Virus record (IMG/VR): IMGVR_UViG_3300046170_000287
Location: 1-64,000 of that record
Direction: 5' to 3' (one strand)
DNA: 64,000 nt
DNA from: a virus
Shown here: positions 1 through 64,000 of the stretch, one piece after another
Layout of the letters: every line of letters begins with the position of its first letter
Position numbering within the stretch: the first letter of the stretch is position 1
Translations under genes and position numbers: made by a program
Notes under the pieces: model-generated
Database searches by the model: none
What the model was told of the DNA's origin: nothing
The model's input: the letters and a program-made list of their open reading frames with translations, nothing else

Positions 1-122
1 ACAATAGAAACAGATATGTCTGTTGCTATTCCATTAGAGCTCCAGTTACCTAAAAACTCTTGTTGAGCGTTAATTTGATTTAATAAAATTATTAATAGAG
101 TTATTGTAAAGAATTTTTTCAT
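1..122 (-). CDS. Secreted protein with Sec signal peptide (partial, runs off left edge)
   Basis: The minus-strand frame opens at an ATG at 122 and is still open at base 1, so only about 40 residues are visible. The N-terminus is a typical Sec signal: a short charged start (MKKFF), a hydrophobic core of Thr, Leu and Ile, then NQINAQQ with a plausible cleavage after Ala. The NAQ ending is common in exported flavobacterial proteins, which suits a Bacteroidota host. Nothing of the mature domain is diagnostic, so its function is unknown. Confidence 0.55.
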   Translation of the reverse strand, partial: MKKFFTITLLIILLNQINAQQEFLGNWSSNGIATDISVSI

Positions 123-152
123 AATATTAGATTTAAGTTTATACTAATATTA

Positions 153-362
153 TTACTTATTTATAGGAGTTTCTACAACGTATTTAGCGCCTGGAAAGTG
201 ATAGTCATAACCAGGATACATTATTTTAGCATAACCTCTATCGTCTACACCTAAAACTTTAAAATTAACTCCTTTCATTGTTACGTTACCTCCTTGTATA
301 ATATTTTGAGGTTTTTTAACATCAGGGCTATTAGCTTTATATCCTAATTTAGATGTTTTCAT
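153..362 (-). CDS. Small late phage protein of unknown function (69 aa)
   Basis: The gene is 69 codons and its ATG overlaps the stop of the HExxH protein gene (362). It begins MKTSKLGYKANSPDV, an instance of the NSP tripeptide that recurs near the start of several small late proteins here. The middle (NVTMKGVNFKVLGVDDRG) looks like a compact beta domain. I recall similar hypothetical proteins in marine phages, but no function is assigned. It lies in a chain of small late genes, so a minor virion role is possible. Confidence 0.75.
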   Translation of the reverse strand: MKTSKLGYKANSPDVKKPQNIIQGGNVTMKGVNFKVLGVDDRGYAKIMYPGYDYHFPGAKYVVETPINK

Positions 363-670
363 TATGCGTTTTTATAAGCTTCATCTTCCCAAGGTAGTTT
401 TTTATTGCCTTCGTCCATTTCAGCTCGTGAATATTTTTTACCTTTCCAGTAAACGTTTTCATTATCATAATCAAGATCACCACGTTTCATTTGATCTATG
501 TGAACCATTTCATGATCTATAACGTCTTGAACTTTATTTAATGGAACGTCTTTATTTATAATAATAGTTCCATTATTGTTAGCTTTACCCATAACATCGT
601 CTTCCATGTCTACTCTATAAATAGGAGTGTTATCGATTCTATAAGGAGGATTGTCTAGTCTAAAAGCCAT
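362..670 (-). CDS. Putative zinc metallopeptidase-like protein with HExxH motif
   Basis: This 102-aa protein carries DHEMVHIDQM, an HExxH zinc-binding motif, at about residues 53-62. It is followed by acidic and aromatic residues (YDNENVYWKG) and a C-terminal LPWEDEAY segment. Small phage proteins with this layout are widespread and usually unnamed; the motif suggests a minimal metalloprotease fold. A third zinc ligand cannot be fixed by eye. It sits among late small genes, so a role in virion maturation or lysis is conceivable but unproven. Confidence 0.7.
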   Translation of the reverse strand: MAFRLDNPPYRIDNTPIYRVDMEDDVMGKANNNGTIIINKDVPLNKVQDVIDHEMVHIDQMKRGDLDYDNENVYWKGKKYSRAEMDEGNKKLPWEDEAYKNA

Positions 671-672
671 AG

Positions 673-828
673 TTATTGTTTATAAGGAAACATTTTATTT
701 AATGCGCCTTTTCTAGCAGCACAACCGCAAGGGATGTTAAGTCCCTTGCTAACTGTGTCTACCATTTTTTTAATACCAGTAGCTTTAGTAAACTTCTCTA
801 CACTGTCTCCTAAACCTTTGGATTTCAT
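673..828 (-). CDS. 51-aa phage protein with CGC motif
   Basis: I translated this from the minus strand, with the ATG at 826-828 and TAA at 673-675. It is a basic protein with a conserved-looking C-terminus: NIPCGCAARKGALNKMFPY. The PCGC-x-x-RK-x-x-LN-x-x-FPY pattern is familiar from tiny marine-phage proteins of unknown function. The gene fits exactly between its neighbours (2 bp to the left, 1 bp to the right), which supports it being real. The two cysteines could bind metal or form a disulfide. Confidence 0.65.
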   Translation of the reverse strand: MKSKGLGDSVEKFTKATGIKKMVDTVSKGLNIPCGCAARKGALNKMFPYKQ

Positions 829-829
829 A

Positions 830-1237
830 TTATGATACTATAAAACTTCTAATGTATAGTTGTTTAGCAGGATCATACTTAGCAGTAGCGTCGTCTGTAT
901 CTTGACCTAAGCTAACTGTTGATTTTACACCACCTGGATTAGCTGTTATTGCTTTAGTAATAGAGCTTTTCAACATGTTTAAAATTGTTGATGTTGCAGG
1001 TTTTGAAGCGCTAGGTAATGCCGTAGCTGATACAGCAATACCTACTGTTACTACTTTTGCTGAATTAAGAAAAGTAATAGTAGCAACTGGTACACTGTTA
1101 TTAGCTTCTAAGCTACATACAACAGTTGCAATGTCTCCAGCTGGTACTAAATTGTCTCCATCTTGAGCAGGAGCTGCTAGGTTTGTACTCGCTAGCGTGT
1201 ATCCGTTTGTTACCGGAAAATTAATAAATTGTGCCAT
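830..1237 (-). CDS. Probable structural protein, Ala/Thr/Val-rich (135 aa)
   Basis: A 135-aa low-charge protein rich in Ala, Thr, Val and Ser, with alternating hydrophobics typical of beta structure; it begins MAQFINFPVTNGYTL. Composition and position among late genes suggest a small decoration or fibre-associated virion protein. A 63-aa frame on the opposite strand (975-1166) is taken as a shadow. No motif names its function. Confidence 0.6.
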   Translation of the reverse strand: MAQFINFPVTNGYTLASTNLAAPAQDGDNLVPAGDIATVVCSLEANNSVPVATITFLNSAKVVTVGIAVSATALPSASKPATSTILNMLKSSITKAITANPGGVKSTVSLGQDTDDATAKYDPAKQLYIRSFIVS

Positions 1238-1312
1238 TTTGTTTTGTTTTTAATTGTTTGACTTGGTTTTGGTTGTTTTGTTTAGGTTTATACAGTCCTA
1301 ATCTGTTTATTT

Positions 1313-1609
1313 TTACATATTTTTTTCTATAGCCGCTTGTCTCTTTGATTCGTATTTAGACATTTTTCCGTCTTTATCTAAATCACCTTTCATCATTGCC
1401 ATAGAATTGCTGTATTTCATTTGCGGCCCACCCATTCTAGATTTGCTAGCATGTTGAGACATCCAAGATCCGCCATAATTAGCTTCTCCTTTTCCTTTTA
1501 CAATGTCATCTATTGGATTGTATTTTAAATCAGCACTCATTTCATTAGGCGAGTGACCCATTTTGTTCGGTGAGTAACTCATGTGTGGCCCTCCTTTACA
1601 ATGTCCCAT
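1313..1609 (-). CDS. EF-hand-like small protein (98 aa)
   Basis: The protein is rich in Met, Gly, Ser and Lys. Near residues 75-86 it contains DLDKDGKMSKYE, matching the EF-hand calcium loop pattern DxDxDGxxxxxE; a full helix-loop-helix pair is not evident. The first half repeats SPNKM and SPNEM, again the SP-type motif seen in neighbours. A 75-bp leader separates it from the preceding gene at 1237. Its role is unknown; a single calcium-binding loop could stabilise a virion protein. Confidence 0.6.
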   Translation of the reverse strand: MGHCKGGPHMSYSPNKMGHSPNEMSADLKYNPIDDIVKGKGEANYGGSWMSQHASKSRMGGPQMKYSNSMAMMKGDLDKDGKMSKYESKRQAAIEKNM

Positions 1610-1620
1610 AATTTTTGTTT

Positions 1621-1875
1621 TTAACTGTTGTGTTTTTTATCATATTTCATATCGCCTGCTAATTTTGAAATATGTTTCTCGTCAGCAGTCATTTTCTCGT
1701 CGCTATGCCCGTGATGATCATCATATAATACATCACGCTTTAAATAATCTATATGAGCCGCGTCGTCTCGCTCAGTAGCTTTATAATTTTCTTTAGTAAC
1801 TTTTGTATCAGCATGATCCATACAGCATCTTGCGTTACCTGTGTATTTTCCGTAGTGTCCTTTTGTATATCCCAT
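1621..1875 (-). CDS. His/Lys/Asp-rich small protein (84 aa), unknown
   Basis: An 84-aa highly charged protein starting MGYTKGHYGKYTGNARCCMDH, with many His and Asp residues (DDHHGHSDEKMTADEKH) and a CC pair. It lies immediately upstream of the EF-hand-like gene on the minus strand, 11 bp away. The His/Cys content could bind metal. I do not recognise a family. A 65-aa frame on the plus strand is a shadow. Confidence 0.55.
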   Translation of the reverse strand: MGYTKGHYGKYTGNARCCMDHADTKVTKENYKATERDDAAHIDYLKRDVLYDDHHGHSDEKMTADEKHISKLAGDMKYDKKHNS

Positions 1876-1893
1876 TTTATTTTTTTTTGTAAT

Positions 1894-2544
1894 CTAGAGT
1901 AAGTCCTGTAATCCTTTATTTTCTGGTTTGTTTAACAGTTCCTTAAGCTCGCGAGCATCAGCTATTTTTTCCTCATTTGTTTTGCTTCCGCGCAAAGCAG
2001 CAGCATCTTGTATTCTTTTCTCCATAGCTTTTTTAGCTTTTTCTTTTGCTGATGTAAGTCTACTTTTTATTTTAGCTGTTTTTTTGTCAAATTTAGCCTT
2101 ATCTGGATTATTGTTTTTAATGTCTTTTTCAAAGTTACTATAATTGCCAGTAATAGCCTGCATAGCTTTATTAACATTTTTTAATTCATCATTTGACGGT
2201 CCATACTTTTTTAAAGATTTCTTTTCTCTTTTTGCAACTCTTTTTTCTAATCTATCAGCTACAGCTTCAGGATCTTTTCTAGCTTGAACAGCTTTTACAG
2301 TTGCATTAGTCAACTGATTAAACATGTTTTGTAAACCTTCTCTATTTGAAGCATATATTTCAGCACCATATCCAGCTTGGAAAGCATCCATTGACAACGG
2401 TGTAGACTCTTCTTCTTTTTTAATTCCTTGATATATTTCAGGATTTGGATTACTACCTTTTGGCCCAAAAGTATTTTCTTGTTTTTCAGTCATAAACAAA
2501 GATGATTTTTTGCTCATGAAATTCTTGCTAAATGGTGAACTCAT
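1894..2544 (-). CDS. Lys/Ala-rich helical late protein with SPF N-terminal tag (216 aa)
   Basis: It begins MSSPFSKNFMSKKSS, sharing the short Ser-Pro-Phe tag of several late small proteins. The rest is strongly charged and Ala/Lys/Glu-rich with long helical stretches (residues about 85-190, coiled-coil-like), resembling scaffold or internal head proteins. It is separated by 3 bp from the next upstream gene, which also starts with an SPF motif. Function unknown; an internal virion protein is a reasonable guess. Confidence 0.65.
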   Translation of the reverse strand: MSSPFSKNFMSKKSSLFMTEKQENTFGPKGSNPNPEIYQGIKKEEESTPLSMDAFQAGYGAEIYASNREGLQNMFNQLTNATVKAVQARKDPEAVADRLEKRVAKREKKSLKKYGPSNDELKNVNKAMQAITGNYSNFEKDIKNNNPDKAKFDKKTAKIKSRLTSAKEKAKKAMEKRIQDAAALRGSKTNEEKIADARELKELLNKPENKGLQDLL

Positions 2545-2547
2545 ATT

Positions 2548-2748
2548 TTATTTTTTAGCGCAACCAAAGTTTTTAGCATAATTAGCCATTTTAACAACTT
2601 CTTCGCTGTATTTATCTTTCTTTGACATTACAGCGCTAGCCGCAGAACACGCGTCTTTAAAACCGTTTTTCTTAGCCCAAGCCGTAAACTTACCTTTGTT
2701 TTTTTCCTTTATTTCTGGAAATTCTTTAAAAAATGGAGAACTGTACAT
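2548..2748 (-). CDS. Small SPF-tagged protein (66 aa), unknown
   Basis: A basic 66-aa protein starting MYSSPFFKEFPEIKEK, with a helical remainder (GKFTAWAKKNGFKDACSAA) and two cysteines. Its start overlaps the stop of the preceding gene by one base at 2748. It shares its N-terminal tag with 1894-2544 and with the cluster near 30 kb. Function unknown. Confidence 0.65.
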   Translation of the reverse strand: MYSSPFFKEFPEIKEKNKGKFTAWAKKNGFKDACSAASAVMSKKDKYSEEVVKMANYAKNFGCAKK

Positions 2749-2963
2749 TACTTATATACTTTAGCGCATTGAGTTATTGGCTTGCCGTTGTAATAACTTT
2801 TAGCTTTTAACACTTGCATACCTGTAATACCAGAGCTAGAACCAATTCCGTGTATTCTACCTTCTTGATCTAATGGCCCGTCCCATATGGCGCTTTCACC
2901 TACAACGCCGTGAACGTTTTTAGATGCCATTGTTTTATTATAATTTGGATCTGTTTTATGCAT
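2748..2963 (-). CDS. Small late protein (71 aa), unknown
   Basis: A 71-aa protein with a Gly/Ser-rich centre (GRIHGIGSSSGITGMQVL) and a basic C-terminus. It is packed between two late small genes with no real intergenic space. I see no motif that points to a function. Confidence 0.6.
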   Translation of the reverse strand: MHKTDPNYNKTMASKNVHGVVGESAIWDGPLDQEGRIHGIGSSSGITGMQVLKAKSYYNGKPITQCAKVYK

Positions 2964-2978
2964 AATTTTTATTTTTGT

Positions 2979-3437
2979 TTATAATGAATTTAAAAGGTCG
3001 TCTGACATAAAACCTTCTTCTTGTGTTGATAATGGTCCAGGTGCTGCTATTTTATTTTGCATGTTTTGAAGACCCTGCATAGGGGTAATTGGATTATCAC
3101 CTAAAGCATTATTATTCATTTGCATTGTAGCAGGATTAAAATTACCATAACCTCCTACTAAACCATCTACAGTAGCAGTTCCTGGTTGAGACACATCTGC
3201 ATTAGCCGCAGCCATAGAGGCTCCCGCTGCGTTTGTTTGAGATCCCATGTTTTCTAAAGCACTTACTCTATTTTCAAGACCTTTAATTCTACCTTTAGCT
3301 CCTCCTCTTTGTCTTCCACCAAAAAGTCCTGCAATTGCTCCTAGGTTTCCCGAGAGATTACGACCTATTCCTCCACCACCACTCATACCCAAAGCTCTAG
3401 CGGCTGCTCCTATAAATTTGACTGGACTATTACTCAT
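2979..3437 (-). CDS. Gly/Asn-rich late protein (152 aa), unknown
   Basis: It starts MSNSPVKFIGAAARALGMSGGGG, with an SP motif and then a glycine-rich basic stretch, a short coiled coil around residues 50-65 (RIKGLENRVSALEN), and a low-complexity Asn/Met/Gly C-terminus. Its start overlaps the stop of the winged-helix candidate (ATGA-type, 3434-3437). Composition suggests a flexible virion component. Confidence 0.6.
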   Translation of the reverse strand: MSNSPVKFIGAAARALGMSGGGGIGRNLSGNLGAIAGLFGGRQRGGAKGRIKGLENRVSALENMGSQTNAAGASMAAANADVSQPGTATVDGLVGGYGNFNPATMQMNNNALGDNPITPMQGLQNMQNKIAAPGPLSTQEEGFMSDDLLNSL

Positions 3438-3874
3438 CTGTTTTTATCTTTGTTTACGTTATAAATAGCTTTAGTCATAACTTTGTCAGTGTATGTTTCG
3501 CCATTAATTATTTTGTTTCGTCTACCTGTATTTATATCTTCTTCACCAAGCATTATTCTGTATATTCTACTTATAAGTTGCTTGCCTTTAAAAGATACTT
3601 TATATATATGGTACTTTTGAGTGGTTCTGTTTCTGTGCCTCCAGACTTTAATCCAGTCTTGTTTCAACAGCCTATTCCAGCGCCGGTTATCCCAACTGTA
3701 AGAATAAACACCCATTTCAAAGTCTTTCTTGGTGAAAAACTCTATACAATCAAGGTATATAAGAAGTTCCAGATCTGCATCGTTTAAATCATTATTACGA
3801 CAAGCCCATTTTCTTATAATACGATAGTGCTTTAAGAGGTTTAGTTCTCTAATGTCACTAGCGTCTAATCTCAT
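3434..3874 (-). CDS. Winged-helix-type protein, putative DNA-binding (146 aa)
   Basis: This is a basic 146-aa protein. Residues 25-110 read like a winged helix: helices at LNDADLELLIYLD and DFEMGVYSYSWDNRRWNRLL, then a beta-hairpin-like segment (WIKVWRHRNRTTQKYHIYKVS), reminiscent of MarR-type domains. Sequence-specific binding cannot be inferred by eye. It overlaps groES at 3871-3874, so it is co-expressed with the chaperonin genes. It could be a late regulator or a virion-associated protein. Confidence 0.6.
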   Translation of the reverse strand: MRLDASDIRELNLLKHYRIIRKWACRNNDLNDADLELLIYLDCIEFFTKKDFEMGVYSYSWDNRRWNRLLKQDWIKVWRHRNRTTQKYHIYKVSFKGKQLISRIYRIMLGEEDINTGRRNKIINGETYTDKVMTKAIYNVNKDKNR

Positions 3875-4131
3875 AATACAACGACTATGTCACCTGACTT
3901 TATAACGTGATAAGATTTTTTATCAACTTCTATTTTATGGCCAGCATGACGATCAAAGTATATAGTATCGTTTTTTTTAACGCCTGCTACTTCTTCACCC
4001 GCAGATACAACACTTGCTTTAACGTAGCGTATATCTTCTCTCTGGCTTTCTGCAAGAAGTAAACCACCATCTGTCTTAGTAGTCCCTTCTTTTTCTTTTA
4101 TTATAATTAAGTTTCTACCTATTGCCTTCAT
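3871..4131 (-). CDS. groES: Co-chaperonin GroES (Hsp10)
   Basis: The 86-aa product has a full GroES layout. It begins with MKAIGRNLIIIKEKEG. A mobile loop TKTDGGLLLAESQRED follows at about residues 17-34, then the barrel (VKASVVSAGEEVAGVKKND) and the C-terminal strand YHVIKSGDIVVVL. It caps the chaperonin ring and sets substrate release. The start lies inside the last codons of groEL (17-bp overlap), giving the order groEL-groES, the reverse of the usual bacterial operon. A phage-encoded lid probably tunes folding of the capsid protein. Confidence 0.95.
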   Translation of the reverse strand: MKAIGRNLIIIKEKEGTTKTDGGLLLAESQREDIRYVKASVVSAGEEVAGVKKNDTIYFDRHAGHKIEVDKKSYHVIKSGDIVVVL

Positions 4132-5674
4132 CTATTCTTAAATTATTGATTACACAATCAGTAGATAATATTGTTGTTGCTACAGAAGCTGCATTTTGAA
4201 GAGCGCTCTTGGTGACTAGTAGTGGATCTATAATACCCGACTTAATCATATTTACCATTTTTCCTGTAACCACATTGTAGCCTTGTCCTTTTCTTGTTGG
4301 TGTCTTTCTATCAGATTCTAGACCTGCGTTTTCAAGTATAGTTTTAAAAGGGGCTTTTATAGCTTCTAATAAAACTGTTTCACCTATTGACTTAGCTGTT
4401 ATATTTGTTGCAGCGTTTAATAGAGCAATACCACCACCAGGAACAATCCCTTCTTTGATAGCAGCTTTAGTAGCACAGATAGCATCTTCTACCCTATCTG
4501 TTTTTTCTTTTAATTCTATTTCTGAATTAGCACCTACTTTAACTATTGCTATTTTAGCAGACAGCATGGCTAATCTTTTTTCTAGCTTTATAACCTTATT
4601 AGGATTTTTTTCTTTAACTAGTTCTTTTTTAAGAGTTTTTATTACATCATTAATCTCTTCGTTTGCCTCTTCTATTTGAAGAACAGTGTCTTGATGCGAT
4701 GTGACACTTTTTAAGCATGTACCTAAATGATCAACTTGTATCATTTCCATGTCATCACCTAGGTCTTCGTTTATAATAGTAGCGCCAGTAAGCAATGAAA
4801 GGTCTTCGAGCACTTGTTGTTTACTAACTCCGTAAGTAGGTGCGTTTATAACATTTACTTTTATATTACCCTTCATTTTATTCATAGCTAGAGCTGATAA
4901 AACACCTTGTTCTAAATCGCCTATAATAAGCAAAGGTTTGTTGTTTTTTATTACGTACTCTAGCACAGACTGAATCTGTCGTATTGTATCAACTGGTGAT
5001 TCTAATAAAAGCACTAATGGCTTTTCAAGTTCAGCAGTTTTAGTCGCTTTGTTAGTTATAAAGTGTGAGTTAGTTATACCTTTATCGTATTGAACCCCAT
5101 CTACAACTTCTACAGATGTTACACCATCTGAAGCTGTTTCCATCATTACAACACCTGTGTTATCTACAGCTCTAAAAGCATCAGCTATTATTTTACCTAG
5201 CTTTGGTTCATTGTTAGTTGATATAGTAGCTATTTGATCTATCATGCTACCTTGAACATCAACAGTAAGTAGTTTCAAATAATTAACTACTTTTTTAACA
5301 GCTAAATTAATACCGTCTTTCAACTCTCTTGAGTTTGTTTTATCTACTACTTTATAAGCTTCTAGTAATATAGCATGCGCTAATACTGTAGCTGTTGTAG
5401 TTCCATCACCGGCTTCTTGTACTGTTTTACGCGCTGCTTCTTTTAAAAGTGTAGCACCCATATTTTCTACTGGATCTCGCAGAATTATTGAATCTGCTAC
5501 TGTTACACCATCTTTAGTTATAACTGGTCTTCCAGTGTGATCTTCTAGCATAACGCATTTACCGCTAGCTCCAAGAGTGGAGCTAACAGCTTGCGTTAGT
5601 TTTTCAATTCCTTTAAATACATTATCTCTAGCATTATTACCAAAGTTAAGATTCTTGACTATTAAGTCTGACAT
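4115..5674 (-). CDS. groEL: Chaperonin GroEL (Hsp60)
   Basis: The 519-aa product is recognisable from end to end. The equatorial domain has ATP-binding GDGTTTATVLA near residues 86-96, and the apical domain contains DGVTSVEVVDGVQYDKG. The C-terminal equatorial part has IVPGGGIALLNAA. It is slightly shorter than bacterial GroEL (about 545) and lacks a GGM-repeat tail. Its leader on the minus strand (TTTAATATAATATAATATG) resembles those of the scaffold-like and 271-aa head genes. Phage GroEL usually assists capsid folding; with its own GroES this is a complete chaperonin pair. Confidence 0.96.
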   Translation of the reverse strand: MSDLIVKNLNFGNNARDNVFKGIEKLTQAVSSTLGASGKCVMLEDHTGRPVITKDGVTVADSIILRDPVENMGATLLKEAARKTVQEAGDGTTTATVLAHAILLEAYKVVDKTNSRELKDGINLAVKKVVNYLKLLTVDVQGSMIDQIATISTNNEPKLGKIIADAFRAVDNTGVVMMETASDGVTSVEVVDGVQYDKGITNSHFITNKATKTAELEKPLVLLLESPVDTIRQIQSVLEYVIKNNKPLLIIGDLEQGVLSALAMNKMKGNIKVNVINAPTYGVSKQQVLEDLSLLTGATIINEDLGDDMEMIQVDHLGTCLKSVTSHQDTVLQIEEANEEINDVIKTLKKELVKEKNPNKVIKLEKRLAMLSAKIAIVKVGANSEIELKEKTDRVEDAICATKAAIKEGIVPGGGIALLNAATNITAKSIGETVLLEAIKAPFKTILENAGLESDRKTPTRKGQGYNVVTGKMVNMIKSGIIDPLLVTKSALQNAASVATTILSTDCVINNLRIDEGNR

Positions 5675-5703
5675 ATTATATTATATTAAATTAGAGTATT
5701 GGT

Positions 5704-5994
5704 TTACTTAAAGGTTTTAACTACTTTTGGTCCGTTTAAAAATTCAACTTTCTTCTTGTAGTGCTCAATAGTTTTATCTATTGAAGTTTCAGCAGCTTCC
5801 ATTGTCTCTCGCCGCGTAACATCCTTCCAGGTTTCTTCATCTCGAAGATCTTGGTATTCTGTTTGGTAATAACCATTTGGTAATTGAACTATACGCCAGT
5901 TTGCTTTATCAGCTATATGATTCCATAGTTTAATTTGGTTTTCGTTTGGTTGTGGTTGACTAGTCCACGAATTAGTCTCGTAAAAAAACGTCAT
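5704..5994 (-). CDS. Small conserved-looking phage protein (96 aa), unknown
   Basis: A 96-aa soluble protein rich in Trp and Tyr (MTFFYETNSWTSQPQPNENQ, then ADKANWRIVQLPNGYYQTEY), with a charged helical C-terminus of the form TSIDKTIEHYKKKVEFL. It precedes groEL by 30 bp. Proteins like this occur in marine phage genomes without assigned function. It may share a promoter with groEL, as a candidate late motif lies upstream at 6041-6062. Confidence 0.65.
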   Translation of the reverse strand: MTFFYETNSWTSQPQPNENQIKLWNHIADKANWRIVQLPNGYYQTEYQDLRDEETWKDVTRRETMEAAETSIDKTIEHYKKKVEFLNGPKVVKTFK

Positions 5995-6040
5995 TGGTTT
6001 TGGTTTTATGTTATTATTTGGTTTGCACTCATCCGTGCCG

Positions 6041-6062
6041 GGTATATCTTATATACTCACTT
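6041..6062 (-). promoter_or_regulatory. Candidate late regulatory motif (AAGTGA + TATA) upstream of the groEL group
   Basis: On the minus strand this reads AAGTGAGTATATAAGATATA. Part of it can fold (GTATAT/ATATAC with a 3-nt loop). Closely related strings occur in four other minus-strand late gaps, near 12.78, 44.91, 52.49 and 62.06 kb. A late promoter is the simplest reading, but distances to the starts differ widely. Confidence 0.35.
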
Positions 6063-6076
6063 GGTTTTAGTGATTT

Positions 6077-6397
6077 TTACTTTTCTATAGTTAAAGTAAC
6101 TGATGTAGGGTTTTCTAGTTCTGATACTTGATTAGATACACCTTGTTCAATAGCACTAACTTCATCTTCACCCATAGCCTCTTTTGTCCATTCAACTATT
6201 ATGTCATTTGTTAATTCGTCAAACGGTATAAATTCTTTTTCAGAATCTAATTCTACTATTTGAGTTCCAAAATTACTTGCTACATAAGTATCCGAAACAC
6301 CAGTTAAAACCCAGTGTACATTATAAACTACATCTGTTTCGCCATTTGCTTGAGGGTAAACATCTACTGTCTTACAGTTCCATTTATATGTTATCAT
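6077..6397 (-). CDS. Conserved-looking phage protein (106 aa), unknown
   Basis: A 106-aa acidic beta-rich protein starting MITYKWNCKTVDVYP, with VVYNVHWVLTG and a helical acidic middle (FDELTNDIIVEWTKEAMGED). Its architecture resembles a small phage family that I recall as uncharacterised, often located near tail-fibre genes. It is separated by 4 bp from the nucleotidyltransferase-like gene upstream. It may be a fibre-associated or virion protein. Confidence 0.65.
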   Translation of the reverse strand: MITYKWNCKTVDVYPQANGETDVVYNVHWVLTGVSDTYVASNFGTQIVELDSEKEFIPFDELTNDIIVEWTKEAMGEDEVSAIEQGVSNQVSELENPTSVTLTIEK

Positions 6398-6401
6398 TAT
6401 A

Positions 6402-6908
6402 TTAATTTATTTGTTTTGCGTCTTTTGTATAATTTCTATTTTCTTTTGGTTGAAACAAACCAGACATGTGAAATAATCCATTTTTCTTCCATTTACCGTT
6501 CCATTGTTTGCCGTGTTTAGTCCAACGATCGTGGGCTTTAGCAAACTTCCAGACTTTTATTCCGTTGTCTTTACCTTTAAATATTTTGTCATATGTTTTA
6601 ACCCAATACATATCAAAAGGTCCTATAGCCCTAGCCTGTAACATGAGCTCTCTAGTTCTATGATCAGCTTTACCAGTGACACATATATCTATATCTGTTG
6701 TTGGCCAACCTTCTAGTATACCACCAACTACATATAGTTTATGATGTAACCAGTCTAACTTTAATAATTCTTTTATATAACTTTTATATATAGGATCTTC
6801 TAATCCATATATGTAAGGTATAAACATAAAACTGCCGTTTACGTTTTTTACTTGACCATCTTCAAATACGTTATAATCTTCTTCTTTCCAAAAAGTTTTT
6901 AAATCCAT
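6402..6908 (-). CDS. Nucleotidyltransferase-fold protein (168 aa)
   Basis: Residues about 55-80 read YVVGGILEGWPTTDIDICVTG. The GG followed about ten residues later by DID is the hallmark of the minimal nucleotidyltransferase (polymerase-beta-like) fold, where the two Asp residues bind Mg. A following helix (HRTRELMLQARAIGPFD) fits. Members transfer NMPs to RNA, proteins or small molecules; the substrate here is not inferable. It is unusual to find it between tail-fibre-type genes and groEL. Confidence 0.65.
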   Translation of the reverse strand: MDLKTFWKEEDYNVFEDGQVKNVNGSFMFIPYIYGLEDPIYKSYIKELLKLDWLHHKLYVVGGILEGWPTTDIDICVTGKADHRTRELMLQARAIGPFDMYWVKTYDKIFKGKDNGIKVWKFAKAHDRWTKHGKQWNGKWKKNGLFHMSGLFQPKENRNYTKDAKQIN

Positions 6909-7382
6909 TTATTTTTTTACTGAGTTAAGTAAACCACTTTCAAAACTCCACGTTTCCTTACCAACTGTTTTACTTCCGGTAAATCCACTTACAGATGCGT
7001 TATTACCATCTTTACCATCTTTACCATCAGCACCAGCTGGACCTTGTGGACCAGTTGCTCCTTGTGAACCTGTAGCTCCAGTATCTCCTTTAGGACCTTG
7101 TGATGCTGCAGATGAAGAGTCTTTACCAAAAGCATCTTTTATAAAAGCGTGTAAGTCTTCTACGTCTTGTCTTACATCTTCTATCTGTCTTAACATAAAT
7201 CTGTTGTACTGATATAAACCATCGTCATTATATACTTCACTGATATCTGTTAGTGAAGATAAGTCATCAGATATTTCTTTAGATACAGTGTACTCACCAT
7301 CACTACCTTTAGAAGCAAGTTGCTTGGAACTACCTTCTTTAAATAGCTTTTTACCTCTTATGTTGTCATCTATATTTGCCAT
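6909..7382 (-). CDS. Collagen-like tail fibre/virion protein (157 aa)
   Basis: Residues about 98-130 form roughly eleven Gly-X-Y triplets (GPKGDTGATGSQGATGPQ and onward), a collagen-like triple helix typical of phage fibres. Before it is an acidic helical region with a short heptad-like segment (YNRFMLRQIEDVRQDVEDL) that may trimerise; after it is a small beta C-terminus. Its start overlaps the stop of the 662-aa fibre protein. A minor fibre or fibre tip is likely. Confidence 0.75.
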   Translation of the reverse strand: MANIDDNIRGKKLFKEGSSKQLASKGSDGEYTVSKEISDDLSSLTDISEVYNDDGLYQYNRFMLRQIEDVRQDVEDLHAFIKDAFGKDSSSAASQGPKGDTGATGSQGATGPQGPAGADGKDGKDGNNASVSGFTGSKTVGKETWSFESGLLNSVKK

Positions 7383-9370
7383 TATACTTGTTCAAATTCT
7401 ACTATTATTGTTGCACTTACACCACGCAGGTATTTATTGATTGCACTTTTAGAATAGCCAAACTGTAAGCTATCACCCTTACTAAATGTGTAACTACTTG
7501 GCTCCCATTCTACTTGACCACTTGACACAGAGATAGCGCCAGAAGTTGTAGGCGAGCTATAGTTTGCGTTTTTATATATTTGAAAATTTACACTAAAACT
7601 AGTGCTTGCTGATCCACTTGTGTTATGAAATCTAACTCTTTTTATAGAACCATCAGCTGGACAATCAAAAGAATTATAATATTGATTTGAAGTTGTTTCA
7701 ACTAAATTGTTAAAAGGAATCCGCAAGGAATTCATAGTATTAGTATCGTCAGAAAAATTACTAGTTATTATTGTTTGTGTATTTGCAGGCGTGTGTGCGT
7801 CTACGTAGGCTTTGTTAGCAGCATCTGTTGATGCGCTAACTGTGTCAACACCTTGTATTCTACCTGTTCCACTTAAACTAATATCACCACCTGTTACTGT
7901 TAAATCTCCTGTTAAAGTAGTATTAGCACAATCCAACTTTAAATCAGTGCCATCTTCATTCGCATTAATAATGCTTTGTATTTTAGCTCCAACAGTTGTT
8001 CCATCAAACGCAAATGATATTTCACCAGAAACATCGCCGCCAGAATTACCACTAGTAGAAAGTCTTAAAGTTGAAGTTTGATCATTGTTATTAAATACAT
8101 CTAGCTGAGCGTTAGGACTAGTTGTGTCAATGCCAAGCTTGCCGGTTACTGCGACACCAGTTGATAGTGTTTCAAACTTTTTAACATTGTTGTGATATAA
8201 GTCTACGCTACTGTTAAAATTACAATCAACGTATGTTTCGCCATTAGCAGATTCTAATAACAAGTTAGTAGCTTGTATTTTTAAATCGCCAGATCCATTT
8301 TCTAATATAACACTATATGGTGAACCAAAATCTGCATGTCCTATTATTAAATCTCCAGTTCCAGTAGATCCAAATCTAGCGTAAACGTTATCGTTAAAAC
8401 GAATATCACCTGTCATTGTTCCTCCTGTAGTAGGTAAAAATCCTGAAACAGAGACATTTTCCCAAGCAATACCAGAGCCGGTTGAAGTTAGAACTTGACC
8501 ATCTGATCCCTGTGATGTTGATATCTTAAGATTATTTAAATCTACTGTACCGTTTACATCTAACGCTTCTGAAGGACTCGTTGTTCCAATACCTAATCTA
8601 CCATTTGTGTCTAAAGTAGCAACAGTACTCCCGCTTGAATTTAAAAATCTAGCTATATCTTGGCCGTTACCACCTCCTTTTACTTGTAAACCTGTAGATT
8701 GCGATGAATAAAAGTTTCCTGCAAGGCCTCCAGTTAACACATCTAAACCCGCTACTGGGCTAGTAACTCCAATACCAACTTGCCCTACGTTTGTTATGGT
8801 CATTTTAGTAGACATGTTTCCATTACTACTAGTGCCAAAATTAAGATTATGTGAGTTGTCTGCCCCGTTTCTTATTGTGCCTATAGTACCAGCCGCAAAT
8901 CCATCAAAACCATTGCCACCCATTCTAAAGGTTATTTTAGGTCCAAATCCATTCGCAGCAGTTCCACTAGTCATCATGCCAATGTCCACTGCTGAATATT
9001 GCGCATTTGTAAAACTACTATTATAATAAAACTTAGCTACACCATCTGTACCTACAACCTGTAGTTTTCTACTAGGACTAGTTGTCCCAATACCTACGTT
9101 AGTATTATTAAAAATAGTTTTTTGATTAGCTGAATCAATTTCCATAAATGATTGGTTTTCACCTCCACTTATATCACCTATTTTATATATGTATGTATCG
9201 TTGTTTATACTTAAACCCGTTTCGTTACCTTGAGTTACTAATAAAGTAGAACCATTTACGTGTAGTTTAGCGCTAGGACTAGTTGTGCCAATACCAACTT
9301 CATTATTTATACTATCGACATATAATGTTCCACTGTCGGCGTTTACATCTGTTAAAAATTGTATTGCCAT
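7382..9370 (-). CDS. Tail fibre/receptor-binding-type protein with IGTTSP repeats (662 aa)
   Basis: The protein contains at least four copies of a repeat of the form GIGTTSP-x3-L-x-V-x-G (near residues 25, 97, 260 and 415), a pattern common in phage and bacterial fibres. It is low in charge, Ser/Thr/Gly/Asn-rich and beta-predicted. The N-terminus MAIQFLTDVNADSGT matches that of the next upstream fibre (MAIQFVNNLDLNNN), suggesting a shared virion-attachment segment. The C-terminus (about residues 530-662) is a compact beta domain and a candidate receptor-binding head. No peptidase or chaperone motif was seen. Confidence 0.8.
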   Translation of the reverse strand: MAIQFLTDVNADSGTLYVDSINNEVGIGTTSPSAKLHVNGSTLLVTQGNETGLSINNDTYIYKIGDISGGENQSFMEIDSANQKTIFNNTNVGIGTTSPSRKLQVVGTDGVAKFYYNSSFTNAQYSAVDIGMMTSGTAANGFGPKITFRMGGNGFDGFAAGTIGTIRNGADNSHNLNFGTSSNGNMSTKMTITNVGQVGIGVTSPVAGLDVLTGGLAGNFYSSQSTGLQVKGGGNGQDIARFLNSSGSTVATLDTNGRLGIGTTSPSEALDVNGTVDLNNLKISTSQGSDGQVLTSTGSGIAWENVSVSGFLPTTGGTMTGDIRFNDNVYARFGSTGTGDLIIGHADFGSPYSVILENGSGDLKIQATNLLLESANGETYVDCNFNSSVDLYHNNVKKFETLSTGVAVTGKLGIDTTSPNAQLDVFNNNDQTSTLRLSTSGNSGGDVSGEISFAFDGTTVGAKIQSIINANEDGTDLKLDCANTTLTGDLTVTGGDISLSGTGRIQGVDTVSASTDAANKAYVDAHTPANTQTIITSNFSDDTNTMNSLRIPFNNLVETTSNQYYNSFDCPADGSIKRVRFHNTSGSASTSFSVNFQIYKNANYSSPTTSGAISVSSGQVEWEPSSYTFSKGDSLQFGYSKSAINKYLRGVSATIIVEFEQV

Positions 9371-9391
9371 TTAATTTAATTTAATTTATTA

Positions 9392-11266
9392 TTATCCTAC
9401 GTATGTAAGTAGTACCTGGTAAGCTGAATCAGCTGGTGTTCCAGTGAATGCGACTTGTAAGTTTGCTGCAGATCTTGTTATATCTGCATATACTGTTTGA
9501 CCAGCGGCAGTTACAACTTCACACTTAGTGTTTATAGCTGTAGAACCAGAACCAAATACAGAAGCGTTAGAAACATCTACTGTAAAAGTTCTTATACCTC
9601 CAGAGTCTGCTTTTGATACATATGCTAATCCGCTGTTTAATACAATGTTTTTACCTAAAGCTCCAGTGTCTGTAGAAGCTATTGTAACTTCAGTTGCGCT
9701 GTTTCTAGTAAGAGTTATATTAGATCCAGCTGTTAATTGTACAACTGAATTATCTGTACCAGATGTAGAAGTTAGATTTAAATCTACATTACTACCATCT
9801 TGTGTAGCATTTAGGTCGTAAGTTTCATCAGTGTTTGTAGTGTAAGAAGGAACATCCCAAGTATTGTCTTTACTTAAAAATCTTGTTCCTGTAGTAGAAG
9901 TTCCGTCTACAGCAGTTAAATCTACATCACCTATTGTAACCGCACCTATTGCTGCGGAATTTGTTGTTCCGTAAGCTACATAAGTACCTCCATTGCTATT
10001 AGTAAAAGTTGTAACACCTTCGTCGCCTTGTACTATAACCCAATCATTAATATCAGATGTACCTTGTGCTGCATCTAATTTAGCAATAACAGAATCACCA
10101 ACATCTAATGTTACAGATCCATAGAAACTACCAGCTGTTGTTACAACATAGTAATCACCAACCGATACCGCAACTCTTGAAGCACCTGTTGTTAAGTTAC
10201 CACCGCCATCTAGTGCACCTGTGCCAGCATTAAAACCGTCTTTAAAAGTTAATCCTCCAGCAACTAAACTATCTACATATGCTTTTGAAGCTGCGTCTGT
10301 GTTAGCGGAAGGTGTTGTTGGAATAGTAACTTGTCCACCAAAGCTTGATTGACCAGTTCCAGATACTGTTAATTCTCCACCAACTGTAAGATCATCTACT
10401 ATTGTTACATCATCTTCTAGGTCAAAAGTTAATGTACTTGTACTAGATCCAGTTACTTTAACAGTGGTAGATGTTCCATTTACATTTACTATATCAGTAC
10501 TACCATCACTTCCAGTTAAAACAATATCAGGATTAGCGCCGTTAGTTGTAGGTAGTGTATATGTAGTATTAGTATTAGTAGGAAAAGTTACTGTTTGAAT
10601 ATCTACAGCTGTAATGTGACCAGTTGAGTTTGTTGTTATAGTATTAACTAAATCAACTGTACCGCCAGATCCTGGAGATGAAGATGAAGTTGTATCTGAT
10701 CTAGTTGTAGAATCGTGAGTAAGCGTTACTGTTCTTGTACCTCCAATAGAACCTGATATATAAGTTCCACCTACGACATTTACTGTTTGTCCGTTTGAAA
10801 CTGTTTGATCAGTTCCAGTTGTAGAACCAATATCCCATGTTGACATACCTCCAGCAGTTCCATTTGCTGCTGCTGTTATTCTACCTTGAGCATCAATTGT
10901 AATATCCGCTAACGTGTAAGAACCAGGAGTTACTGATGTGTTTGCTAAATTAAAACTAATACTAGTCCCTGAGTTACTTGTTTCTATAGTGCTGTTTCCA
11001 CTTGTAAAAGTAACAGTATCATTATTAACAACATCAGCATTAGAACCACCTGTAGCTATAATCCATTTATCGTATGTACCACCTTGATCTCCAACATCAA
11101 CCCAGCCAGCGCCTGTAAATATTCTAAGTTTATCAGTTCCTGTGTTATAATATATTTTACCCTGCACTGAATCACCAGCAGATGGATCGGCTGATAAGTT
11201 TTCTATTGCGACTTCTTCTAGGTAATTATTATTTAAGTCTAAGTTGTTTACAAATTGTATTGCCAT
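9392..11266 (-). CDS. Tail fibre protein (624 aa), Thr/Ser/Gly-rich
   Basis: It begins MAIQFVNNLDLNNNYLEE, paralogous at the N-terminus to the 662-aa fibre. The body is Thr/Asn/Gly-rich beta sequence with repeated TTN/GTST-type turns and a segment reading ANTDAASKAYVDSL, a motif I associate with phage fibres (also present in the 662-aa protein as STDAANKAYVD). It is the larger of two paralogous fibres transcribed from the 12.77-kb start. It probably forms trimeric shafts. Confidence 0.8.
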   Translation of the reverse strand: MAIQFVNNLDLNNNYLEEVAIENLSADPSAGDSVQGKIYYNTGTDKLRIFTGAGWVDVGDQGGTYDKWIIATGGSNADVVNNDTVTFTSGNSTIETSNSGTSISFNLANTSVTPGSYTLADITIDAQGRITAAANGTAGGMSTWDIGSTTGTDQTVSNGQTVNVVGGTYISGSIGGTRTVTLTHDSTTRSDTTSSSSPGSGGTVDLVNTITTNSTGHITAVDIQTVTFPTNTNTTYTLPTTNGANPDIVLTGSDGSTDIVNVNGTSTTVKVTGSSTSTLTFDLEDDVTIVDDLTVGGELTVSGTGQSSFGGQVTIPTTPSANTDAASKAYVDSLVAGGLTFKDGFNAGTGALDGGGNLTTGASRVAVSVGDYYVVTTAGSFYGSVTLDVGDSVIAKLDAAQGTSDINDWVIVQGDEGVTTFTNSNGGTYVAYGTTNSAAIGAVTIGDVDLTAVDGTSTTGTRFLSKDNTWDVPSYTTNTDETYDLNATQDGSNVDLNLTSTSGTDNSVVQLTAGSNITLTRNSATEVTIASTDTGALGKNIVLNSGLAYVSKADSGGIRTFTVDVSNASVFGSGSTAINTKCEVVTAAGQTVYADITRSAANLQVAFTGTPADSAYQVLLTYVG

Positions 11267-11272
11267 TTTTTA

Positions 11273-11959
11273 TTAATTTAGATATGCTTTACCAGCAAAT
11301 TGAGCTGTATTTGTTATTGTTAAGTTGTTACTGTCTACATAGTCAACTTGACTAAAGACGTTTGTGTTCGATGTATCTACTACAGACACTGATGGGAATT
11401 TATTAAGATTATGATTTACATTCCACACTAAAGCCGGTACGCCTTGAGTAAATACAAATGTTTTATCTTCAAGACCACTTGATATTGTAAATGCAGCAAA
11501 GTCATAATGCTTGTCTAAAACAAGTGATCCATTACCACCTATATTTGTCAATGCTAAAGCATATACAGTAGGTGTTACTTGAGCATAAGAATCTATTTTG
11601 TAATGACCAAATTGATCTATTCTATTTTGCTCGTTTATTAATATGTTATTACCTACTAAATAGTCTATAAAAGCTTGAGTTTGTTGACCAGATGAATCTG
11701 TTGTAGATATACTAATAGTTGTAAAACTAGTCATAGCATCTCCATCAGCTGGTCCTGTAAAAGCTCCTGTTAAAGTAGGTGCGTCTGTAAACTTAAACAC
11801 CATTTGACCAGATATAGATATCTTACCTTTTATATTTAAGTATTCAGCAACAGCTTTTGCTGTAAAGTTTCTGGTTAATCTATTAGTGCTTTCGGTTCCA
11901 ATCCAAGCATCGTTATCTTCAACCTGTAAGTCTCTTGGATAAGAACTTATTCTTGCCAT
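11273..11959 (-). CDS. Tail fibre-associated protein (228 aa)
   Basis: It starts MARISSYPRDLQVEDNDAWIGTESTNRLTRNF. The same scheme (MANINSYP.. then DGDLILGTSVPS.. then TRNFSVS) is seen in the adjacent 184-aa protein, so the two share an N-terminal module of about 50 residues followed by different beta domains. This looks like a common attachment domain with divergent tips. It lies between the other protein and the large fibres. Confidence 0.7.
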   Translation of the reverse strand: MARISSYPRDLQVEDNDAWIGTESTNRLTRNFTAKAVAEYLNIKGKISISGQMVFKFTDAPTLTGAFTGPADGDAMTSFTTISISTTDSSGQQTQAFIDYLVGNNILINEQNRIDQFGHYKIDSYAQVTPTVYALALTNIGGNGSLVLDKHYDFAAFTISSGLEDKTFVFTQGVPALVWNVNHNLNKFPSVSVVDTSNTNVFSQVDYVDSNNLTITNTAQFAGKAYLN

Positions 11960-11962
11960 GCG

Positions 11963-12517
11963 TTAATCTTGTATATTAAATATTCTATATGTAATCCACA
12001 AAGTCATTGTAGTTGTAGCTGTACCTGTTTCAGTAGGTGCCGCTGCACTTTGAAGAACTAATTTACTGCCAAACTCTGTTTCACCTGCCGTGAGATCTGG
12101 TATGTAATAAGATGTTGGTTGTTTATTAGCAATAGCTTGAGGTATAACATATTTAAAAGGAGTGACACCTGCGCTTGATTTACTTGTTATTTCTAAATCA
12201 TTAGCAAAATCTAACTTGTTTAATACAGTATTACCTGTGACTTCAAACACAACTCCATATACTTGAATTATATTTTTATCAGGCCCAGGATTATCAATTA
12301 ATATTTTTACTGGAGAGTTTAATGTTCTAAGCTCAGCTGTGCTTAGAATAACTTTTTCTGTTTTAATATAAGAAGTAGAGGCTAAACCTAACACGCTTGA
12401 TACTGAAAAGTTTCTAGTCTTAGGTTGGTCACTGCTATTAACAGATGGCACAGATGTTCCAAGAATTAAATCTCCATCTTTTGGTGTGGCTGTAGGATAA
12501 GAGTTTATGTTTGCCAT
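11963..12517 (-). CDS. Tail fibre-associated protein (184 aa)
   Basis: It begins MANINSYPTATPKDGDLILG and continues to KTRNFSVSSVLGL, clearly paralogous to the first 50 residues of the 228-aa neighbour. The remainder is beta-rich and ends TTTMTLWITYRIFN. A short fibre, plug or baseplate adaptor is likely. It lies 1 bp downstream of the 83-aa gene that opens this minus-strand unit. Confidence 0.7.
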   Translation of the reverse strand: MANINSYPTATPKDGDLILGTSVPSVNSSDQPKTRNFSVSSVLGLASTSYIKTEKVILSTAELRTLNSPVKILIDNPGPDKNIIQVYGVVFEVTGNTVLNKLDFANDLEITSKSSAGVTPFKYVIPQAIANKQPTSYYIPDLTAGETEFGSKLVLQSAAAPTETGTATTTMTLWITYRIFNIQD

Positions 12518-12518
12518 A

Positions 12519-12770
12519 TTATGTGTTTTGTGTAGTGTCGTTAGTTAGTATATCGTAATCATGTGTTAGCATAGACGCATCACCTCTTGTTAATGCTCTG
12601 TCACCCGCCGTCATATTGTTTCTTTTGTGGAATTTATCGCTAAGTGTACCATTTGTGTTTAAGAATCCGTTTTTTTGCATCATTTTCATAGCAAAAGCTT
12701 GGTTACCGCCTAGTTGTTCCATTAGTCTAGGAATAAGCTCCCCGCGTCCTGTAAATCTAGTAGTTTCCAT
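12519..12770 (-). CDS. Small late protein (83 aa), first gene of the leftward unit
   Basis: METTRFTGRGELIPRLMEQL is followed by GGNQAFAMKMMQKNGFLN and a charged C-terminus. I recall similar small proteins in marine phage structural modules, but they have no known role. It is the first gene leftward of the divergent gap, with an inverted repeat and an AAGTGA-like motif directly in front of the ATG. Confidence 0.65.
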   Translation of the reverse strand: METTRFTGRGELIPRLMEQLGGNQAFAMKMMQKNGFLNTNGTLSDKFHKRNNMTAGDRALTRGDASMLTHDYDILTNDTTQNT

Positions 12771-12836
12771 ATTTATATATACTCACATATAAAGCGAAAA
12801 ACTTACAAAGTGTGACAATAGGGTACTACTTATATA

Positions 12837-12846
12837 CCTTATAAGG
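12837..12846. promoter_or_regulatory. Perfect 10-bp palindrome, operator candidate
   Basis: CCTTATAAGG reads identically on both strands and lies in the divergent gap between TGTGACA and TGTCACT half-sites. A dimeric regulator site is possible; no regulator can be assigned. Confidence 0.35.
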
Positions 12847-12924
12847 CTAATGTCACTATATAAAACTAGGGCTATAGCAAATAGAGAGCATTTGTGTTGA
12901 ATTTTTCTGAAAATTTTGTATTTT

Positions 12925-12950
12925 TTTTGTAAAATCGTTTTGTAAAATCG
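12925..12950. repeat. Tandem direct repeat, two exact 13-mers
   Basis: TTTTGTAAAATCG occurs twice back to back, followed at once by GGGCCCCGG in otherwise A/T-only sequence. Iterated short repeats next to an AT-rich tract at a strand switch are common in phage origins and operators. Which of the two applies cannot be told from sequence alone. Confidence 0.6.
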
Positions 12951-13033
12951 GGCCCCGGTGTTAATATATCGAATTTTGTTTAATTAATTAGCATTTTTGT
13001 TACGTTATCAATAATCTTTTGGCATTTACTAAT

Positions 13034-13071
13034 TACAAACAAAACTGTTATTCAATTGGATAATAATAATG
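13034..13071 (+). promoter_or_regulatory. 38-nt promoter-like element, copy 1
   Basis: ACAAACAAAA, then 13 nt, then GGATAATAATAATGT. It keeps the exact 23-nt distance from ACAAAC to GGATAA seen in the four other copies but is the most divergent. It lies 40 bp before the first rightward ATG at 13111 and is therefore the likely start signal of the rightward region. Confidence 0.6.
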
Positions 13072-13110
13072 TAACTAATAAATACTAATACTAATAATAA
13101 ATAAATAACT

Positions 13111-13338
13111 ATGCAAATTCTAAATTCAAAAAGATTCGTCATCAGACAATCACTAATCGGTACTGACACTACTATCAATGTCACTTTCAAAAATGGTAAA
13201 ACATTCAAATATTCTCACGACAAAGTGTGGGAAATTATGAAAGATAAACTAACTAACATGAATTGTTTTATCAAATACAAGTCTTACACTTCTTCAACTA
13301 GTGTACCTGTAATAGTCAGAGATAAAGAGGTAATATAA
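13111..13338 (+). CDS. First rightward gene, small protein (75 aa), unknown
   Basis: A 75-aa protein with NVTFKNGKTFKYSHDKVW, a beta-strand then helix arrangement seen in small early phage proteins, and a C-terminal KSYTSSTSVPVIV. The ATG follows an A/T-rich leader (ATAAATAAATAACT) without a Shine-Dalgarno, as expected for Bacteroidota. The first early gene is a common place for host-takeover factors, but that is only a positional hint. Confidence 0.65.
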   Translation: MQILNSKRFVIRQSLIGTDTTINVTFKNGKTFKYSHDKVWEIMKDKLTNMNCFIKYKSYTSSTSVPVIVRDKEVI

Positions 13339-13350
13339 TAATGCCTCTTT
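13324..13350 (+). terminator. Hairpin at the end of the first rightward gene
   Basis: AAAGAGG and CCTCTTT pair across a 13-nt loop that spans the stop codon. The following bases are GTCATG, without a long T run, so this could be a weak terminator or an mRNA-stabilising 3' hairpin. Confidence 0.4.
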
Positions 13351-13354
13351 GTCA

Positions 13355-13367
13355 TGACAGACTGTCA
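13355..13367. promoter_or_regulatory. Palindrome TGACAGACTGTCA, operator candidate
   Basis: TGACAG and CTGTCA are perfect inverted halves around a single A in a 93-bp gap between two tiny genes. The TGACA half-site also occurs in the divergent region. It may be a regulator site or a very tight hairpin. Confidence 0.35.
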
Positions 13368-13431
13368 CTGACCAACACTATTACTATAAATTAAACTAAT
13401 AAATAATTATACACCTATAAATAAAACTAAT

Positions 13432-13533
13432 ATGAGAAAATTCATTCACACTATCATCTTGAAAATCAGTAGCTTTAAACTATCTGACTATGTAGAAATT
13501 GGCAGTTCACCTGATGAAACAACTTGGAGATAA
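13432..13533 (+). CDS. Tiny early protein (33 aa)
   Basis: ATG at 13432 after a leader ATAAAACTAAT; product begins MRKFIHTIILKISSFKLSDY and ends PDETTWR. Its stop is followed within 8 bp by element copy 2. Leader type and spacing match the neighbouring genes, which supports it, but at 33 codons it may also be non-coding. No function is evident. Confidence 0.45.
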   Translation: MRKFIHTIILKISSFKLSDYVEIGSSPDETTWR

Positions 13534-13540
13534 CAACTTC

Positions 13541-13578
13541 ACAAACAAAATACAATATCCTTTGGATAATATAATAAA
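13541..13578 (+). promoter_or_regulatory. 38-nt promoter-like element, copy 2
   Basis: ACAAACAAAATACAA, 8 variable bases, GGATAATATAATAAA. The ATG of the next gene follows 26 bp later. Blocks and spacing are the same as in copies 3, 4 and 5; TATAAT inside the second block is a plausible -7/-10 hexamer. Confidence 0.65.
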
Positions 13579-13604
13579 ATACTAACTAATAAAATAATAA
13601 TACT

Positions 13605-13724
13605 ATGTCTAACAAATCTTACACCTTACTAAAAATATCACTCAGAGTTTTCAAAAAACATTACCTTGAACTTACAGATGAGCAAAAGTCTGAAGTGTTA
13701 GACATATACTATGATTTCTATTAA
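13605..13724 (+). CDS. Tiny early protein (39 aa)
   Basis: ATG at 13605, following promoter-like element copy 2. The product reads MSNKSYTLLKISLRVFKKHY and ends DEQKSEVLDIYYDFY: basic N-terminal half, acidic C-terminal half, likely all helical. No family recognised. The next gene starts 12 bp on. Confidence 0.5.
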   Translation: MSNKSYTLLKISLRVFKKHYLELTDEQKSEVLDIYYDFY

Positions 13725-13736
13725 AATAATATAACT

Positions 13737-13988
13737 ATGCAACACAGAAATATACCATACGAATATCGTGAGTGGACTTACGAAGGCACTAAATGTTCTG
13801 CATACACATGCAAATACTTTAACTTCTATCCTTATCACATTATATCTTTTTCTACTGATACAGAACAAGAAATGATAGCTCAAATTGATGAGTATGTAGA
13901 TAATAAAGAAGTATACAAAATAAAAAGAGATTTGTCTACTAAAGCAGCAGGTGAATTCTACAAAACATTAACTTATAAAGGAGATTAA
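13737..13988 (+). CDS. Small early protein (83 aa), unknown
   Basis: An 83-aa protein with many Tyr residues (HRNIPYEYREWTYEGTKCSAY), a small beta-like N-terminal half and a helical C-terminal half (TEQEMIAQIDEYVDNKEVYK). No known motif. It is part of a chain of short genes spaced 2-12 bp apart. A 61-aa frame on the other strand is a shadow. Confidence 0.6.
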   Translation: MQHRNIPYEYREWTYEGTKCSAYTCKYFNFYPYHIISFSTDTEQEMIAQIDEYVDNKEVYKIKRDLSTKAAGEFYKTLTYKGD

Positions 13989-13990
13989 TT

Positions 13991-14158
13991 ATGAAATATA
14001 TAACAATACTAGATTTTTCAGAAGGTAAAGTATACCAATATGAAATACAAGATGACCAATATGAATCAACAGAAAGCTTAGAATCATTCATATGTGACAA
14101 AGGTTTTAGCCTAGGTAACATTGAGTGGATGAGTCACTATGATAAAAAAATATACTAA
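13991..14158 (+). CDS. Small acidic early protein (55 aa)
   Basis: ATG at 13991, two bases after the previous stop, TAA at 14156-14158. The product starts MKYITILDFSEGKVYQYEI, two beta strands and a turn, then an acidic helix (TESLESFICDKG). Such short acidic early proteins are often inhibitors or DNA mimics, but nothing specific is seen. Confidence 0.55.
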   Translation: MKYITILDFSEGKVYQYEIQDDQYESTESLESFICDKGFSLGNIEWMSHYDKKIY

Positions 14159-14160
14159 CT

Positions 14161-14292
14161 ATGAAAACAAGTAAAAAAAGAAAGTTTTCACACCATAAAC
14201 TACTACAAGCTCAAATTAAAATGCTTGAACAAGAGTATTATGATAGATTAAATGCTGAGATACCTCAATGGCAACAAGAGCTTTACAAATAA
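14161..14292 (+). CDS. Small helical early protein (43 aa)
   Basis: ATG at 14161, product MKTSKKRKFSHHKLLQAQIK followed by MLEQEYYDRLNAEIPQWQQE: a basic start and one long amphipathic helix. The TAA stop lies inside element copy 3, so the gene end and the promoter-like element overlap. Confidence 0.5.
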   Translation: MKTSKKRKFSHHKLLQAQIKMLEQEYYDRLNAEIPQWQQELYK

Positions 14293-14322
14293 AATACAAT
14301 AACTATTGGATAATATAATAAA
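14285..14322 (+). promoter_or_regulatory. 38-nt promoter-like element, copy 3
   Basis: ACAAATAAAATACAA, 8 variable bases, GGATAATATAATAAA, ending 7 bp before the ATG at 14330. It overlaps the stop of the preceding small gene. Both blocks are nearly identical to copies 2, 4 and 5. Confidence 0.65.
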
Positions 14323-14329
14323 CAAAACT

Positions 14330-14521
14330 ATGCAACAAATAAAATTCTTACCAAACAACCAAATTCGCCTCGGCACTAAAACCTACAAAGGCTATCATGT
14401 CGGCGAGCTACCACCTAAATTTGCTTTTATCTACAACGAAGATGAAGACAAAGATGGCGTCAGCGAATGGTTCAACTACAAAGGTCTAACTTATATTGAA
14501 AAAGTTGAGCTCCCATGGTAG
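14330..14521 (+). CDS. Small early protein (63 aa), unknown
   Basis: I choose the ATG at 14330 over an in-frame TTG at 14306, because the TTG lies inside the promoter-like element. The product MQQIKFLPNNQIRLGTKTYKG continues with beta strands and an acidic loop (NEDEDKDGVSEW), ending in VELPW. It may be a small beta-barrel. The next frame starts in its last codons. Confidence 0.6.
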   Translation: MQQIKFLPNNQIRLGTKTYKGYHVGELPPKFAFIYNEDEDKDGVSEWFNYKGLTYIEKVELPW

Positions 14522-14766
14522 TAACTAATATGAAACAACTGCTTGTCTATGCAGAGCAGCAAAAGAAATTACGTGCAAGCGAGCATAGGCGCAAGCACGC
14601 GCATGACGGCCAGTGCAGTGGACTTAGCAATGCTGAGTACAATAGAGTAAAGCATTCGCAGAAATCTACCTTTACGAAGGCTAGAAAGTTCACTCACAAC
14701 CGTATGTGGCGGGATAATACAAAGAAATTTACAGTAGAACAACTAAAATTAATAAAAACCCTATGA
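14515..14766 (+). CDS. Basic early protein (83 aa), unknown
   Basis: A strongly basic 83-aa protein (many Lys, Arg, His). The start at 14515 overlaps the previous stop; an ATG at 14530 is also possible. AEQQKKLRASEHRRKHAHDG and the later KSTFTKARKFTHNRMW suggest nucleic-acid binding. There is one cysteine and no zinc-finger pattern. It is embedded in a tightly overlapped run. Confidence 0.6.
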   Translation: MVVTNMKQLLVYAEQQKKLRASEHRRKHAHDGQCSGLSNAEYNRVKHSQKSTFTKARKFTHNRMWRDNTKKFTVEQLKLIKTL

Positions 14767-15194
14767 CAAATTATCAAAAAGAGCAGTTTATGCTCGAAGA
14801 ACAGTTCGTAAAGCGTCTGCTTATCGACTACGGAATTAGAGAAGTAACAACACAAAGACAGGCTAAAAATGGTACTCGTGAGTTTGAGTTTCCTGTACCT
14901 GCATACACTAAACAAAGACTTGAGTGGTATAAGCGCAAGAAATATGAATTTAAAGACCTACCACGACTACGCATTGCTTGTTTTAAGTCAGGTTATGTAC
15001 GTAAGCAAAACGGTCAATGTAGAGCGTATCAACTAAATCCTGTTTATGAGCAAAATAATAGATGGGTGTGGCAAAGAAACAATGGTGAGTTGTATATATC
15101 AAAAGGTATGACTAAAGCTCGCGCACTTATATATTCACCAATAACAAGATTAAACTTTATGTTAAACTATTACCTTAAAAACTACGCAAAATGA
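14763..15194 (+). CDS. Early protein (143 aa), unknown
   Basis: A basic 143-aa protein with alternating Tyr, Arg and Lys (PVPAYTKQRLEWYKRKKYEFKDLPRLRI) and a C-terminal region reading MTKARALIYSPITRLNFML. Overlaps by 4 bp with genes on both sides, which shows an operon-like arrangement. I do not recognise a domain; nucleic-acid contact is plausible from charge. Confidence 0.65.
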   Translation: MTNYQKEQFMLEEQFVKRLLIDYGIREVTTQRQAKNGTREFEFPVPAYTKQRLEWYKRKKYEFKDLPRLRIACFKSGYVRKQNGQCRAYQLNPVYEQNNRWVWQRNNGELYISKGMTKARALIYSPITRLNFMLNYYLKNYAK

Positions 15195-15379
15195 AAGAAT
15201 ATATAGATAATGAATTAAGTAAACTAAATCGTGGCGTAATAGCTACGCCTACAGAAGATTACCTTGAACGTTTTTCAAAAGCCAACAACGGAAGTAATGA
15301 TTTTTTACTAATGCAAATGGCTAAAAACTATGGCTATAAACTAGCTTTACTTAACATTAAAGACAAAATAAATGAGTAA
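15191..15379 (+). CDS. Small early protein (62 aa), unknown
   Basis: MKEYIDNELSKLNRGVIATP then TEDYLERFSKANNG and a helical end (LMQMAKNYGYKLALLNIKDK). Overlaps the upstream gene by 4 bp and the downstream gene by 8 bp. All-helical, no known motif. Confidence 0.6.
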   Translation: MKEYIDNELSKLNRGVIATPTEDYLERFSKANNGSNDFLLMQMAKNYGYKLALLNIKDKINE

Positions 15380-15566
15380 AATGAAAGAAATAGATTCGAT
15401 AGCGCAAGGCGTAGCGGATCACTGTTGGGAAATACTATATGATAGTGTTGCTTGGCAAATAGCAGATCAGCCTGTAAACGGTGATGATTACAATGATCTT
15501 CACGCTGATGTAATGGATCGAGCAATCGAATACCTTTACAAACAAAATACAAACGCTGTTGGATAA
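15372..15566 (+). CDS. Small acidic early protein (64 aa)
   Basis: A 64-aa protein containing VADHCWEILYDSVAWQIADQ and DDYNDLHADVMDRAIEYL, helical and acidic. Its last nine codons and stop are formed by promoter-like element copy 4, so its C-terminus (YKQNTNAVG) is dictated by the element. Function unknown. Confidence 0.6.
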   Translation: MSKMKEIDSIAQGVADHCWEILYDSVAWQIADQPVNGDDYNDLHADVMDRAIEYLYKQNTNAVG

Positions 15567-15575
15567 TATAATAAA
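15538..15575 (+). promoter_or_regulatory. 38-nt promoter-like element, copy 4 (inside a CDS end)
   Basis: ACAAACAAAATACAA, 8 variable bases, GGATAATATAATAAA, ending 7 bp before the ATG at 15583. The element overlaps the 3' end of the preceding gene, yet its two blocks are unchanged, so they seem constrained as DNA or RNA and not only as protein. Confidence 0.65.
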
Positions 15576-15582
15576 CAAATAT

Positions 15583-15771
15583 ATGTATTGCAAATGTGGT
15601 CAAACCGTACACCCAGTACGGATCGAGTTAGGTTATAGAACGTGTGTTCAGTGTTCAACAACTAAAACGTACAGTTATGTGCCTATCATCGAGCACAAGA
15701 CAGGTAATACAATACAAATCGTCAGCCAAGAGGTGAGCGCTTCAGTTCACAGAGCTTGGCGGCGTAAATAG
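15583..15771 (+). CDS. Small zinc-ribbon protein, DksA/TraR-type finger (62 aa)
   Basis: The ATG at 15583 is chosen; an in-frame TTG at 15559 lies within the promoter-like element. Residues 3-24 read YCKCGQ..VRIELGYRTCVQC, i.e. two Cys pairs about 17 residues apart around a PVRIE helix, like the C-terminal finger of DksA/TraR proteins. The coiled coil of DksA is missing. DksA-type proteins bind the RNA polymerase secondary channel; a finger-only protein might do so or simply bind nucleic acid. It directly precedes the RNA loci. Confidence 0.6.
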   Translation: MYCKCGQTVHPVRIELGYRTCVQCSTTKTYSYVPIIEHKTGNTIQIVSQEVSASVHRAWRRK

Positions 15772-15823
15772 CGTGAAGAACAACCACAGCTTGAAATAGT
15801 AGTGCACGGTTGTGAAGCGTAAA

Positions 15824-15988
15824 TAGCTAGACGAGTAGCTTAATTAGGTTAAAGTAGGCGAGAACAGACACCTTGTAACTTTAACACATAAGTGAATTGC
15901 TAGCGGGAACTAGGTCAGGTTAGAGACGCAAGACAGGCTTCGCGACTCAGGCTACCGACGGGTATGAGGTTCGAATCCTCACTAGTTA
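15824..15988 (+). ncRNA. Structured RNA with canonical T arm and tRNA-like acceptor (unassigned)
   Basis: The 3' part has a perfect T arm (TGAGG, loop TTCGAAT, CCTCA, 15965-15981) followed by CTAGTTA (15982-15988). That strand pairs with TAGCTAG at 15824-15830 with one G-U pair, or less well with GAACTAG at 15907. Inside are an 8-bp helix GTTAAAGT/ACTTTAAC (15848-15855 with 15878-15885), a D-arm-like string (TAGCTTAATTAGGTTAAAG), a hairpin CGCAAG/CTTcGCG (15927-15944) and TACC-GACG-GGTA (15953-15964). No normal tRNA with a 7-nt anticodon loop can be folded. A disrupted tRNA, an insert-bearing tRNA or a novel tRNA-like RNA are options. Confidence 0.45.
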
Positions 15989-15992
15989 CAAA

Positions 15993-16071
15993 GGGGGTGA
16001 TATGGTTTTGACGTAGTAAAAAGCCTGCAAAGGAATTACTACGGAAGACAGTTCGATTCTGTCCACCTCCA
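15993..16071 (+). ncRNA. tmRNA-like RNA: tRNA-like domain without visible mRNA-like region
   Basis: A 79-nt RNA. The acceptor stem GGGGGTG (15993-15999) pairs fully with CACCTCC (16064-16070), including G3-U70, with discriminator A73: the alanine identity set. There is no D stem; instead the string ATATGGTTTTGACG matches the D-loop region of tmRNAs (TGG-x-TT-x-GACG). The T arm is GACAG-TTCGATT-CTGTC (16047-16063), preceded by CGGA as in tmRNA. Between lies a perfect 8-bp helix CGTAGTAA/TTACTACG, in the tmRNA H2 position, closed by a 16-nt loop containing CCT-GCAA-AGG. No tag ORF or pseudoknots fit. CTA follows position 73, so CCA must be added. Confidence 0.7.
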
Positions 16072-16092
16072 CTAATTTTAAAACAAGAACAA

Positions 16093-16296
16093 ATGCCAAA
16101 TATGAGTTATTGTCGGTTTGAAAACACCGTCACAGACATGAGAGATTGCATAAATGCGATCGAAGATCGAGAAACAGATGAGCTTAGCAACTATGAAGTT
16201 AATGCTCTTTCAAATTTTTTAGATCTTGCAAGAGAAATTACTAACCTCGAATATGAAATCGAGCAAATACTAGGTGAATATGACAGCAAAAGTTAG
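16093..16296 (+). CDS. Small conserved-looking phage protein (67 aa)
   Basis: Begins MPNMSYCRFENTVTDMRDC and continues as two acidic helices ending EQILGEYDSKS. The SYCRF-x-NT opening is one I recall from many phage hypothetical proteins; function unknown. It is the first gene after the RNA loci and its frame overlaps the next gene by 17 bp. Confidence 0.65.
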   Translation: MPNMSYCRFENTVTDMRDCINAIEDRETDELSNYEVNALSNFLDLAREITNLEYEIEQILGEYDSKS

Positions 16297-16552
16297 ACAA
16301 ATGACAAGTAATAGCTCAGGTAATCCTGTAGCTAATCAATTCGTTATATATACTGATGAAGGTACTTACTTTCAAAGCTATGACAGCGTTATTGCTTTTA
16401 GAGATAATAATCGTAAAATTATACTAGATAATTACCATTGGGATTACTCACGTACTACAGGTAAATACCGTAATCAATTTTTAGGTGAAGGTATTGTAGA
16501 TACAAGAGCTAAGATAGAATCAGGTGAGTATGAACTAGCAGATCTTAACTAG
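16280..16552 (+). CDS. Small phage protein with a FQSYDS/WDYSRTT core (90 aa)
   Basis: The ATG at 16280 is preferred over a GTG at 16274. The core NPVANQFVIYTDEGTYFQSY followed by IILDNYHWDYSRTTGKYRNQ resembles a small phage domain that I believe is listed as a DUF, with no known activity. It is a compact beta domain. Element copy 5 begins just after its stop. Confidence 0.65.
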   Translation: MTAKVRQMTSNSSGNPVANQFVIYTDEGTYFQSYDSVIAFRDNNRKIILDNYHWDYSRTTGKYRNQFLGEGIVDTRAKIESGEYELADLN

Positions 16553-16554
16553 TT

Positions 16555-16592
16555 ACAAACAAAAAACAAACACTAACGGATAATATAATAAA
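16555..16592 (+). promoter_or_regulatory. 38-nt promoter-like element, copy 5
   Basis: ACAAACAAAAAACAA, 8 variable bases, GGATAATATAATAAA, ending 8 bp before the ATG at 16601. Same spacing as the other four copies. It starts within 3 bp of the stop of the preceding gene. Confidence 0.65.
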
Positions 16593-16600
16593 ATAAAATT

Positions 16601-16849
16601 ATGAAAAGACTTACACTTTACGAAAGACTAAAGCCCGAAGTTAAAGGCGCTTTACTATCAAACATGGCTAAATATGAAGGTACTATCACAAGTATCATTG
16701 AAAAGCTTAGCAACGAAACATTTTATTCTAATCTAACAATCAGTGACATTAGCTCATTATATACATTTTCAGATATAGAACTTATTAAAGTTTCTGCTTG
16801 GGATTTTAAATACGGCGATAACATTCTAACATCTAAAGACTATGAATAA
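16601..16849 (+). CDS. Small early protein (82 aa), unknown
   Basis: MKRLTLYERLKPEVKGALLS then an alpha-helical region (NMAKYEGTITSIIEKLS) and a mixed end. It follows element copy 5 directly. No known motif; overlaps the next gene by 8 bp. Confidence 0.6.
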   Translation: MKRLTLYERLKPEVKGALLSNMAKYEGTITSIIEKLSNETFYSNLTISDISSLYTFSDIELIKVSAWDFKYGDNILTSKDYE

Positions 16850-17051
16850 AGATATAAAAGAAAGAGCTAGACATAAAGCTTTTGCAAAGATAAGCTTTTT
16901 AGAGCTAGAAAACAGAACTTACATAAGAGATATTAAAGCAGGTGGCACAGGTAGATTATCAGCTGATTTACTAAAACGCTGCTTAAGCTCTAATAAAAAT
17001 GAATTACTAACGTGGCAGTACATTGCTAAACTAATAGAAACAGATGAATAA
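16842..17051 (+). CDS. Small early protein (69 aa), unknown
   Basis: A basic helical 69-aa protein (KERARHKAFAKISFLELENR, then LSADLLKRCLSSNKNELL). Overlaps both neighbours by 8 bp, so translation may be coupled. No family recognised. Confidence 0.6.
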   Translation: MNKDIKERARHKAFAKISFLELENRTYIRDIKAGGTGRLSADLLKRCLSSNKNELLTWQYIAKLIETDE

Positions 17052-17496
17052 AACACTAACACAAGAATTAATAGAACAAAAACTAGAAGAAAAAGGCTGG
17101 AAATTAACTCACGCTGAAAATATGACTTATGATCAAATGTCTGAAAAAGTACTTGATTACTACAATGTAGAGCTTACAAACAGGTTTGATAATAAATGCC
17201 AATACTATATATATACCGAATCAACTAGAGATGGCTATGAAGTATGGGTTGCAGCAGAAGATGTAAAAAATGTGTGTATATCAGAAGATGTATACTACTA
17301 CGACAGTGATATTCATGATGCGCTAATTGATGCGATAAAAGACGAGCTCTCACCTATTTATGTAGACGACACTGAAGCTGAATATATTAGCTATGCTATT
17401 GAAGAATTATATGACTATTTATACGACATAAAACTACAAGAAACTGAAACAGAGCTTGAAGATGAAGGTTACGAGTGGCCTAAAGTTGAAGCATAA
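17044..17496 (+). CDS. Acidic early protein (150 aa), unknown
   Basis: A very acidic 150-aa protein rich in Asp, Glu and Tyr (KNVCISEDVYYYDSDIHD, then DDTEAEYISYAIEELYDYLYD). The charge pattern recalls DNA-mimic or inhibitor proteins of phages, but no specific relation can be claimed. The next feature is tRNA-Gln, 7 bp after the stop. Confidence 0.6.
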   Translation: MNKTLTQELIEQKLEEKGWKLTHAENMTYDQMSEKVLDYYNVELTNRFDNKCQYYIYTESTRDGYEVWVAAEDVKNVCISEDVYYYDSDIHDALIDAIKDELSPIYVDDTEAEYISYAIEELYDYLYDIKLQETETELEDEGYEWPKVEA

Positions 17497-17503
17497 TAAC
17501 AAA

Positions 17504-17576
17504 TGACTCATGGTGTAATTGGTAACACGTCTGGTTTTGGTCCAGAAGAGTTCAGGTTCGAGACCTGATGAGTCAA
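17504..17576 (+). tRNA. tRNA-Gln (anticodon TTG)
   Basis: A complete 73-nt cloverleaf. Acceptor TGACTCA/TGAGTCA, D arm GTGTAATTGGTAACAC, anticodon arm TCTGG-TTTTGGT-CCAGA with anticodon TTG, T arm TCAGG-TTCGAGA-CCTGA, discriminator A at 17576. CCA is not encoded. It reads CAA, a frequent codon in this A-rich genome. Its 3' flank CTAATTTTAAAA matches that of the tmRNA-like RNA. Confidence 0.95.
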
Positions 17577-17595
17577 CTAATTTTAAAATAAATAA

Positions 17596-17826
17596 ATGAC
17601 AGAAGAAGAAATGGAAAATATAGCAGATCTAGTAGTAAAAAAACTAGTTAAGCTACAACAAGATGGTGAAATATATTTAGGTTTAGCTCAAGAAGATTTA
17701 ATATTATCTGAAATAGCTAGACTTACAACTCTATTGTCATCACACGAAGAGCAAGAGCATTATGAAGCTGCTGCTATTATACACAATAAAATAAAACACT
17801 TAGAAAACAAATTAAAAAACTTATGA
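17596..17826 (+). CDS. Small helical protein with UVR-like motif (76 aa)
   Basis: The C-terminal half (SEIARLTTLLSSHEEQEHYE then AAAIIHNKIKHLENKL) matches the UVR motif pattern: two helices with YEAAAIIHNKIKHLE, as in UvrB, UvrC, ClpC and McsA, where it mediates protein pairing. The N-terminal half is an acidic helix. It could modulate UvrABC or Clp proteins of the host. It overlaps the ligase start by 4 bp. Confidence 0.55.
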   Translation: MTEEEMENIADLVVKKLVKLQQDGEIYLGLAQEDLILSEIARLTTLLSSHEEQEHYEAAAIIHNKIKHLENKLKNL

Positions 17827-18650
17827 TAAAACCAATGCTTGCACACAAGGTCGGTAAAAAAGAAGTCGACTGGTCTGCAAAGAATTTTATACAACCAAAG
17901 CTTGACGGCGTGCGTTGTATATTTACTAAAGACGGCGCGTACTCTCGTACCGGTAAACAATTTAAAAACGTAGCTCATCTTGAAGAAGATCTTGAAGACT
18001 TTTTTAATGACAACCCTAATTCAATACTTGACGGTGAGTTGTATAATCACGATCTAAAGCATGATTTTGAAAAGATCATATCTTTGGTCAGAAAACAAAA
18101 ACCAACAGACGAGAATCGGTTTGAAGCTGGTAATCTTGTACAATACCACGTGTATGATACTATATGGGACGGTGTTACATATGAAGATCGTTACAATTGG
18201 CTAAGAATGAACTTGCCAATATACAAAACTATGACACTTATTGCTAATACTACAGTTGATAGTATTGGTGAAGCTAAAATGCTTCATGACGTACACTTGG
18301 CAAAAGGCTACGAAGGTTCTATGCTGCGTACAAATGGATTGTATGAGCAAAAACGATCATACAACTTACAGAAGTTTAAAGACTTTCATGACACTGAAGC
18401 TACAATTGTAGGCTATGAAGCAGGTAAAGGTAAATTTACAGGTCTTATTGGCAAGTTTTTTATGCAAGATGATGACGGTAATAAATTTGGCTGTCCAATC
18501 GGTAAAGGTTACAACTTTGCAGATCGTAAAGTAATACTTGACAATATACACGACTATATTGGTCAAAGAGCTACTTTTACGTACTTTCAACGTACAAATG
18601 CAGGTAGTTACAGGCACCCATTATTTAAAACAATTAGAAACTATGAGTAA
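17823..18650 (+). CDS. ATP-dependent DNA ligase
   Basis: The 275-aa enzyme has the adenylation motif FIQPKLDGVRCIF (active Lys near residue 26), motif III-like ILDGELYNHD, motif IV YEGSMLR and motif V LQKFKDF, then an OB-fold (about residues 190-275, ending RHPLFKTIRNYE). It is a minimal ligase without accessory domains, comparable to T7-like and Chlorella-virus-type ligases. It seals nicks in replication and recombination. It lies between the UVR-like gene and two tiny genes, all overlapping. Confidence 0.92.
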   Translation: MIKPMLAHKVGKKEVDWSAKNFIQPKLDGVRCIFTKDGAYSRTGKQFKNVAHLEEDLEDFFNDNPNSILDGELYNHDLKHDFEKIISLVRKQKPTDENRFEAGNLVQYHVYDTIWDGVTYEDRYNWLRMNLPIYKTMTLIANTTVDSIGEAKMLHDVHLAKGYEGSMLRTNGLYEQKRSYNLQKFKDFHDTEATIVGYEAGKGKFTGLIGKFFMQDDDGNKFGCPIGKGYNFADRKVILDNIHDYIGQRATFTYFQRTNAGSYRHPLFKTIRNYE

Positions 18651-18729
18651 ATTAATATGGAAATTATATCATGAGAATATGATATCAGACGAAGTAGTAG
18701 GAATTTTATTAGATAAACTATATGAGTAG
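18643..18729 (+). CDS. Tiny protein (28 aa)
   Basis: ATG at 18643 inside the ligase stop region; product MSKLIWKLYHENMISDEVVG continuing to LDKLYE. A single amphipathic helix with an SP-free start. The chain of overlaps (8 bp upstream and downstream) supports translation, but its size keeps it uncertain. Confidence 0.4.
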   Translation: MSKLIWKLYHENMISDEVVGILLDKLYE

Positions 18730-18847
18730 ACTAAAGACGTATAAGCATTTAATTGCAACCGATGCATTCGGTATAAGAACCAAAATTAAGAATTTTGTTA
18801 AACCAAGGGTGACAAAAGCCCTTAAAGGTAATAAAGTAAGAGGCTAA
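18722..18847 (+). CDS. Small basic protein (41 aa)
   Basis: ATG at 18722, TAA at 18845-18847; product starts MSRLKTYKHLIATDAFGIRT and ends KALKGNKVRG, very basic. Its stop shares a base with the next ATG (TAATG). Function unknown. Confidence 0.5.
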   Translation: MSRLKTYKHLIATDAFGIRTKIKNFVKPRVTKALKGNKVRG

Positions 18848-19461
18848 TGTCACATGACAGAAATATAAAATGGTTAAATGATAGGCATGTTATTTACAGG
18901 AGAGATCCAGTAAGTGACGTGCCTACCGTTGAAACCGCTCATTACAAATACTATGAAGATGGTACACACGAGTGTTATCACTTGTTTAATAGCAAGGCTA
19001 AGATAACTACGTACAGGTCTTTGAAGTGGCATTTTTATGTTTTATATTTTCTTAATCAAGATAAAGGTTTGTTACCTACAAATGTATATGAATTTATAGC
19101 TGACAAAGAAAACGGTTTTGTAACATTTTTTATAAGTGATAGAAAACTACAAGCTATGATAGATGATGTATTTCAAAATGGTGGCGAACCACCTGTAAAT
19201 AAAAAACGTAAAATACTATTTAAAGACTATAGCGGTTTAACACCTAATGAAAAAATGAGTATAGTAGGCACGTTGATTGGTAGATCTAGTCGCGTAGACG
19301 GTGAAGCAATTTACCAATGCATGCTAGATATAAATGATTATGGCAAAAAAATAACGTGGAGCAGAGTAGCGGGTCTACTTAATTGTTCTACTAGAACTAT
19401 TCAACGTAATATTAACGATGCTTTAAAGCAAGAAAAACAAATATTAAATGAAGAAATATAA
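18847..19461 (+). CDS. HTH protein next to sigma factor (204 aa), putative regulator
   Basis: The C-terminal 50 residues contain a clear helix-turn-helix: ITWSRVAGLLNCSTRTIQRN. The N-terminal half is mixed and has no known domain. It overlaps the sigma-factor gene by 14 bp. A role as transcription regulator or sigma partner is likely from context; a replication-initiator role is the alternative. Confidence 0.6.
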   Translation: MSHDRNIKWLNDRHVIYRRDPVSDVPTVETAHYKYYEDGTHECYHLFNSKAKITTYRSLKWHFYVLYFLNQDKGLLPTNVYEFIADKENGFVTFFISDRKLQAMIDDVFQNGGEPPVNKKRKILFKDYSGLTPNEKMSIVGTLIGRSSRVDGEAIYQCMLDINDYGKKITWSRVAGLLNCSTRTIQRNINDALKQEKQILNEEI

Positions 19462-20203
19462 TGTACAAAACTATATAAGGTATAAAAATGATCTTAAAAA
19501 ATCTATGCCTGAAGAAAAGTTTTATGATTATTACACAAGAGACGAACTTATAATAAAGTTTATGCCACTTGTAGAAAATCTAGCTCGTAAGTTTTCAACA
19601 ACACAGCAAGCATCAGGCGTATTAAGTATTAATGATCTTATACAGATCGGCGCAGAAGGTTTAATAAAAGCTGTAGACAAGCTTGATTGGCTAATGTTAG
19701 CTGACTCAGAAGACATAGAAAAAACATTAAAGTCGTTCTTTGCAAAACGAATAAAAGGCATTATTAGAAGACGTATAGACATGGCTCGCGGCGGTATGCG
19801 TATACCAGAGCATAAGCTAAATGAAATACGTAAAAATCCTAAAGACAAGAAAATGGTTGAAATATTTTTCAACAGTATGTTTTTAAGTATAGATGCTAGA
19901 GTTACTAATGACGACGAAGAAAATATGATGTATCAAATAGCAGACGACTCAGAGCCTTATAATATTCAGCTCATGAACGTTTATTTAAAAAGCTTGATGC
20001 AAAAATACTTAAATAAAAACGAATATGAAGTGTTAAGACTTAGTTATGGTCTTGACTGTGACAAGCATTCTGCTAATGAAATTGCGGCTAAACTTAAAAT
20101 CAAAGGATCAGGCGCTTACGTGCGTGTTTCAGAGCTAAAAAAGCAAGCTGTACAAGCATTAATCGACAATGTTGATCACTCGCAAGTGCTTGACTTTGTA
20201 TAA
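19448..20203 (+). CDS. RNA polymerase sigma-70 family factor
   Basis: A 251-aa sigma factor. Region 2 is visible as FMPLVENLARKFS, then INDLIQIGAEGLIKAVDKLD (2.1-2.2) and RIKGIIRRRIDMARGGMRIP; region 4 reads NKNEYEVLRLSYGLDCDKHS then ANEIAAKLKIKGSGAYVRVS, an HTH. It should redirect host RNA polymerase to phage promoters, likely middle or late. The AAGTGA/TATA motif and the 38-nt element are candidate targets. It has region 2 and 4 but no region 1.1. Confidence 0.9.
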   Translation: MKKYNVQNYIRYKNDLKKSMPEEKFYDYYTRDELIIKFMPLVENLARKFSTTQQASGVLSINDLIQIGAEGLIKAVDKLDWLMLADSEDIEKTLKSFFAKRIKGIIRRRIDMARGGMRIPEHKLNEIRKNPKDKKMVEIFFNSMFLSIDARVTNDDEENMMYQIADDSEPYNIQLMNVYLKSLMQKYLNKNEYEVLRLSYGLDCDKHSANEIAAKLKIKGSGAYVRVSELKKQAVQALIDNVDHSQVLDFV

Positions 20204-20266
20204 GTTATAAATGTAAATCATTAAATCAATGTGTAATTATATTAATATACCAAAACAATAAACCAT

Positions 20267-20809
20267 ATGACCATAAATGAAAAACTGGCTACAATCCAGA
20301 CAAAGTTTAAATCTAAAAAATCAAGATTTAACTCATTCGGCAAATACTACTTCAGATCAGCCGAAGACATTCTCGAAGCAACAAAACCCTACCTATTAGA
20401 GTTAGGAGTATCAGTAACGATTAATGAAGAACTAGTCGATAACCACGTTATGCCTATAATGAAAACAACTGCAACTGTATCGGATGGCGAAAATGCTATA
20501 CACGCTACAGCTTTAGTTGGTGTTGACATTAATCAAAAAGGTATGCAAACACCTCAACAGTTCGGTTCTGCTTCGAGCTACGGTAAGAAATATGCCTTAG
20601 GCAATTTATTTCTAATCGACGACACTCAAGACAGCGATGCTGTTAATACACACGGTAAAGCACCAAAAGCAAAAAACACATTAACCTCTACAAAAGATCC
20701 AGCTTTTTCAAAAGCTAGAGCCTATTTAAAATCAGGAGGCAAGTTAGATGCTATAAAAGCTAAATATGCCTTATCTAAGGAAGTTGAGGCCGAATTAAAT
20801 ACTCTATAA
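20267..20809 (+). CDS. ERF-family single-strand annealing recombinase
   Basis: A 180-aa protein with the ERF core: NSFGKYYFRSAEDILEATKP, then FGSASSYGKKYALGNLFLID, matching the pattern in which GSA..YGRRYAL is diagnostic. ERF proteins form rings that anneal homologous ssDNA. Lys/Pro-rich and DxD-containing C-terminus follows. The next gene is a RecE-like nuclease overlapping by one base, giving the usual nuclease-annealase pair. Confidence 0.9.
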   Translation: MTINEKLATIQTKFKSKKSRFNSFGKYYFRSAEDILEATKPYLLELGVSVTINEELVDNHVMPIMKTTATVSDGENAIHATALVGVDINQKGMQTPQQFGSASSYGKKYALGNLFLIDDTQDSDAVNTHGKAPKAKNTLTSTKDPAFSKARAYLKSGGKLDAIKAKYALSKEVEAELNTL

Positions 20810-21534
20810 TGAAAGACGTATTAAAAAAGCTAGAAAATGACGAACACTATTATGGTAAATTTGGAAAACAATACCTTAGTAATTCTGATATTTCTACGTT
20901 ACTTACAAATCCTTTAGCGCTTGGTCAACCATCAAAGCAAATACCAGCTTTCTTGGTTGGCGGGTACTTTCACACGGCTATACTCGAACCTGAAAAACTT
21001 AAGAAGTTTAAAATAGTAGAGTCAACCACAAGAAATACTAAAGCGTATAAAGAGATATCTGGCGGTGAAATGTGTTTACTACAACACGAAGTAGATAAGA
21101 TCGATCTAATGACTGAAAAGGTATTAGCAAACGATATGTGTAGAGATCTTATACGCGGAATAAATGTAGAATACGAACGACCAGGTATTGCAGAGCTTGA
21201 AGGTTTAAATTGGAAAGGCAAAGCAGATATAGTAAACCATGATGAAAAACTTATTATTGATCTTAAAACAACAGCAGATCTAAATAAGTTTAAGTGGTCT
21301 GCATCTAAGTACAATTACGATTCGCAAGCTTACATATACAGTAAGTTATTTGGTTATGAATTTGTTTTCATAGCTATAGATAAAACAACGCATCAAATAG
21401 GTATATTCGACTGTTCTCCACAATTTTATGAGAGAGGAGCTGATAAAGTTCAACGAGCATCAGAACAATATAAACTATTTTATCAATCCGAGGATTTTGA
21501 TCCTCAACAATTTTTTATTAATCAAACCCTATAA
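20809..21534 (+). CDS. PD-(D/E)XK exonuclease, RecE/ExoVIII-like
   Basis: A 241-aa nuclease. The catalytic core is NWKGKADIVNHDEKLIIDLKTT (Asp of KAD and D-L-K, near residues 140-160), followed by YDSQAYIYSKLFG (QxxxY motif). The N-terminus (SNSDISTLLTNP) is the standard start of this DUF3799-like family. It probably makes 3' overhangs for the ERF partner directly upstream. Confidence 0.88.
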   Translation: MKDVLKKLENDEHYYGKFGKQYLSNSDISTLLTNPLALGQPSKQIPAFLVGGYFHTAILEPEKLKKFKIVESTTRNTKAYKEISGGEMCLLQHEVDKIDLMTEKVLANDMCRDLIRGINVEYERPGIAELEGLNWKGKADIVNHDEKLIIDLKTTADLNKFKWSASKYNYDSQAYIYSKLFGYEFVFIAIDKTTHQIGIFDCSPQFYERGADKVQRASEQYKLFYQSEDFDPQQFFINQTL

Positions 21535-21538
21535 ACAA

Positions 21539-21718
21539 ATGGCAAGAACCAGAAAAAACCAAACAAAAGTATGCAGTGTAACAGGATTAGAAACTAGCAT
21601 AAACAACTTTTACAAAAACCAAACACACGTTAAAGCTGTAGATAATCTACGTCGTAACAGTAATGCTACTAAAGATCAGATGCAGCGCATGTTTAATCAA
21701 TTAAATTCTTACGTATAA
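21539..21718 (+). CDS. Small basic protein (59 aa) between exonuclease and SSB genes
   Basis: The ATG at 21539 follows a leader TATAAACAA. Product MARTRKNQTKVCSVTGLETS then INNFYKNQTHVKAVDNLRR: Lys/Arg/Asn-rich, helical. It may bind DNA or a recombination partner. Its stop overlaps the next ATG by one base. Confidence 0.6.
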   Translation: MARTRKNQTKVCSVTGLETSINNFYKNQTHVKAVDNLRRNSNATKDQMQRMFNQLNSYV

Positions 21719-22023
21719 TGGCAAGTATAATTAAAGCTAGTATTAACCTTAATGATATACCTAAAGATAAAATTATCATAGGTAAAAAAGGTAAATACTT
21801 ACCTATAACAATAACGATTAATGATGAAGTCGATCAGTTCGGCAATCAAGGCCCTATTGTTGTAGCGCAATCAAAAGAAGAGCGTGAGTCTAAAACAGCT
21901 AAAACCTACCTAGGTAACGTTCAAGTTGTATGGACTAACGGCGACAATGTTGCAACTGCGCCACGTGATGACCAACCGCAACGAGCAACACCAGCAGCAG
22001 CTGAGGTAGATTTACCATTTTAA
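21718..22023 (+). CDS. SSB-like protein with acidic DLPF tip
   Basis: A 101-aa protein with an OB-like beta region (residues 5-75: IKASINLNDIP..KIIIGKKGKYLPITITINDE), a flexible Pro/Gln/Ala linker, and the last residues EVDLPF. A terminal DxPF acidic tip is the hallmark of bacterial and phage SSBs, which recruit partners through it. It sits between the recombination nuclease and the primase-helicase, as expected. Confidence 0.75.
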   Translation: MASIIKASINLNDIPKDKIIIGKKGKYLPITITINDEVDQFGNQGPIVVAQSKEERESKTAKTYLGNVQVVWTNGDNVATAPRDDQPQRATPAAAEVDLPF

Positions 22024-22032
22024 TTAAATTAA

Positions 22033-23760
22033 ATGCAGACAACAGAGATCAATGGATTCTTGATTGATGATTTCAATCAATATAAGCTAGAAGAAGGGAA
22101 GAAACAAGGGATTTGTCCTTTGTGCTCTCACACTAGAAAACCTAAGAATCAAAAGGCAAAATGTGCGTCTTATGATTGGGAACGGGGTCTCGGTACTTGT
22201 CACAACTGTAACACATCATTTCAATTACACACGTATCAACGTAAAGGTGATACTACAAGAGTGTATGAAAAACCTAAACAACCTGATCCTGAATATCCTG
22301 GGTTAGATTATGGTTTAGACGATAAGGTTACACAGTGGTTTAAATCAAGAGGAATATCATCAGAGACCTTGCTTGACTTAAAGGTTGGGCAGGGCTCTGA
22401 ATATATGCCTCAAACTGGTAAAACCGAGAACGCTATAAAGTTTAATTATTTCATAGGCGGTGAGTTAATAAATATTAAATACCGTGATGCAAGAAAAAAC
22501 TTTAAATTATATAAAGGAGCTGAAAAAGTATTTTATAATATTGATAGCACTATAGGTTATGACTCTTGTGTCATAGTTGAAGGTGAAATGGATGTATTAG
22601 CTTTACATGAAGCTGGTATTACAAATGCAATATCTGTACCTAACGGTGCTACATTAAATACTAATAACTTAGATTATCTTGATAATTGTATTGATTATTT
22701 TGAAGATAAAGAAAAAGTTATATTAGCTGTAGATTCAGACGAAGCAGGTCAAGCATTACAAGCGGAGCTTATAAGAAGATTAGGATCTGAGGTATGCTAC
22801 ATAGCTACGTTTGATGATTGTAAAGATGCTAACGAATATTTATTAAAATATGACAAACAAAAACTGGCAGAGCGTATTACAGGATCAAGACCGGTACCGC
22901 TTGAAAATGTCACGACATTTAGGGACATTGAAGACGAAGTCACGGACTTTGTACGTAACGGGTTTAAGCCTGGATATCAAATTGGCTTGGAAAACTTTGA
23001 CAATATCTTTTCAACTTATACTGGTCAGTTTATTACTGTCACTGGTATTCCGAGTAGCGGGAAATCAGATTTTGTCGATCAGATGGTTATTGGCTATAAC
23101 AAAAACTATGGCTGGAAAACGGCGTTTGCTAGTCCGGAAAATGTCCCAACTTACCTTCACGCGCATAAGTTAATGCGTAAGGTTTGGCAAGGCATGCCAA
23201 CAGCAGCTGATATACACGGCGATAGATGGAATAAAGTAGCTGATCATTGCAATGCAAATTTCTTTCATATTGACATGGAACGATATACACTTGAATCAGT
23301 GCTACGTAAAGGCGCTGAGCTAGTTAAACGTAAAGGTATTAAATGTCTTGTTATTGATCCGTTTAATAAAGTAAGAGACATAGACTGCAAAACAGAAGAT
23401 GTTAATCGCTACACAATGGAGTACTTAACAAAAATTGAAATGTTCGCTAAAAAGTTTGATGTTTTAGTTTTTGTTGTAGCACACCCAACTAAAATGTATA
23501 AAGACAAAGACGGCAAGATTGAAGAGCCTACAATGTACAGCATTAAAGGTGGTGGCGAATGGTACGATGCTAGTTATCACGGTATATTAGTTCATAGAGA
23601 TTATGAAGCTAGAACTGTTAAAGCTAAAGTACTTAAAGTTAAGTTTCAAAACCTTGGTGAAAATCAAGCTGAAGCACATTTTAAGTGGGAACCAAAGTCT
23701 GGTTGCTTTATACCACACGAACCTATTAGTATTAATGACGAGCCAATGCCTTGGGAATAA
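22033..23760 (+). CDS. Bifunctional primase-helicase (T7 gp4-like)
   Basis: A 575-aa protein with a zinc-binding N-terminus (CPLCSH at about 25-30, CHNC at about 57-60), a TOPRIM fold (VIVEGEMDVLAL, AVDSDEAGQAL), and a RecA/DnaB-type helicase (Walker A GIPSSGKS near residue 340; Walker B-like CLVIDPFNKV; VVAHPTKM). This is the T7 gp4/Twinkle layout. It unwinds DNA and primes the lagging strand. The DNA polymerase is not in this window. The stretch at 22880-23160 is visibly richer in G+C than its flanks. Confidence 0.92.
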   Translation: MQTTEINGFLIDDFNQYKLEEGKKQGICPLCSHTRKPKNQKAKCASYDWERGLGTCHNCNTSFQLHTYQRKGDTTRVYEKPKQPDPEYPGLDYGLDDKVTQWFKSRGISSETLLDLKVGQGSEYMPQTGKTENAIKFNYFIGGELINIKYRDARKNFKLYKGAEKVFYNIDSTIGYDSCVIVEGEMDVLALHEAGITNAISVPNGATLNTNNLDYLDNCIDYFEDKEKVILAVDSDEAGQALQAELIRRLGSEVCYIATFDDCKDANEYLLKYDKQKLAERITGSRPVPLENVTTFRDIEDEVTDFVRNGFKPGYQIGLENFDNIFSTYTGQFITVTGIPSSGKSDFVDQMVIGYNKNYGWKTAFASPENVPTYLHAHKLMRKVWQGMPTAADIHGDRWNKVADHCNANFFHIDMERYTLESVLRKGAELVKRKGIKCLVIDPFNKVRDIDCKTEDVNRYTMEYLTKIEMFAKKFDVLVFVVAHPTKMYKDKDGKIEEPTMYSIKGGGEWYDASYHGILVHRDYEARTVKAKVLKVKFQNLGENQAEAHFKWEPKSGCFIPHEPISINDEPMPWE

Positions 23761-24015
23761 ATGGCATGGGGTAAAAAGATAAACATGGGTACGTACTCGG
23801 CGTCAAAGTTAGAACTAAAAGCTTATATATGGTGTATAAGAAATAAAATATATATTGCACCTAAAGCTATTAACGACGCTAAATGGTCTATTGTTATAAC
23901 AAACAACGGTAAAACACATGAAGATCCTAGTCATTATATTAAAGACTTAATATGGGAGAAGATTTACGAATATTATAAATACTATTATGAAAAACACATT
24001 TCACAATGCAGATGA
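23761..24015 (+). CDS. Small protein (84 aa), unknown
   Basis: MAWGKKINMGTYSASKLELK then AYIWCIRNKIYIAPKAINDA, ending in a Tyr-rich helix. Starts right after the primase-helicase stop and overlaps the hydroxymethylase-like gene by 29 bp. No family recognised. Confidence 0.6.
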   Translation: MAWGKKINMGTYSASKLELKAYIWCIRNKIYIAPKAINDAKWSIVITNNGKTHEDPSHYIKDLIWEKIYEYYKYYYEKHISQCR

Positions 24016-24628
24016 AGCATATGACGCTTTACTTGATGAGGTTATTATAAACGGTATAGAGTTTGATGGCACGCAGGCTATATTTAACTGCGGCTTTTAT
24101 ATGATAAACCCCGAAGATAATCACATAACAAACAAACAGCGTAACTGGAGTTTAGAGTACGCTGAAGCTGAATGGCAATGGTATTTGTCTGGCGATCCTA
24201 GCATTGATAAGCTTGGCGAACTGTATGGTAAGATACCACCAATATGGGAACGTATGGCAGACAGTGATCGTAAAGTCAATAGCAACTACGGTTATCAATG
24301 GAAACGTAAAGCTCAAATAGACTATGTCTGTGCAAAGCTTAAATCAAATCCTAACACACGTCATGCGGCAATTAGTATATACGACGGCAAAGAATATGAT
24401 AAATACAAGAAGGATACGCCGTGTACTTATGCAGTTCAGTTTACGATCATAGGTAAACAATTGTGTATGTCCGTCTATATGCGTTCTAATGACATCTGGT
24501 ACGGTTTCTGTAATGATCAGTATCAATTTTCATCATTACAAAAAATGATTGCTTACAGACTGAATTTAGAAATTGGTTGGTATTACCATCACGCGCACAA
24601 CATGCATTTGTATAATGATAAACTTTAA
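23987..24628 (+). CDS. dCMP hydroxymethylase-like enzyme (thymidylate synthase superfamily)
   Basis: 213 aa with the TS-fold landmarks: AEWQWYLSGDPSI, KVNSNYGYQW, catalytic Cys in KDTPCTYAVQF, phosphate-binding MRSNDIWYGFCND, and a final HNMHLY. In TS the position after GF/LPF is Asn (E. coli N177), which reads uracil. Here it is Asp in GFCND, as in T4 gp42 (D179), which acts on dCMP. The family transfers a one-carbon unit from methylene-tetrahydrofolate to C5. This suggests hydroxymethyl-dCMP production. Two NTP pyrophosphohydrolases follow at once. At 213 aa it is somewhat shorter than gp42 (246). Confidence 0.75.
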   Translation: MKNTFHNADEAYDALLDEVIINGIEFDGTQAIFNCGFYMINPEDNHITNKQRNWSLEYAEAEWQWYLSGDPSIDKLGELYGKIPPIWERMADSDRKVNSNYGYQWKRKAQIDYVCAKLKSNPNTRHAAISIYDGKEYDKYKKDTPCTYAVQFTIIGKQLCMSVYMRSNDIWYGFCNDQYQFSSLQKMIAYRLNLEIGWYYHHAHNMHLYNDKL

Positions 24629-24633
24629 AAAAT

Positions 24634-25434
24634 ATGTATTATTTATACCACATACCGGGTAAAAAGATCGGTGTTACACGTGATCTTAATACACGGGTTA
24701 CCCTTATGCAAGGTTATAAGGAGAATGAGTATGAAGTTCTTGAACAGTCAGACGATATAAGTTATATATCAGACCGTGAAATAGAACTTCAAAAGTCTTA
24801 CGGCTATAAAGTCGATAGAAAACTATATAAACACTTATTTAATAAAATGAATATAAACGCAACACAACAAACCTCAACTTTCCCTTGTCCAGTCAATAAA
24901 TTAAAAGGACAATTACACGATAACATAGGTCTTACTTGGCATACAGAATTTGGCCAGTTTAAAATTACTAAACAAAATATTCTGTGGATAATTAGAAATG
25001 TTAAAGAGTCAATGTATAACAATGAAAGATGTTATATATATAATAAAGCTTTTTATGAAGCTTTCTTTAATCCTCATCACACGCCTCAACCTGAATTAAA
25101 ATACGATACTAGTGTAGATAAAATACCAGGTCGTTTTGATCTTATAAGAATGTGGGCTAAAGACAGAGGTATTTATGATAAAGGTAATTCACATACGCAA
25201 TATGTAAAGCTGATGGAAGAGGCTGGTGAACTAGCTGCTGCATTGCTTAACAAGGATAAACCTGAAATACAAGATGCTATCGGTGATATGGTCGTAGTAC
25301 TTACAAACCTAGCAGAGCTTGAGAACTTTGCAATCGAAGATTGCGTTGATTTAGCTTATGCTGAGATATGTAATAGAACTGGCGTGATGCACAACGGTAC
25401 ATTTGTTAAAACAGGAGTAAAAGAAACGTTATGA
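24634..25434 (+). CDS. GIY-YIG-like N-terminus fused to MazG-type NTP pyrophosphohydrolase
   Basis: 266 aa in two parts. Residues 1-75 read YYLYHIPGKKIGVTRDLNTR and later DREIELQKSYGYKVDR: Tyr, Arg and Glu placed as in a small GIY-YIG nuclease. Residues about 180-266 hold a MazG/all-alpha pyrophosphohydrolase: VKLMEEAGELAAALL with EExxE, then IQDAIGDMVVVLTNL with ExxD-type ligands. MazG-like enzymes cut NTP or dNTP to NMP plus pyrophosphate. Next to the dCMP-hydroxymethylase-like gene, a dCTP-degrading role is attractive. The GIY-YIG part is less sure than the MazG part. Confidence 0.7.
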   Translation: MYYLYHIPGKKIGVTRDLNTRVTLMQGYKENEYEVLEQSDDISYISDREIELQKSYGYKVDRKLYKHLFNKMNINATQQTSTFPCPVNKLKGQLHDNIGLTWHTEFGQFKITKQNILWIIRNVKESMYNNERCYIYNKAFYEAFFNPHHTPQPELKYDTSVDKIPGRFDLIRMWAKDRGIYDKGNSHTQYVKLMEEAGELAAALLNKDKPEIQDAIGDMVVVLTNLAELENFAIEDCVDLAYAEICNRTGVMHNGTFVKTGVKETL

Positions 25435-25745
25435 AAATAGATACTAAAGACGAGATAGTACTAGCAGTACTTAAGAAAATGGATCAACGCAGTATGATCG
25501 GTCAAAAGAAATACGGAGCTACAATGATGCAAGAGATTGAAGGTCAAGAAAAAGATCTTAATCGTTTCTTAGTTGACGTACAGGAAGAACTAATGGATGC
25601 TTTGCTATACATTGAAGCTGCTAAACGTTGTTTGACTGATGAGATCGAAGAGGCAATGCTTAATCGTATAAACGTTATAGGTCAAAATGGTAATGATGGT
25701 TTACACTATCACGATATAGAAATAAATGAAGCGGAGACCTTATAA
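25431..25745 (+). CDS. Second MazG-like NTP pyrophosphohydrolase (104 aa)
   Basis: A 104-aa helical protein with KMDQRSMIGQKKYGATM, DLNRFLVDVQEELMDALLYI, the EExxD and downstream helix pattern of small phage MazG-like proteins. Overlaps its neighbours by 4 and 20 bp. Its substrate is unknown; dUTP or dCTP would suit a nucleotide-pool role. It has no fused domain. Confidence 0.75.
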   Translation: MKIDTKDEIVLAVLKKMDQRSMIGQKKYGATMMQEIEGQEKDLNRFLVDVQEELMDALLYIEAAKRCLTDEIEEAMLNRINVIGQNGNDGLHYHDIEINEAETL

Positions 25746-26184
25746 ACGTAAGAAAAAACGCGGGCCAGTACAGTCAAAGAAAGTATCATACGATGGTATT
25801 AACTTTGCATCTGGCCTTGAGCGTTATATGTATATGGCTTTGAAAAATGCAAAGATCAAGTCTAAGTACGAAGGTGAAACCTTTGTTTTATTAGCTGGTT
25901 TTCATTTTGATAATGAAGTATACGAAAGATGTGCTAACGGCAAAGGTGATTACAAAAACAGAGGCTGCAAACGTATACTACCTATTAAGTACACACCTGA
26001 TTTTATTGGTGATGACTTTATAATTGAAACAAAAGGTAGAGCTAACGAGTCATTTCCAATGCGTTGGAAGTTATTTAAAAGACTTGTTATGACGCAGTTT
26101 CCTAACGTAACACTATATAAACCACAAAATCAAAAAGAATGCGACGAGACAGTAAAGTTAATCCTTTCGAGGCGAAAAGGATAG
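25726..26184 (+). CDS. Phage endonuclease, PD-(D/E)XK (DUF1064/T7 endonuclease I-like)
   Basis: 152 aa. A basic N-terminus (MKRRPYKRKKKRGP) precedes FASGLERYMYMAL, then the catalytic core YTPDFIGDDFIIETKGRANE: PDF-x(7)-ETKG. Related small nucleases act on branched or invading DNA. Overlaps the MazG-like gene by 20 bp. Role in recombination or host DNA breakdown is likely. Confidence 0.82.
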   Translation: MKRRPYKRKKKRGPVQSKKVSYDGINFASGLERYMYMALKNAKIKSKYEGETFVLLAGFHFDNEVYERCANGKGDYKNRGCKRILPIKYTPDFIGDDFIIETKGRANESFPMRWKLFKRLVMTQFPNVTLYKPQNQKECDETVKLILSRRKG

Positions 26185-26309
26185 CAAGACAAAAGTACGC
26201 TGAGCGTCAAATAGATAAATGGTGGCAATGGAGCTGGGAAGCGCGAGGCAAAATAAAATATAAAGAACTAATAGAAATACAAGACAAATATGGCATCAGA
26301 ACAGAATAA
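26139..26309 (+). CDS. Small basic protein (56 aa)
   Basis: ATG at 26139 inside the nuclease end; product MRRDSKVNPFEAKRIARQKY then AERQIDKWWQWSWEARGK, with an unusual Trp cluster. Overlaps the upstream gene by 46 bp and the downstream one by 20 bp, consistent with packed genes. Function unknown. Confidence 0.5.
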   Translation: MRRDSKVNPFEAKRIARQKYAERQIDKWWQWSWEARGKIKYKELIEIQDKYGIRTE

Positions 26310-26439
26310 ACAATGGAGCTTGTCAATAGGTACTTATCCAGGCATATTATTTGGATTAAGATCATACGAAGAAGACAACCAAACAACGCACGTAGCATAC
26401 TTACCTTTTATAGATGTTGCATTAGAAATATATAAGTAA
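26290..26439 (+). CDS. Small protein (49 aa)
   Basis: ATG at 26290, stop 26437-26439 overlapping the nrdB ATG (TAATG). Product MASEQNKQWSLSIGTYPGIL then LRSYEEDNQTTHVAYLPFID. A single small beta unit; no family recognised, though similar small proteins often precede RNR genes in marine phages. Confidence 0.5.
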   Translation: MASEQNKQWSLSIGTYPGILFGLRSYEEDNQTTHVAYLPFIDVALEIYK

Positions 26440-27407
26440 TGGGATTATTTGATGAAAGAATAGCGTATAAACCTTTTGAATATCCAGAGTATTACACAGA
26501 AGGTTGGTTAAAGCAAGCTCAAGCATTTTGGTTACATACTGAAATACCAATGAGTGGAGATGTTAAAGATTGGAACGAAAAATTAAATGATAAAGAGAAA
26601 AACTTGGTCGGAAACATATTACTCGGTTTCGCGCAGACCGAATGTGCAGTCTCGGATTATTGGACGCAGAAGGTTGTCGGATGGTTTCCGAAGCACGAGA
26701 TACAGCAAATGGCTATGATGTTTGGTTCGCAAGAAACAATACACGCAGTAGCATACAGTTATTTAAATGAAACATTAGGACTAGAAGATTATGAAGCATT
26801 CTTACATGAACCGGCGACGGCTGAGAGATTTGATAATCTGGTTGCTTACGACGGCAGTAATTCTGTGGGCATTGGTAAAAGCTTGGCTGTATTTTCAGCC
26901 TTCGCTGAAGGAGTTAGCTTGTATAGTGCTTTTGCAGTGCTGTATAGTTTTCAGCTTAGAAATTTACTTAAGGGTATCGGGCAACAAATGAAATGGTCTG
27001 TGCGTGATGAAAGCTTACACAGTAAAATGGGTTGCAAGCTTTTCCGCGATATGTGCAGCGAAAACAATCAATTGTTGAATTTATGTCAAGAAGATATAGT
27101 AAAAGCTGCAGAAACTATGGTTGCTTTAGAAACTAAATATATTAAGAAAATGTTTGAGATGGGTGATATAGAAGGTATATCAGCAAATGATCTTACGCAC
27201 TTTATAAAAAAGAGAACAAATGAAAAACTTGTTGAGCTGGGTTACATTGACCTTTGGAACTATTTCGCATATGACAAAAATGCAGCAGCTAATCTTGATT
27301 GGTTCTATCATCTTACCGGCGGGGTCACTCATACTGATTTTTTCGCGATACGGCCGACAGATTATAGCAAAGCTGGTGAAGGAGAAGACTTTGAAGACAT
27401 TTGGTAA
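26439..27407 (+). CDS. nrdB: Ribonucleotide reductase class I, small (beta) subunit
   Basis: 322 aa with the R2 ligand set: E and H in GSQETIHAVAY (near residue 105, the Tyr at +7 of the Glu matching the radical Tyr), FAEGVSLY, and WSVRDESLHSKMG. It holds the dimetal-tyrosyl cofactor that starts NTP reduction. It precedes NrdA with two or three small genes between. Two segments (26600-26710 and 27305-27360) are much more G/C-rich than the rest, with different synonymous codons. Confidence 0.92.
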   Translation: MGLFDERIAYKPFEYPEYYTEGWLKQAQAFWLHTEIPMSGDVKDWNEKLNDKEKNLVGNILLGFAQTECAVSDYWTQKVVGWFPKHEIQQMAMMFGSQETIHAVAYSYLNETLGLEDYEAFLHEPATAERFDNLVAYDGSNSVGIGKSLAVFSAFAEGVSLYSAFAVLYSFQLRNLLKGIGQQMKWSVRDESLHSKMGCKLFRDMCSENNQLLNLCQEDIVKAAETMVALETKYIKKMFEMGDIEGISANDLTHFIKKRTNEKLVELGYIDLWNYFAYDKNAAANLDWFYHLTGGVTHTDFFAIRPTDYSKAGEGEDFEDIW

Positions 27408-27504
27408 TTGGTGTAGAGTTTATGAAAAAAGTATTAACCTTGGAATAGACTTAACAGAAAAAGAAATAGAAAAAGATTTATATGAAAGGAAGCAAACAAA
27501 GTAG
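27376..27504 (+). CDS. Possible small protein after nrdB (up to 42 aa)
   Basis: An open frame with a GTG at 27376 or a TTG at 27391; the product ends GIDLTEKEIEKDLYERKQTK. It covers the 74-bp space between nrdB and the next gene and overlaps the latter. There is no ATG and no ribosome site, so it may be non-coding. Confidence 0.3.
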   Translation: MKEKTLKTFGNWCRVYEKSINLGIDLTEKEIEKDLYERKQTK

Positions 27505-27715
27505 AACAGATCTGCTAGAAAAAAAACTACAAGCAACAATAAATATAATTAAACAATTATTAGATGAAAATGCTTACTTAAAAGATCTAGCCGTTGGTAC
27601 GCTAGAAACAGTAAAGCTTATGCCTGGTTACGACAAAGCTATTGAAGAACTTAAAACTAAATTAAAAGATGGACAGGAAGAGAAGGTGGAAGTACCGGCT
27701 GCTGAAGACGCTTAG
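27482..27715 (+). CDS. Small coiled-coil protein (77 aa)
   Basis: A single long helix: SRTDLLEKKLQATINIIKQL then LDENAYLKDLAVGTLE, heptad-like, with an acidic tail (EEKVEVPAAEDA). It lies between nrdB and nrdA and may be an accessory or adaptor. No known family. Confidence 0.6.
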   Translation: MKGSKQSRTDLLEKKLQATINIIKQLLDENAYLKDLAVGTLETVKLMPGYDKAIEELKTKLKDGQEEKVEVPAAEDA

Positions 27716-27938
27716 GTATACTAATAAGCTTACGTCATATCAAAAAGTAGCATCACGTATAGGTTATATGGGTGCTGGTTTTGTTATAGCTGGACAATGG
27801 ACAATTGAACCTATATTTTTTATTATAGGATTTATATGTGTGATAGTACAAACGTCATCACGTAAACAATGGAACTTAGTAGCTTTAAACGTTAATGGTT
27901 TAATAGCATGGATCATACACTTAATAAACGGAATATAA
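27669..27938 (+). CDS. Small membrane protein with two TM segments (89 aa)
   Basis: A basic N-terminus (MDRKRRWKYRLLKTLRYTNK) followed by two hydrophobic helices: IGYMGAGFVIAGQW..FFIIGFICVIV and LVALNVNGLIAWIIHLI. Overlaps the coiled-coil gene by 47 bp; an ATG further in would shorten the basic part. An early inner-membrane protein in a phage may alter the envelope or exclude superinfection; function is unknown. Confidence 0.6.
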   Translation: MDRKRRWKYRLLKTLRYTNKLTSYQKVASRIGYMGAGFVIAGQWTIEPIFFIIGFICVIVQTSSRKQWNLVALNVNGLIAWIIHLINGI

Positions 27939-29660
27939 ATGTGGAACAATGAATGGAAAAAAGGAGAGGATTACCCTAAATGGGGTGATACGGACGTATA
28001 CAAAAAAACTATCGCTGGTGGGTATTTACTACAAGATGAAACACCACGTGAAGCATATACAAGGGTTGCTAAGACTGTTGCTAGACGATTATATAAGCCG
28101 GAAATGGCAGACACGTTTTTTCAGTATATTTGGAATGGTTGGCTCTGTTTGGCTAGTCCTGTGTTATCCAATACAGGTACTGATCGTGGTTTACCTATTA
28201 GCTGTTTTGGTATCGATGTGGCTGATTCTATACAAGATATTGGACAAAAAAACTTAGAGATGATGCTACTCGCTAAGCATGGCGGTGGAGTTGGTATCGG
28301 TATAAATCAAATAAGACCCGCAGGCGCTAAAATTACAGGCAATGGAACAAGTGATGGCGTTGTGCCGTTTTGTAAAATATACGATTCGACAATACTTGCC
28401 ACTAATCAAGGATCTGTCAGACGAGGAGCTGCATCAGTTAATATTAATATTGATCACCCCGATTTCGATGAGTGGCTTGAAATACGCGAACCCAAAGGTG
28501 ATGTCAACAGACAATCACTTAACATGCACCAGTGCGCTGTGGTTGGCGATAAATTTATGCGACGAATTGAACAAGGAGATAGAGACGCTAGAAAACGTTG
28601 GGGAAAATTACTTCAAAAGCGTAAAGCTACTGGCGAACCTTACATCCTTTTTAAGGGGAATACAAATAAAAATAACCCACAAGCCTATAAAGACAACGGC
28701 TTAAAAGTTCATATGACAAACATATGTTCTGAGATCACATTACACACAGATGAAAACCATAGCTTTGTATGTTGTTTATCATCTTTAAATTTAGCAAAGT
28801 ATGAAGAATGGAAAGGTACAAACCTTATATACGACGCCACGTGGTTTCTTGATGGCGTTATGGAGGAATTTATTCAAAGAGCAAAAGGACTTAGAGGTTT
28901 TGAAAATGCCATTCGTTCTGCTACAAAAGGACGAGCACTTGGGTTGGGTGTACTCGGATGGCACACGTATCTCCAAGAAAAGAGCATTCCTTTTGAAGGT
29001 CTTCTTGCTCAGTTTGAAACTAGGAAAATATTTTCGCAAATTAAAATCGAGTCTGAACGCGCTAGTATGGCTCTTGCTGAAGTTTATGGCGAACCTTTGT
29101 GGTGTGCTGGTAGTGGTTATCGTAATACTCACCTTAGGGCTATTGCTCCCACTGTTAGCAATTCAAAGCTTAGCGGAAACATTTCACCCGGAATAGAACC
29201 TTGGGCTGCAAATGTATTTACAGAGCAATCAGCTAAAGGAACTTTCATAAGAAAAAACCCTACACTTTTAAAATTATTTAGAAAACTTAAAATTAATAAC
29301 AATGAAACATGGGATAAAATTCTGGCAGATGGTGGTAGTGTTCAAGGTCTATCTGAGCTTGATGGGATTACAATGGGACCTCACGATGTACCAGCTAAAG
29401 ACGTTTTTAAAACGTTTAAAGAGATCAATCAACTCGAACTAGTAAATCAAGCTGGTATTAGACAGCAATACATAGATCAGTCTGTTAGTTTAAACTTAGC
29501 GTTTCCTAGCGTAGCTACACCTAAGTGGATCAACCAAGTTCATATGTCAGCATGGAAAAAAGGTATTAAAACCTTGTACTATACTAGAACTGAATCAGTA
29601 CTACGTGGTGATATAGCGCAACAAGCTATGAGTGAAGATTGTATTGCCTGTGACGGATAA
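27939..29660 (+). CDS. nrdA: Ribonucleotide reductase class I, large (alpha) subunit
   Basis: 573 aa. Landmark residues are visible: SCFG (first active-site Cys), NICSEI (N..C..E radical site), CCLSSLN (second Cys), KTLYYTR (the Tyr pair of the radical path) and C-terminal CIACDG (redox shuttle). There is no ATP-cone at the N-terminus, so no dATP activity site. Length fits phage-type short NrdA. It reduces NDPs to dNDPs with NrdB. It is the last rightward gene before the terminator. Confidence 0.93.
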   Translation: MWNNEWKKGEDYPKWGDTDVYKKTIAGGYLLQDETPREAYTRVAKTVARRLYKPEMADTFFQYIWNGWLCLASPVLSNTGTDRGLPISCFGIDVADSIQDIGQKNLEMMLLAKHGGGVGIGINQIRPAGAKITGNGTSDGVVPFCKIYDSTILATNQGSVRRGAASVNINIDHPDFDEWLEIREPKGDVNRQSLNMHQCAVVGDKFMRRIEQGDRDARKRWGKLLQKRKATGEPYILFKGNTNKNNPQAYKDNGLKVHMTNICSEITLHTDENHSFVCCLSSLNLAKYEEWKGTNLIYDATWFLDGVMEEFIQRAKGLRGFENAIRSATKGRALGLGVLGWHTYLQEKSIPFEGLLAQFETRKIFSQIKIESERASMALAEVYGEPLWCAGSGYRNTHLRAIAPTVSNSKLSGNISPGIEPWAANVFTEQSAKGTFIRKNPTLLKLFRKLKINNNETWDKILADGGSVQGLSELDGITMGPHDVPAKDVFKTFKEINQLELVNQAGIRQQYIDQSVSLNLAFPSVATPKWINQVHMSAWKKGIKTLYYTRTESVLRGDIAQQAMSEDCIACDG

Positions 29661-29667
29661 AAACAAT

Positions 29668-29695
29668 GAAGGGGACCTCGTTTGAGATCCCCTTC
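29668..29695. terminator. Strong bidirectional terminator hairpin
   Basis: GAAGGGGACCTC and GAGATCCCCTTC pair over 12 positions with one mismatch and a short GTTT loop. On the minus strand the hairpin is followed by ATTGTTTTTATC, a U-rich run; on the plus strand there is none that long. It lies exactly between the converging nrdA and late units. Confidence 0.85.
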
Positions 29696-29728
29696 GGTTA
29701 CAGGAACTTTTGGGTATGGTACGCCCAG

Positions 29729-29956
29729 TTATTTTTGTTCCTTATTTTCTTTTCTATCTAATTTTTTACGTAGTCTTTTATATATTCTTTTAGCTTTATT
29801 TTCTTCTGGACTTTCTTCATAGTCTTCAGAGTCTGATTTAGATCTAATAAAAGCTGCTCTTCTAGCCATTTCTACTTCTTTTCTTAATTTTTCAAGTTTA
29901 TTTTTTTCTTCTACAGGGCTTTTCTGCATAAATGGACTTGCAAATTTACTACTCAT
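29729..29956 (-). CDS. Late small protein with FxxPFMQKSP tag (75 aa)
   Basis: Starts MSSKFASPFMQKSPVEEK and continues as a charged Lys/Glu/Arg helix ending KRLRKKLDRKENKEQK. The first 14 residues are almost the same as in two neighbours (29962-30204 and 30355-30627), while the rest differs. A shared N-terminal tag on otherwise unlike proteins suggests a targeting or packaging signal. It is the last gene of the leftward late run. Confidence 0.65.
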   Translation of the reverse strand: MSSKFASPFMQKSPVEEKNKLEKLRKEVEMARRAAFIRSKSDSEDYEESPEENKAKRIYKRLRKKLDRKENKEQK

Positions 29957-29961
29957 AATAT

Positions 29962-30204
29962 TTATTTTTCTAATTTATCATCAATTTTTATTACATAAGG
30001 CCCTTTAGCGTCTACTTTTACAGAGCTATAGTCTTGACCTGAAACTGTTTTACCAATAGCTTTATCTAAATCGTCTTCACTAACTAAAGCTCCTTCTTTA
30101 TAATCTCCTTTTAGTCTTATTTTATTTCCAGTAGTGCTACCTCTACCAGGTTTTGATTGAAAAGGTTTCTTCTGCATAAAAGGACCTGAAAATATACTGC
30201 TCAT
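29962..30204 (-). CDS. Late small protein with FxxPFMQKKP tag (80 aa)
   Basis: MSSIFSGPFMQKKPFQSKPG, then a small beta/alpha domain (IRLKGDYKEGALVSEDDLD, ending YVIKIDDKLEK). Shares the N-terminal tag with both neighbours. Function unknown; virion targeting is inferred from the tag and late position. Confidence 0.65.
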   Translation of the reverse strand: MSSIFSGPFMQKKPFQSKPGRGSTTGNKIRLKGDYKEGALVSEDDLDKAIGKTVSGQDYSSVKVDAKGPYVIKIDDKLEK

Positions 30205-30209
30205 AATAT

Positions 30210-30350
30210 TTATTTTTTACAAACACACTCCGCTACCGGACAGTCTTTTACGTTAACAATTAATTTTGAAACTAACCAATTCCATTTACACATTAGCTTG
30301 CACCAGCAAGCTTGCATCCATAATCCTAATTTTACTAATAATTTTCCCAT
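30210..30350 (-). CDS. Cys-rich tiny protein (46 aa)
   Basis: An ATG at 30348-30350 and TAA at 30210-30212 on the minus strand. Product MGKLLVKLGLWMQACWCKLM then CKWNWLVSKLIVNVKDCPVA ending ECVCKK: six cysteines and four tryptophans in 46 residues. It fills the space between two tagged late genes. It may be a small membrane-associated or metal-binding peptide. Confidence 0.5.
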   Translation of the reverse strand: MGKLLVKLGLWMQACWCKLMCKWNWLVSKLIVNVKDCPVAECVCKK

Positions 30351-30354
30351 TGTT

Positions 30355-30627
30355 TTATATTTTTTTATATTTTTCAGGTTGTGAAGGTATGTTATTTAAC
30401 ACACCATCTTCTGCTTCTACAAATACCCCATGCTTATTACTATAAAAAGAACCATCTTCTCCAAATTCGTTATAAGCTCTGTTTTGTAATTTCATTTTAT
30501 CTTCTTCGCTAACTTTACTTGCTTTTTCACTGTATTTTTTTTGAAAATCTTTTACAGCTTTATTTACTTTTAAAGGATCTATAGGACTTTTCTGCATAAA
30601 AGGTCCTGAAAATTTTGATGCTTCCAT
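30355..30627 (-). CDS. Late small protein with FxxPFMQKSP tag (90 aa)
   Basis: The start is placed at the ATG at 30625-30627 because MEASKFSGPFMQKSP then begins with the shared tag; the longer frame to 30681 would run into the next gene. The body is Lys/Glu-rich and helical (VNKAVKDFQKKYSEKAS) with a small C-terminal domain. Confidence 0.65.
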   Translation of the reverse strand: MEASKFSGPFMQKSPIDPLKVNKAVKDFQKKYSEKASKVSEEDKMKLQNRAYNEFGEDGSFYSNKHGVFVEAEDGVLNNIPSQPEKYKKI

Positions 30628-30628
30628 T

Positions 30629-30907
30629 TTATTTTTCTTTATGTTTATTACAAAAGTTTTTAGCAGCTTCTTTGCTACCAAAGCCCCATTTTTTTAATGC
30701 CATTTTTAATTTAGTTGGTTCGCCTTTAGCATTTTTTAAAGCGCCAGCCATGCCTCCAAATCTACAAGCAAACGAAACTCTACGTTTACCCGTTCCAGAT
30801 GTTTGTCTATCACCTAGTGTTTTTCCAGTTTCAGACTTATGCTTTGATCGCATTTTTTTATTTTGCTTCTCATAAGAAGCTTCTGTTATTTTAAATGGTG
30901 AATTCAT
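30629..30907 (-). CDS. Small basic SPF-tagged protein (92 aa)
   Basis: Begins MNSPFKITEASYEKQNKKMR and then a basic domain with GRFGGMAG-like GRVSFACRFGGMAGALKNAK. Two cysteines; net charge strongly positive. It may bind DNA inside the head. It touches the amidase gene (ATGA-type overlap at 30904-30907). Confidence 0.6.
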   Translation of the reverse strand: MNSPFKITEASYEKQNKKMRSKHKSETGKTLGDRQTSGTGKRRVSFACRFGGMAGALKNAKGEPTKLKMALKKWGFGSKEAAKNFCNKHKEK

Positions 30908-31329
30908 ATATTACAATATTCTTTATAAGCATCAAAACAAGGGCATGCCTTTGCTGAGAACTCGTTGTGTCCATGTATTGTTGCATTTGGGTGCAACCTC
31001 TTTAGTGTTTTAAGCAAGTCTAATAAACTTTCTTTTTGTTTTATTGTTCTAGTATCTTTAGCAATCCATTTGCCATTAGAACCGCGTTTTGATTCAACTC
31101 CTCCAATATAGCAAATTCCTATAGAACCTTCGTTTTCGCCTTTAACATGAGCGCCTTGTTTATATATGCTACGACCGTACTCTATAGTACCGTCTAATAA
31201 AACTACATAGTGGTAGCCTATACCACTCCATCCTTTTTTTAAATGCCATCTATTTATTTCTGCAGCATCCAATTCTCTACCTTCTTGTGTAGCTGAGCAA
31301 TGAACTATAATTTTATTTATTGCTCTCAT
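30904..31329 (-). CDS. N-acetylmuramoyl-L-alanine amidase endolysin (T7 lysozyme-like)
   Basis: 141 aa, amidase_2 family. Zinc ligands and catalytic residues are visible: IIVHCSATQEG (His), GYHYVVLLDG (Tyr), ATIHGHNEFSAKACPCFD (His, Lys, Cys). It cuts the amide between N-acetylmuramic acid and L-Ala in peptidoglycan and releases progeny. There is no signal peptide, so it needs a holin; a one-TM candidate directly overlaps upstream (31313-31480). Confidence 0.93.
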   Translation of the reverse strand: MRAINKIIVHCSATQEGRELDAAEINRWHLKKGWSGIGYHYVVLLDGTIEYGRSIYKQGAHVKGENEGSIGICYIGGVESKRGSNGKWIAKDTRTIKQKESLLDLLKTLKRLHPNATIHGHNEFSAKACPCFDAYKEYCNI

Positions 31330-31480
31330 TTTCTTTTTTAATATTGATCCATTTAGAAATAGTATAACCTATAGTTATAAGTAATAATAATATTTTCAAA
31401 CCGTCTTCTATGTGTGTAAAGGTAGTAATACCTAGCGCACCCGCATTCATAGCGTATAGCTTCATATCTGATAAACTCAT
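31313..31480 (-). CDS. Holin-like small membrane protein (55 aa)
   Basis: I choose the ATG at 31480, giving MSLSDMKLYAMNAGALGITT; the longer frame reads back into the preceding gene. One TM helix (LKILLLLITIGYTISKWI) and a charged C-terminus (KKENESNK). Size, single TM and the 17-bp overlap with the amidase suggest a holin or pinholin role. Confidence 0.65.
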   Translation of the reverse strand: MSLSDMKLYAMNAGALGITTFTHIEDGLKILLLLITIGYTISKWINIKKENESNK

Positions 31481-31481
31481 T

Positions 31482-31970
31482 TTATTCTCCACATTTTTTA
31501 GATGGATCTGCAACCTGTCTCCAGTCTTGCTTAACCCAGTCTTTTAAATTTTTACTACTAGTACCTTTAACATTGCTGCTACTAGATCTAACTCTCTTTC
31601 CATCAGCCGCGGCAGCTCGCTTAGCGTTAATAACCTTTTGTCTTTCTTCTTGGCTCATGCTAGCTATTTTAGCTTTAGGTAAACATACTTTAGTTGTACC
31701 TCCACCTTTGGCTTTTGTTTTTTTAACTGGTGAAGATTTACGACAACTTCCTTTAGCATTTTTTTTAGTGCCTGGAACTCTCTCGTAACCTTTCCAGCAG
31801 TCTAAAGGTGATGTTCTTTTTTTCTCTGCATTAGCTAAGCTAGCATCGTTACCAGATCCTCTACCTGCTGCTGCAGCTGTTCTGCTACGCATTTTATTCC
31901 AAGGTTGAGTGTGCATTACATTAGCCCAGCAATGGCCTAAAGGCGAGTCTGTTTTTTGTTTATAAGCCAT
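31482..31970 (-). CDS. Basic Ser/Lys-rich late protein with TSPLDCW repeat (162 aa)
   Basis: The ATG at 31968-31970 is chosen (MAYKQKTDSPLGHCWANVMH). A second SPL-x-CW motif occurs near residue 60 (TSPLDCWKGYERVPG). The rest is basic and low complexity (KKTKAKGGGTTKVC), and ends QDWRQVADPSKKCGE. The SPL..CW motif pair is typical of small late phage proteins of unknown role; DNA binding in the head is possible. Confidence 0.65.
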   Translation of the reverse strand: MAYKQKTDSPLGHCWANVMHTQPWNKMRSRTAAAAGRGSGNDASLANAEKKRTSPLDCWKGYERVPGTKKNAKGSCRKSSPVKKTKAKGGGTTKVCLPKAKIASMSQEERQKVINAKRAAAADGKRVRSSSSNVKGTSSKNLKDWVKQDWRQVADPSKKCGE

Positions 31971-32098
31971 TAGCACTTACCTTTTTTCTGCTGCTTTGAA
32001 GCCCACATATTAGCGTATGCGCTAGGGTATACTTTAAATTTTTTCTTTGCTGCCGCTTTGCAAGACGCTGTTAGTTTTTTCAATATCGCTGATGCCAT
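31970..32098 (-). CDS. Small basic protein with KVYPSAYANMWAS motif (42 aa)
   Basis: Translated from the minus strand, ATG 32096-32098, TAA 31970-31972 overlapping the next ATG. Product MASAILKKLTASCKAAAKKK then FKVYPSAYANMWASKQQKKG. The YPSAYAN motif recurs in many phage proteins and is of unknown role. High Lys content suggests binding to packaged DNA. Confidence 0.6.
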   Translation of the reverse strand: MASAILKKLTASCKAAAKKKFKVYPSAYANMWASKQQKKGKC

Positions 32099-32105
32099 AG
32101 TTTAT

Positions 32106-35100
32106 TTATTTATCCATTAATTCTAAAATCTTTTCAACTCTATTTTTCTCGTATCTAAGATCTCTTATTTCTTTTTTAGTAAGCCCAAACTTGGTTAATG
32201 TTTTAACTTGATCTGGTTTATTTTCTGCTTTAATAGAGTCAAATTGTCTTCTAAGTTTAGCTTCATTTGATTCTTTTGGTTTTACAACTTCAACTTCTTC
32301 ACCATCTACAATAACTTTAGAATCTTCTTTAGCTTTCTGTAATTCAATTATTTTTTTAACTCTATTGTTTTCTTTACCTAAAGCTTTTATTTCTTTTTTA
32401 GTAAGACCTAAATCTAAAAGCATGTCTATTTGATCTTTAGTTTTAGTATCTTTTTTCATTGTATCAAACTCTCTTTGTTGTATCTCTTCAGGCGTTGGAT
32501 CTGCTTTTGCATCCCAACCTCCATAATAAGGAAGACCTACATCGTATGTAGAGTAACCAGCTGCTAAAGCTATTTTTTGCCACTCAGCTGTTTGTTCGCT
32601 TAATATACCTCTTATGTTATTAACTTTTTTAACAACACGATCTAAAGGCACGTTTGTAAATGCAGTAAATATTTGTGATCCTGCTAAATAAGCTGGGTTG
32701 TCTAAGCTAAAGCCTTTTTCTTTAATCTCCTTCATGTTCCAGCTAAAGCTTTTTAAACCACCTACTATTTTTCTATATTTAGAACTAATAGCTGGTGAAA
32801 AACTTAAAGCTTCTATAGCAGCTTTTTCGTACTCAGGTCTTTTTTTGTCAGACTCTGATATTATTTTTAGCACTGTATTTTTAGCAGCAACCATAGCTGC
32901 CCCAGCAATACCTAAACCTTTTAACTGAGAATCTATCATGCCGTTAGCAACTCTAGTTATTTTTTGTTCATTTCTTGCCTTTAACTTAGGATCTTTTTCA
33001 TCTTCATCACTACCAAAACCTATAGCGAATAAAGCCTGTTGCAGTGAGTTAAATATTAAATTTTGTATAGCGCCGTAATAAGCTATTTTAGATATGTGTT
33101 CTTTAGCATCACCACGACCTGCTATTAAATCTTGCGCAGCTCTTTTTTGTATTCTAACGTACTGCATTGGAGTATTAGCCCAGTTAAGTATAACACGACC
33201 AGCGCCAGAAGCTTGCTGCATACTAATTTTAGAAGCATCACTAGACTGCTGACTTTCTTCTGCAACATCTTTAAAGTCTTCAAATGCTTTTTCTTCTGCA
33301 AGTTTTTGATCCATGCCTTCTTTAGCATACTTCTTAATTCTGTTTCTATAAAAAGTAGAACCACCAGAAGCTATAGCAAAACTATCTGCATATCTAGTAA
33401 GAACAAAACCTTTACTAAGTAAATATGATATAGCGGCATTAACTTTGTTTTTAGAGTCTTTAACAGCATCAGCTATTTCAGATTCACTTACGTTTATTTT
33501 AAGACCATTACGACGCTGAACTAGATAGTCAGAGTTCATGAGCTTCATAAAGTCTCCCCAGAACTGTTTTTGGTTAGCAAAAGCTTTACCTGCCGCTATA
33601 GGATTATTATCACCCCAATTTAAAAAGTTTACAGAAGATATAGTTTGAAGAAGTGCAGATCTAGTATTTAAGAACATCACGGCACCAACAGAGTTGTTAG
33701 TCCAGTCTAGCACTTTATTTGTTATTTCACTACCACCAATTGGTCTATTACTACCTGACTTCATTCTACGAAGAGTATCTTCTAAAGCTTTACGCCATCG
33801 AGTACCATACGCAGCTTCCATTTTATTTAGATTTTCAGGTGAAAATATAATGTCTACATTTTCTCTAAAAGTCTTTTGGTATTCTGCTCTATTGACTTTG
33901 TTTATACCACCTATTATATCAGTAGTTAAATTACCCGCTAACCAGTTTTTACCAGGTTCAGGATATCCTTTACCTTTTTGACTTACTATAAGTTGATCTG
34001 CAAATGTTTGAAGCTCAGAGCTATCAGTTACAAATTTATTTAGTTTTATTATATCAGCCTTTGATAAACCAGGTATTGACATACCTTGTTTGGTCCACAT
34101 ATAAGTTCTAAGAGCATGCTGATATGTAAATTTACCTACACCAGTTTCTTTTTTAAGCGTAGTAGGTATAGTCTTATACATGGACTTTAATGCCATGAAG
34201 TCATTAGCAGCAGATATCTTAGCTTGTATAGCTGAGTCTTCTGCTCTGTTGTAAGGATCAATAAGATTGTTTTTAAGGAATTCAAAATGTGCTTCACCTT
34301 GTTTGCCTTTACCTATCATTTTATACAGTAAACCTTTAAAGTCTTCAGCTGATGAAGCCATTGTAAGCCAATCAAATCTACCTTTATTTTCACCTAATGT
34401 TTTAGCTTTAGCAGCAGAAAAAGTTTTAAAAGCTTCAATACCGCTACTAGCCTCTATCATTTCATTAGTTATAGTATTAAAAGTCTTAGCATTACTAAAC
34501 TTAGCTTGTTGTACCTTGCCTTTAACATCAGCTTGATCTAACACTTCTTTTACGGCTTGCACGTTTTTAAGCGCATCATCAGCAAAATAAAAATCATTAT
34601 AACCTTCAGATACTTTATCCATGATCCATCGGCCTTTAGCACTAGCTTTACCATCAGCTAGTCCAGTTATATTTTTTAAAGGTATATCAATACCTAAAGC
34701 TTTCATAAATTCTCTTATAGGACCAGCGGCATCTTGAGGTCTAGCTGTTAATACAAATAAATCTTCTGTACCTCTTGCGTCTGCTATTTTTTTAGCTACA
34801 TCAAACAAAGGTCCTTTCTTACCATCAACTACTTTACTAAATTCGCTAAAATCAAACTTAGCTCCTTTGCTTTCTAATTCAGCGGCTCTTTTAGCAAACT
34901 CTGTTGCGTTTATTTTAAATGTCTCACCACTTGGAAAATCTTTTAAAACTCTAGCTTGTTGCTCTTCGTTTAAATTTTCAAAGTTTTGTTTAGAGCTAGG
35001 CTTGTTTTCAAATTCTTTTTTAAATATTCTTCTAGCAGCAATATCAAGCATTTCTATGTCGATTGGTCGACCTGGCATTTCAACTAAAACCTTACTATTA

Positions 35101-38100
35101 GATCTAGCTAATGTATCGTCAAAATCAAATACTCTAATTTTCTTTTCTTTCTTAGGTACTGGCTTACCGTTCTCTATATTTAAAGATCTTGAGTTTTCTA
35201 ATGCTGCGTCAGCTGCTCTTAAGTTTTCAACAACAGCTTCATTTGTAGCGGCTTTATCAAATCTAAAAGAACTAGATGCTAGCTCATTCATTTTAACTGC
35301 ACTCTTAGCTTTTGGATCTACAACTTTCTGTAACTCTTGATAATCTTTTTTAGCTCTTTCTCTTGTTATTTCTCCTGTTAAAACTTTTGTTATTAGTTCA
35401 TTAACAACTTTAGAATTTTCTAATATCTCAAAAGGTGTTGTTACTTTTTTAGATTTACCTACAAAAAACTCACCAATAGATTTTTGTGTTTTAGTAAACG
35501 CGTAGGCAAAAGGATCAATAGTGTTTTCAATAGTATACCTAACAAGAGATGCTGTGCCTTGTGGTAAAAAATCTAACTTACCCTCTCTTACCGCATTAAG
35601 AACTTTATCATAGTATTCAGGAGGTAAATTTTTATCAAGAAAAACAGATAAACCTTTGTCATCATTATACCGTAAAGCACCTTGACCATATATAGCTTTT
35701 ATGTCTTTAAATTCTTGTTTAACCGTTCCTCTTTTAGCTGCTTCTAAAAGCATTAGCCCTATTTTATTAACAGGAGCCATATGCTCTTCTTTTACTTTAA
35801 CTGAAACTGCTTTACCCGTTAAACGGTTTATAGGATAGAAAACAAGTGCTGCTCCAAATCTATTCAAATGACTCTGACCTTTTGCACTATCCCTTAAAAA
35901 CTGTTCAAATATTCCGTACTTACCTTTGCCTTGTTTTGTTTTTAAAAACTCTTGTATTTTTAAGTAAAAATTTTCTACTTCGTCTAATCTAAATTTATTA
36001 TTCCTAAGAATACTACCATCTCTTAAACCTTTATTGACTTTACCAGCTAAAAACATTTCAGCAGCAGCGTATGTAAATCTAGTGGCTTTTCCTTCTCTTA
36101 TACTTTTTCCATATAATTTTTCAAAAGTTGGAATATCTCTAAAGGTTAAATCTCTTCCACCCGTCATGCTTTGCTCTACATATCTTTGACCTTCAGGGTA
36201 GAATTCAAAAAATGATTTAAAATCTTTTACAGCCGCTTTATACTCAGGAGATTTTGTATCTATAATAGTATAGCCTTTTAATAAACCTGTTTTTTTAGAC
36301 TTTTCAAAAACTTTATCCCTTACAAAAGACGGTTGAGTGTATTTTAATTCTTCACGCTCTTTACCTGTTGTAATCTTAGGCACTTTTTTATCTTCACTAA
36401 ACTTAGCACCCAGTTTTGCTCTTTGACCCGCATTACCTTCTAAGTATTCTAAAGCATTGTTTTTAAAATAAGAAGCTAATACTACTTTTAAAGGTTGAGA
36501 TCTTCTGTATAAAGGAACTGGTTTACCATTTTCAAGTGGATTAAACTCTAGAGGCTTACCGTCATAACCTTCTACTGTTATATTTTTACCTGAAATTATA
36601 TCTCTAAGTGTTTTTAAAGATCCAGGTTTTAAATCACCTTTTTCAGTTAGTAGTGCTTTACCTACTTTTGTTTGCTTAAATCCAGGTGTATTAATTCTAG
36701 AGTGTATAGCTTGTAAGTTATCTAATATAAATTGCTTAGCTCTAGTCGCTGCAGCTTTTTCACCAGCAGGGAAATTCCTATTAGGTATCATTAAAGCTTT
36801 TATACCAGCCTCAGACTCAATGCCGAGCATTTTAGCGTAAAACTCTGCTAATGATCTAGGTGTTTTTAAGTCTTTATATTTATTAATATCTATATCTTTA
36901 AAGCTGTCTAGTACTTGAATTTTTAAAGCTTCTTGTATTGCTTGCTCAGATGTCTGTCCTTCTTTTACTTCAATGCCTAGGTTTTCTACAAACTCAGGTT
37001 TCATTTTAATTTCAGAAGGCAATCGCTTGGTTGCAGTTACTTTTTCTTTTTCTTTAGTTGTTTCTTCAACAGCAACATCTTTCAAACCAACTAAATCATC
37101 TACAGAACTATCAAACTCTTTACCTAGATTTCTATCTGCTATTTCTATGTATCTTTTAAATCCGGTTTTAGTAGAAAAACTATTATTTAAAAATAAAGAC
37201 AAATCACCTACTTTATCTCCTTTTTCAACTTTAGCAGCATAGTCATTAATAACATCTAGCATACCTCTTTTACCTGTCATTATTTCATCAACAAGTAATT
37301 GTTCGTCATAACCTGGTCTGTTCTTAAATCTTCTTGCCAAAGATATAGCTGTAGGTCTTAATAATTCTAGTATTTCAAAGCTAGCTCCTTTGCCTTTTTC
37401 TTCAAATAATTTATTAACAGTATTTGAATTATTTTTACTTAAACTAAACGGAGCTGATGGAGCTGCTAGCTCTAAGTTTTCTGTAGTTGTTTCAACTTCA
37501 ACTTTTTTAGGTGTTTCTTTTATTTCAACTCTGCCAAGATCTTGAGCTTTGAGCATGTCAAAAATACCTTTACCTGTTTCAGGGTTTACTTCTATATTAG
37601 GTAAGAAGCTTTTAAACGCAGGTACTAAACCAGCTAAGCCTTCACCAAAGCTTTTGCTAAATTCTATTTCACCTCTTTTAATAAGCTCAGCCAGTACAGT
37701 TATGTTTTCTTCATACCACTTTTCTTTAGATTGACCTACGTCATATCTAGAGGCTAACTCTTCGTCTAACACTTGTTTTTGTCTTGGCGTAAGTTTACCT
37801 AATACACCATCGATCATCTCTATACCTTCAGGTGTTACATTGCCTTCGGCGTCTTTAAAAGAATCTTTTAATATTGAGTGAGGTATTTCATGAGTAACTG
37901 GCGTAAAGTTTCTTTGTTGTAAAGCAAACTCTCTGTTGATAACTTTATTACCGTCTTTATCTGTAAAAGCTATTTTGCCTTTAACATCTTCTGCTTTAAA
38001 TCCAGACTCATCATACCGTTGTTGAAACTCCTCTGGCGTTCTAGCTTCAACTACTGTGCCTTTAGAAGGATCTGCTTGCTTTATATCTTTTTCATAAGCG

Positions 38101-41100
38101 GTTATAGCAGCGCCTTGTAGTTCTGACTGTATGTTGTTGTAAAGTTCACCGCCTTTTATATACTTACTTAGCTCTTGCTCAGCGCTTTTTGTAGCCTGCT
38201 TGTTTTCAAGAAGTTCAGATTCTGATAAATTATTTTTATCTAATTTTTTTAATCTATAAATTTCTTCGTTTAGCTCTTGTTTTTTTAGTAAAAACTCTCT
38301 AGCATTTTGTCTAGCTGTTGTTCCTTTTGGTGATACAAACTCTATAGGATTTAAAGGCTGCAAACCATATGGCGTTAACATAAAAGACTTACCATTTAGT
38401 TGAGCTTCTATTAAAGATTCATTTAATATTAAATTTTGTAAATAAGAATCGTTAACAGAATTTTTTTGTATACCTAATCTTTTATAAAGCATACCTACGC
38501 CGTCTAGCCCATAATAAGATAATACTTCTCCGTCTCTATCGTTTAGCTTTTCTCCGTTTTTTATTTTTTGAGACACTAGATAAAACTCAGATTCTCTTGG
38601 GGCATTACCAGCGTTTTTCTCTGCTTGAATTAATTCATAGGCAGCATTGACAGCTATTTGAGTGTCAACTACTCTGTAATCTTCTTTTAGCTTTTTAAAT
38701 TCAGCGTCAGCCTCTTGTTTAGTTATCTTACCTTCTCTTTTTCTTTTTAGTAAGTCGTTTACTTTATTATCAAAAGCACTGTTAAGTTCTGCTTTTGCGT
38801 TTTCTTCAGGTGCTCTTAAACCTTCTGGAGCTTGTGTAGTAGTATCTGTTTCTAGTTTAATTACTGAGGTTTCAACACCTAGTCTTTGCGCAGATTCTTT
38901 AGCTTCTAAATCTAATCTACCGCTAGTCTTAGCGCTTATAACATCGCTTTTAAATTCTTTGCCAATGCTTCGCATGTTGGGTATAGCCTTAGTAAAAGTC
39001 CCAGCTATAATCATTTTTATAGTTTCAACAGCTTGAGTATGCAGGGAAACAGTTAAATTACCTTGTTCGTCAAATAAACCGCCAGTAACGGCACCTCCAA
39101 ACTGATATGTAGTTGCGCCACCAAATCCACTACCAACAGATCTTGAAACTCTTTTATAGGTATTAGGAGTATATTTTGTTAAAGCGTTTACAACTGGAGA
39201 GAACATTCTACCCATTTTAGATTTACCTAAAAACTTAACAAAAGGATCATACATAGAGTGACCTACTGCTAACGATGCTCCAAATCCTGCAGAAGAAGGT
39301 AATTCTTCTAAACTAAAATCTCCTGTTCTATACTGGCCAACTATAGTACCTCCAGTAAAAGTTGTGGCTTGACCAAGAGCTGCGTTTGCTGTTTTAAAAG
39401 CAGGTAGCGCATATGGTATTTTTGAAAACTTTTTGCTCTGTGTAGCTAGTTTATTTGCCCATTTTTGTGTTTTACCTACAATATTACCACTACCTCTAGT
39501 AAACAAATACACATCACCCATCCAAGCTAATAGATCTGGTGCGGTAGCACCTATCTCTTGCCTCATGCTCTCTGGAGCCTTAAGGCCACCTCCTGGTATT
39601 TGTATGGCTAAAGAGTTATTTAAAGCTTCTTTGCTTGGAGTAAAACCATTAGTTTGCATCCAGTTTAAATAAGTATCTTTAACTTGTCTGTCTGTAGGAG
39701 CTGCATCACCACCTAGTAAATTAACTGTAGCAGTGTAAAATTCATCAGTAAAACCCCCTTGTTCTGTTGTTAAAGGATCTCTATCTAGCTGAAAAGCTCT
39801 GTTTACTATTTTATAATTTTCTACAGCGTCATTAAAAGCTTTTATAAGAGGGTGACCATCTTCGTCGTCTATAGCTCTTACGTCTAATTTTTCTAAGTAA
39901 CCAGGAAGTCTACCATTTAAAGCTATTTCTTCTACTAAGCTAGATATATCTTCAGTCCATTCAAATCCTTTTTGACCTTTATAACCTCCATTTTTACTAA
40001 AAAAACTAGGATCATTGGCAGCGCCACTGTTTACTTTATCCCAGTTATATATCTCTTGCGCTAAACCAACAATTTTAAAATAATCATTATTTAGTTTTTG
40101 TTTTAAAACATCTTTTTCTGTTGTATCAGCTAATTTTTTAGCCTTTTGAAAAAGTTCTATTTCAGATTCTTGTACTTCATCAAGGTCTAGGTTTTTTATC
40201 TCATCTCCAAAAAATAATCTTTCTCCATAATTTTCTTTAGAAGCTTCTTTGTCTTGCTCTTCAGGGCTTAATTCTAAAAACTTTAATTCATTTTTAGTAA
40301 GAAACTGCTTACCGTCTTGTAAAACTTCATCAATACTTACGTCGTTGAATTTTAAATTAGCTTGAGATCCTAAGTAATCAGTTCTATAATTTTGTACACT
40401 AGAAATATTTACAGCCTTAGATCCATCGCTTCTTTCTTTTTCAGCTTCTCTAGAGCTTTTAATTGTAGGAAAATAACTACTTCCTATTGAGTTTCCATAT
40501 TTATCTAAAGAAGATTGTATAGCGGGTTCATTGTTTGTCTCCCACACTTGATTTCCTAGTTGATTGTTTAAATCTACAGGATCATATTTTTGAATTACAA
40601 CTTCATCTATTGTACCTATAGTTCCTTCAAAGTCTTTGTTTTGTGTATAAGTTATTATTTCAGCATTAGGAACTTTTGAAACATAATCTTTTACATTTTT
40701 AACATTTTCAAATCCGGGTTCTTTATTGTCAATTCTTTCTTGAATCTGATTAAAAGTGAATTCATCAAAACCTGTTTCACCTCTAGGTATTATAACTCTA
40801 CTTTCAAAATTAACTTCTCCATTTTCTAGTAGATTAACACCTTCTCGCTGTGCTTGTTTTTTAGATTTAAAATCTTTTTTAGCTTTATCATGCTTTGCTT
40901 TTTGCTTTTCGTACTCTTCAAGCTGCATGTTATATATTACATTTTGCCCAAACTCAAGAGTTCCAAAGCCACCTGTAGTGTCACTTAAGCCTTGTACAGG
41001 AGATATATTTAAACCATAATCATCTTGATATAGTGATTGTCCATTTCCAGAATCTAAAGCTTCGGATCCTGTATTGCTTTGCGACTCCTCGATCGGATCC

Positions 41101-41264
41101 TTTATTTCCGGGGAGTCTTGTATCTTTACTTCTTCAACCTCTATTGCTTCTGGAGCTTTATAGCTTGTAGATGCTTTCCACTCCTCTATTCTTCTCTTCA
41201 TCTCTGTAGGATCAAGAGGAGGTTGAATAGCTTGTAGTTCTTGTACTTTTTCTACTAATGTCAT
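32106..41264 (-). CDS. Giant polyvalent virion protein (3052 aa): metallopeptidase, sigma-2-like, HAD and C-terminal repeat modules
   Basis: The largest gene. The N-terminus (1-300) is charged and disordered; residues about 600-800 are Gly/Ala-rich and hydrophobic. Near residue 1125 THEIPHSIL is an HExxH metallopeptidase signature. About 1298-1400 (PTAISLARRFKNRPGYDEQL..) resembles sigma-70 region 2. About 2045-2210 is a HAD phosphatase fold: VFDFDDTLA, VLTARP, GRWIM, FYFADDALKN. About 2530-2800 is a helical region like the C-terminal part of phage polyvalent proteins. The last 120 residues repeat a unit (GLTKKEI..L..E.NRV.KI.EL) twice. Polyvalent proteins are thought to be injected with DNA. 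It lies beside the internal virion proteins, so an ejected protein is likely. Confidence 0.8.
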   Translation of the reverse strand: MTLVEKVQELQAIQPPLDPTEMKRRIEEWKASTSYKAPEAIEVEEVKIQDSPEIKDPIEESQSNTGSEALDSGNGQSLYQDDYGLNISPVQGLSDTTGGFGTLEFGQNVIYNMQLEEYEKQKAKHDKAKKDFKSKKQAQREGVNLLENGEVNFESRVIIPRGETGFDEFTFNQIQERIDNKEPGFENVKNVKDYVSKVPNAEIITYTQNKDFEGTIGTIDEVVIQKYDPVDLNNQLGNQVWETNNEPAIQSSLDKYGNSIGSSYFPTIKSSREAEKERSDGSKAVNISSVQNYRTDYLGSQANLKFNDVSIDEVLQDGKQFLTKNELKFLELSPEEQDKEASKENYGERLFFGDEIKNLDLDEVQESEIELFQKAKKLADTTEKDVLKQKLNNDYFKIVGLAQEIYNWDKVNSGAANDPSFFSKNGGYKGQKGFEWTEDISSLVEEIALNGRLPGYLEKLDVRAIDDEDGHPLIKAFNDAVENYKIVNRAFQLDRDPLTTEQGGFTDEFYTATVNLLGGDAAPTDRQVKDTYLNWMQTNGFTPSKEALNNSLAIQIPGGGLKAPESMRQEIGATAPDLLAWMGDVYLFTRGSGNIVGKTQKWANKLATQSKKFSKIPYALPAFKTANAALGQATTFTGGTIVGQYRTGDFSLEELPSSAGFGASLAVGHSMYDPFVKFLGKSKMGRMFSPVVNALTKYTPNTYKRVSRSVGSGFGGATTYQFGGAVTGGLFDEQGNLTVSLHTQAVETIKMIIAGTFTKAIPNMRSIGKEFKSDVISAKTSGRLDLEAKESAQRLGVETSVIKLETDTTTQAPEGLRAPEENAKAELNSAFDNKVNDLLKRKREGKITKQEADAEFKKLKEDYRVVDTQIAVNAAYELIQAEKNAGNAPRESEFYLVSQKIKNGEKLNDRDGEVLSYYGLDGVGMLYKRLGIQKNSVNDSYLQNLILNESLIEAQLNGKSFMLTPYGLQPLNPIEFVSPKGTTARQNAREFLLKKQELNEEIYRLKKLDKNNLSESELLENKQATKSAEQELSKYIKGGELYNNIQSELQGAAITAYEKDIKQADPSKGTVVEARTPEEFQQRYDESGFKAEDVKGKIAFTDKDGNKVINREFALQQRNFTPVTHEIPHSILKDSFKDAEGNVTPEGIEMIDGVLGKLTPRQKQVLDEELASRYDVGQSKEKWYEENITVLAELIKRGEIEFSKSFGEGLAGLVPAFKSFLPNIEVNPETGKGIFDMLKAQDLGRVEIKETPKKVEVETTTENLELAAPSAPFSLSKNNSNTVNKLFEEKGKGASFEILELLRPTAISLARRFKNRPGYDEQLLVDEIMTGKRGMLDVINDYAAKVEKGDKVGDLSLFLNNSFSTKTGFKRYIEIADRNLGKEFDSSVDDLVGLKDVAVEETTKEKEKVTATKRLPSEIKMKPEFVENLGIEVKEGQTSEQAIQEALKIQVLDSFKDIDINKYKDLKTPRSLAEFYAKMLGIESEAGIKALMIPNRNFPAGEKAAATRAKQFILDNLQAIHSRINTPGFKQTKVGKALLTEKGDLKPGSLKTLRDIISGKNITVEGYDGKPLEFNPLENGKPVPLYRRSQPLKVVLASYFKNNALEYLEGNAGQRAKLGAKFSEDKKVPKITTGKEREELKYTQPSFVRDKVFEKSKKTGLLKGYTIIDTKSPEYKAAVKDFKSFFEFYPEGQRYVEQSMTGGRDLTFRDIPTFEKLYGKSIREGKATRFTYAAAEMFLAGKVNKGLRDGSILRNNKFRLDEVENFYLKIQEFLKTKQGKGKYGIFEQFLRDSAKGQSHLNRFGAALVFYPINRLTGKAVSVKVKEEHMAPVNKIGLMLLEAAKRGTVKQEFKDIKAIYGQGALRYNDDKGLSVFLDKNLPPEYYDKVLNAVREGKLDFLPQGTASLVRYTIENTIDPFAYAFTKTQKSIGEFFVGKSKKVTTPFEILENSKVVNELITKVLTGEITRERAKKDYQELQKVVDPKAKSAVKMNELASSSFRFDKAATNEAVVENLRAADAALENSRSLNIENGKPVPKKEKKIRVFDFDDTLARSNSKVLVEMPGRPIDIEMLDIAARRIFKKEFENKPSSKQNFENLNEEQQARVLKDFPSGETFKINATEFAKRAAELESKGAKFDFSEFSKVVDGKKGPLFDVAKKIADARGTEDLFVLTARPQDAAGPIREFMKALGIDIPLKNITGLADGKASAKGRWIMDKVSEGYNDFYFADDALKNVQAVKEVLDQADVKGKVQQAKFSNAKTFNTITNEMIEASSGIEAFKTFSAAKAKTLGENKGRFDWLTMASSAEDFKGLLYKMIGKGKQGEAHFEFLKNNLIDPYNRAEDSAIQAKISAANDFMALKSMYKTIPTTLKKETGVGKFTYQHALRTYMWTKQGMSIPGLSKADIIKLNKFVTDSSELQTFADQLIVSQKGKGYPEPGKNWLAGNLTTDIIGGINKVNRAEYQKTFRENVDIIFSPENLNKMEAAYGTRWRKALEDTLRRMKSGSNRPIGGSEITNKVLDWTNNSVGAVMFLNTRSALLQTISSVNFLNWGDNNPIAAGKAFANQKQFWGDFMKLMNSDYLVQRRNGLKINVSESEIADAVKDSKNKVNAAISYLLSKGFVLTRYADSFAIASGGSTFYRNRIKKYAKEGMDQKLAEEKAFEDFKDVAEESQQSSDASKISMQQASGAGRVILNWANTPMQYVRIQKRAAQDLIAGRGDAKEHISKIAYYGAIQNLIFNSLQQALFAIGFGSDEDEKDPKLKARNEQKITRVANGMIDSQLKGLGIAGAAMVAAKNTVLKIISESDKKRPEYEKAAIEALSFSPAISSKYRKIVGGLKSFSWNMKEIKEKGFSLDNPAYLAGSQIFTAFTNVPLDRVVKKVNNIRGILSEQTAEWQKIALAAGYSTYDVGLPYYGGWDAKADPTPEEIQQREFDTMKKDTKTKDQIDMLLDLGLTKKEIKALGKENNRVKKIIELQKAKEDSKVIVDGEEVEVVKPKESNEAKLRRQFDSIKAENKPDQVKTLTKFGLTKKEIRDLRYEKNRVEKILELMDK

Positions 41265-41274
41265 TTAATTAAAT

Positions 41275-42369
41275 TTAAAGTTTGTTATCATCAATGAACT
41301 TTTGAGCTTTAGCTTTTCTAGCTTCTGCTAAATTAAATACAGCAGCATCTTCTTTCACAGTTGGAAACTTATTTGTTATAAATGGCTTTAAATAATTATT
41401 CATAAAGTATTCTTTATATTTAATTTCAAACAAAAGTTTATTTTCTTGTGAAAGCGGAAGATCATATTTATATGACCAAGATCTAGATCCAGCATTAGCG
41501 TTTTGAGCCATTTGATCATCTTCATCTACACTTGTTCCTTGAGCAATGTAAACATTCCAAGCAGCTACAACTTCTTGCTCCTGGTTTAACATACCCGCTA
41601 CTTCAGCATTTATAAAAGGATCAGACTTTTTTTGTATTTTATCCATATCAAACTTCAGCAGGTTTCTACCCATGTTTGAACCTATATCTAAAATTTCATA
41701 ATCAAAAGTTCCATCAGGATTTTTCATTATAAATTCTTCAGATATTTTAGCAGTAGGACTTAATTCACCTTCTATTATATCTTCATCTTTAAACAAACCT
41801 ACTTTTGTAAGTAAAGAAAGCATTAAGCCATTTATGTCTGGTGTTTCAGCTATTAAATCTGTATTAGATTTTATTAAAGAATCTAGAGCTGTATTGTTTA
41901 TTCTTAAAGGTTGATCAAACAAAGGGCCTTCAAAAATTATTTCCTGACTGTTGTTCGGAAGTAAATTAAGAGTAACCATATATCCGTCATTTTTAGAAAA
42001 CCCAGCTTTACTGGTCATTATAGAGTTAGCAACTAAATATTCATAGTTGTTATTAACATCATAATTAGCACTTTCTGTTACTGATAATTCTGCAAAAATG
42101 TTTTCTAAAAAATCTATAGTTTTAGCCGGAGCTTCTTCTATTTGTTTTAAAATTTTATTTTCATATAAACAAGTAGGATCTTGACAAGTTTTATTTTTAA
42201 TAGCCATTTTCAACTGAGCATATACTTTAGCTGTACCTTCGTACGCTCTTTCTATTATATTATAATTATAATCAGACGATGTAGAGGTAAAAATTCTGTC
42301 ATAAGCCGCGGCGTTACTTTGATTGTACTGCTTTAGCGTAAGATTTATTAATATATTTTTGTCTTCCAT
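41275..42369 (-). CDS. Virion protein (364 aa), probably internal/tail-associated
   Basis: 364 aa, acidic, mostly helical with a mixed middle (GYMVTLNLLPNNSQEIIFEG) and a C-terminal helix (FNLAEARKAKAQKFIDDNK). It lies between the gp14-like protein and the giant protein, in the position of ejection proteins. I recall similar proteins next to giant polyvalent genes in marine phages; no function is known. Confidence 0.6.
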   Translation of the reverse strand: MEDKNILINLTLKQYNQSNAAAYDRIFTSTSSDYNYNIIERAYEGTAKVYAQLKMAIKNKTCQDPTCLYENKILKQIEEAPAKTIDFLENIFAELSVTESANYDVNNNYEYLVANSIMTSKAGFSKNDGYMVTLNLLPNNSQEIIFEGPLFDQPLRINNTALDSLIKSNTDLIAETPDINGLMLSLLTKVGLFKDEDIIEGELSPTAKISEEFIMKNPDGTFDYEILDIGSNMGRNLLKFDMDKIQKKSDPFINAEVAGMLNQEQEVVAAWNVYIAQGTSVDEDDQMAQNANAGSRSWSYKYDLPLSQENKLLFEIKYKEYFMNNYLKPFITNKFPTVKEDAAVFNLAEARKAKAQKFIDDNKL

Positions 42370-42382
42370 TTTTTATTATTGA

Positions 42383-43102
42383 TTAACCCGGAGTTGCCAG
42401 AGACATTCCTATAGAGCCTAATGATCCTATCATACCTGTTATAGCTGCTGATTGATCTCTTTTAGCTGCTGCTTGAGCTTGAGCAGCTGCACCCGCCATA
42501 GCTGCATGTCTATTTATTTTAGCATTTTGTCTATCTTCTAAAGCGTTAAATGTAAATTGCTTTCCAGCGGCCATAGCACTTTGAACTCTTTGGGCTTCTG
42601 ACATTTCTAATCCTTGTATTCTTAACTTTTCTTGTAATTGAAATTGTTCTTGTTGTAGTTCACCTTCGGCTCTTAGTTTTTCGTTGGCAACTTCTTGTTT
42701 TTCTATGTCAGCTGAAATACCTTGTTTAGATTTTAAAGCGGCTTGAGCTAAAGCCGTGGCGCCTCCAGAGCCTGCTCCTGTTGCTAGCATAGTGTCTAGC
42801 GTGTTAGCCAAAGCTTGATCTGATTCTTCCATTTGTATTTCCGTAGCTTGAGTAGCTACACTTAGATTATTAAATGGATTAGTTACTTGATTAGATAAAT
42901 CCACGGCCATATCAGCTACACTTTTAACTCCTTCATATGGATTTACTATAGGTTGTCTGTTAGCTTCAAGCTTGTTTACAATTTTCAAATGTTTAGCTCG
43001 CTCTCTAGCTGCTCTTCTAGCTGCTTTTTTAGCTGAACCAGAACCTATTAAGCCTCCGATTAAACTAGCTCCTGCGCCGATACCTGCTACTGCTACACTC
43101 AT
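42383..43102 (-). CDS. Internal virion protein, gp14-like (239 aa)
   Basis: The N-terminus VAVAGIGAGASLIGGLIGSGS is a glycine-rich hydrophobic segment, followed by Ala/Gln-rich helices (about 60-190) and a second hydrophobic Gly/Ser C-terminus (ITGMIGSLGSIGMSLATPG). This helix-rich layout with hydrophobic ends is that of podophage internal core/ejection proteins such as T7 gp14, which build an envelope channel. Position among the late virion genes agrees. Confidence 0.7.
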   Translation of the reverse strand: MSVAVAGIGAGASLIGGLIGSGSAKKAARRAARERAKHLKIVNKLEANRQPIVNPYEGVKSVADMAVDLSNQVTNPFNNLSVATQATEIQMEESDQALANTLDTMLATGAGSGGATALAQAALKSKQGISADIEKQEVANEKLRAEGELQQEQFQLQEKLRIQGLEMSEAQRVQSAMAAGKQFTFNALEDRQNAKINRHAAMAGAAAQAQAAAKRDQSAAITGMIGSLGSIGMSLATPG

Positions 43103-43103
43103 A

Positions 43104-43616
43104 TTACTTTTTTATTTTTAATTTTTTAATCATGCTTTCTACGCTAATGTCAGGATCGTTAAAATCTTTAGCTATAACATCGTCTAATGTTTCTTCTACA
43201 GTTCTTTTATCTGTAGCATGCACTGTTATCCAAACTGTGTCTTCATGCATATATATTATTCTTTTTGTGCCTGGTAAAGTTATACCAGCGTAAGGAGCTT
43301 TTATTCTTTCAACCCCTGTTTCAGTTAATACTGATAAATCTCCTTTTAAAACAAAATAAGGATGTTTCTTCTTGTGTATGCCAGTAGATATTATTTGCCC
43401 TTTTGGCATAAATATTTCTCTTATATACAAGCCGTCGGCAAAAGTATGCTTAAGAGGATTAATTTTATTTAGCTCTTCACTTCTACCTGGTTTTTCAGGA
43501 TCGCCATAAGAGCCATCTATTTCTAATATTTGTTTTTCAAATAGCATTATAGTTTTTCTATAATGATCTATTTGTTGTATTTTTTCTAACTTTTTTTTAG
43601 CTAAAGCTTTTTCCAT
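43104..43616 (-). CDS. Cupin-like virion protein (170 aa)
   Basis: Residues 50-140 form a double-strand barrel: YIREIFMPKGQIISTGIHKK then HPYFVLKGDLSVL and a turn with GITLPGTKRIIYMHEDTVWI. The G-x-H...H and PG...H-E pattern is cupin-like, but the full metal-binding triad is incomplete. N-terminal 40 residues are a charged helix. Phage cupin proteins of this type are common near tail genes and unexplained. Confidence 0.65.
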   Translation of the reverse strand: MEKALAKKKLEKIQQIDHYRKTIMLFEKQILEIDGSYGDPEKPGRSEELNKINPLKHTFADGLYIREIFMPKGQIISTGIHKKKHPYFVLKGDLSVLTETGVERIKAPYAGITLPGTKRIIYMHEDTVWITVHATDKRTVEETLDDVIAKDFNDPDISVESMIKKLKIKK

Positions 43617-43626
43617 TTAATTAAAT

Positions 43627-44898
43627 TTAATATGAAGATTCTATAAAATCACTAGACACAGCAAACAATTCACTGTTATTTGAATAACCTCCGCTGTTAG
43701 CTGTTAAGAGTAAAGCGGTGGCTGTGAAACCTTTTATACCAGATATAGATCCGCCAAATATTATTTCACCCTGAGTTGCTGGTGATGAGTTTATTAGATT
43801 AGCAAAATATTTATTTTCTTTTTTTGAAAACTGGTTTTGTAAATATTGATTATCTAATTGTGCTAATGTTGTAGGCATTACAAAAGGAGTTATAGGTAAA
43901 GCAGAATCCGTGCCAGTTACCATATTAGACAACTGCCAATCTCCATTACCTTCATAGTTTATAGTTTTAAAGTTCTTAGATACAGATGGACTCGTATTAA
44001 ATATAGTGGTTATGGTAGAGGCGGACTGCGTATCATAAAAATAACCTCTATTTACTTGAGTTGAATAATGCTGATATATTCCTCCTCCACTTGTAGTATA
44101 AAAATTATTTCTAATACTAAAAATATTATTAGGAACGTAGCTATATCTACTAGTCCAACCATTTATTGCTTCATCAAAGCTCAATGTATTTACTTGACCT
44201 GAAGTAGGTACCATACTTAAAGTATAACACTTGTTATGTATATCCCAACCTCCTAAAATATTACCGCTACCAACTATGGCTAGATTATCTCTAAAATAAT
44301 CCACCATACCGTAGTTAGATATTTCAGTTATACCATCTATTGAAAGCCTTAGAATAGAACCTTTATCTGCATCTGCAAAGTACTTTTGATATCCATAAAC
44401 TGCAAAACTTTCTGGGTTTCTACTTATTCCAAATTCTCCTGCGTAAGGTTGTATTCCACCTATTACAACATTAGAAGCTGTTTGAATAGGTTGTCCTTCT
44501 TGTGTGTAAATAGCGTCTTTATCTATTAAAGCTCTATTAACTTTTCTTTCTTGAAAAATTACTAAATTAGTATCTTCTGCATAAAGTCTTTGAACACTAC
44601 CTTTTCCTGGATCTACTTTTTTAGTTATTTGATCACCAACTGAAAATACATTAGATTGATTAATTCCTGTTCTAGAATTAAAAATACCCGAATATATCAA
44701 GCCGTTAGAAAGAGTTTCTCTGTTGTTTTCTTCAGAATAAGCAAAAGCTCGTGGTGCTAAACCTGTTTGAACATTATTATAGCCACCTCGTATTCTAGAC
44801 TCTTCAATATACCAGTTATTGAAGGGGGCTAAATTTCTTAAAGATATATTTTTAAGAACATAAGTATTATAGTACTTTACAGGTATTATAGTAGGCAT
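43627..44898 (-). CDS. Tail hub/nozzle-type protein (423 aa)
   Basis: 423 aa, Asn/Ser/Gly/Tyr-rich beta protein. VNTLSFDEAINGWTSRYSYV and SIRNNFYTTSGGGIYQHYST are repeats reminiscent of beta-propeller blades in podophage tail nozzle or stabilisation proteins. It follows the 1774-aa gene directly and may be its split or paralogous partner. Late motif upstream at 44901-44920. Confidence 0.6.
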   Translation of the reverse strand: MPTIIPVKYYNTYVLKNISLRNLAPFNNWYIEESRIRGGYNNVQTGLAPRAFAYSEENNRETLSNGLIYSGIFNSRTGINQSNVFSVGDQITKKVDPGKGSVQRLYAEDTNLVIFQERKVNRALIDKDAIYTQEGQPIQTASNVVIGGIQPYAGEFGISRNPESFAVYGYQKYFADADKGSILRLSIDGITEISNYGMVDYFRDNLAIVGSGNILGGWDIHNKCYTLSMVPTSGQVNTLSFDEAINGWTSRYSYVPNNIFSIRNNFYTTSGGGIYQHYSTQVNRGYFYDTQSASTITTIFNTSPSVSKNFKTINYEGNGDWQLSNMVTGTDSALPITPFVMPTTLAQLDNQYLQNQFSKKENKYFANLINSSPATQGEIIFGGSISGIKGFTATALLLTANSGGYSNNSELFAVSSDFIESSY

Positions 44899-44900
44899 AT

Positions 44901-44920
44901 GTTTATTATCACTTGTTTAT
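44901..44920 (-). promoter_or_regulatory. Candidate late motif (AAGTGA/TATA-type) before the nozzle gene
   Basis: On the minus strand ATAAACAAGTGATAATAAAC, with AAGTGA followed by an A/T run. It is close to the string upstream of 52438 (AACAAGTGATACTATAATA). The ATG follows within 3 bp, which argues against a classical promoter position. Confidence 0.25.
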
Positions 44921-44932
44921 TTATAATTTTAA

Positions 44933-47900
44933 TTATGGTCCTTTAAGGAATTGTTGATTTGCGCCACCCGGATTATTATAGCCTGTAGCTAAAGGATATC
45001 TGTCTTGCTGTGCGCCCAAACCTTGTGATCCTGGTTGATAACCAGCTCCAGGAAAAACGTCATTGTTTCCATTTCCATAAAAATTGATATCTACACTGGA
45101 AGTTCCTAGTGATGAAAAAGAAACTGGCACAGTGCTTCCTGGGATATTTAAAGGGTTTATTGTTTCTGTGCTTTTAAATATCTGAAATCGCGTTGAGTTT
45201 GGCGCGTTGCCGCTATTAAAATATTGAAAAACACAATTTAATAAAGCGCCATTATTGTAGTCATAAGTGCCTGTTGCTGTTGGAGGTGTTGGATTTTGTT
45301 GACCTGGTGTAACATCAACAGCTTGTTGATTATTAGTAGGATCAAATCCATCAACTTCCCCAATTATAGCCCATGAAGAAAAACTATAACTTCCAGTAGG
45401 TTGACTTTGCTGTGAACTTACAGACCAAGACGCAAAATTATAAGGTTGAGTTCCATCTGGTTTTATAAAACCAACATCAGCCGTAGCGGTGTTGTTTGGA
45501 GGTGTGTTGGATGGAACTATGACTTGAGCGCTAGGGGAGTTGGGTAAGTTGTTTGGCATTAAAAGTCTTCCGTATATGTAATACTTACCACTAAATGGAG
45601 GATTACCCTGCTGCGGTCTAGTATAGTTAAGTATTTGAAAATAAGTGGTTCTAACTTTTGTAGCATCAAACCCTGGATTCATACCCCACGACGTAGAGTT
45701 TGGATCGGTTGCTTCATTAGGATTATTAAATTCACCATCGTTTCCACCGCTTCCAAATAATTCAAGATAGGTTCCTAGATCAACTCCATTAGTGTCTTTA
45801 TCAAAAAATCTATATCTTAAATCTGTAAAATCTTGTTGACCTACAATCCAATTTATAACAACTTCTTCAGTTTGACTACTAGTATCTTTTAAAACCATAG
45901 TAGCGTTGTATTGACCAGCGCCACCCACAGTGCTACTCTGTGTTGTATCTACTCCTTCACTGTTTATCATTTGTAAAGTAAACCGTTGTTTAAAAACACC
46001 ACCAGAATTTACGCGAGGTGCTTGAAACGTTATATTAACAATGTCTTGTGGAAGTCCAGCATATTGTGTTGAGCCCACGACCCAGCTTGAATCCCAAGTG
46101 GTAACATCTCCAAGCCCATTTGTTTTTACAACTCTATCTACACTCCAACCGTAGCCAGTATTTTGAGTTTCAGGACTTACACCAGTAGCAAACATTACTT
46201 GATCATTTCCAGTAGACTGCGGTGGTGAGCCGCTGGGACTTGCTAAAGTTGCAGAGCCATTAGCTCCACCTGGTGATATCGGTGCGGTGTTGGTTACATT
46301 ATGAGAACAAATAGTTTTACCATCACTGTAATCTAATATATTTCCTGTTGGAATAAAATTAGGATCACTTATTACAGGATCTGAATTAGTAAGTTGAAGC
46401 GTTACATTTCTTTCTACAACAGTATTATTAGCCATTGTAAACGCTATTCTTGCTAAGTATCTACCTCTTTGATCCGCACAGGTATCAGGTTCTAAAGGAG
46501 TTGGGTTTGCTCCAGCAGGCTGACCAGCGTAAAAAGTTTTTGCAGTCTGTATGGTATAACCACCAACTCCGCCATTAACTAACGTGAATGATGGATTAAA
46601 TGTATCAGCATAATCTACACTAGTATCTAAATTTCCTTGAGTATCATGATTAAATATAGTAACAAACTCACCAGTTGTATCAGTTAAACTAACACCATTT
46701 TCTTGAGGAAAAAACGGACTTGTTATAGTAGTACCTACTACAGTGCTTTCTGGAAAATTAACATTAACAGGCGTTACATTTGTTATTATATCGTTATCAT
46801 TTGCTATATCATTATTAATATCTGATATTAAACCTCCAGTTGAAGTCTCGTAGAACAATTCTAAATTAGAAACAAAAGGTGATGTCTCTACAATAGATAA
46901 ACTAAGATTTGGAGAATAAGGATAATTACCTCTTGTAGTCGATCCAGCCGCTTCAGGAGCAGTATATAAACCTGTAGTTAATCCAATTGGTTCTGATGAA
47001 GTAAATTTTACAACCTGAGGTTTTTGATCGTAATTATATATTGCGTTATTATTTAAAAAAGGTGGTACCTGACCTGGTACAACTACGCCCTGATCATCAA
47101 CCTCCTCGGGCCCAATACTTGGAAATGCATCATCTATACCACCCACTAAGTCTGCTCTATCAGCTGTTGACGCTGGTAAAAACTGCTTATTAGTTATAAG
47201 CTCATATTCAGTGTTACCGCTAAATGTAGTAAAAAAAGCAGCTTGATTTTCAACTCTTGGAAAAACAGCAGAATCACTTGTAAATTGATTTTGTATAGGT
47301 CCAACCTCTTGTAGGTTTCTAGGTATTTTGTTTATGTTATCAGCTACTAAAGTTGAAAAATAAATTTCATTTATTTCTACCTCGCTAGGTATAGGTGTGC
47401 CACCAGCGCCTGCGCCACTAGTAAATATAGGATAACCATTTATAAAACCTGGTAAATACGCATTATAATAGTCCTGCTCTTTTTGTTTTATACCTACTCT
47501 GTACGTATAAAAACCAAGAGGATTTATATCATAACTAGCAAAAGTTCTAACAGCAGATAAAGAAGGGGGATTTTGAGCTGCTGGCGTAGCGTTAAATAAA
47601 TATTTTATTGATATTTGTTCTTTTGTTTCAAATATAACGCCATAAGGTTCTGTATGACCGGCATCTACTGGTGTGACAGAAGTAGTTTCAGTATAGTCTA
47701 TGTATTCACCTGTCCATTTTTTACCTACAGCAAAATAGCTAGTATAAGTGTTAGCAAAATTAGGGAATAAAGGCGTTTGTGTAAATGATCCTCCAGCTTG
47801 GTATTTATGTCTTCTGTTAGGGCCATATAATATTTCTACTTTGACATTAGTTCTTACGGGTAAAGCATTATTAAATGTTACCCTTAAAAAAGGACCACTA

Positions 47901-50257
47901 GTTGCTATAACATAATCAAACGCAGCACCTAGCGCCTGTAAAGCCCAACCATTTCCATTTTGATTTGTATATACGTTTAAAACATTATTTGTATCAATAG
48001 CGCTTGCGTATTGTAGTTTTGTACCAAAAATAGTGTTAGCTTGACCCGTTGGATAACCTGGAAAAGAAGAATCAGAAGGATCTTCTACGCTAAAGAAATT
48101 TTCGCTTTCACTTAAAAAATAAGGTCCTGGTCCACCGGATGGATTTACATCAAAATAATTTCCTTGAGCATAAGCCCCAGGATAACCACTAATACCATTA
48201 GATTCTATTTCTTCTGGTATTTGTTGTAAATAATTAATAGTAGCGTTGTCACCTCTCCAATCTGTTAAACCATTACTACTAGCACTTGAAAAACTTAAAG
48301 GCTTGTATGTACTAAATATATTAGAACCTGGTTGTGGATTTCCATTATTGTCTAAAAGGCCATCATAGTTAGATAAAACTATATCTGTTTGTCTTCCATA
48401 TTTATCTGCTAATACAAAACCTACTTGATAGTTTCTATTTTGTTTTAAACTGTGTTGAGGATATTCTTCAAAATCTTGCTCACTTTTTTGGTTTGTTCCT
48501 ATGTAATAAAACAAACCATTTGGAGCGCTATTTCCTTCAATGTAGTTGCCATAAATAACTCTATTGCCAGCTGTTTCTTGTGCTAGTGCTCTAACTGGAA
48601 CTTTATCAAATGTTCTAGTAGACTCAAAACTAGGTAGTGTTTTTACAGGTTCTTTAGACTGATAAGAATATTGAAAAATATTTGTATAATTTAAAGAACT
48701 TATAAAGTCAGCATTAACTTTTATGGTTTCTAAAATTTGATAATTAGATGAATCACTTGCTTTAAATAAAACATCTATATCTGTTATTTTGTAATCATTT
48801 ATTATATCTATGCTAGGTAGTTCTATATTTAAAACAGCATTGTTTATACTGTTTTCCATAAATCTTACAACAGTTGTAACAAAAGCGTCATTTTGATCAT
48901 TGTTTAAAAAATAACCATCTTGTTTAGGTATAAAAACATCTTGACTCCACGGTGCAACAACAGAGTATTCATTATCATCAAATTTAAATCTATAACTAAA
49001 TCTAGCAAATTTTTCTGTTAAAAAATCAGGATCACCATTCCATCCGGTGTATGCTGGTTCTTTTACAACTCTTACAGAATAACCTTGTGTAGGATCTAAA
49101 ATTGTTGGGAATTGAACAGCCTGATTAGCATCTTCAATTCGTAGACCCAAATTATTAGCGCCTGCTACTATAGGATCACTATTCCAATATGTTGTTTGTG
49201 TTCCAAGTTTTTCAAACGCAAGTTGACTTGATACAACTTTACGCGATCCAGCTGGTTTAGCATTAAAACCTTGAGCGTTCGTGCCAACAGGAGTATCCCA
49301 AAGATCAGTGGATTTCATGTTTAAACCATTAGTACTACTAGGCGCACCAGCAGCATTTTGCGCTAAAGAAACCCAGTTTGCTTGTGTTGGTATTCCAAAA
49401 CCTATAGGTGCTAATCCTCTAGAATCCATTACAGCATACTTGTTGTAAAGAAGACCGTAGATTTCTCCATTGCCTGGATTGTTATCATAATAACACCAAG
49501 CACCTACGCCAGCGGCACCAGCAGCGTTCCAATCAGTTATTGAGTTTCCGTCTACTATTGAATCTCCGTTTCTGTATTTCTTAACAGCTAGATTAGATGT
49601 GGAAATAACAAATGGAATCATGCTAGTTGTAAACGGGTCAGAAGCATCTGACATGGTAGAAGGAAGCACTGTTTCTTCTGGTAAAAATGGATTAGCAACT
49701 ACACCCCTAAGGTTTATAAAATGAGGTGGAGAATTTGGTGCAAATTTAGCTACAGATATTTGATCTTCATTATAATAATAACTATTATTTGCTGAAGCTA
49801 TGTCTACATTTATTTTTCTTGGTTGATTTTTATTGTCAGTAAAAAATAACAAATTTTCAATTAAATTAATAGCGTTGACTCTATTTTGTGTAGAAAAATT
49901 TAACCAACTACCAGATACTAAAGTTTGAATAGAACCAGCAGTTTCTGTAAATACATCTATAGAACAATATGCTGATGAGGGCGCCGTATCAAAACCTGTA
50001 TAATCTGTTTTAAAAACAAATGCTCTAGCATTACTTTCATCTACATAAACACCAATTATAACAGCATTTACTCCAGCTGGATTATTATTAGATATTAAAA
50101 AATTACCAGGTATAGATTCTAAAGCACCTACATCACTTGCTTCTGATCTAGACACAGCAACGTTTAAAGCATCTCTATATTGATTGCTAGGTATTAATCT
50201 TTCGTCTAGGTCTTTGTTCATTTTAGACCCGATGAAACTGTTTTTAGATTCGGCCAT
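44933..50257 (-). CDS. Large tail protein with stabilisation-type N-terminus and FISUMP insert (1774 aa)
   Basis: The N-terminus (MAESKNSFIGSKMNKDLDER, then INLIENLLFFTDNKNQPRKI near residue 130) resembles tail stabilisation/nozzle proteins of podophages. At about residues 228-345 a FISUMP-type domain is inserted: GVGAWCYYDNNPGNGEIYG then LLYNKYAVMDSRGLAPIGFG, PTQANWVSL and GFNAKPAGSRK, typical of Bacteroidota/Fibrobacteres surface proteins. The remaining 1400 residues are Asn/Ser/Gly/Pro-rich beta domains without named fold. A receptor-facing role for the insert is inferred. It is the second longest protein here. Confidence 0.75.
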   Translation of the reverse strand: MAESKNSFIGSKMNKDLDERLIPSNQYRDALNVAVSRSEASDVGALESIPGNFLISNNNPAGVNAVIIGVYVDESNARAFVFKTDYTGFDTAPSSAYCSIDVFTETAGSIQTLVSGSWLNFSTQNRVNAINLIENLLFFTDNKNQPRKINVDIASANNSYYYNEDQISVAKFAPNSPPHFINLRGVVANPFLPEETVLPSTMSDASDPFTTSMIPFVISTSNLAVKKYRNGDSIVDGNSITDWNAAGAAGVGAWCYYDNNPGNGEIYGLLYNKYAVMDSRGLAPIGFGIPTQANWVSLAQNAAGAPSSTNGLNMKSTDLWDTPVGTNAQGFNAKPAGSRKVVSSQLAFEKLGTQTTYWNSDPIVAGANNLGLRIEDANQAVQFPTILDPTQGYSVRVVKEPAYTGWNGDPDFLTEKFARFSYRFKFDDNEYSVVAPWSQDVFIPKQDGYFLNNDQNDAFVTTVVRFMENSINNAVLNIELPSIDIINDYKITDIDVLFKASDSSNYQILETIKVNADFISSLNYTNIFQYSYQSKEPVKTLPSFESTRTFDKVPVRALAQETAGNRVIYGNYIEGNSAPNGLFYYIGTNQKSEQDFEEYPQHSLKQNRNYQVGFVLADKYGRQTDIVLSNYDGLLDNNGNPQPGSNIFSTYKPLSFSSASSNGLTDWRGDNATINYLQQIPEEIESNGISGYPGAYAQGNYFDVNPSGGPGPYFLSESENFFSVEDPSDSSFPGYPTGQANTIFGTKLQYASAIDTNNVLNVYTNQNGNGWALQALGAAFDYVIATSGPFLRVTFNNALPVRTNVKVEILYGPNRRHKYQAGGSFTQTPLFPNFANTYTSYFAVGKKWTGEYIDYTETTSVTPVDAGHTEPYGVIFETKEQISIKYLFNATPAAQNPPSLSAVRTFASYDINPLGFYTYRVGIKQKEQDYYNAYLPGFINGYPIFTSGAGAGGTPIPSEVEINEIYFSTLVADNINKIPRNLQEVGPIQNQFTSDSAVFPRVENQAAFFTTFSGNTEYELITNKQFLPASTADRADLVGGIDDAFPSIGPEEVDDQGVVVPGQVPPFLNNNAIYNYDQKPQVVKFTSSEPIGLTTGLYTAPEAAGSTTRGNYPYSPNLSLSIVETSPFVSNLELFYETSTGGLISDINNDIANDNDIITNVTPVNVNFPESTVVGTTITSPFFPQENGVSLTDTTGEFVTIFNHDTQGNLDTSVDYADTFNPSFTLVNGGVGGYTIQTAKTFYAGQPAGANPTPLEPDTCADQRGRYLARIAFTMANNTVVERNVTLQLTNSDPVISDPNFIPTGNILDYSDGKTICSHNVTNTAPISPGGANGSATLASPSGSPPQSTGNDQVMFATGVSPETQNTGYGWSVDRVVKTNGLGDVTTWDSSWVVGSTQYAGLPQDIVNITFQAPRVNSGGVFKQRFTLQMINSEGVDTTQSSTVGGAGQYNATMVLKDTSSQTEEVVINWIVGQQDFTDLRYRFFDKDTNGVDLGTYLELFGSGGNDGEFNNPNEATDPNSTSWGMNPGFDATKVRTTYFQILNYTRPQQGNPPFSGKYYIYGRLLMPNNLPNSPSAQVIVPSNTPPNNTATADVGFIKPDGTQPYNFASWSVSSQQSQPTGSYSFSSWAIIGEVDGFDPTNNQQAVDVTPGQQNPTPPTATGTYDYNNGALLNCVFQYFNSGNAPNSTRFQIFKSTETINPLNIPGSTVPVSFSSLGTSSVDINFYGNGNNDVFPGAGYQPGSQGLGAQQDRYPLATGYNNPGGANQQFLKGP

Positions 50258-50263
50258 TAAATT

Positions 50264-51502
50264 CTAGTGTTTTATCCATTTAGATTTACCTCTCATAACT
50301 TGATTTATTTCATCAAGCTTAATATTAGATAATCTTATTTTTGCGTTTCTAAGTTTAGCTCTTTTTTCCTTTTTAAGTCTTTGAACAATATACTCAGGTT
50401 GACCAAGTCTAGTAGATATTATAGCGTGAAGTATGTAGGCGTACATAGCTTCTTCTGCCATTTTAGGTACTTTAGAATCTAAATCATACGCTAAACCGTC
50501 TGATATGTATTCTAAAATAATTAATTTATCTTTTAAGTTACTAGAAAAAGAAACTTTACCTTCTCTTTCGTTCATATTAAACCAGCCGTTTACTTGACTA
50601 TACTGAGGATCTAAACCGTATTGTTGACCGTAAAACAAACCATTATCAAAACCATAGTAATTTGCCCAATAAGCAAACTCATCTAGATTATTAAAAAAGT
50701 TTTGATTTATCAACGAATCATTAGCGTTTTTCCATCTCTCTACTGTTATAGATGTTCCTTCTGTATTTTCACCAAAATTATCTTGAGTTGGAATACCTAA
50801 GTTATCTTGTGTAGGTGTTTCATAAGGACTTTTTGTTAAATTATTTGCTGGATATATAGGTCTTTTAACACCTAGTTGATCTATCCAAGAAAAATTTACA
50901 TAGTTAACATAGTCTTGTGGAAGTGCTAAACTTAAGCTAGGTGGTATAGTTAATTCTTGAGAGCTTATACTTTTTAAAGTGTCATAACTAAACTCTTGCA
51001 TTGCTCTTTTAGCATGAAATATAACATCAGTTCTTTTTACGTTTGGTATAAGTTTTTGCATACCTACGTAAGCAACCATGAAATTGTTTATAACGTCATT
51101 TACTTTTACGTATTGATAACTACCATAGTTTTCTTCAACAGTATCTCCATATGCTTTTTCAGCTTCTGTTTGACCGTAATTACCACCGTCTAATCTTTTT
51201 AACTGCACCGCTATATATATACTAGCGGTTAGTGCTCCAGTTATAGTTATAACGTTTTTACTAACTGTATAATCACTAGTATACTCTGACCAACTGTTTG
51301 GATTTGGCATACCAGTTGTACTAGTGTATATTTTAAAATTATTTAATGCATAATTAACATCACTAGGATTGTAACTTCCAAAAATTAAATCTGTGTTGAA
51401 AGTAGTTGTAAACTTTTGACCGCTAAGAGTCCCGCTTGCTGCGCCTCTAAAAGCTTGTACGCCTTGGTAATATTGTTCGTTATTTTCTGTTATTAAACCC
51501 AT
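50264..51502 (-). CDS. Head-tail connector/ring-type protein (412 aa)
   Basis: 412 aa. HAKRAMQEFSYDTLKSISSQ and TIPPSLSLALPQDYVNYVNF in the middle, preceded by a beta-sandwich-like region. This pattern recalls podophage connector or ring proteins in marine phages. It directly precedes the 1774-aa tail gene and follows the 309-aa gene, as expected for a neck component. Confidence 0.6.
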   Translation of the reverse strand: MGLITENNEQYYQGVQAFRGAASGTLSGQKFTTTFNTDLIFGSYNPSDVNYALNNFKIYTSTTGMPNPNSWSEYTSDYTVSKNVITITGALTASIYIAVQLKRLDGGNYGQTEAEKAYGDTVEENYGSYQYVKVNDVINNFMVAYVGMQKLIPNVKRTDVIFHAKRAMQEFSYDTLKSISSQELTIPPSLSLALPQDYVNYVNFSWIDQLGVKRPIYPANNLTKSPYETPTQDNLGIPTQDNFGENTEGTSITVERWKNANDSLINQNFFNNLDEFAYWANYYGFDNGLFYGQQYGLDPQYSQVNGWFNMNEREGKVSFSSNLKDKLIILEYISDGLAYDLDSKVPKMAEEAMYAYILHAIISTRLGQPEYIVQRLKKEKRAKLRNAKIRLSNIKLDEINQVMRGKSKWIKH

Positions 51503-51508
51503 GTGCTA

Positions 51509-52438
51509 TTAATTTCTTGCGTTAGCTTTTTCTTGTGCAACTTCTCTAGCCGCAACATCAATTATAGTAGGATCTTTTATTACAACACCAGCATATAATA
51601 ATATTTTTAAAATAACATTTGTTTGCTCGGTAGGTTCAAGCTCAAAATCAATTGAACTAGAAGGATCCCACACATAATAACCCGTAGAAGATGTGAAGTT
51701 CCATAAAACATCATTTGGTTTTCTTATATAACTAGCCTGCACTTCTGAAGATATGCTTTGAGGATATATTATTATATTATTGTTTTCGTATAAATACACT
51801 GGATAATGCAAAGAGGGTTTTGTTAGTGTTGATAAATTTAATTTAGCTAATTGATTTCTTTCAACTCTTTCAACTTCTTTATCTTGCTCAAATATAACAG
51901 TACCTAGTTTATAAAAATCACTAGGATAAAGAGTTATTAATATTACATCACCAGCATTAGGAATACTACCTGTTAAATTAAAAAAACCGCCAGTTATATT
52001 AAAACTACTATAAGATTGCCCGTTTAAAGTAACTACTACAACACTTTGCTCTACTTGAGCTTGAGTTATTGTAGTTAAAGCAAAAGATGTTGTTAAAGGA
52101 TTTGTTACAGCGTATGTGTATGTTTGAGTTCCGCTTGCTACACCTGAAGAAGATGGTGGTGTAAATAATTTAGTTAAACCAGCGCCATTGTAATTACAGT
52201 CGCCAATTTGCTTAAAAATGTCTAGTTTTTGTTGAACATTACTATACCTGTCCCCGTATTCACTTTCATTTTGAGAAAAATTAGACTGTTGATAAATAGT
52301 TTGAAAATACTCTTCAACAGTTTCTAGTTGAACTTGAGTGGCTATTTTATTAAACTCATTAGGAGTCATATAACCCCTTTGTTCTTTATTTATAATTAAT
52401 AAGACTGTTTTATATACCGTATCTACGTTTATAGCCAT
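51509..52438 (-). CDS. Head completion/adaptor-type protein (309 aa)
   Basis: The first 70 residues contain DTVYKTVLLIINKEQRGYMT then PNEFNKIATQVQLETVEEYF, a helical motif that I recall in head completion proteins of marine phages. The C-terminal half is mixed beta. It follows the 271-aa gene with a hairpin between. Adaptor or gatekeeper function is inferred from position only. Confidence 0.6.
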   Translation of the reverse strand: MAINVDTVYKTVLLIINKEQRGYMTPNEFNKIATQVQLETVEEYFQTIYQQSNFSQNESEYGDRYSNVQQKLDIFKQIGDCNYNGAGLTKLFTPPSSSGVASGTQTYTYAVTNPLTTSFALTTITQAQVEQSVVVVTLNGQSYSSFNITGGFFNLTGSIPNAGDVILITLYPSDFYKLGTVIFEQDKEVERVERNQLAKLNLSTLTKPSLHYPVYLYENNNIIIYPQSISSEVQASYIRKPNDVLWNFTSSTGYYVWDPSSSIDFELEPTEQTNVILKILLYAGVVIKDPTIIDVAAREVAQEKANARN

Positions 52439-52452
52439 TTTTTATTTTTTAT

Positions 52453-52491
52453 ATACTATAAAGGCGGCCGAAACCGCCTATATTATAGTAT
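52453..52491. terminator. Hairpin between two head genes
   Basis: ATACTATA..AGGCGG pairs with CCGCCT..TATAGTAT, a 6-bp GC stem extended by an 8-bp AT stem, 6-nt loop. On the minus strand the GC stem is followed by TTTATAG, so a partial terminator is likely. It overlaps an AAGTGA-type motif (52481-52497). Confidence 0.6.
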
Positions 52492-52497
52492 CACTTG
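52481..52497 (-). promoter_or_regulatory. Candidate late motif AAGTGATACTATAATA
   Basis: On the minus strand ACAAGTGATACTATAATA lies between the 271-aa gene stop and the hairpin; TATAAT follows AAGTGA closely. It is the copy most like a standalone promoter and would serve the 309-aa gene and its downstream partners. Confidence 0.35.
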
Positions 52498-52500
52498 TTT

Positions 52501-53316
52501 TTATAGTTTTTTATCTATAGACTTATAGATCTCAACACCTTCATCTGTTTTTAAGAAAGCAGCAAATGCTGAGTAAGGGTTTTCGTCAAAAGGTACATTC
52601 ATTAGTTTTCTACCGTTTGATCCCCATGTAAATGTTCTTTGATCACCTGATAGATTAATTATACCAGCTTCAGCAGCTCTAATAGCTGTATTTCTTAATT
52701 GAACATTGTCATCATTAGCTAAGCTAATAAATAATTGTGGGTTAGATCTCGCGAATAAACGTATGTCTCTTTTAAGTTCTTTAGAGCTCATGTCATTTAC
52801 TTTTGAGCCAACTTCTACTCTTAAAATAGCTTCAATTTGATCTATCTCCATATTTCTAGCTGCATTTAAAGCATCAATCTGCATGTCTAAAACATCTAAT
52901 TGATCTTCAGCTTCTGCCACAGCACTAAACTCTTCATATAACTTACCTTTTAAAGGGTGGTATAAAGATAATAGTTTTTGTAGATTTTGTTTTTCTTTAG
53001 GAACACGTAAAGATCCGTCAATAAATCTAATGTGACCCATTGTGCATTCACCTTTTTGCTCATCTACTAGTGGTGAATCTTGATTTGTAGCATATCTTAT
53101 TTCTCTTTGTTTACCTGTTTTTGTGTCAAAATAAAGTAAAGCGTGTTTTCTAGTATGCTTACCAGGTATTGTAAGAGTTAAAGGAGATTTATTTCCTTTT
53201 AAATAATAAATTCTATCTTTAATTTCCCACTCATTTTTTGTGGGTTTAGGAGCGGTTTTTACCGCAACCTCTTGAGGTGCAACCTCAATAGTTTCTGCTG
53301 TAGCTTTTTTAGCCAT
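52501..53316 (-). CDS. Head-associated protein (271 aa), unknown
   Basis: 271 aa, basic N-terminus (MAKKATAETIEVAPQEVAVK), a beta domain (KSPLTLTIPGKHTRKHALLY), helices around residues 130-190 (DVLDMQIDALNAARNMEID) and a compact C-terminus. Follows the capsid gene. A decoration, head vertex or capsid-associated protein is likely, but there is no diagnostic motif. Confidence 0.6.
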   Translation of the reverse strand: MAKKATAETIEVAPQEVAVKTAPKPTKNEWEIKDRIYYLKGNKSPLTLTIPGKHTRKHALLYFDTKTGKQREIRYATNQDSPLVDEQKGECTMGHIRFIDGSLRVPKEKQNLQKLLSLYHPLKGKLYEEFSAVAEAEDQLDVLDMQIDALNAARNMEIDQIEAILRVEVGSKVNDMSSKELKRDIRLFARSNPQLFISLANDDNVQLRNTAIRAAEAGIINLSGDQRTFTWGSNGRKLMNVPFDENPYSAFAAFLKTDEGVEIYKSIDKKL

Positions 53317-53343
53317 AATATAATAAAATTAAATAGTTATAAA

Positions 53344-53376
53344 AATAATACCCCGCCCGAAGACGGGGATATTATT
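53344..53376. terminator. Terminator hairpin after the major capsid gene
   Basis: AATAATA-CCCCG pairs with CGGGG-ATATTATT across an 8-nt loop. On the minus strand it is followed by TATTATTTTTATAAC, U-rich. It lies 15 bp after the capsid stop and would end or attenuate transcription, leaving a surplus of capsid mRNA. Confidence 0.8.
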
Positions 53377-53391
53377 AAGTTTGAATCATTA

Positions 53392-54879
53392 TTAGATTCC
53401 TTTGAATAATACAAAGTTGTTAGCAGCTTGTGTTACTAAACATCTTTCAGATAGGAAGTTTACTTCCATAGCATCTAATGTAGATGTAAACGCTCCACCA
53501 GCAGAACCAGTCAACCAAGACTTCATACGACGATCATCAGCTTGTGAAGCTCTGTATCGTACATGTAAGAAAGGTCTACGTATGTTAGTTCCTAATACTT
53601 GATCGTATACTGTTGATGTTCCAGCAGGTACTAATACACCTTCAATAGAACTAATTCCAGCCATACCTCCACGAGTAGAAGCATCGTTCAAATATTTCCA
53701 GTCAGTTTTGTAGAAATCATAAGATCCTCTACGGAAACCACTAAATCCAAGATTTAATGCCATTTCCTCAGAGTTTTCAAATAAACCAAAAGCAGTACCA
53801 CCGGCAGTTCCACCAGAGATCGCAGCTAGCATATCATCAAAATCAAGAGCTGTTTGTCTTTGTAAGAAAAGCATATTTTCTTCAATAGCGCCTTGAGTAT
53901 CTAAGTTTTTCAAAATAGCGTCAAATTCGTCTAGTCCAGCAGCAGCAGTGAATCCTACTTCTACGTTACCACGAGCTTGAATAGCAGCAAAAAGACCTTC
54001 TGATCCTCTTTGTGTTGCTCCACCTACAGTGTCAAATTCAGCTTCAACCATAGACATTTCTAGGTAATCTTCAAAACGTAGTCTTGTTTCAGACTCAGCT
54101 TTTAAATACCATAAATATCCAGATGTTCCGTCTTCAGTAGCAACTTCAACCCAACCAATCTGTGCCATATCAGAACCATTAACTACGTATTGGCTTCTTA
54201 GGATAATTGGTGAATTAGAAAATTGTGTAAACTGAGGCTCAACTGAAATTCTAGCTTGGTTTGCACCACCTGCGGCAAAAGCTCCGTCCATATCTTGTCC
54301 TTTAGCGTATTGAGAACCGTAAACAAATACTTTAGCACCAGTAGTAGCAGCAGCTCCAGCAGCAATACCACCTATTTGAACATTGTCAAATGGTTGTACT
54401 ACGATATCTTCAGCCGCAAGACCAGATCCAGCGTATGCACCAGAGTTAGTTACGATAGCTTTGCTTTCCTCACCTGTTACAGGGTTTAAGAAAACAATAG
54501 TATCATTGATCGAAATAACATTAGCTAATCCAGCAGTACCAGCTACAAATAAGGTAATAGTACTTGTAGTACCAGCTGCGTTAACAACTTCTACGCCTTT
54601 ATAGCTAATATGTAATCTGTTTTGCTCAGACCAAATTACTTGATCAGATGTCATTGGCATTTCAGCGCCAACCATTCTCAAGAATCCAGATAACGTTCTG
54701 TTTCCATAACGCTCTACTTCTTGTTCATAGATCTCAGGTAGATACTGTTGAGCAAAAGTGTCACCACCATTACCAGCGCCAGCAGCACCGGCAGGATCAT
54801 TAAATTGTAGGTAGTTGCTATTTAAAATCTCTTGCGTTTGCGAAGGGACTAAACTACCAAATTGAGGAGTTAAACTCAT
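53392..54879 (-). CDS. Major capsid protein
   Basis: 495 aa of balanced composition. It starts MSLTPQFGSLVPSQTQEILN; FAQQYLPEIYEQEVERYGNR then TLSGFLRMVGAEMPMTSDQV are the N-terminal helices, with a HK97-like long helix (EYLEMSMVEAEFDTVGG region) and beta-rich P/A domains. Position after scaffold-like and portal genes, size and composition all fit a capsid subunit. The coding sequence avoids rare codons and is followed by a terminator, consistent with strong expression. Confidence 0.8.
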   Translation of the reverse strand: MSLTPQFGSLVPSQTQEILNSNYLQFNDPAGAAGAGNGGDTFAQQYLPEIYEQEVERYGNRTLSGFLRMVGAEMPMTSDQVIWSEQNRLHISYKGVEVVNAAGTTSTITLFVAGTAGLANVISINDTIVFLNPVTGEESKAIVTNSGAYAGSGLAAEDIVVQPFDNVQIGGIAAGAAATTGAKVFVYGSQYAKGQDMDGAFAAGGANQARISVEPQFTQFSNSPIILRSQYVVNGSDMAQIGWVEVATEDGTSGYLWYLKAESETRLRFEDYLEMSMVEAEFDTVGGATQRGSEGLFAAIQARGNVEVGFTAAAGLDEFDAILKNLDTQGAIEENMLFLQRQTALDFDDMLAAISGGTAGGTAFGLFENSEEMALNLGFSGFRRGSYDFYKTDWKYLNDASTRGGMAGISSIEGVLVPAGTSTVYDQVLGTNIRRPFLHVRYRASQADDRRMKSWLTGSAGGAFTSTLDAMEVNFLSERCLVTQAANNFVLFKGI

Positions 54880-54894
54880 AATTTTAAGTTTTTA

Positions 54895-56094
54895 TTAGTT
54901 AAATTTTTTAGTTTTTATTTTAAGTTTTGTAGAATCAGCACCTGAAATCGCTCTTACTTTAAAACCGTTTAAAAACACATCTCCTTGAGAAGTCCTAGCT
55001 TTAGCGTTACTCAAGTTTTTTGATTTGTTTACAACGTCTTTTACAGCGTCTGCTTTTCCTTGCTCATAAAAATGAGCGGCAATCTTATCTACGTTTTCAG
55101 CAGCATACATAGCCTTGTGATAACCATTTACATCTTTAACACTACCGTTTTCGTCAAGGAACTTCCCAACGAGGTTTGTTATATTAGACTGGTTTTCTGC
55201 AACTTTATCTTTGTTTTGAATATTATACTTATATTTCTTTTCACCAACACTGATATCAAAACCTTTGAAATCATCGCTAAAAAGCTTTTTTGTATTATCT
55301 TTAAACGTTTGATGCTGTTGCTCAGCTTGTTCTTGTTGCTTATTATATCTATTGAAAAAATCCATAGCTTTTTGTTGTTCTTGAGTAACGCCCGGTCTCA
55401 ACTTGATCTCGTCGTAATATTTACTCTTTGTTTCTTCTAAAAAGTTTTTGGCTTTTGCAACTTCTTCTTTAAATGCAAGTTTTTTCTTTCTTGCATCTCT
55501 TTCCTCGTCTATGTCTTCATCTATAACAAAATCTTCTAATAAAAGATCTATATCTTCAGACTCTAGATAAGGCTTATTTTTTTTGTAATACTCTTTTAAT
55601 AAAGTAACATCGTCAACGCTAGAGTAGTCGGCGTTTAAACGAGTATAATCTTCTATTGTCCCACCTGTTTCTTCCATGAAAGAAATTAGCTTTTCAATAT
55701 TTTCAGGTAAAGGTTTACCTAATACTTTTTCATCTCTAATAGCTTCCTTAACATCTGCTTCAACTTGTTTAACTTCAGCTTCAGTTACTTCTTGGATTGG
55801 AGAAAACCCTTCAGTAGTCTCGTTGGACTCTTGTACAGGTTCTTCCACCTTGTCGCTATCTCCGGATGGTGTATCTCCAGATACCTTTTCTGTTTCTCCG
55901 ATTTGAATGGCATCGTCTTCTTTTTTTATTTCTACTTTAGTTACATTATCTTCTAACTCTACTAAAGGTTCTTTTGGATTAACATTTACTTTTACAATGT
56001 TATCTTTTGTTTCTACTAGTTTTTTAGGTGTTTTCTTTTTAATTTTAAAATCACCCTCCTGCTTAACAGGTTCATTTGTTTTTACTTCTGACAT
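54895..56094 (-). CDS. Scaffold-like acidic protein (399 aa)
   Basis: Highly acidic and helical. The N-terminal half is Lys/Glu-rich low complexity (TKVEIKKEDDAIQIGETEKV). Residues 160-290 form coiled-coil helices (ARKKKLAFKEEVAKAKNFLE, NRYNKQQEQAEQQHQTFKD) with a basic C-terminus (KTKKFN). Such acidic coiled-coil genes between portal and capsid are typical scaffolds. No protease motif was seen. Confidence 0.7.
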   Translation of the reverse strand: MSEVKTNEPVKQEGDFKIKKKTPKKLVETKDNIVKVNVNPKEPLVELEDNVTKVEIKKEDDAIQIGETEKVSGDTPSGDSDKVEEPVQESNETTEGFSPIQEVTEAEVKQVEADVKEAIRDEKVLGKPLPENIEKLISFMEETGGTIEDYTRLNADYSSVDDVTLLKEYYKKNKPYLESEDIDLLLEDFVIDEDIDEERDARKKKLAFKEEVAKAKNFLEETKSKYYDEIKLRPGVTQEQQKAMDFFNRYNKQQEQAEQQHQTFKDNTKKLFSDDFKGFDISVGEKKYKYNIQNKDKVAENQSNITNLVGKFLDENGSVKDVNGYHKAMYAAENVDKIAAHFYEQGKADAVKDVVNKSKNLSNAKARTSQGDVFLNGFKVRAISGADSTKLKIKTKKFN

Positions 56095-56125
56095 AATATA
56101 ATATAATTAAATAATTAAATAACGT

Positions 56126-58507
56126 TTACATAAAAGCGTTAACGTCTTGTTGTTGTTCAAAGTTTATTGGCAAGCCATCATTTTTTCTTTGACTTATCAT
56201 TTCACTCTGTTGCGTACCTTCCATTTTTATACGCTTATCTTTCCTGTCTTCTTTTGAATTTTCTTTTTGATTAACTTGTTGAACATCCATTTGTTTTAAT
56301 TGCATGTTAAACTGATGTTGCATTTGCATTTTTTGTTGATCAAGTTGTGCTTGAACTTGCATTTTTTGTATTTCCATTTGAGTCCTAGACTTTTCGTATT
56401 GAACCTTAGAACCACTAATTGCTTCTTGCTTTTGCACTTCAGCCATTGCTGTTTTTTCAGCAGTAGAAGCCTGCGCATCTGCTTGAGCTTGAATATTAGC
56501 TTGTTGATTTTTTTGATCTTTAATCATTTTTTGCTTGCGCTTAGATTTAAGCATTTGATTAGCAAGCTTTAAGTTTTTTATTTGTCTAAGATCTATGGCG
56601 TCATCTAAATCAATACCACCGTTTTGTAAAGCAGTTTGAATATTAGCTTCAAGTTTAGCTTCTTCTTCTTCATCTGGTTCTAGTTCTAAAAATATACCAA
56701 AATCGTGTAGATTTAAATCGCTTACTTGCTCTAATGTTTTTATATTAAATAAAGATATAGAGTTTTTTAATGACTCTGCTGTTAAAGGAAATTCTAAAGC
56801 ATCTGCTATTTTTAATGAAACATTTTCAGCTAGTCTTAGTGTAACATATAGGCTAGCTTGGTTAATATGTTTAGTTGCAGTATTAGAAGCGTTAGCAGCT
56901 AATTTTTGTAATCCAACTAATGTATTACGATCAGGTAGACTACCATCTCTAGCCTCATTAAGTCCTGTAACATCACGTATCATTTGTAGATAATACTGAT
57001 ATGTTTGTATTAAACTAGCTATCTTAGCATTACCACCGCTGCTTTGTAGTTCTTGTATTGGAACTTTACCAGAATTCAAGTCACCATCTTGAGTAAGAGA
57101 TCTACCAACAATACTACCAGTTTGAAAATACATATTTAAAGCTTCTGCTGGATTATAATTTGTACCATTGCCAAGATCAACTTCAGCCAAACCGTCCATG
57201 TCTAAATACACGCCATCTGGAACCATTCTAGATAAAACTTGTTGAAGTTTTAAATGAGTAAGTTGAATCATGTCTGCAAAACCTATACACTTACTTATTA
57301 TAGAGTCAATTCTACCTTTGTACATTCTAGGTGCACATATAGCGTAATTCATTTCTACTTTAGTAGTATCAGACATAGGTCTTGACATATTCTCTGCTAA
57401 TTCCCATTTAAGCATTGTATCTGTTCCTACTACTTTAGCACCGCTGTATAGAACTTCAATAGATCTTGAAACTCTTTCAAAGTTATCATTTTCAGGTGGA
57501 TTAAAAGTATCTGGTTTTTCAATAGCTTTTATTAAACCCTGGTCTGTTTGTTTAATTTTAAAAACTTGATTATGATATGTTTTATAGTCAAAATATAAAA
57601 CCTGAACAGTGTTAGCATCGTATCCACCCCATCCAGTTATATACTGTCTATTACCAGGCATTTGCTGTATACGCTCTAATTCTTCTTTAGATATATTAGG
57701 AAATTCTTTTTTTAGTTCTGGTATTGTTATTGATTTTATTTCACCTACATAGTATATATCTTCAAAATTAGGATCTTCTGTATATGAATAAACCATATAA
57801 GCTGGATCTACATAATCTAATGTAATACCGTTAGCTGTATTAAAATTTGTTTTAGCAGCAGCAATACCACACGTGACTAAATCCATGTTTAATCTTCTTC
57901 TTATTAGGTCGTATTTATTTTGCGCAAAAACAGTAGATATAGCTTCTTCTTCAGCTATTTCAATACTCTGCTTATAAGAAAGTTGCATATGTAATTCTAG
58001 CTCTTCGTCTGATTCTGGAACTAAACCATTGTCAGCACTTTGAAACATATCAACACCTAAAGTTTGTTTTAGGTTTTGTAAATATTCTTTAGATAGCATA
58101 TCTTCATACAATCTAGAAGCGTAATTTGTTCTTTTCTTTAAAGAAGCTGGGTCTTGAGCATATGCTTTTATTTCATAGGCTTTTTGAGATATACCGTTAA
58201 CTACTATGTCAACAAATTTAGAAAGTATAGGAACTGGTTTCCAGTCTAAATTTAAATAAGACAAATCACCATTAATAGATAATTCATCTTTATATTTTTG
58301 AACAGGTTGCTCTCCTCTAGCATATAATCTAAGAGTATTAAAATTATTCCAATTAGTTAAATACCTATTGCCATTAGTTCTACCAGATCTAAACCATTCA
58401 TATTCAATAGCCATAGCTACTTGACTTCCGTATTTAATGCTAGCTTTTTCTGCATCACTAACTACTTGGCTAGGAAAAGAACTATTTGAATTAGTATATA
58501 TATTCAT
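56126..58507 (-). CDS. Portal protein
   Basis: 793 aa. The N-terminal half has FNTLRLYARGEQPVQKYKDE then NLDWKPVPILSKFVDIVVNG, which I associate with portals of crAss-like and Cellulophaga podophages; the middle is mixed alpha/beta. The C-terminal 120 residues are a long Gln/Lys/Met-rich helix (QAQLDQQKMQMQHQFNMQLK), probably a barrel-like extension. It forms the dodecameric DNA entry ring. TerL is the next upstream gene (0 bp). Confidence 0.85.
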   Translation of the reverse strand: MNIYTNSNSSFPSQVVSDAEKASIKYGSQVAMAIEYEWFRSGRTNGNRYLTNWNNFNTLRLYARGEQPVQKYKDELSINGDLSYLNLDWKPVPILSKFVDIVVNGISQKAYEIKAYAQDPASLKKRTNYASRLYEDMLSKEYLQNLKQTLGVDMFQSADNGLVPESDEELELHMQLSYKQSIEIAEEEAISTVFAQNKYDLIRRRLNMDLVTCGIAAAKTNFNTANGITLDYVDPAYMVYSYTEDPNFEDIYYVGEIKSITIPELKKEFPNISKEELERIQQMPGNRQYITGWGGYDANTVQVLYFDYKTYHNQVFKIKQTDQGLIKAIEKPDTFNPPENDNFERVSRSIEVLYSGAKVVGTDTMLKWELAENMSRPMSDTTKVEMNYAICAPRMYKGRIDSIISKCIGFADMIQLTHLKLQQVLSRMVPDGVYLDMDGLAEVDLGNGTNYNPAEALNMYFQTGSIVGRSLTQDGDLNSGKVPIQELQSSGGNAKIASLIQTYQYYLQMIRDVTGLNEARDGSLPDRNTLVGLQKLAANASNTATKHINQASLYVTLRLAENVSLKIADALEFPLTAESLKNSISLFNIKTLEQVSDLNLHDFGIFLELEPDEEEEAKLEANIQTALQNGGIDLDDAIDLRQIKNLKLANQMLKSKRKQKMIKDQKNQQANIQAQADAQASTAEKTAMAEVQKQEAISGSKVQYEKSRTQMEIQKMQVQAQLDQQKMQMQHQFNMQLKQMDVQQVNQKENSKEDRKDKRIKMEGTQQSEMISQRKNDGLPINFEQQQDVNAFM

Positions 58508-60718
58508 TTAACTTATTATTTTTGATGTAGTTCCCCTGTTGTCGTATCTTTTAATACCTAAATTAACGGGTTCTATTATTCTTTTATTTACTGGTGAATA
58601 TCTATGTTTATTACAAGCCATAAGAGCAAGTCCAGAGCTAATAGAGGCATCGTGCTTTGTTCTATTATTTATATTAAATCTAGCCCAGTCTTCTAGTGTT
58701 TTTTGAAAATACATATCACCATAACCTGTTTCTTTTAAACCAACATAATTTTCTATATACGTTTCAATTGCAGAAGCATGAGCTTGTTTTATATCTTCAC
58801 TTGAGTTTGGTATACCACCTAATTCTCTTTCTGTTATAGATAATTTATTATACTTTCTATCTGGTCTATTCATTGAGAAACCTCTATAACCTCTTTTTTT
58901 AAAATAATATAATAGTCTTGGTTTGTTATTTTCAGCTAATATTGGCATACCATAAAAAACACAAGCCATTAATACATCTTCAAAAAATATTTCAGCTGTT
59001 TGTGGACGAGCTATATATTCTAAAAAGAAATGATTAGGAGGTACGTCTTCCATTGAAAATTTAGTAAGACCATGTAAAGATCCTTTAGAACCTCTTTTAT
59101 CTACTGTGCCTGATATATCATATGGGTCACATCCAAATGCGCCCATAAAGTCATTACCAGGATAGTTAGTGCTATTTTTTTTATAACGCCTGTTTTGTAG
59201 ATGCGATGGTGGAACCCAGCTTATTTTAAATCTACCATTTTTATTTGGAACAAATATAACATTAGTATCTTTTTCTGCGTTTTGCCATTGAAAACTCCCC
59301 TGTGTTATATTGATAGAATTTTTTAAATCTTCATTAAAATCTATTTGCTCATAAATCTTAGTTAGATTAAATAAAGATTCTTTTGATTCATCTCTAAATG
59401 CGTGCTTTTCAGTGCGCGGAAACTGTCTATAAAATTCATTTAAAGCATCTTGATCTTTTTTAAGACCGTCTACTTCATTATTCCAGTATTCTATTACACC
59501 TAAATCAATTGTTTCGCCTTGAGGTCCTTGCTTTGGTTTTTTTGGCGTATCGAAGACAGGTAATCCATAAGAATCAATGTATCCTTCGTAATTCCATTCC
59601 ATAGGTATAAACAAGCTATATAGTCCAGAGCGAGTTTGTCCATTTGCATTTCTTTGATTGACGTCTGAGTCATTATAAAGTTTTTTAAAATTATCACCGC
59701 CTTTATCTAATGAATTACTAGTCGAACCCATCATGCATTTACCTATAATCCTACTACCTAGTCTTAAGGTTGTTTTCGTAACCCTCCAGTTATTGAGGAT
59801 GTTCGTCGGACGTTCCCATTTGCCGCTTTCATCGTGGACGAGTAGCTTGAGTTTCTCACCGTCATACGAGTTGTCGCCCGTGTTTTTCCAGTCGATCGTA
59901 GTGTCGAGCCCGTCGAGTTCGCGTAGCGTTTGGTTTGTTTCAAGTTTCTTACGGGTGTATTTTGTGGCCGGGACTCTAAATGCAAGTTCGGTCTTGGGGC
60001 GATCCATACCGTCCTGGATGGGCTTAAAAAAGAACGGGTAGTTGACTGATATTGGTACCACTTTATCCGTGAACATCTTCTTCGCATCAGGTCCAGATTT
60101 CGATAGTATTCCATATCTAGAGTCAGAGGATATGGTTGCCAGGTTAACCACCTCGCCTGATGCCATAAATGAAAATCCAGATCTTCTGTTCTTAAGGTAG
60201 CACAGTCCATATGAACGTACATCGGCTTTGCAAGCCTCCCAAAAGATATAGAATAATCTATTTGATTCGCGAAAGTCCGGTTTACCAACGTCGATTTTGC
60301 TCCACTGCAAGTACATATAGTGAGTACCAGTAATATAAGTACCCACACCCTTATTATAGAACCAAAACCCTTCTTCTCTGCGAGTAAATTCATTATCGAT
60401 GTAATCATACCATTTTTCTTTAAAGTCCAGTGGATATTCTTCCCAGTCAAATACTGATTTTATTTTACTTAAAACTTTAGGATATTCAGTATATTCCCAT
60501 CTGTCTGTTTCAAATTTATGTACTTTTGTTTTTTCAGGTAAAGCTATTTTAAGGTTTTGTATTTCATATATATCACCTATTTTACCCGTTTTGCTTATAA
60601 CAATAATATCATGTTCTTTGTTATAGCCATATTCCCACTTATCATACCTATTCATTCGTTTAAGAACTTTAGGTTTTATGTGGTCTTTTAAAACTTTATA
60701 TAATGACTGTTTGTACAT
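58508..60718 (-). CDS. terL: Terminase large subunit
   Basis: 736 aa. ATPase: KNRRSGFSFMASG (Walker A variant, about residues 176-188) and KLKLLVHDESGKWE (Walker B, about 295-305). The nuclease domain has AFGCDPYDISGTVD and TKHDASISSGLALM, with the expected acidic residues. It packages DNA into the prohead. The 59760-60310 part (residues about 136-319) is far richer in G+C (33 of 60 bases at 59821-59880) than the nuclease half (16 of 60 at 58561-58620). Confidence 0.92.
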   Translation of the reverse strand: MYKQSLYKVLKDHIKPKVLKRMNRYDKWEYGYNKEHDIIVISKTGKIGDIYEIQNLKIALPEKTKVHKFETDRWEYTEYPKVLSKIKSVFDWEEYPLDFKEKWYDYIDNEFTRREEGFWFYNKGVGTYITGTHYMYLQWSKIDVGKPDFRESNRLFYIFWEACKADVRSYGLCYLKNRRSGFSFMASGEVVNLATISSDSRYGILSKSGPDAKKMFTDKVVPISVNYPFFFKPIQDGMDRPKTELAFRVPATKYTRKKLETNQTLRELDGLDTTIDWKNTGDNSYDGEKLKLLVHDESGKWERPTNILNNWRVTKTTLRLGSRIIGKCMMGSTSNSLDKGGDNFKKLYNDSDVNQRNANGQTRSGLYSLFIPMEWNYEGYIDSYGLPVFDTPKKPKQGPQGETIDLGVIEYWNNEVDGLKKDQDALNEFYRQFPRTEKHAFRDESKESLFNLTKIYEQIDFNEDLKNSINITQGSFQWQNAEKDTNVIFVPNKNGRFKISWVPPSHLQNRRYKKNSTNYPGNDFMGAFGCDPYDISGTVDKRGSKGSLHGLTKFSMEDVPPNHFFLEYIARPQTAEIFFEDVLMACVFYGMPILAENNKPRLLYYFKKRGYRGFSMNRPDRKYNKLSITERELGGIPNSSEDIKQAHASAIETYIENYVGLKETGYGDMYFQKTLEDWARFNINNRTKHDASISSGLALMACNKHRYSPVNKRIIEPVNLGIKRYDNRGTTSKIIS

Positions 60719-60993
60719 TAGCTAGATCTTCCTTCAGCAAAACCTTTAAAAGCTCTTTGTTCTTTAACTTCTTTTGGTTTATCATTTAATAGATTTTCTT
60801 CTTCTTCAATACGACTAAGTATTTCAAATGCATCAAATATAGCTAGTTTTTTAGTAGCCGCAGCATTTTTAAGTCTATCAGCTGATATATCATCATCTGA
60901 ATCAACAATAGCTTCTTTAGCCACCTTGATTAACTCCTCTACTGCTCGCTGCCCAGCTTGGATTATATTCTTTTTCGTCTCCTTGGTGTTCAT
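60718..60993 (-). CDS. Small terminase-like protein (91 aa)
   Basis: 91-aa helical protein: IIQAGQRAVEELIKVAKEA then ADRLKNAAATKKLAIFDAFE, acidic C-terminus. It directly precedes TerL (one shared base), the common place for TerS. No HTH is obvious. It overlaps the GroES-like gene by 77 bp. Confidence 0.55.
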   Translation of the reverse strand: MNTKETKKNIIQAGQRAVEELIKVAKEAIVDSDDDISADRLKNAAATKKLAIFDAFEILSRIEEEENLLNDKPKEVKEQRAFKGFAEGRSS

Positions 60994-61543
60994 ACTTAAT
61001 TACAATATCATTAGATTTCATACAATAAAGTCGTTTGTCTTCGACTAAAAACTCCCATTCACTGTTAGGAGTAAACCCTACAAGATCACCTGGGATTATA
61101 TTAAGCGCTTCTAAGGACTTATTACCGTATTTAAGTATACCAATAAGGCTAGCCTCTTTATCAAGCGTTAGATCTTGTTTGCTTTTTATAGGTGTTATAA
61201 AGCATCTATTATTTATAGTCTTCCAGTTTTTTTTATTTTTATATAAATATATTTGGTCAACTGCACAGAAATAGTAATTATCTTTAAAATAAGATCTGCT
61301 TTTTTTCTTTTCACCTCTCATATCATAAAACGTTCTAAAAACATTTTGATGTATGATTATTATAGCGCCTTTTTTTATAGGTGTTGAAAAGGCAGCTGGG
61401 GTTTCTACAACCCTAGCTAACCTATTTACAAACTTCCAGTTTTCAATTTTAGTATTTACAACTAATTTTTTATCACCTACGTTAACAGTATTGCTGTATT
61501 TATCGCCAACTGGTTCGACAATAAAATCGTATATACTTTTCAT
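60917..61543 (-). CDS. Two-barrel GroES-like protein (208 aa), putative second co-chaperonin
   Basis: MKSIYDFIVEPVGDKYSNTV then NRLARVVETPAAFSTPIKKG-AIIII resembles a GroES strand set with an extended mobile loop. The second half reads SLIGILKYGNKSLEALNIIP then GDLVGFTPNSEWEFLVEDKR-LYCMKSNDIVIKY, the GroES pattern GDxVxF...Y..M...DI. Two degenerate barrels in tandem would resemble gp31-like phage lids. It lies next to TerS/TerL, while the true groES is near 4 kb. Confidence is moderate since identity is low. Confidence 0.55.
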   Translation of the reverse strand: MKSIYDFIVEPVGDKYSNTVNVGDKKLVVNTKIENWKFVNRLARVVETPAAFSTPIKKGAIIIIHQNVFRTFYDMRGEKKKSRSYFKDNYYFCAVDQIYLYKNKKNWKTINNRCFITPIKSKQDLTLDKEASLIGILKYGNKSLEALNIIPGDLVGFTPNSEWEFLVEDKRLYCMKSNDIVIKYEHQGDEKEYNPSWAASSRGVNQGG

Positions 61544-61770
61544 TAATACTCTAAATCGTATTCAACAGATATAGCCATGTTAGAATTAAACTTCTTCCAC
61601 GGTAATACTTCGTCTTTTTTCTTTATATGAATATTATAAGATCCGTCAGAATTATTGAATAAAATATAAGCTATTTCGTGACCACCATATACTTGTTGAC
61701 CTACAGAATAGTGCATAGCGTCGTTTTTGTAATCAGAACCTATACTGATTTTTCTTATAACTGAATCCAC
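61543..61770 (-). CDS. Small protein (75 aa), unknown
   Basis: MDSVIRKISIGSDYKNDAMH then YSVGQQVYGGHEIAYILFNN, a small beta protein. Touches both neighbouring genes. I recall similar proteins near phage terminase genes; no function is known. Confidence 0.6.
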   Translation of the reverse strand: MDSVIRKISIGSDYKNDAMHYSVGQQVYGGHEIAYILFNNSDGSYNIHIKKKDEVLPWKKFNSNMAISVEYDLEY

Positions 61771-62015
61771 TACTTTTGTTCTTTTTCTACTTCAGAGTAT
61801 TCACCGGTTTTTAAATCAATATTTACACTACCGTATTTTTCTTCTAATTCCTTTTTTTGAATATCTATTTTCTCGTTAATTCCAGCTATTTTATGTAATT
61901 GAGAATGTTTTTGAGCTTCTAAAATACCAACGCTATTAATAACAGCGTCTAGGCTTTTTGTTAATTCAACTATATTTTCTAATTCTTTTTTAGTTATTTT
62001 TTTAGCTTTTGCCAT
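61770..62015 (-). CDS. Small coiled-coil protein (81 aa)
   Basis: MAKAKKITKKELENIVELTK then SLDAVINSVGILEAQKHSQL: an almost pure helix with heptads and an acidic tail. It may be a small structural or scaffold accessory protein. Start leader on the minus strand is AAATTAAATTAAATT, A/T-only. Confidence 0.6.
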   Translation of the reverse strand: MAKAKKITKKELENIVELTKSLDAVINSVGILEAQKHSQLHKIAGINEKIDIQKKELEEKYGSVNIDLKTGEYSEVEKEQK

Positions 62016-62045
62016 AATTTAATTTAATTTGATTGTTATTTATAA

Positions 62046-62070
62046 TTATATAGTCACTTATATATCACTT
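62046..62070 (-). promoter_or_regulatory. Double AAGTGA motif upstream of the terminase unit
   Basis: On the minus strand two copies lie in tandem: AAGTGATATATA and AAGTGACTATATAA, sharing one AT run. They are about 30 bp before the first gene of the packaging unit. This is the most persuasive instance of the proposed late motif. Confidence 0.4.
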
Positions 62071-62680
62071 ATTTACATACAATTATACCATCTCTAGTTG
62101 CGTTTGTGTCTGTGTTTGTAATATAATCTACAGCTAGTGGTAAAAATTGACCTGCTACAACTTGGCAAGACACTTCTTCATCAGATGTAGGTATTCCTCT
62201 TTCTAGTTTAAGAATTTGAAAAGTACAATCCGTTGATCCAGCTGGTCTTCCAGTTTCAACAACAGTTATAATATCACCTACGTTATATCCAGATCCACCA
62301 TTTATTATTTCCATTGATTGAACAGCACCTCCAGCATCAACAAATACCTGAACTGTTATACCAGAAGCATTGTTTGGATTTGAATCTGTTGTGGGGAAAG
62401 TTGTTCCAGCTGTATAATTTGTTCCAGCGGTTAATTGTTTAAAAACAACGCCTTCACCTTTTATACCTACTTTTAAAGAAGCTTTTGAAGTTCCAGCGGG
62501 TATAACCTTAATACCACCAGATACACCACAGTATAAAACAGAGCTATTTAAATACCTACCATATTTACCTGTTTGATTTTCAAAAGGCCAAGCTAATATA
62601 CCATCAGGCGTGCCAACATGAACGCTTTTACATTGAAATGCTTTACCGGCTACACCGGTGTCTATTGAAAATTTACTCAT
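62069..62680 (-). CDS. Beta-rich structural protein (203 aa)
   Basis: MSKFSIDTGVAGKAFQCKSV then PDGILAWPFENQTGKYGRYL and a motif IINGGSGYNVGDIITV, a turn sequence found in phage decoration and fibre proteins. Few charges, many Gly/Thr/Val. A decoration or spike protein is likely. It lies beyond the holin-like gene, in the late direction. Confidence 0.65.
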   Translation of the reverse strand: MSKFSIDTGVAGKAFQCKSVHVGTPDGILAWPFENQTGKYGRYLNSSVLYCGVSGGIKVIPAGTSKASLKVGIKGEGVVFKQLTAGTNYTAGTTFPTTDSNPNNASGITVQVFVDAGGAVQSMEIINGGSGYNVGDIITVVETGRPAGSTDCTFQILKLERGIPTSDEEVSCQVVAGQFLPLAVDYITNTDTNATRDGIIVCK

Positions 62681-62684
62681 TTTT

Positions 62685-63137
62685 TTATTTATTACTTATT
62701 GATTTAAACTTTTCTGCGCCTCGTGAGCCAAAATATGCTACATACACAGTTGTTGTTAATGTTTTTAATAGATTTATCCACTCTTGTTCAACAGTAAAAT
62801 CTATATAACCATGACTATCAACCCATATAAAAGATACAGTCATTATTGTTAAAAATATTAAACTCATTGGTCTAGTGTTTTTACTAAGCCAAGAGTCTGA
62901 ACTCATATCGCTTTCCCAGCGCTTCGATACTTCTTGGGCTTCAACTATATCTTGTTCTAATAGTTTTAAAGCCATTTCTTTATCAGGTGGTGGTAAAGTT
63001 TCATCTCTATCGATTAAGTTCTTTACAACACCTAATAAGCCTTTATCTGGCAGTACATCTGCTAGTGAATCTAATACTCCAGATTTACCAAGCAAAAACT
63101 GACCGACTTTAGTTTCTTTGAATTTTTTTTTAGGCAT
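62685..63137 (-). CDS. Holin-like protein with two TM helices (150 aa)
   Basis: RWESDMSSDSWLSKNTRPMS followed by LIFLTIMTVSFIWV, then INLLKTLTTTVYVAYFGSRG as second TM-like helix. The motif is like that of the GTA/phage 3TM-type holins (RWE-D..S-SWLSKN-RP). Net basic N-terminus. Two lysis-related proteins (this and 31313-31480) are encoded; which of them releases the endolysin is unknown. Confidence 0.7.
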   Translation of the reverse strand: MPKKKFKETKVGQFLLGKSGVLDSLADVLPDKGLLGVVKNLIDRDETLPPPDKEMALKLLEQDIVEAQEVSKRWESDMSSDSWLSKNTRPMSLIFLTIMTVSFIWVDSHGYIDFTVEQEWINLLKTLTTTVYVAYFGSRGAEKFKSISNK

Positions 63138-63138
63138 A

Positions 63139-63786
63139 TTAATTATTTACAATACCAAGAGCCTGCGCTTTTTCTTCATCAAATTGTTGTTGTGCCGCTA
63201 TTTGAGCTTCATAATCTTTCATTTGCTGATTATATCTAGGCATAGATAATCTTTTTCCTTCATTATCTTGAGCTACTTCAAGCTGCGTATATGCTTTTTG
63301 TACTGGCCTAACAAGAGTTTTTTGTTTGCCTGGTTCAAAATTTAAAATTTCTGGAATATTAACAACAGCCGTGCTTTCTCCAGGTGCTCTATTTAAACTA
63401 GGATCTACTGGGTTTGAAACTGAATAGTTTGCATCTCTACTTATAGTTCCTTGAATATATGTAGGCTGGTCTACCGCTCTAACTTTTTTAGTTCCTGGAT
63501 AATAATAACTTCCACCTGTTATAACTTTATTAGCATTCCACTGTGTTGGCTCAGTAAATGTAGTGTCGTTATATTGTAAATTTCTTAATTGTTCTGGTGT
63601 CATTGTTGAAATCTGTTGATTTCTATCAGCTTCATACGCGTCTACATCGTATTGAAAATCTGCTAAATTACTACCGTTTCTTGTAAATTTATTTGTGCTT
63701 GGATTTATATTAGTACGGTATTCGGCCTTTTGAAGGTTTGGACTAGAATTATACCCTGGTCTTCCTATTTTATGTTTTAGTTTCAT
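63139..63786 (-). CDS. Late protein (215 aa), unknown
   Basis: MKLKHKIGRPGYNSSPNLQK at the start, then Asn/Thr/Tyr/Pro-rich low-charge sequence and a Gln-rich helix (YEAQIAAQQQFDEEKAQALG) at the end. The SSP motif near the start is again of the late SP type. A tail or head accessory protein is likely. Confidence 0.55.
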   Translation of the reverse strand: MKLKHKIGRPGYNSSPNLQKAEYRTNINPSTNKFTRNGSNLADFQYDVDAYEADRNQQISTMTPEQLRNLQYNDTTFTEPTQWNANKVITGGSYYYPGTKKVRAVDQPTYIQGTISRDANYSVSNPVDPSLNRAPGESTAVVNIPEILNFEPGKQKTLVRPVQKAYTQLEVAQDNEGKRLSMPRYNQQMKDYEAQIAAQQQFDEEKAQALGIVNN

Positions 63787-63788
63787 AT

Positions 63789-63998
63789 TTATCTTTTATA
63801 ATATTCAGGGCATCCGCCGCCTTTACATGGAGTTATAAGATTTCTAATTCCTCGAAAAGAAATATTAGGTACAAATCTATTTAGATCTATATCGCGAACA
63901 AATCCAAGATCAGGTAATGGCAAATTTATATTTCCAATTCCAGATTTTCCACTACCTTGACCAGTCGTTATGCTTCCTAAAGTAGGTGGCGCTGCCAC
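63789..63998 (-). CDS. Late protein at the right edge (69 aa visible, possibly partial)
   Basis: Reads GTG-first (AAPPTLGSITTGQGSGKSGI) and ends ITPCKGGGCPEYYKR. The frame stays open to base 64000, so the true start may lie outside. The C-terminal CKGGGCP could bind metal or be a disulfide. Pro/Gly/Asn-rich; structural protein likely. Confidence 0.45.
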   Translation of the reverse strand: MAAPPTLGSITTGQGSGKSGIGNINLPLPDLGFVRDIDLNRFVPNISFRGIRNLITPCKGGGCPEYYKR

Positions 63999-64000
63999 TT

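Follow-up and report, generated by a model that had tools for sequence, protein, structure and literature searches.

A tmRNA-like RNA locus in a podovirus-like phage

The window analysed here is the whole stretch of 64,000 nucleotides that forms positions 1 to 64,000 of IMG/VR record IMGVR_UViG_3300046170_000287. Its terminase shares 63% identity with the enzyme of uncultured podovirus MW202828 and 43% with Flavobacterium phage terminases, with further matches in Cellulophaga, Tenacibaculum and Maribacter phages, and on these matches we regard the record as a Flavobacteriia podovirus-like phage; relatives of its primase are encoded at more than 340 places in IMG/VR. A GroEL homologue is also encoded in the window (4115-5674, minus strand; phrog_5725, E = 6e-132). 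The motif GGATAATATAATAA, which is likely a phage promoter, recurs at 13564, 14308, 15561 and 16578, on the plus strand only and 5' of genes, and one copy stands before the small gene and RNA locus listed below. In this locus a hairpin module, the modules M1 and M2 and a tRNA-like domain (TLD) of tmRNA follow one another within 15771-16071.

15583-15771, plus strand: gene for a 62-aa Cys-rich small protein; constant upstream neighbour of the RNA locus (26 loci)
15771-15820, plus strand: hairpin module beside the stop of the upstream gene; similar sequence in relatives, fold alone not significant
15827-15903, plus strand: module M1, CTAGACGAGTAGCTTAATTAG-[exchangeable hairpin]-ACATAAGTGAATTGCTAG; fold z = −3.1
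15908-15989, plus strand: module M2, tRNA-like, AACTAG...TTCGAAT...CTAGTT with a variable middle; directly 5' of the TLD, recurs in relatives
15993-16071, plus strand: tagless tmRNA, TLD only, from G1 to discriminator A73; RF00023 64.7 bits, model R1 98.4 bits
15993-15999, plus strand: acceptor stem, 5' strand GGGGGTG, G3 with U70; paired in 39/39 homologues, G3-U70 invariant
16000-16011, plus strand: D-loop analogue ATATGGTTTTGA without a D stem; contains GG and, by alignment, the positions matching U17 and G19 of E. coli tmRNA (contact positions from PMC8363625)
16012-16019, plus strand: H2 helix, 5' strand; two-sided changes at 7/8 pairs
16020-16035, plus strand: cap AAAGCC-TGCAA-AGGAA, an internal loop plus a small hairpin; the same in unrelated phages and Streptomyces phages
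16036-16043, plus strand: H2 helix, 3' strand; covariation
16044-16046, plus strand: connector GAA; the base two positions 5' of the T stem corresponds to E. coli A334 (SmpB pocket)
16047-16063, plus strand: T arm, 5 bp and 7-nt loop; paired in 39/39, compensatory changes
16064-16070, plus strand: acceptor stem, 3' strand CACCTCC, including U70 (alignment)
16072-16074, plus strand: encoded trailer CTA; CCA absent from the DNA

All the features listed for this element in an earlier sequence-only reading were present, namely the GGGGGTG/CACCTCC acceptor with G3-U70 and A73, the segment TGGTTTTGACG without a D stem, a perfect 5-bp T arm preceded by CGGA, and H2. The 8-bp H2 helix (CGTAGTAA/TTACTACG) is closed by the 16 nt AAAGCCTGCAAAGGAA, which fold into a further 3-bp stem, and the whole element folds into acceptor, H2, cap and T arm with a minimum free energy of −28.7 kcal/mol (z = −3.5). 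The Rfam tmRNA model RF00023 aligned to 15993-16074 over model positions 1-374 (64.7 bits, E = 6e-23, gathering cut-off 47 bits), skipping about 300 model positions that make up the mRNA-like and pseudoknot region, in agreement with the earlier view of an alanine-type TLD of tmRNA without an mRNA-like region. Where tmRNA has its mRNA-like domain and pseudoknots, the element has only the cap: an mRNA-like domain with a tag reading frame is absent (16 nt versus ~300 model positions), and there is no room for pseudoknots. A covariance model built in this analysis, R1, scored the element at 98.4 bits. Of the two tmRNA searches that the earlier reading had proposed, the Rfam covariance model was thus positive, while ARAGORN reported a tRNA-Gln at 17504 of the window and nothing at 15993-16071; the element also lacks the D stem and anticodon arm of a canonical tRNA. 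The mitochondrial model RF02544 was not among the Rfam matches listed, in which overlapping matches of the same clan are suppressed. The 3' end is encoded as ACTA, so that CCA must come after transcription, and no intrinsic terminators were found around the element.

The possibility that the element is a processing product of a full tmRNA encoded elsewhere was not borne out, as the 64,642-base record contains no other tmRNA match. The record is linear in the IMG/VR classification and therefore possibly incomplete; a full-length tmRNA was not found in relatives of 58-71 kb either. A permuted, two-piece tmRNA with a remote coding piece was likewise rejected, the only candidate being a 22-bit match that overlaps the element itself, with no second match in the record.

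The tagless RNA forms a covarying family in unrelated phages

A pattern scan that left H2 unspecified recovered 54 viral contigs or stretches with 39 distinct sequences; such searches detect only near-pattern sequences, and most family members lie on metagenomic contigs. Every one of the 39 had the 7-bp acceptor, the T arm, H2 and the cap AAAGCC-N-GGAA or a close variant. Dozens of phages carry this tagless RNA, which is 76-80 nt long and has an 8-bp H2 closed by the small AAAGCC..GGAA cap. In an alignment of 15 sequences, 96.5% of H2 cells were paired compared to 72.7% after shuffling, both strands had changed at 7 of the 8 pairs, and covariation scored 0.64 (0.18 shuffled, ≤0.14 in slid controls; 0/500 shuffles). 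Pair counts were taken from alignment A2 and a direct structural parse, as the MAFFT alignment A1 displaced the 5' ends of sequences with short D loops. The compensatory H2 changes for which the sequence-only reading had looked to relatives were thus found, and such strong covariation among homologues rules out chance. Together with the invariance of G3-U70 described below, it also excludes that reading's option of a remnant. A related proposal sees the element either as a decayed tmRNA or as an attP site that copies host ssrA and serves integration. Although tmRNA genes are integration sites of many phages, an integrase (PF00589) was encoded in only 1 of 34 records and was absent from the window's own, and compensatory changes have preserved both the 5' half and H2, unlike what an attP core or a remnant would show; integration was accordingly rejected, and we regard this whole proposal as highly improbable.

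Searching ~85,000 bacterial and archaeal genomes with the tagless pattern yielded a single marginal match, which makes this essentially a phage RNA. That match (L244:150-222, Acidobacteria bacterium AH-259-O06, JALLOM010000361.1) sits next to a small Cys-rich ORF on a contig of 3.3 kb and is possibly prophage sequence. Among phages, the RNA was found after an exonuclease gene, in methylase/terminase and portal/capsid gaps and within tRNA clusters, and these differing neighbourhoods indicate that the same RNA has settled in unrelated phages. A direct BLAST search of cultured phages with the window element returned T-arm fragments only. Eight cultured Streptomyces phages (BRock, LuckySocke, GiJojo, Tomas, Naboo, Riptide, Alone3 and pSt2308) carry the RNA in their tRNA arrays, unannotated in 8/8, with R1 scores of 52-76 bits and a cap, AAAGCCGCACGCGGA, almost identical to that of the marine phages. 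ARAGORN was blind to the RNA at the other loci tested as well as in the window, which accounts for its lack of annotation. In GiJojo (PP725410.1, L323:301-381), a predicted hypothetical CDS, gp44, overlies the tagless tmRNA and probably does not represent a true gene.

The alanine identity pair and SmpB-contact positions are retained

Because our first pattern fixed U70, G3-U70 was tested separately. No matches were obtained when the scan was repeated with position 70 set to A, C or G. In 44 clade sequences located through primase or M1, with no constraint on pair 3-70, this pair was G-U in 44/44, while the adjacent pair 4-69 was C-G in 25, A-U in 11, G-C in 7 and G-U in 1; an acceptor-free scan likewise gave G3-U70 in 27/27. 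The Streptomyces phages have U-A at 4-69 and retain G3-U70 in 8/8, so that overall pair 4-69 takes all four Watson-Crick types beside an invariant G3-U70. The conservation of this pair suggested by the earlier reading therefore holds in both unconstrained searches. The A73 discriminator and the elbow without a D stem are present, as in tmRNA. In E. coli tmRNA, A15, U17 and A334 form a pocket for Trp122 of SmpB, and G19 is required for SmpB binding (PMC8363625). The A334 equivalent was A in all 44 clade sequences, and the G19 equivalent was present throughout; the latter was imposed by most patterns, yet it is kept in the Streptomyces sequences found by BLAST. No SmpB gene was encoded in 31 phage records, and host SmpB would therefore be needed.

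These observations bear on a passive-sponge account, in which the RNA does no more than titrate SmpB (or AlaRS) and neither charging nor entry into the ribosome matters. According to PMC4131195, which cites Mao et al. 2009, a molecule like the TLD-only RNA of mycobacteriophage DS6A strongly inhibits E. coli tmRNA whether chargeable or not, perhaps through titration of SmpB, as this account would expect. An invariant G3-U70 would be unexpected if charging were irrelevant, particularly beside a pair that takes four Watson-Crick forms. The strictly retained alanine identity pair thus argues against simple titration, at the level of sequence, and we consider this account improbable.

Exchangeable payloads and a mosaic of neighbouring modules

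The region upstream of the TLD (15771-15990) is a mosaic of structured RNA modules, each self-contained (M1, M2, M3, M4 and others), found at the same position in related loci (L003, L008, L015, L028, L043, L046, L061 and others), and these modules are shuffled, swapped and nested between related phages. M1 occurs once per genome in 70 viral contigs, with ~55 distinct inserts. Downstream of the 62-aa Cys-rich gene, for which no Pfam family was found, clade relatives carry other TLD classes with GGGCGTG/CACGTCC or GGGAGTG/CACTTCC acceptors, the D-loop AAATGGTTAG or ATAAGGTAAG, and a hairpin of 20-130 nt instead of the standard cap. M1 inserts matched a TLD payload in 29 of 55 cases, compared to 0-2 in 20 shuffled-insert sets, and one payload was found in different TLD backbones; in L061, the TLD contains M3, which in turn contains a further hairpin module. 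Rfam searches of the upstream modules at E values up to 10 returned only tmRNA families and a meaningless snoRNA match, and the mosaic may be more novel than the element itself. We tentatively suggest that in this clade of Flavobacteriia podoviruses the alanine-type TLD could serve as a platform with interchangeable H2 modules shared with the hypervariable nested locus, forming a combinatorial RNA counter-host system that would present payloads via SmpB and stalled ribosomes or to other host targets.

A further explanation is that the tRNA-like fold is mainly a processing or stability signal (RNase P, 3'-end punctuation) for the operon RNA or its modules, or an alanine donor outside translation. 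The TLD does lie at the 3' end of the clade's module array, and in other phages the RNA directly abuts ORFs. Punctuation, however, would need neither G3-U70 nor the SmpB positions nor a conserved cap, and other phages have the same RNA without modules, and we judge this explanation unlikely.

Relation to known tmRNAs

The sequence-only reading knew of no phage RNA of this form, but a precedent exists: DS6A is tabulated as "TLD only" by Hudson et al. 2014 (PMC4131195), and in a 2025 tmRNA database paper (PMC11915505), which likewise cites Mao et al. 2009, it represents phages among the CDS-less tmRNAs, alongside mitochondrial examples and two from plastids. The DS6A RNA (tmRNA Website 11587) resembles our element, by description only, in being phage-encoded and barely more than a TLD, without a tag frame. 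It is a single reported case, whereas the element belongs to a large family whose sequences covary and which extends across Flavobacteriia podoviruses, Streptomyces phages and numerous unassigned phages. A TLD-only phage tmRNA is thus already known as a kind; this search turned up no earlier description of its breadth, conserved cap or payload variants.

With bacterial tmRNA (RF00023) the element shares the acceptor with G3-U70 and A73, the elbow without a D stem, CGGA, the T arm and the start of H2; unlike it, the element has no tag frame and no pseudoknots, its 8-bp H2 being closed by a short conserved cap. The tag frame is similarly absent from jakobid and oomycete mitochondrial tmRNAs and from the ~65-bp plastid tmRNA of Mallomonadaceae, but these are organellar, use nuclear SmpB at least in mitochondria, and are not known to have the capped H2. 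Other phage tmRNAs (Cellulophaga Calle_1, Stenotrophomonas DLP_6, Xanthomonas XacN1 and others) have the same tRNA-like domain as the element and, unlike it, match full-length or permuted two-piece models. Unannotated permuted tmRNAs above the Rfam cut-off were observed in five cultured phages, namely Alcaligenes phage QDWS595, Bordetella phage PHB04, Xanthomonas phage Rb1, DLP_6 and XacN1. In Tunturiibacter phage Tunturi_4 (PP885687.1, 43282-44513), a permuted two-piece tmRNA adjoins an annotated RF-1 domain release factor of ArfB-like size, and the two form a possible phage ribosome-rescue pair.

A proposed charged competitor of host tmRNA

Judged by its sequence, the element encodes a tag-less phage tmRNA that keeps the TLD fold, the AlaRS identity pair, the T arm and the SmpB-contact positions. 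We propose, with a probability of roughly 0.55, that its product is an alanine-charged, SmpB-binding competitor of host tmRNA that suppresses tagging during infection. The RNA would be cut out of an operon transcript by RNase P and 3' processing, receive CCA and be charged with alanine; bound by host SmpB and EF-Tu, it would enter stalled ribosomes and displace host tmRNA from them. As there is no resume codon, tagging would be impossible, and trans-translation tagging would thereby be suppressed during infection. Competition with host tmRNA would be the minimal consequence, and the nascent peptide might afterwards be released, extended with alanine or trapped. This proposal is consistent with the end-to-end RF00023 match, the H2 covariation, the invariant G3-U70 and the retained SmpB-contact positions, with the presence of the same, essentially phage-specific RNA in unrelated neighbourhoods and the need for host SmpB, and with the strong inhibition of tmRNA by a DS6A-like molecule as summarised in PMC4131195. 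That inhibition, as reported there, was independent of charging, which counts against the proposal and means that the DS6A precedent alone leaves the strict G3-U70 unexplained. It is this strictness that points to a charged, ribosome-entering competitor rather than a sponge, and the element probably acts as an active competitor, beyond merely soaking up SmpB.

A second reading, which also fits the sequence data, is tag-less rescue of the kind supposed to occur with mitochondrial tmRNA: together with SmpB, the charged RNA would take over the nascent chain, possibly adding one or more alanines, and free ribosomes on cut mRNAs, leaving a product not marked for degradation and giving the phage recycled ribosomes. 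The features for charging and ribosome entry are all retained, mitochondrial and some plastid tmRNAs without a tag are thought to aid incomplete mRNAs (PMC11915505), and a TLD fragment with SmpB gives template-free poly-alanine in vitro (Shimizu and Ueda 2006, as cited in PMC3929946). On the other hand, peptide release would need a separate hydrolase, since a stop codon is absent, and the TLD-only molecule described in PMC4131195 was inhibitory to tmRNA in E. coli. We hold such rescue to be possible but clearly less probable than competition with host tmRNA.

Implications

With these findings, the one-phage curiosity of DS6A becomes a widespread phage RNA family, whose spread suggests that interference with host ribosome rescue, or its takeover, is common among phages. 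The exchangeable H2 payloads and nested module mosaic further suggest that phage RNAs can evolve by domain shuffling, as phage proteins do. That host stalled-ribosome rescue is a phage target is a testable prediction, and as the family includes cultured Streptomyces phages, G3-U70 mutants and SmpB mutants can be tested now.
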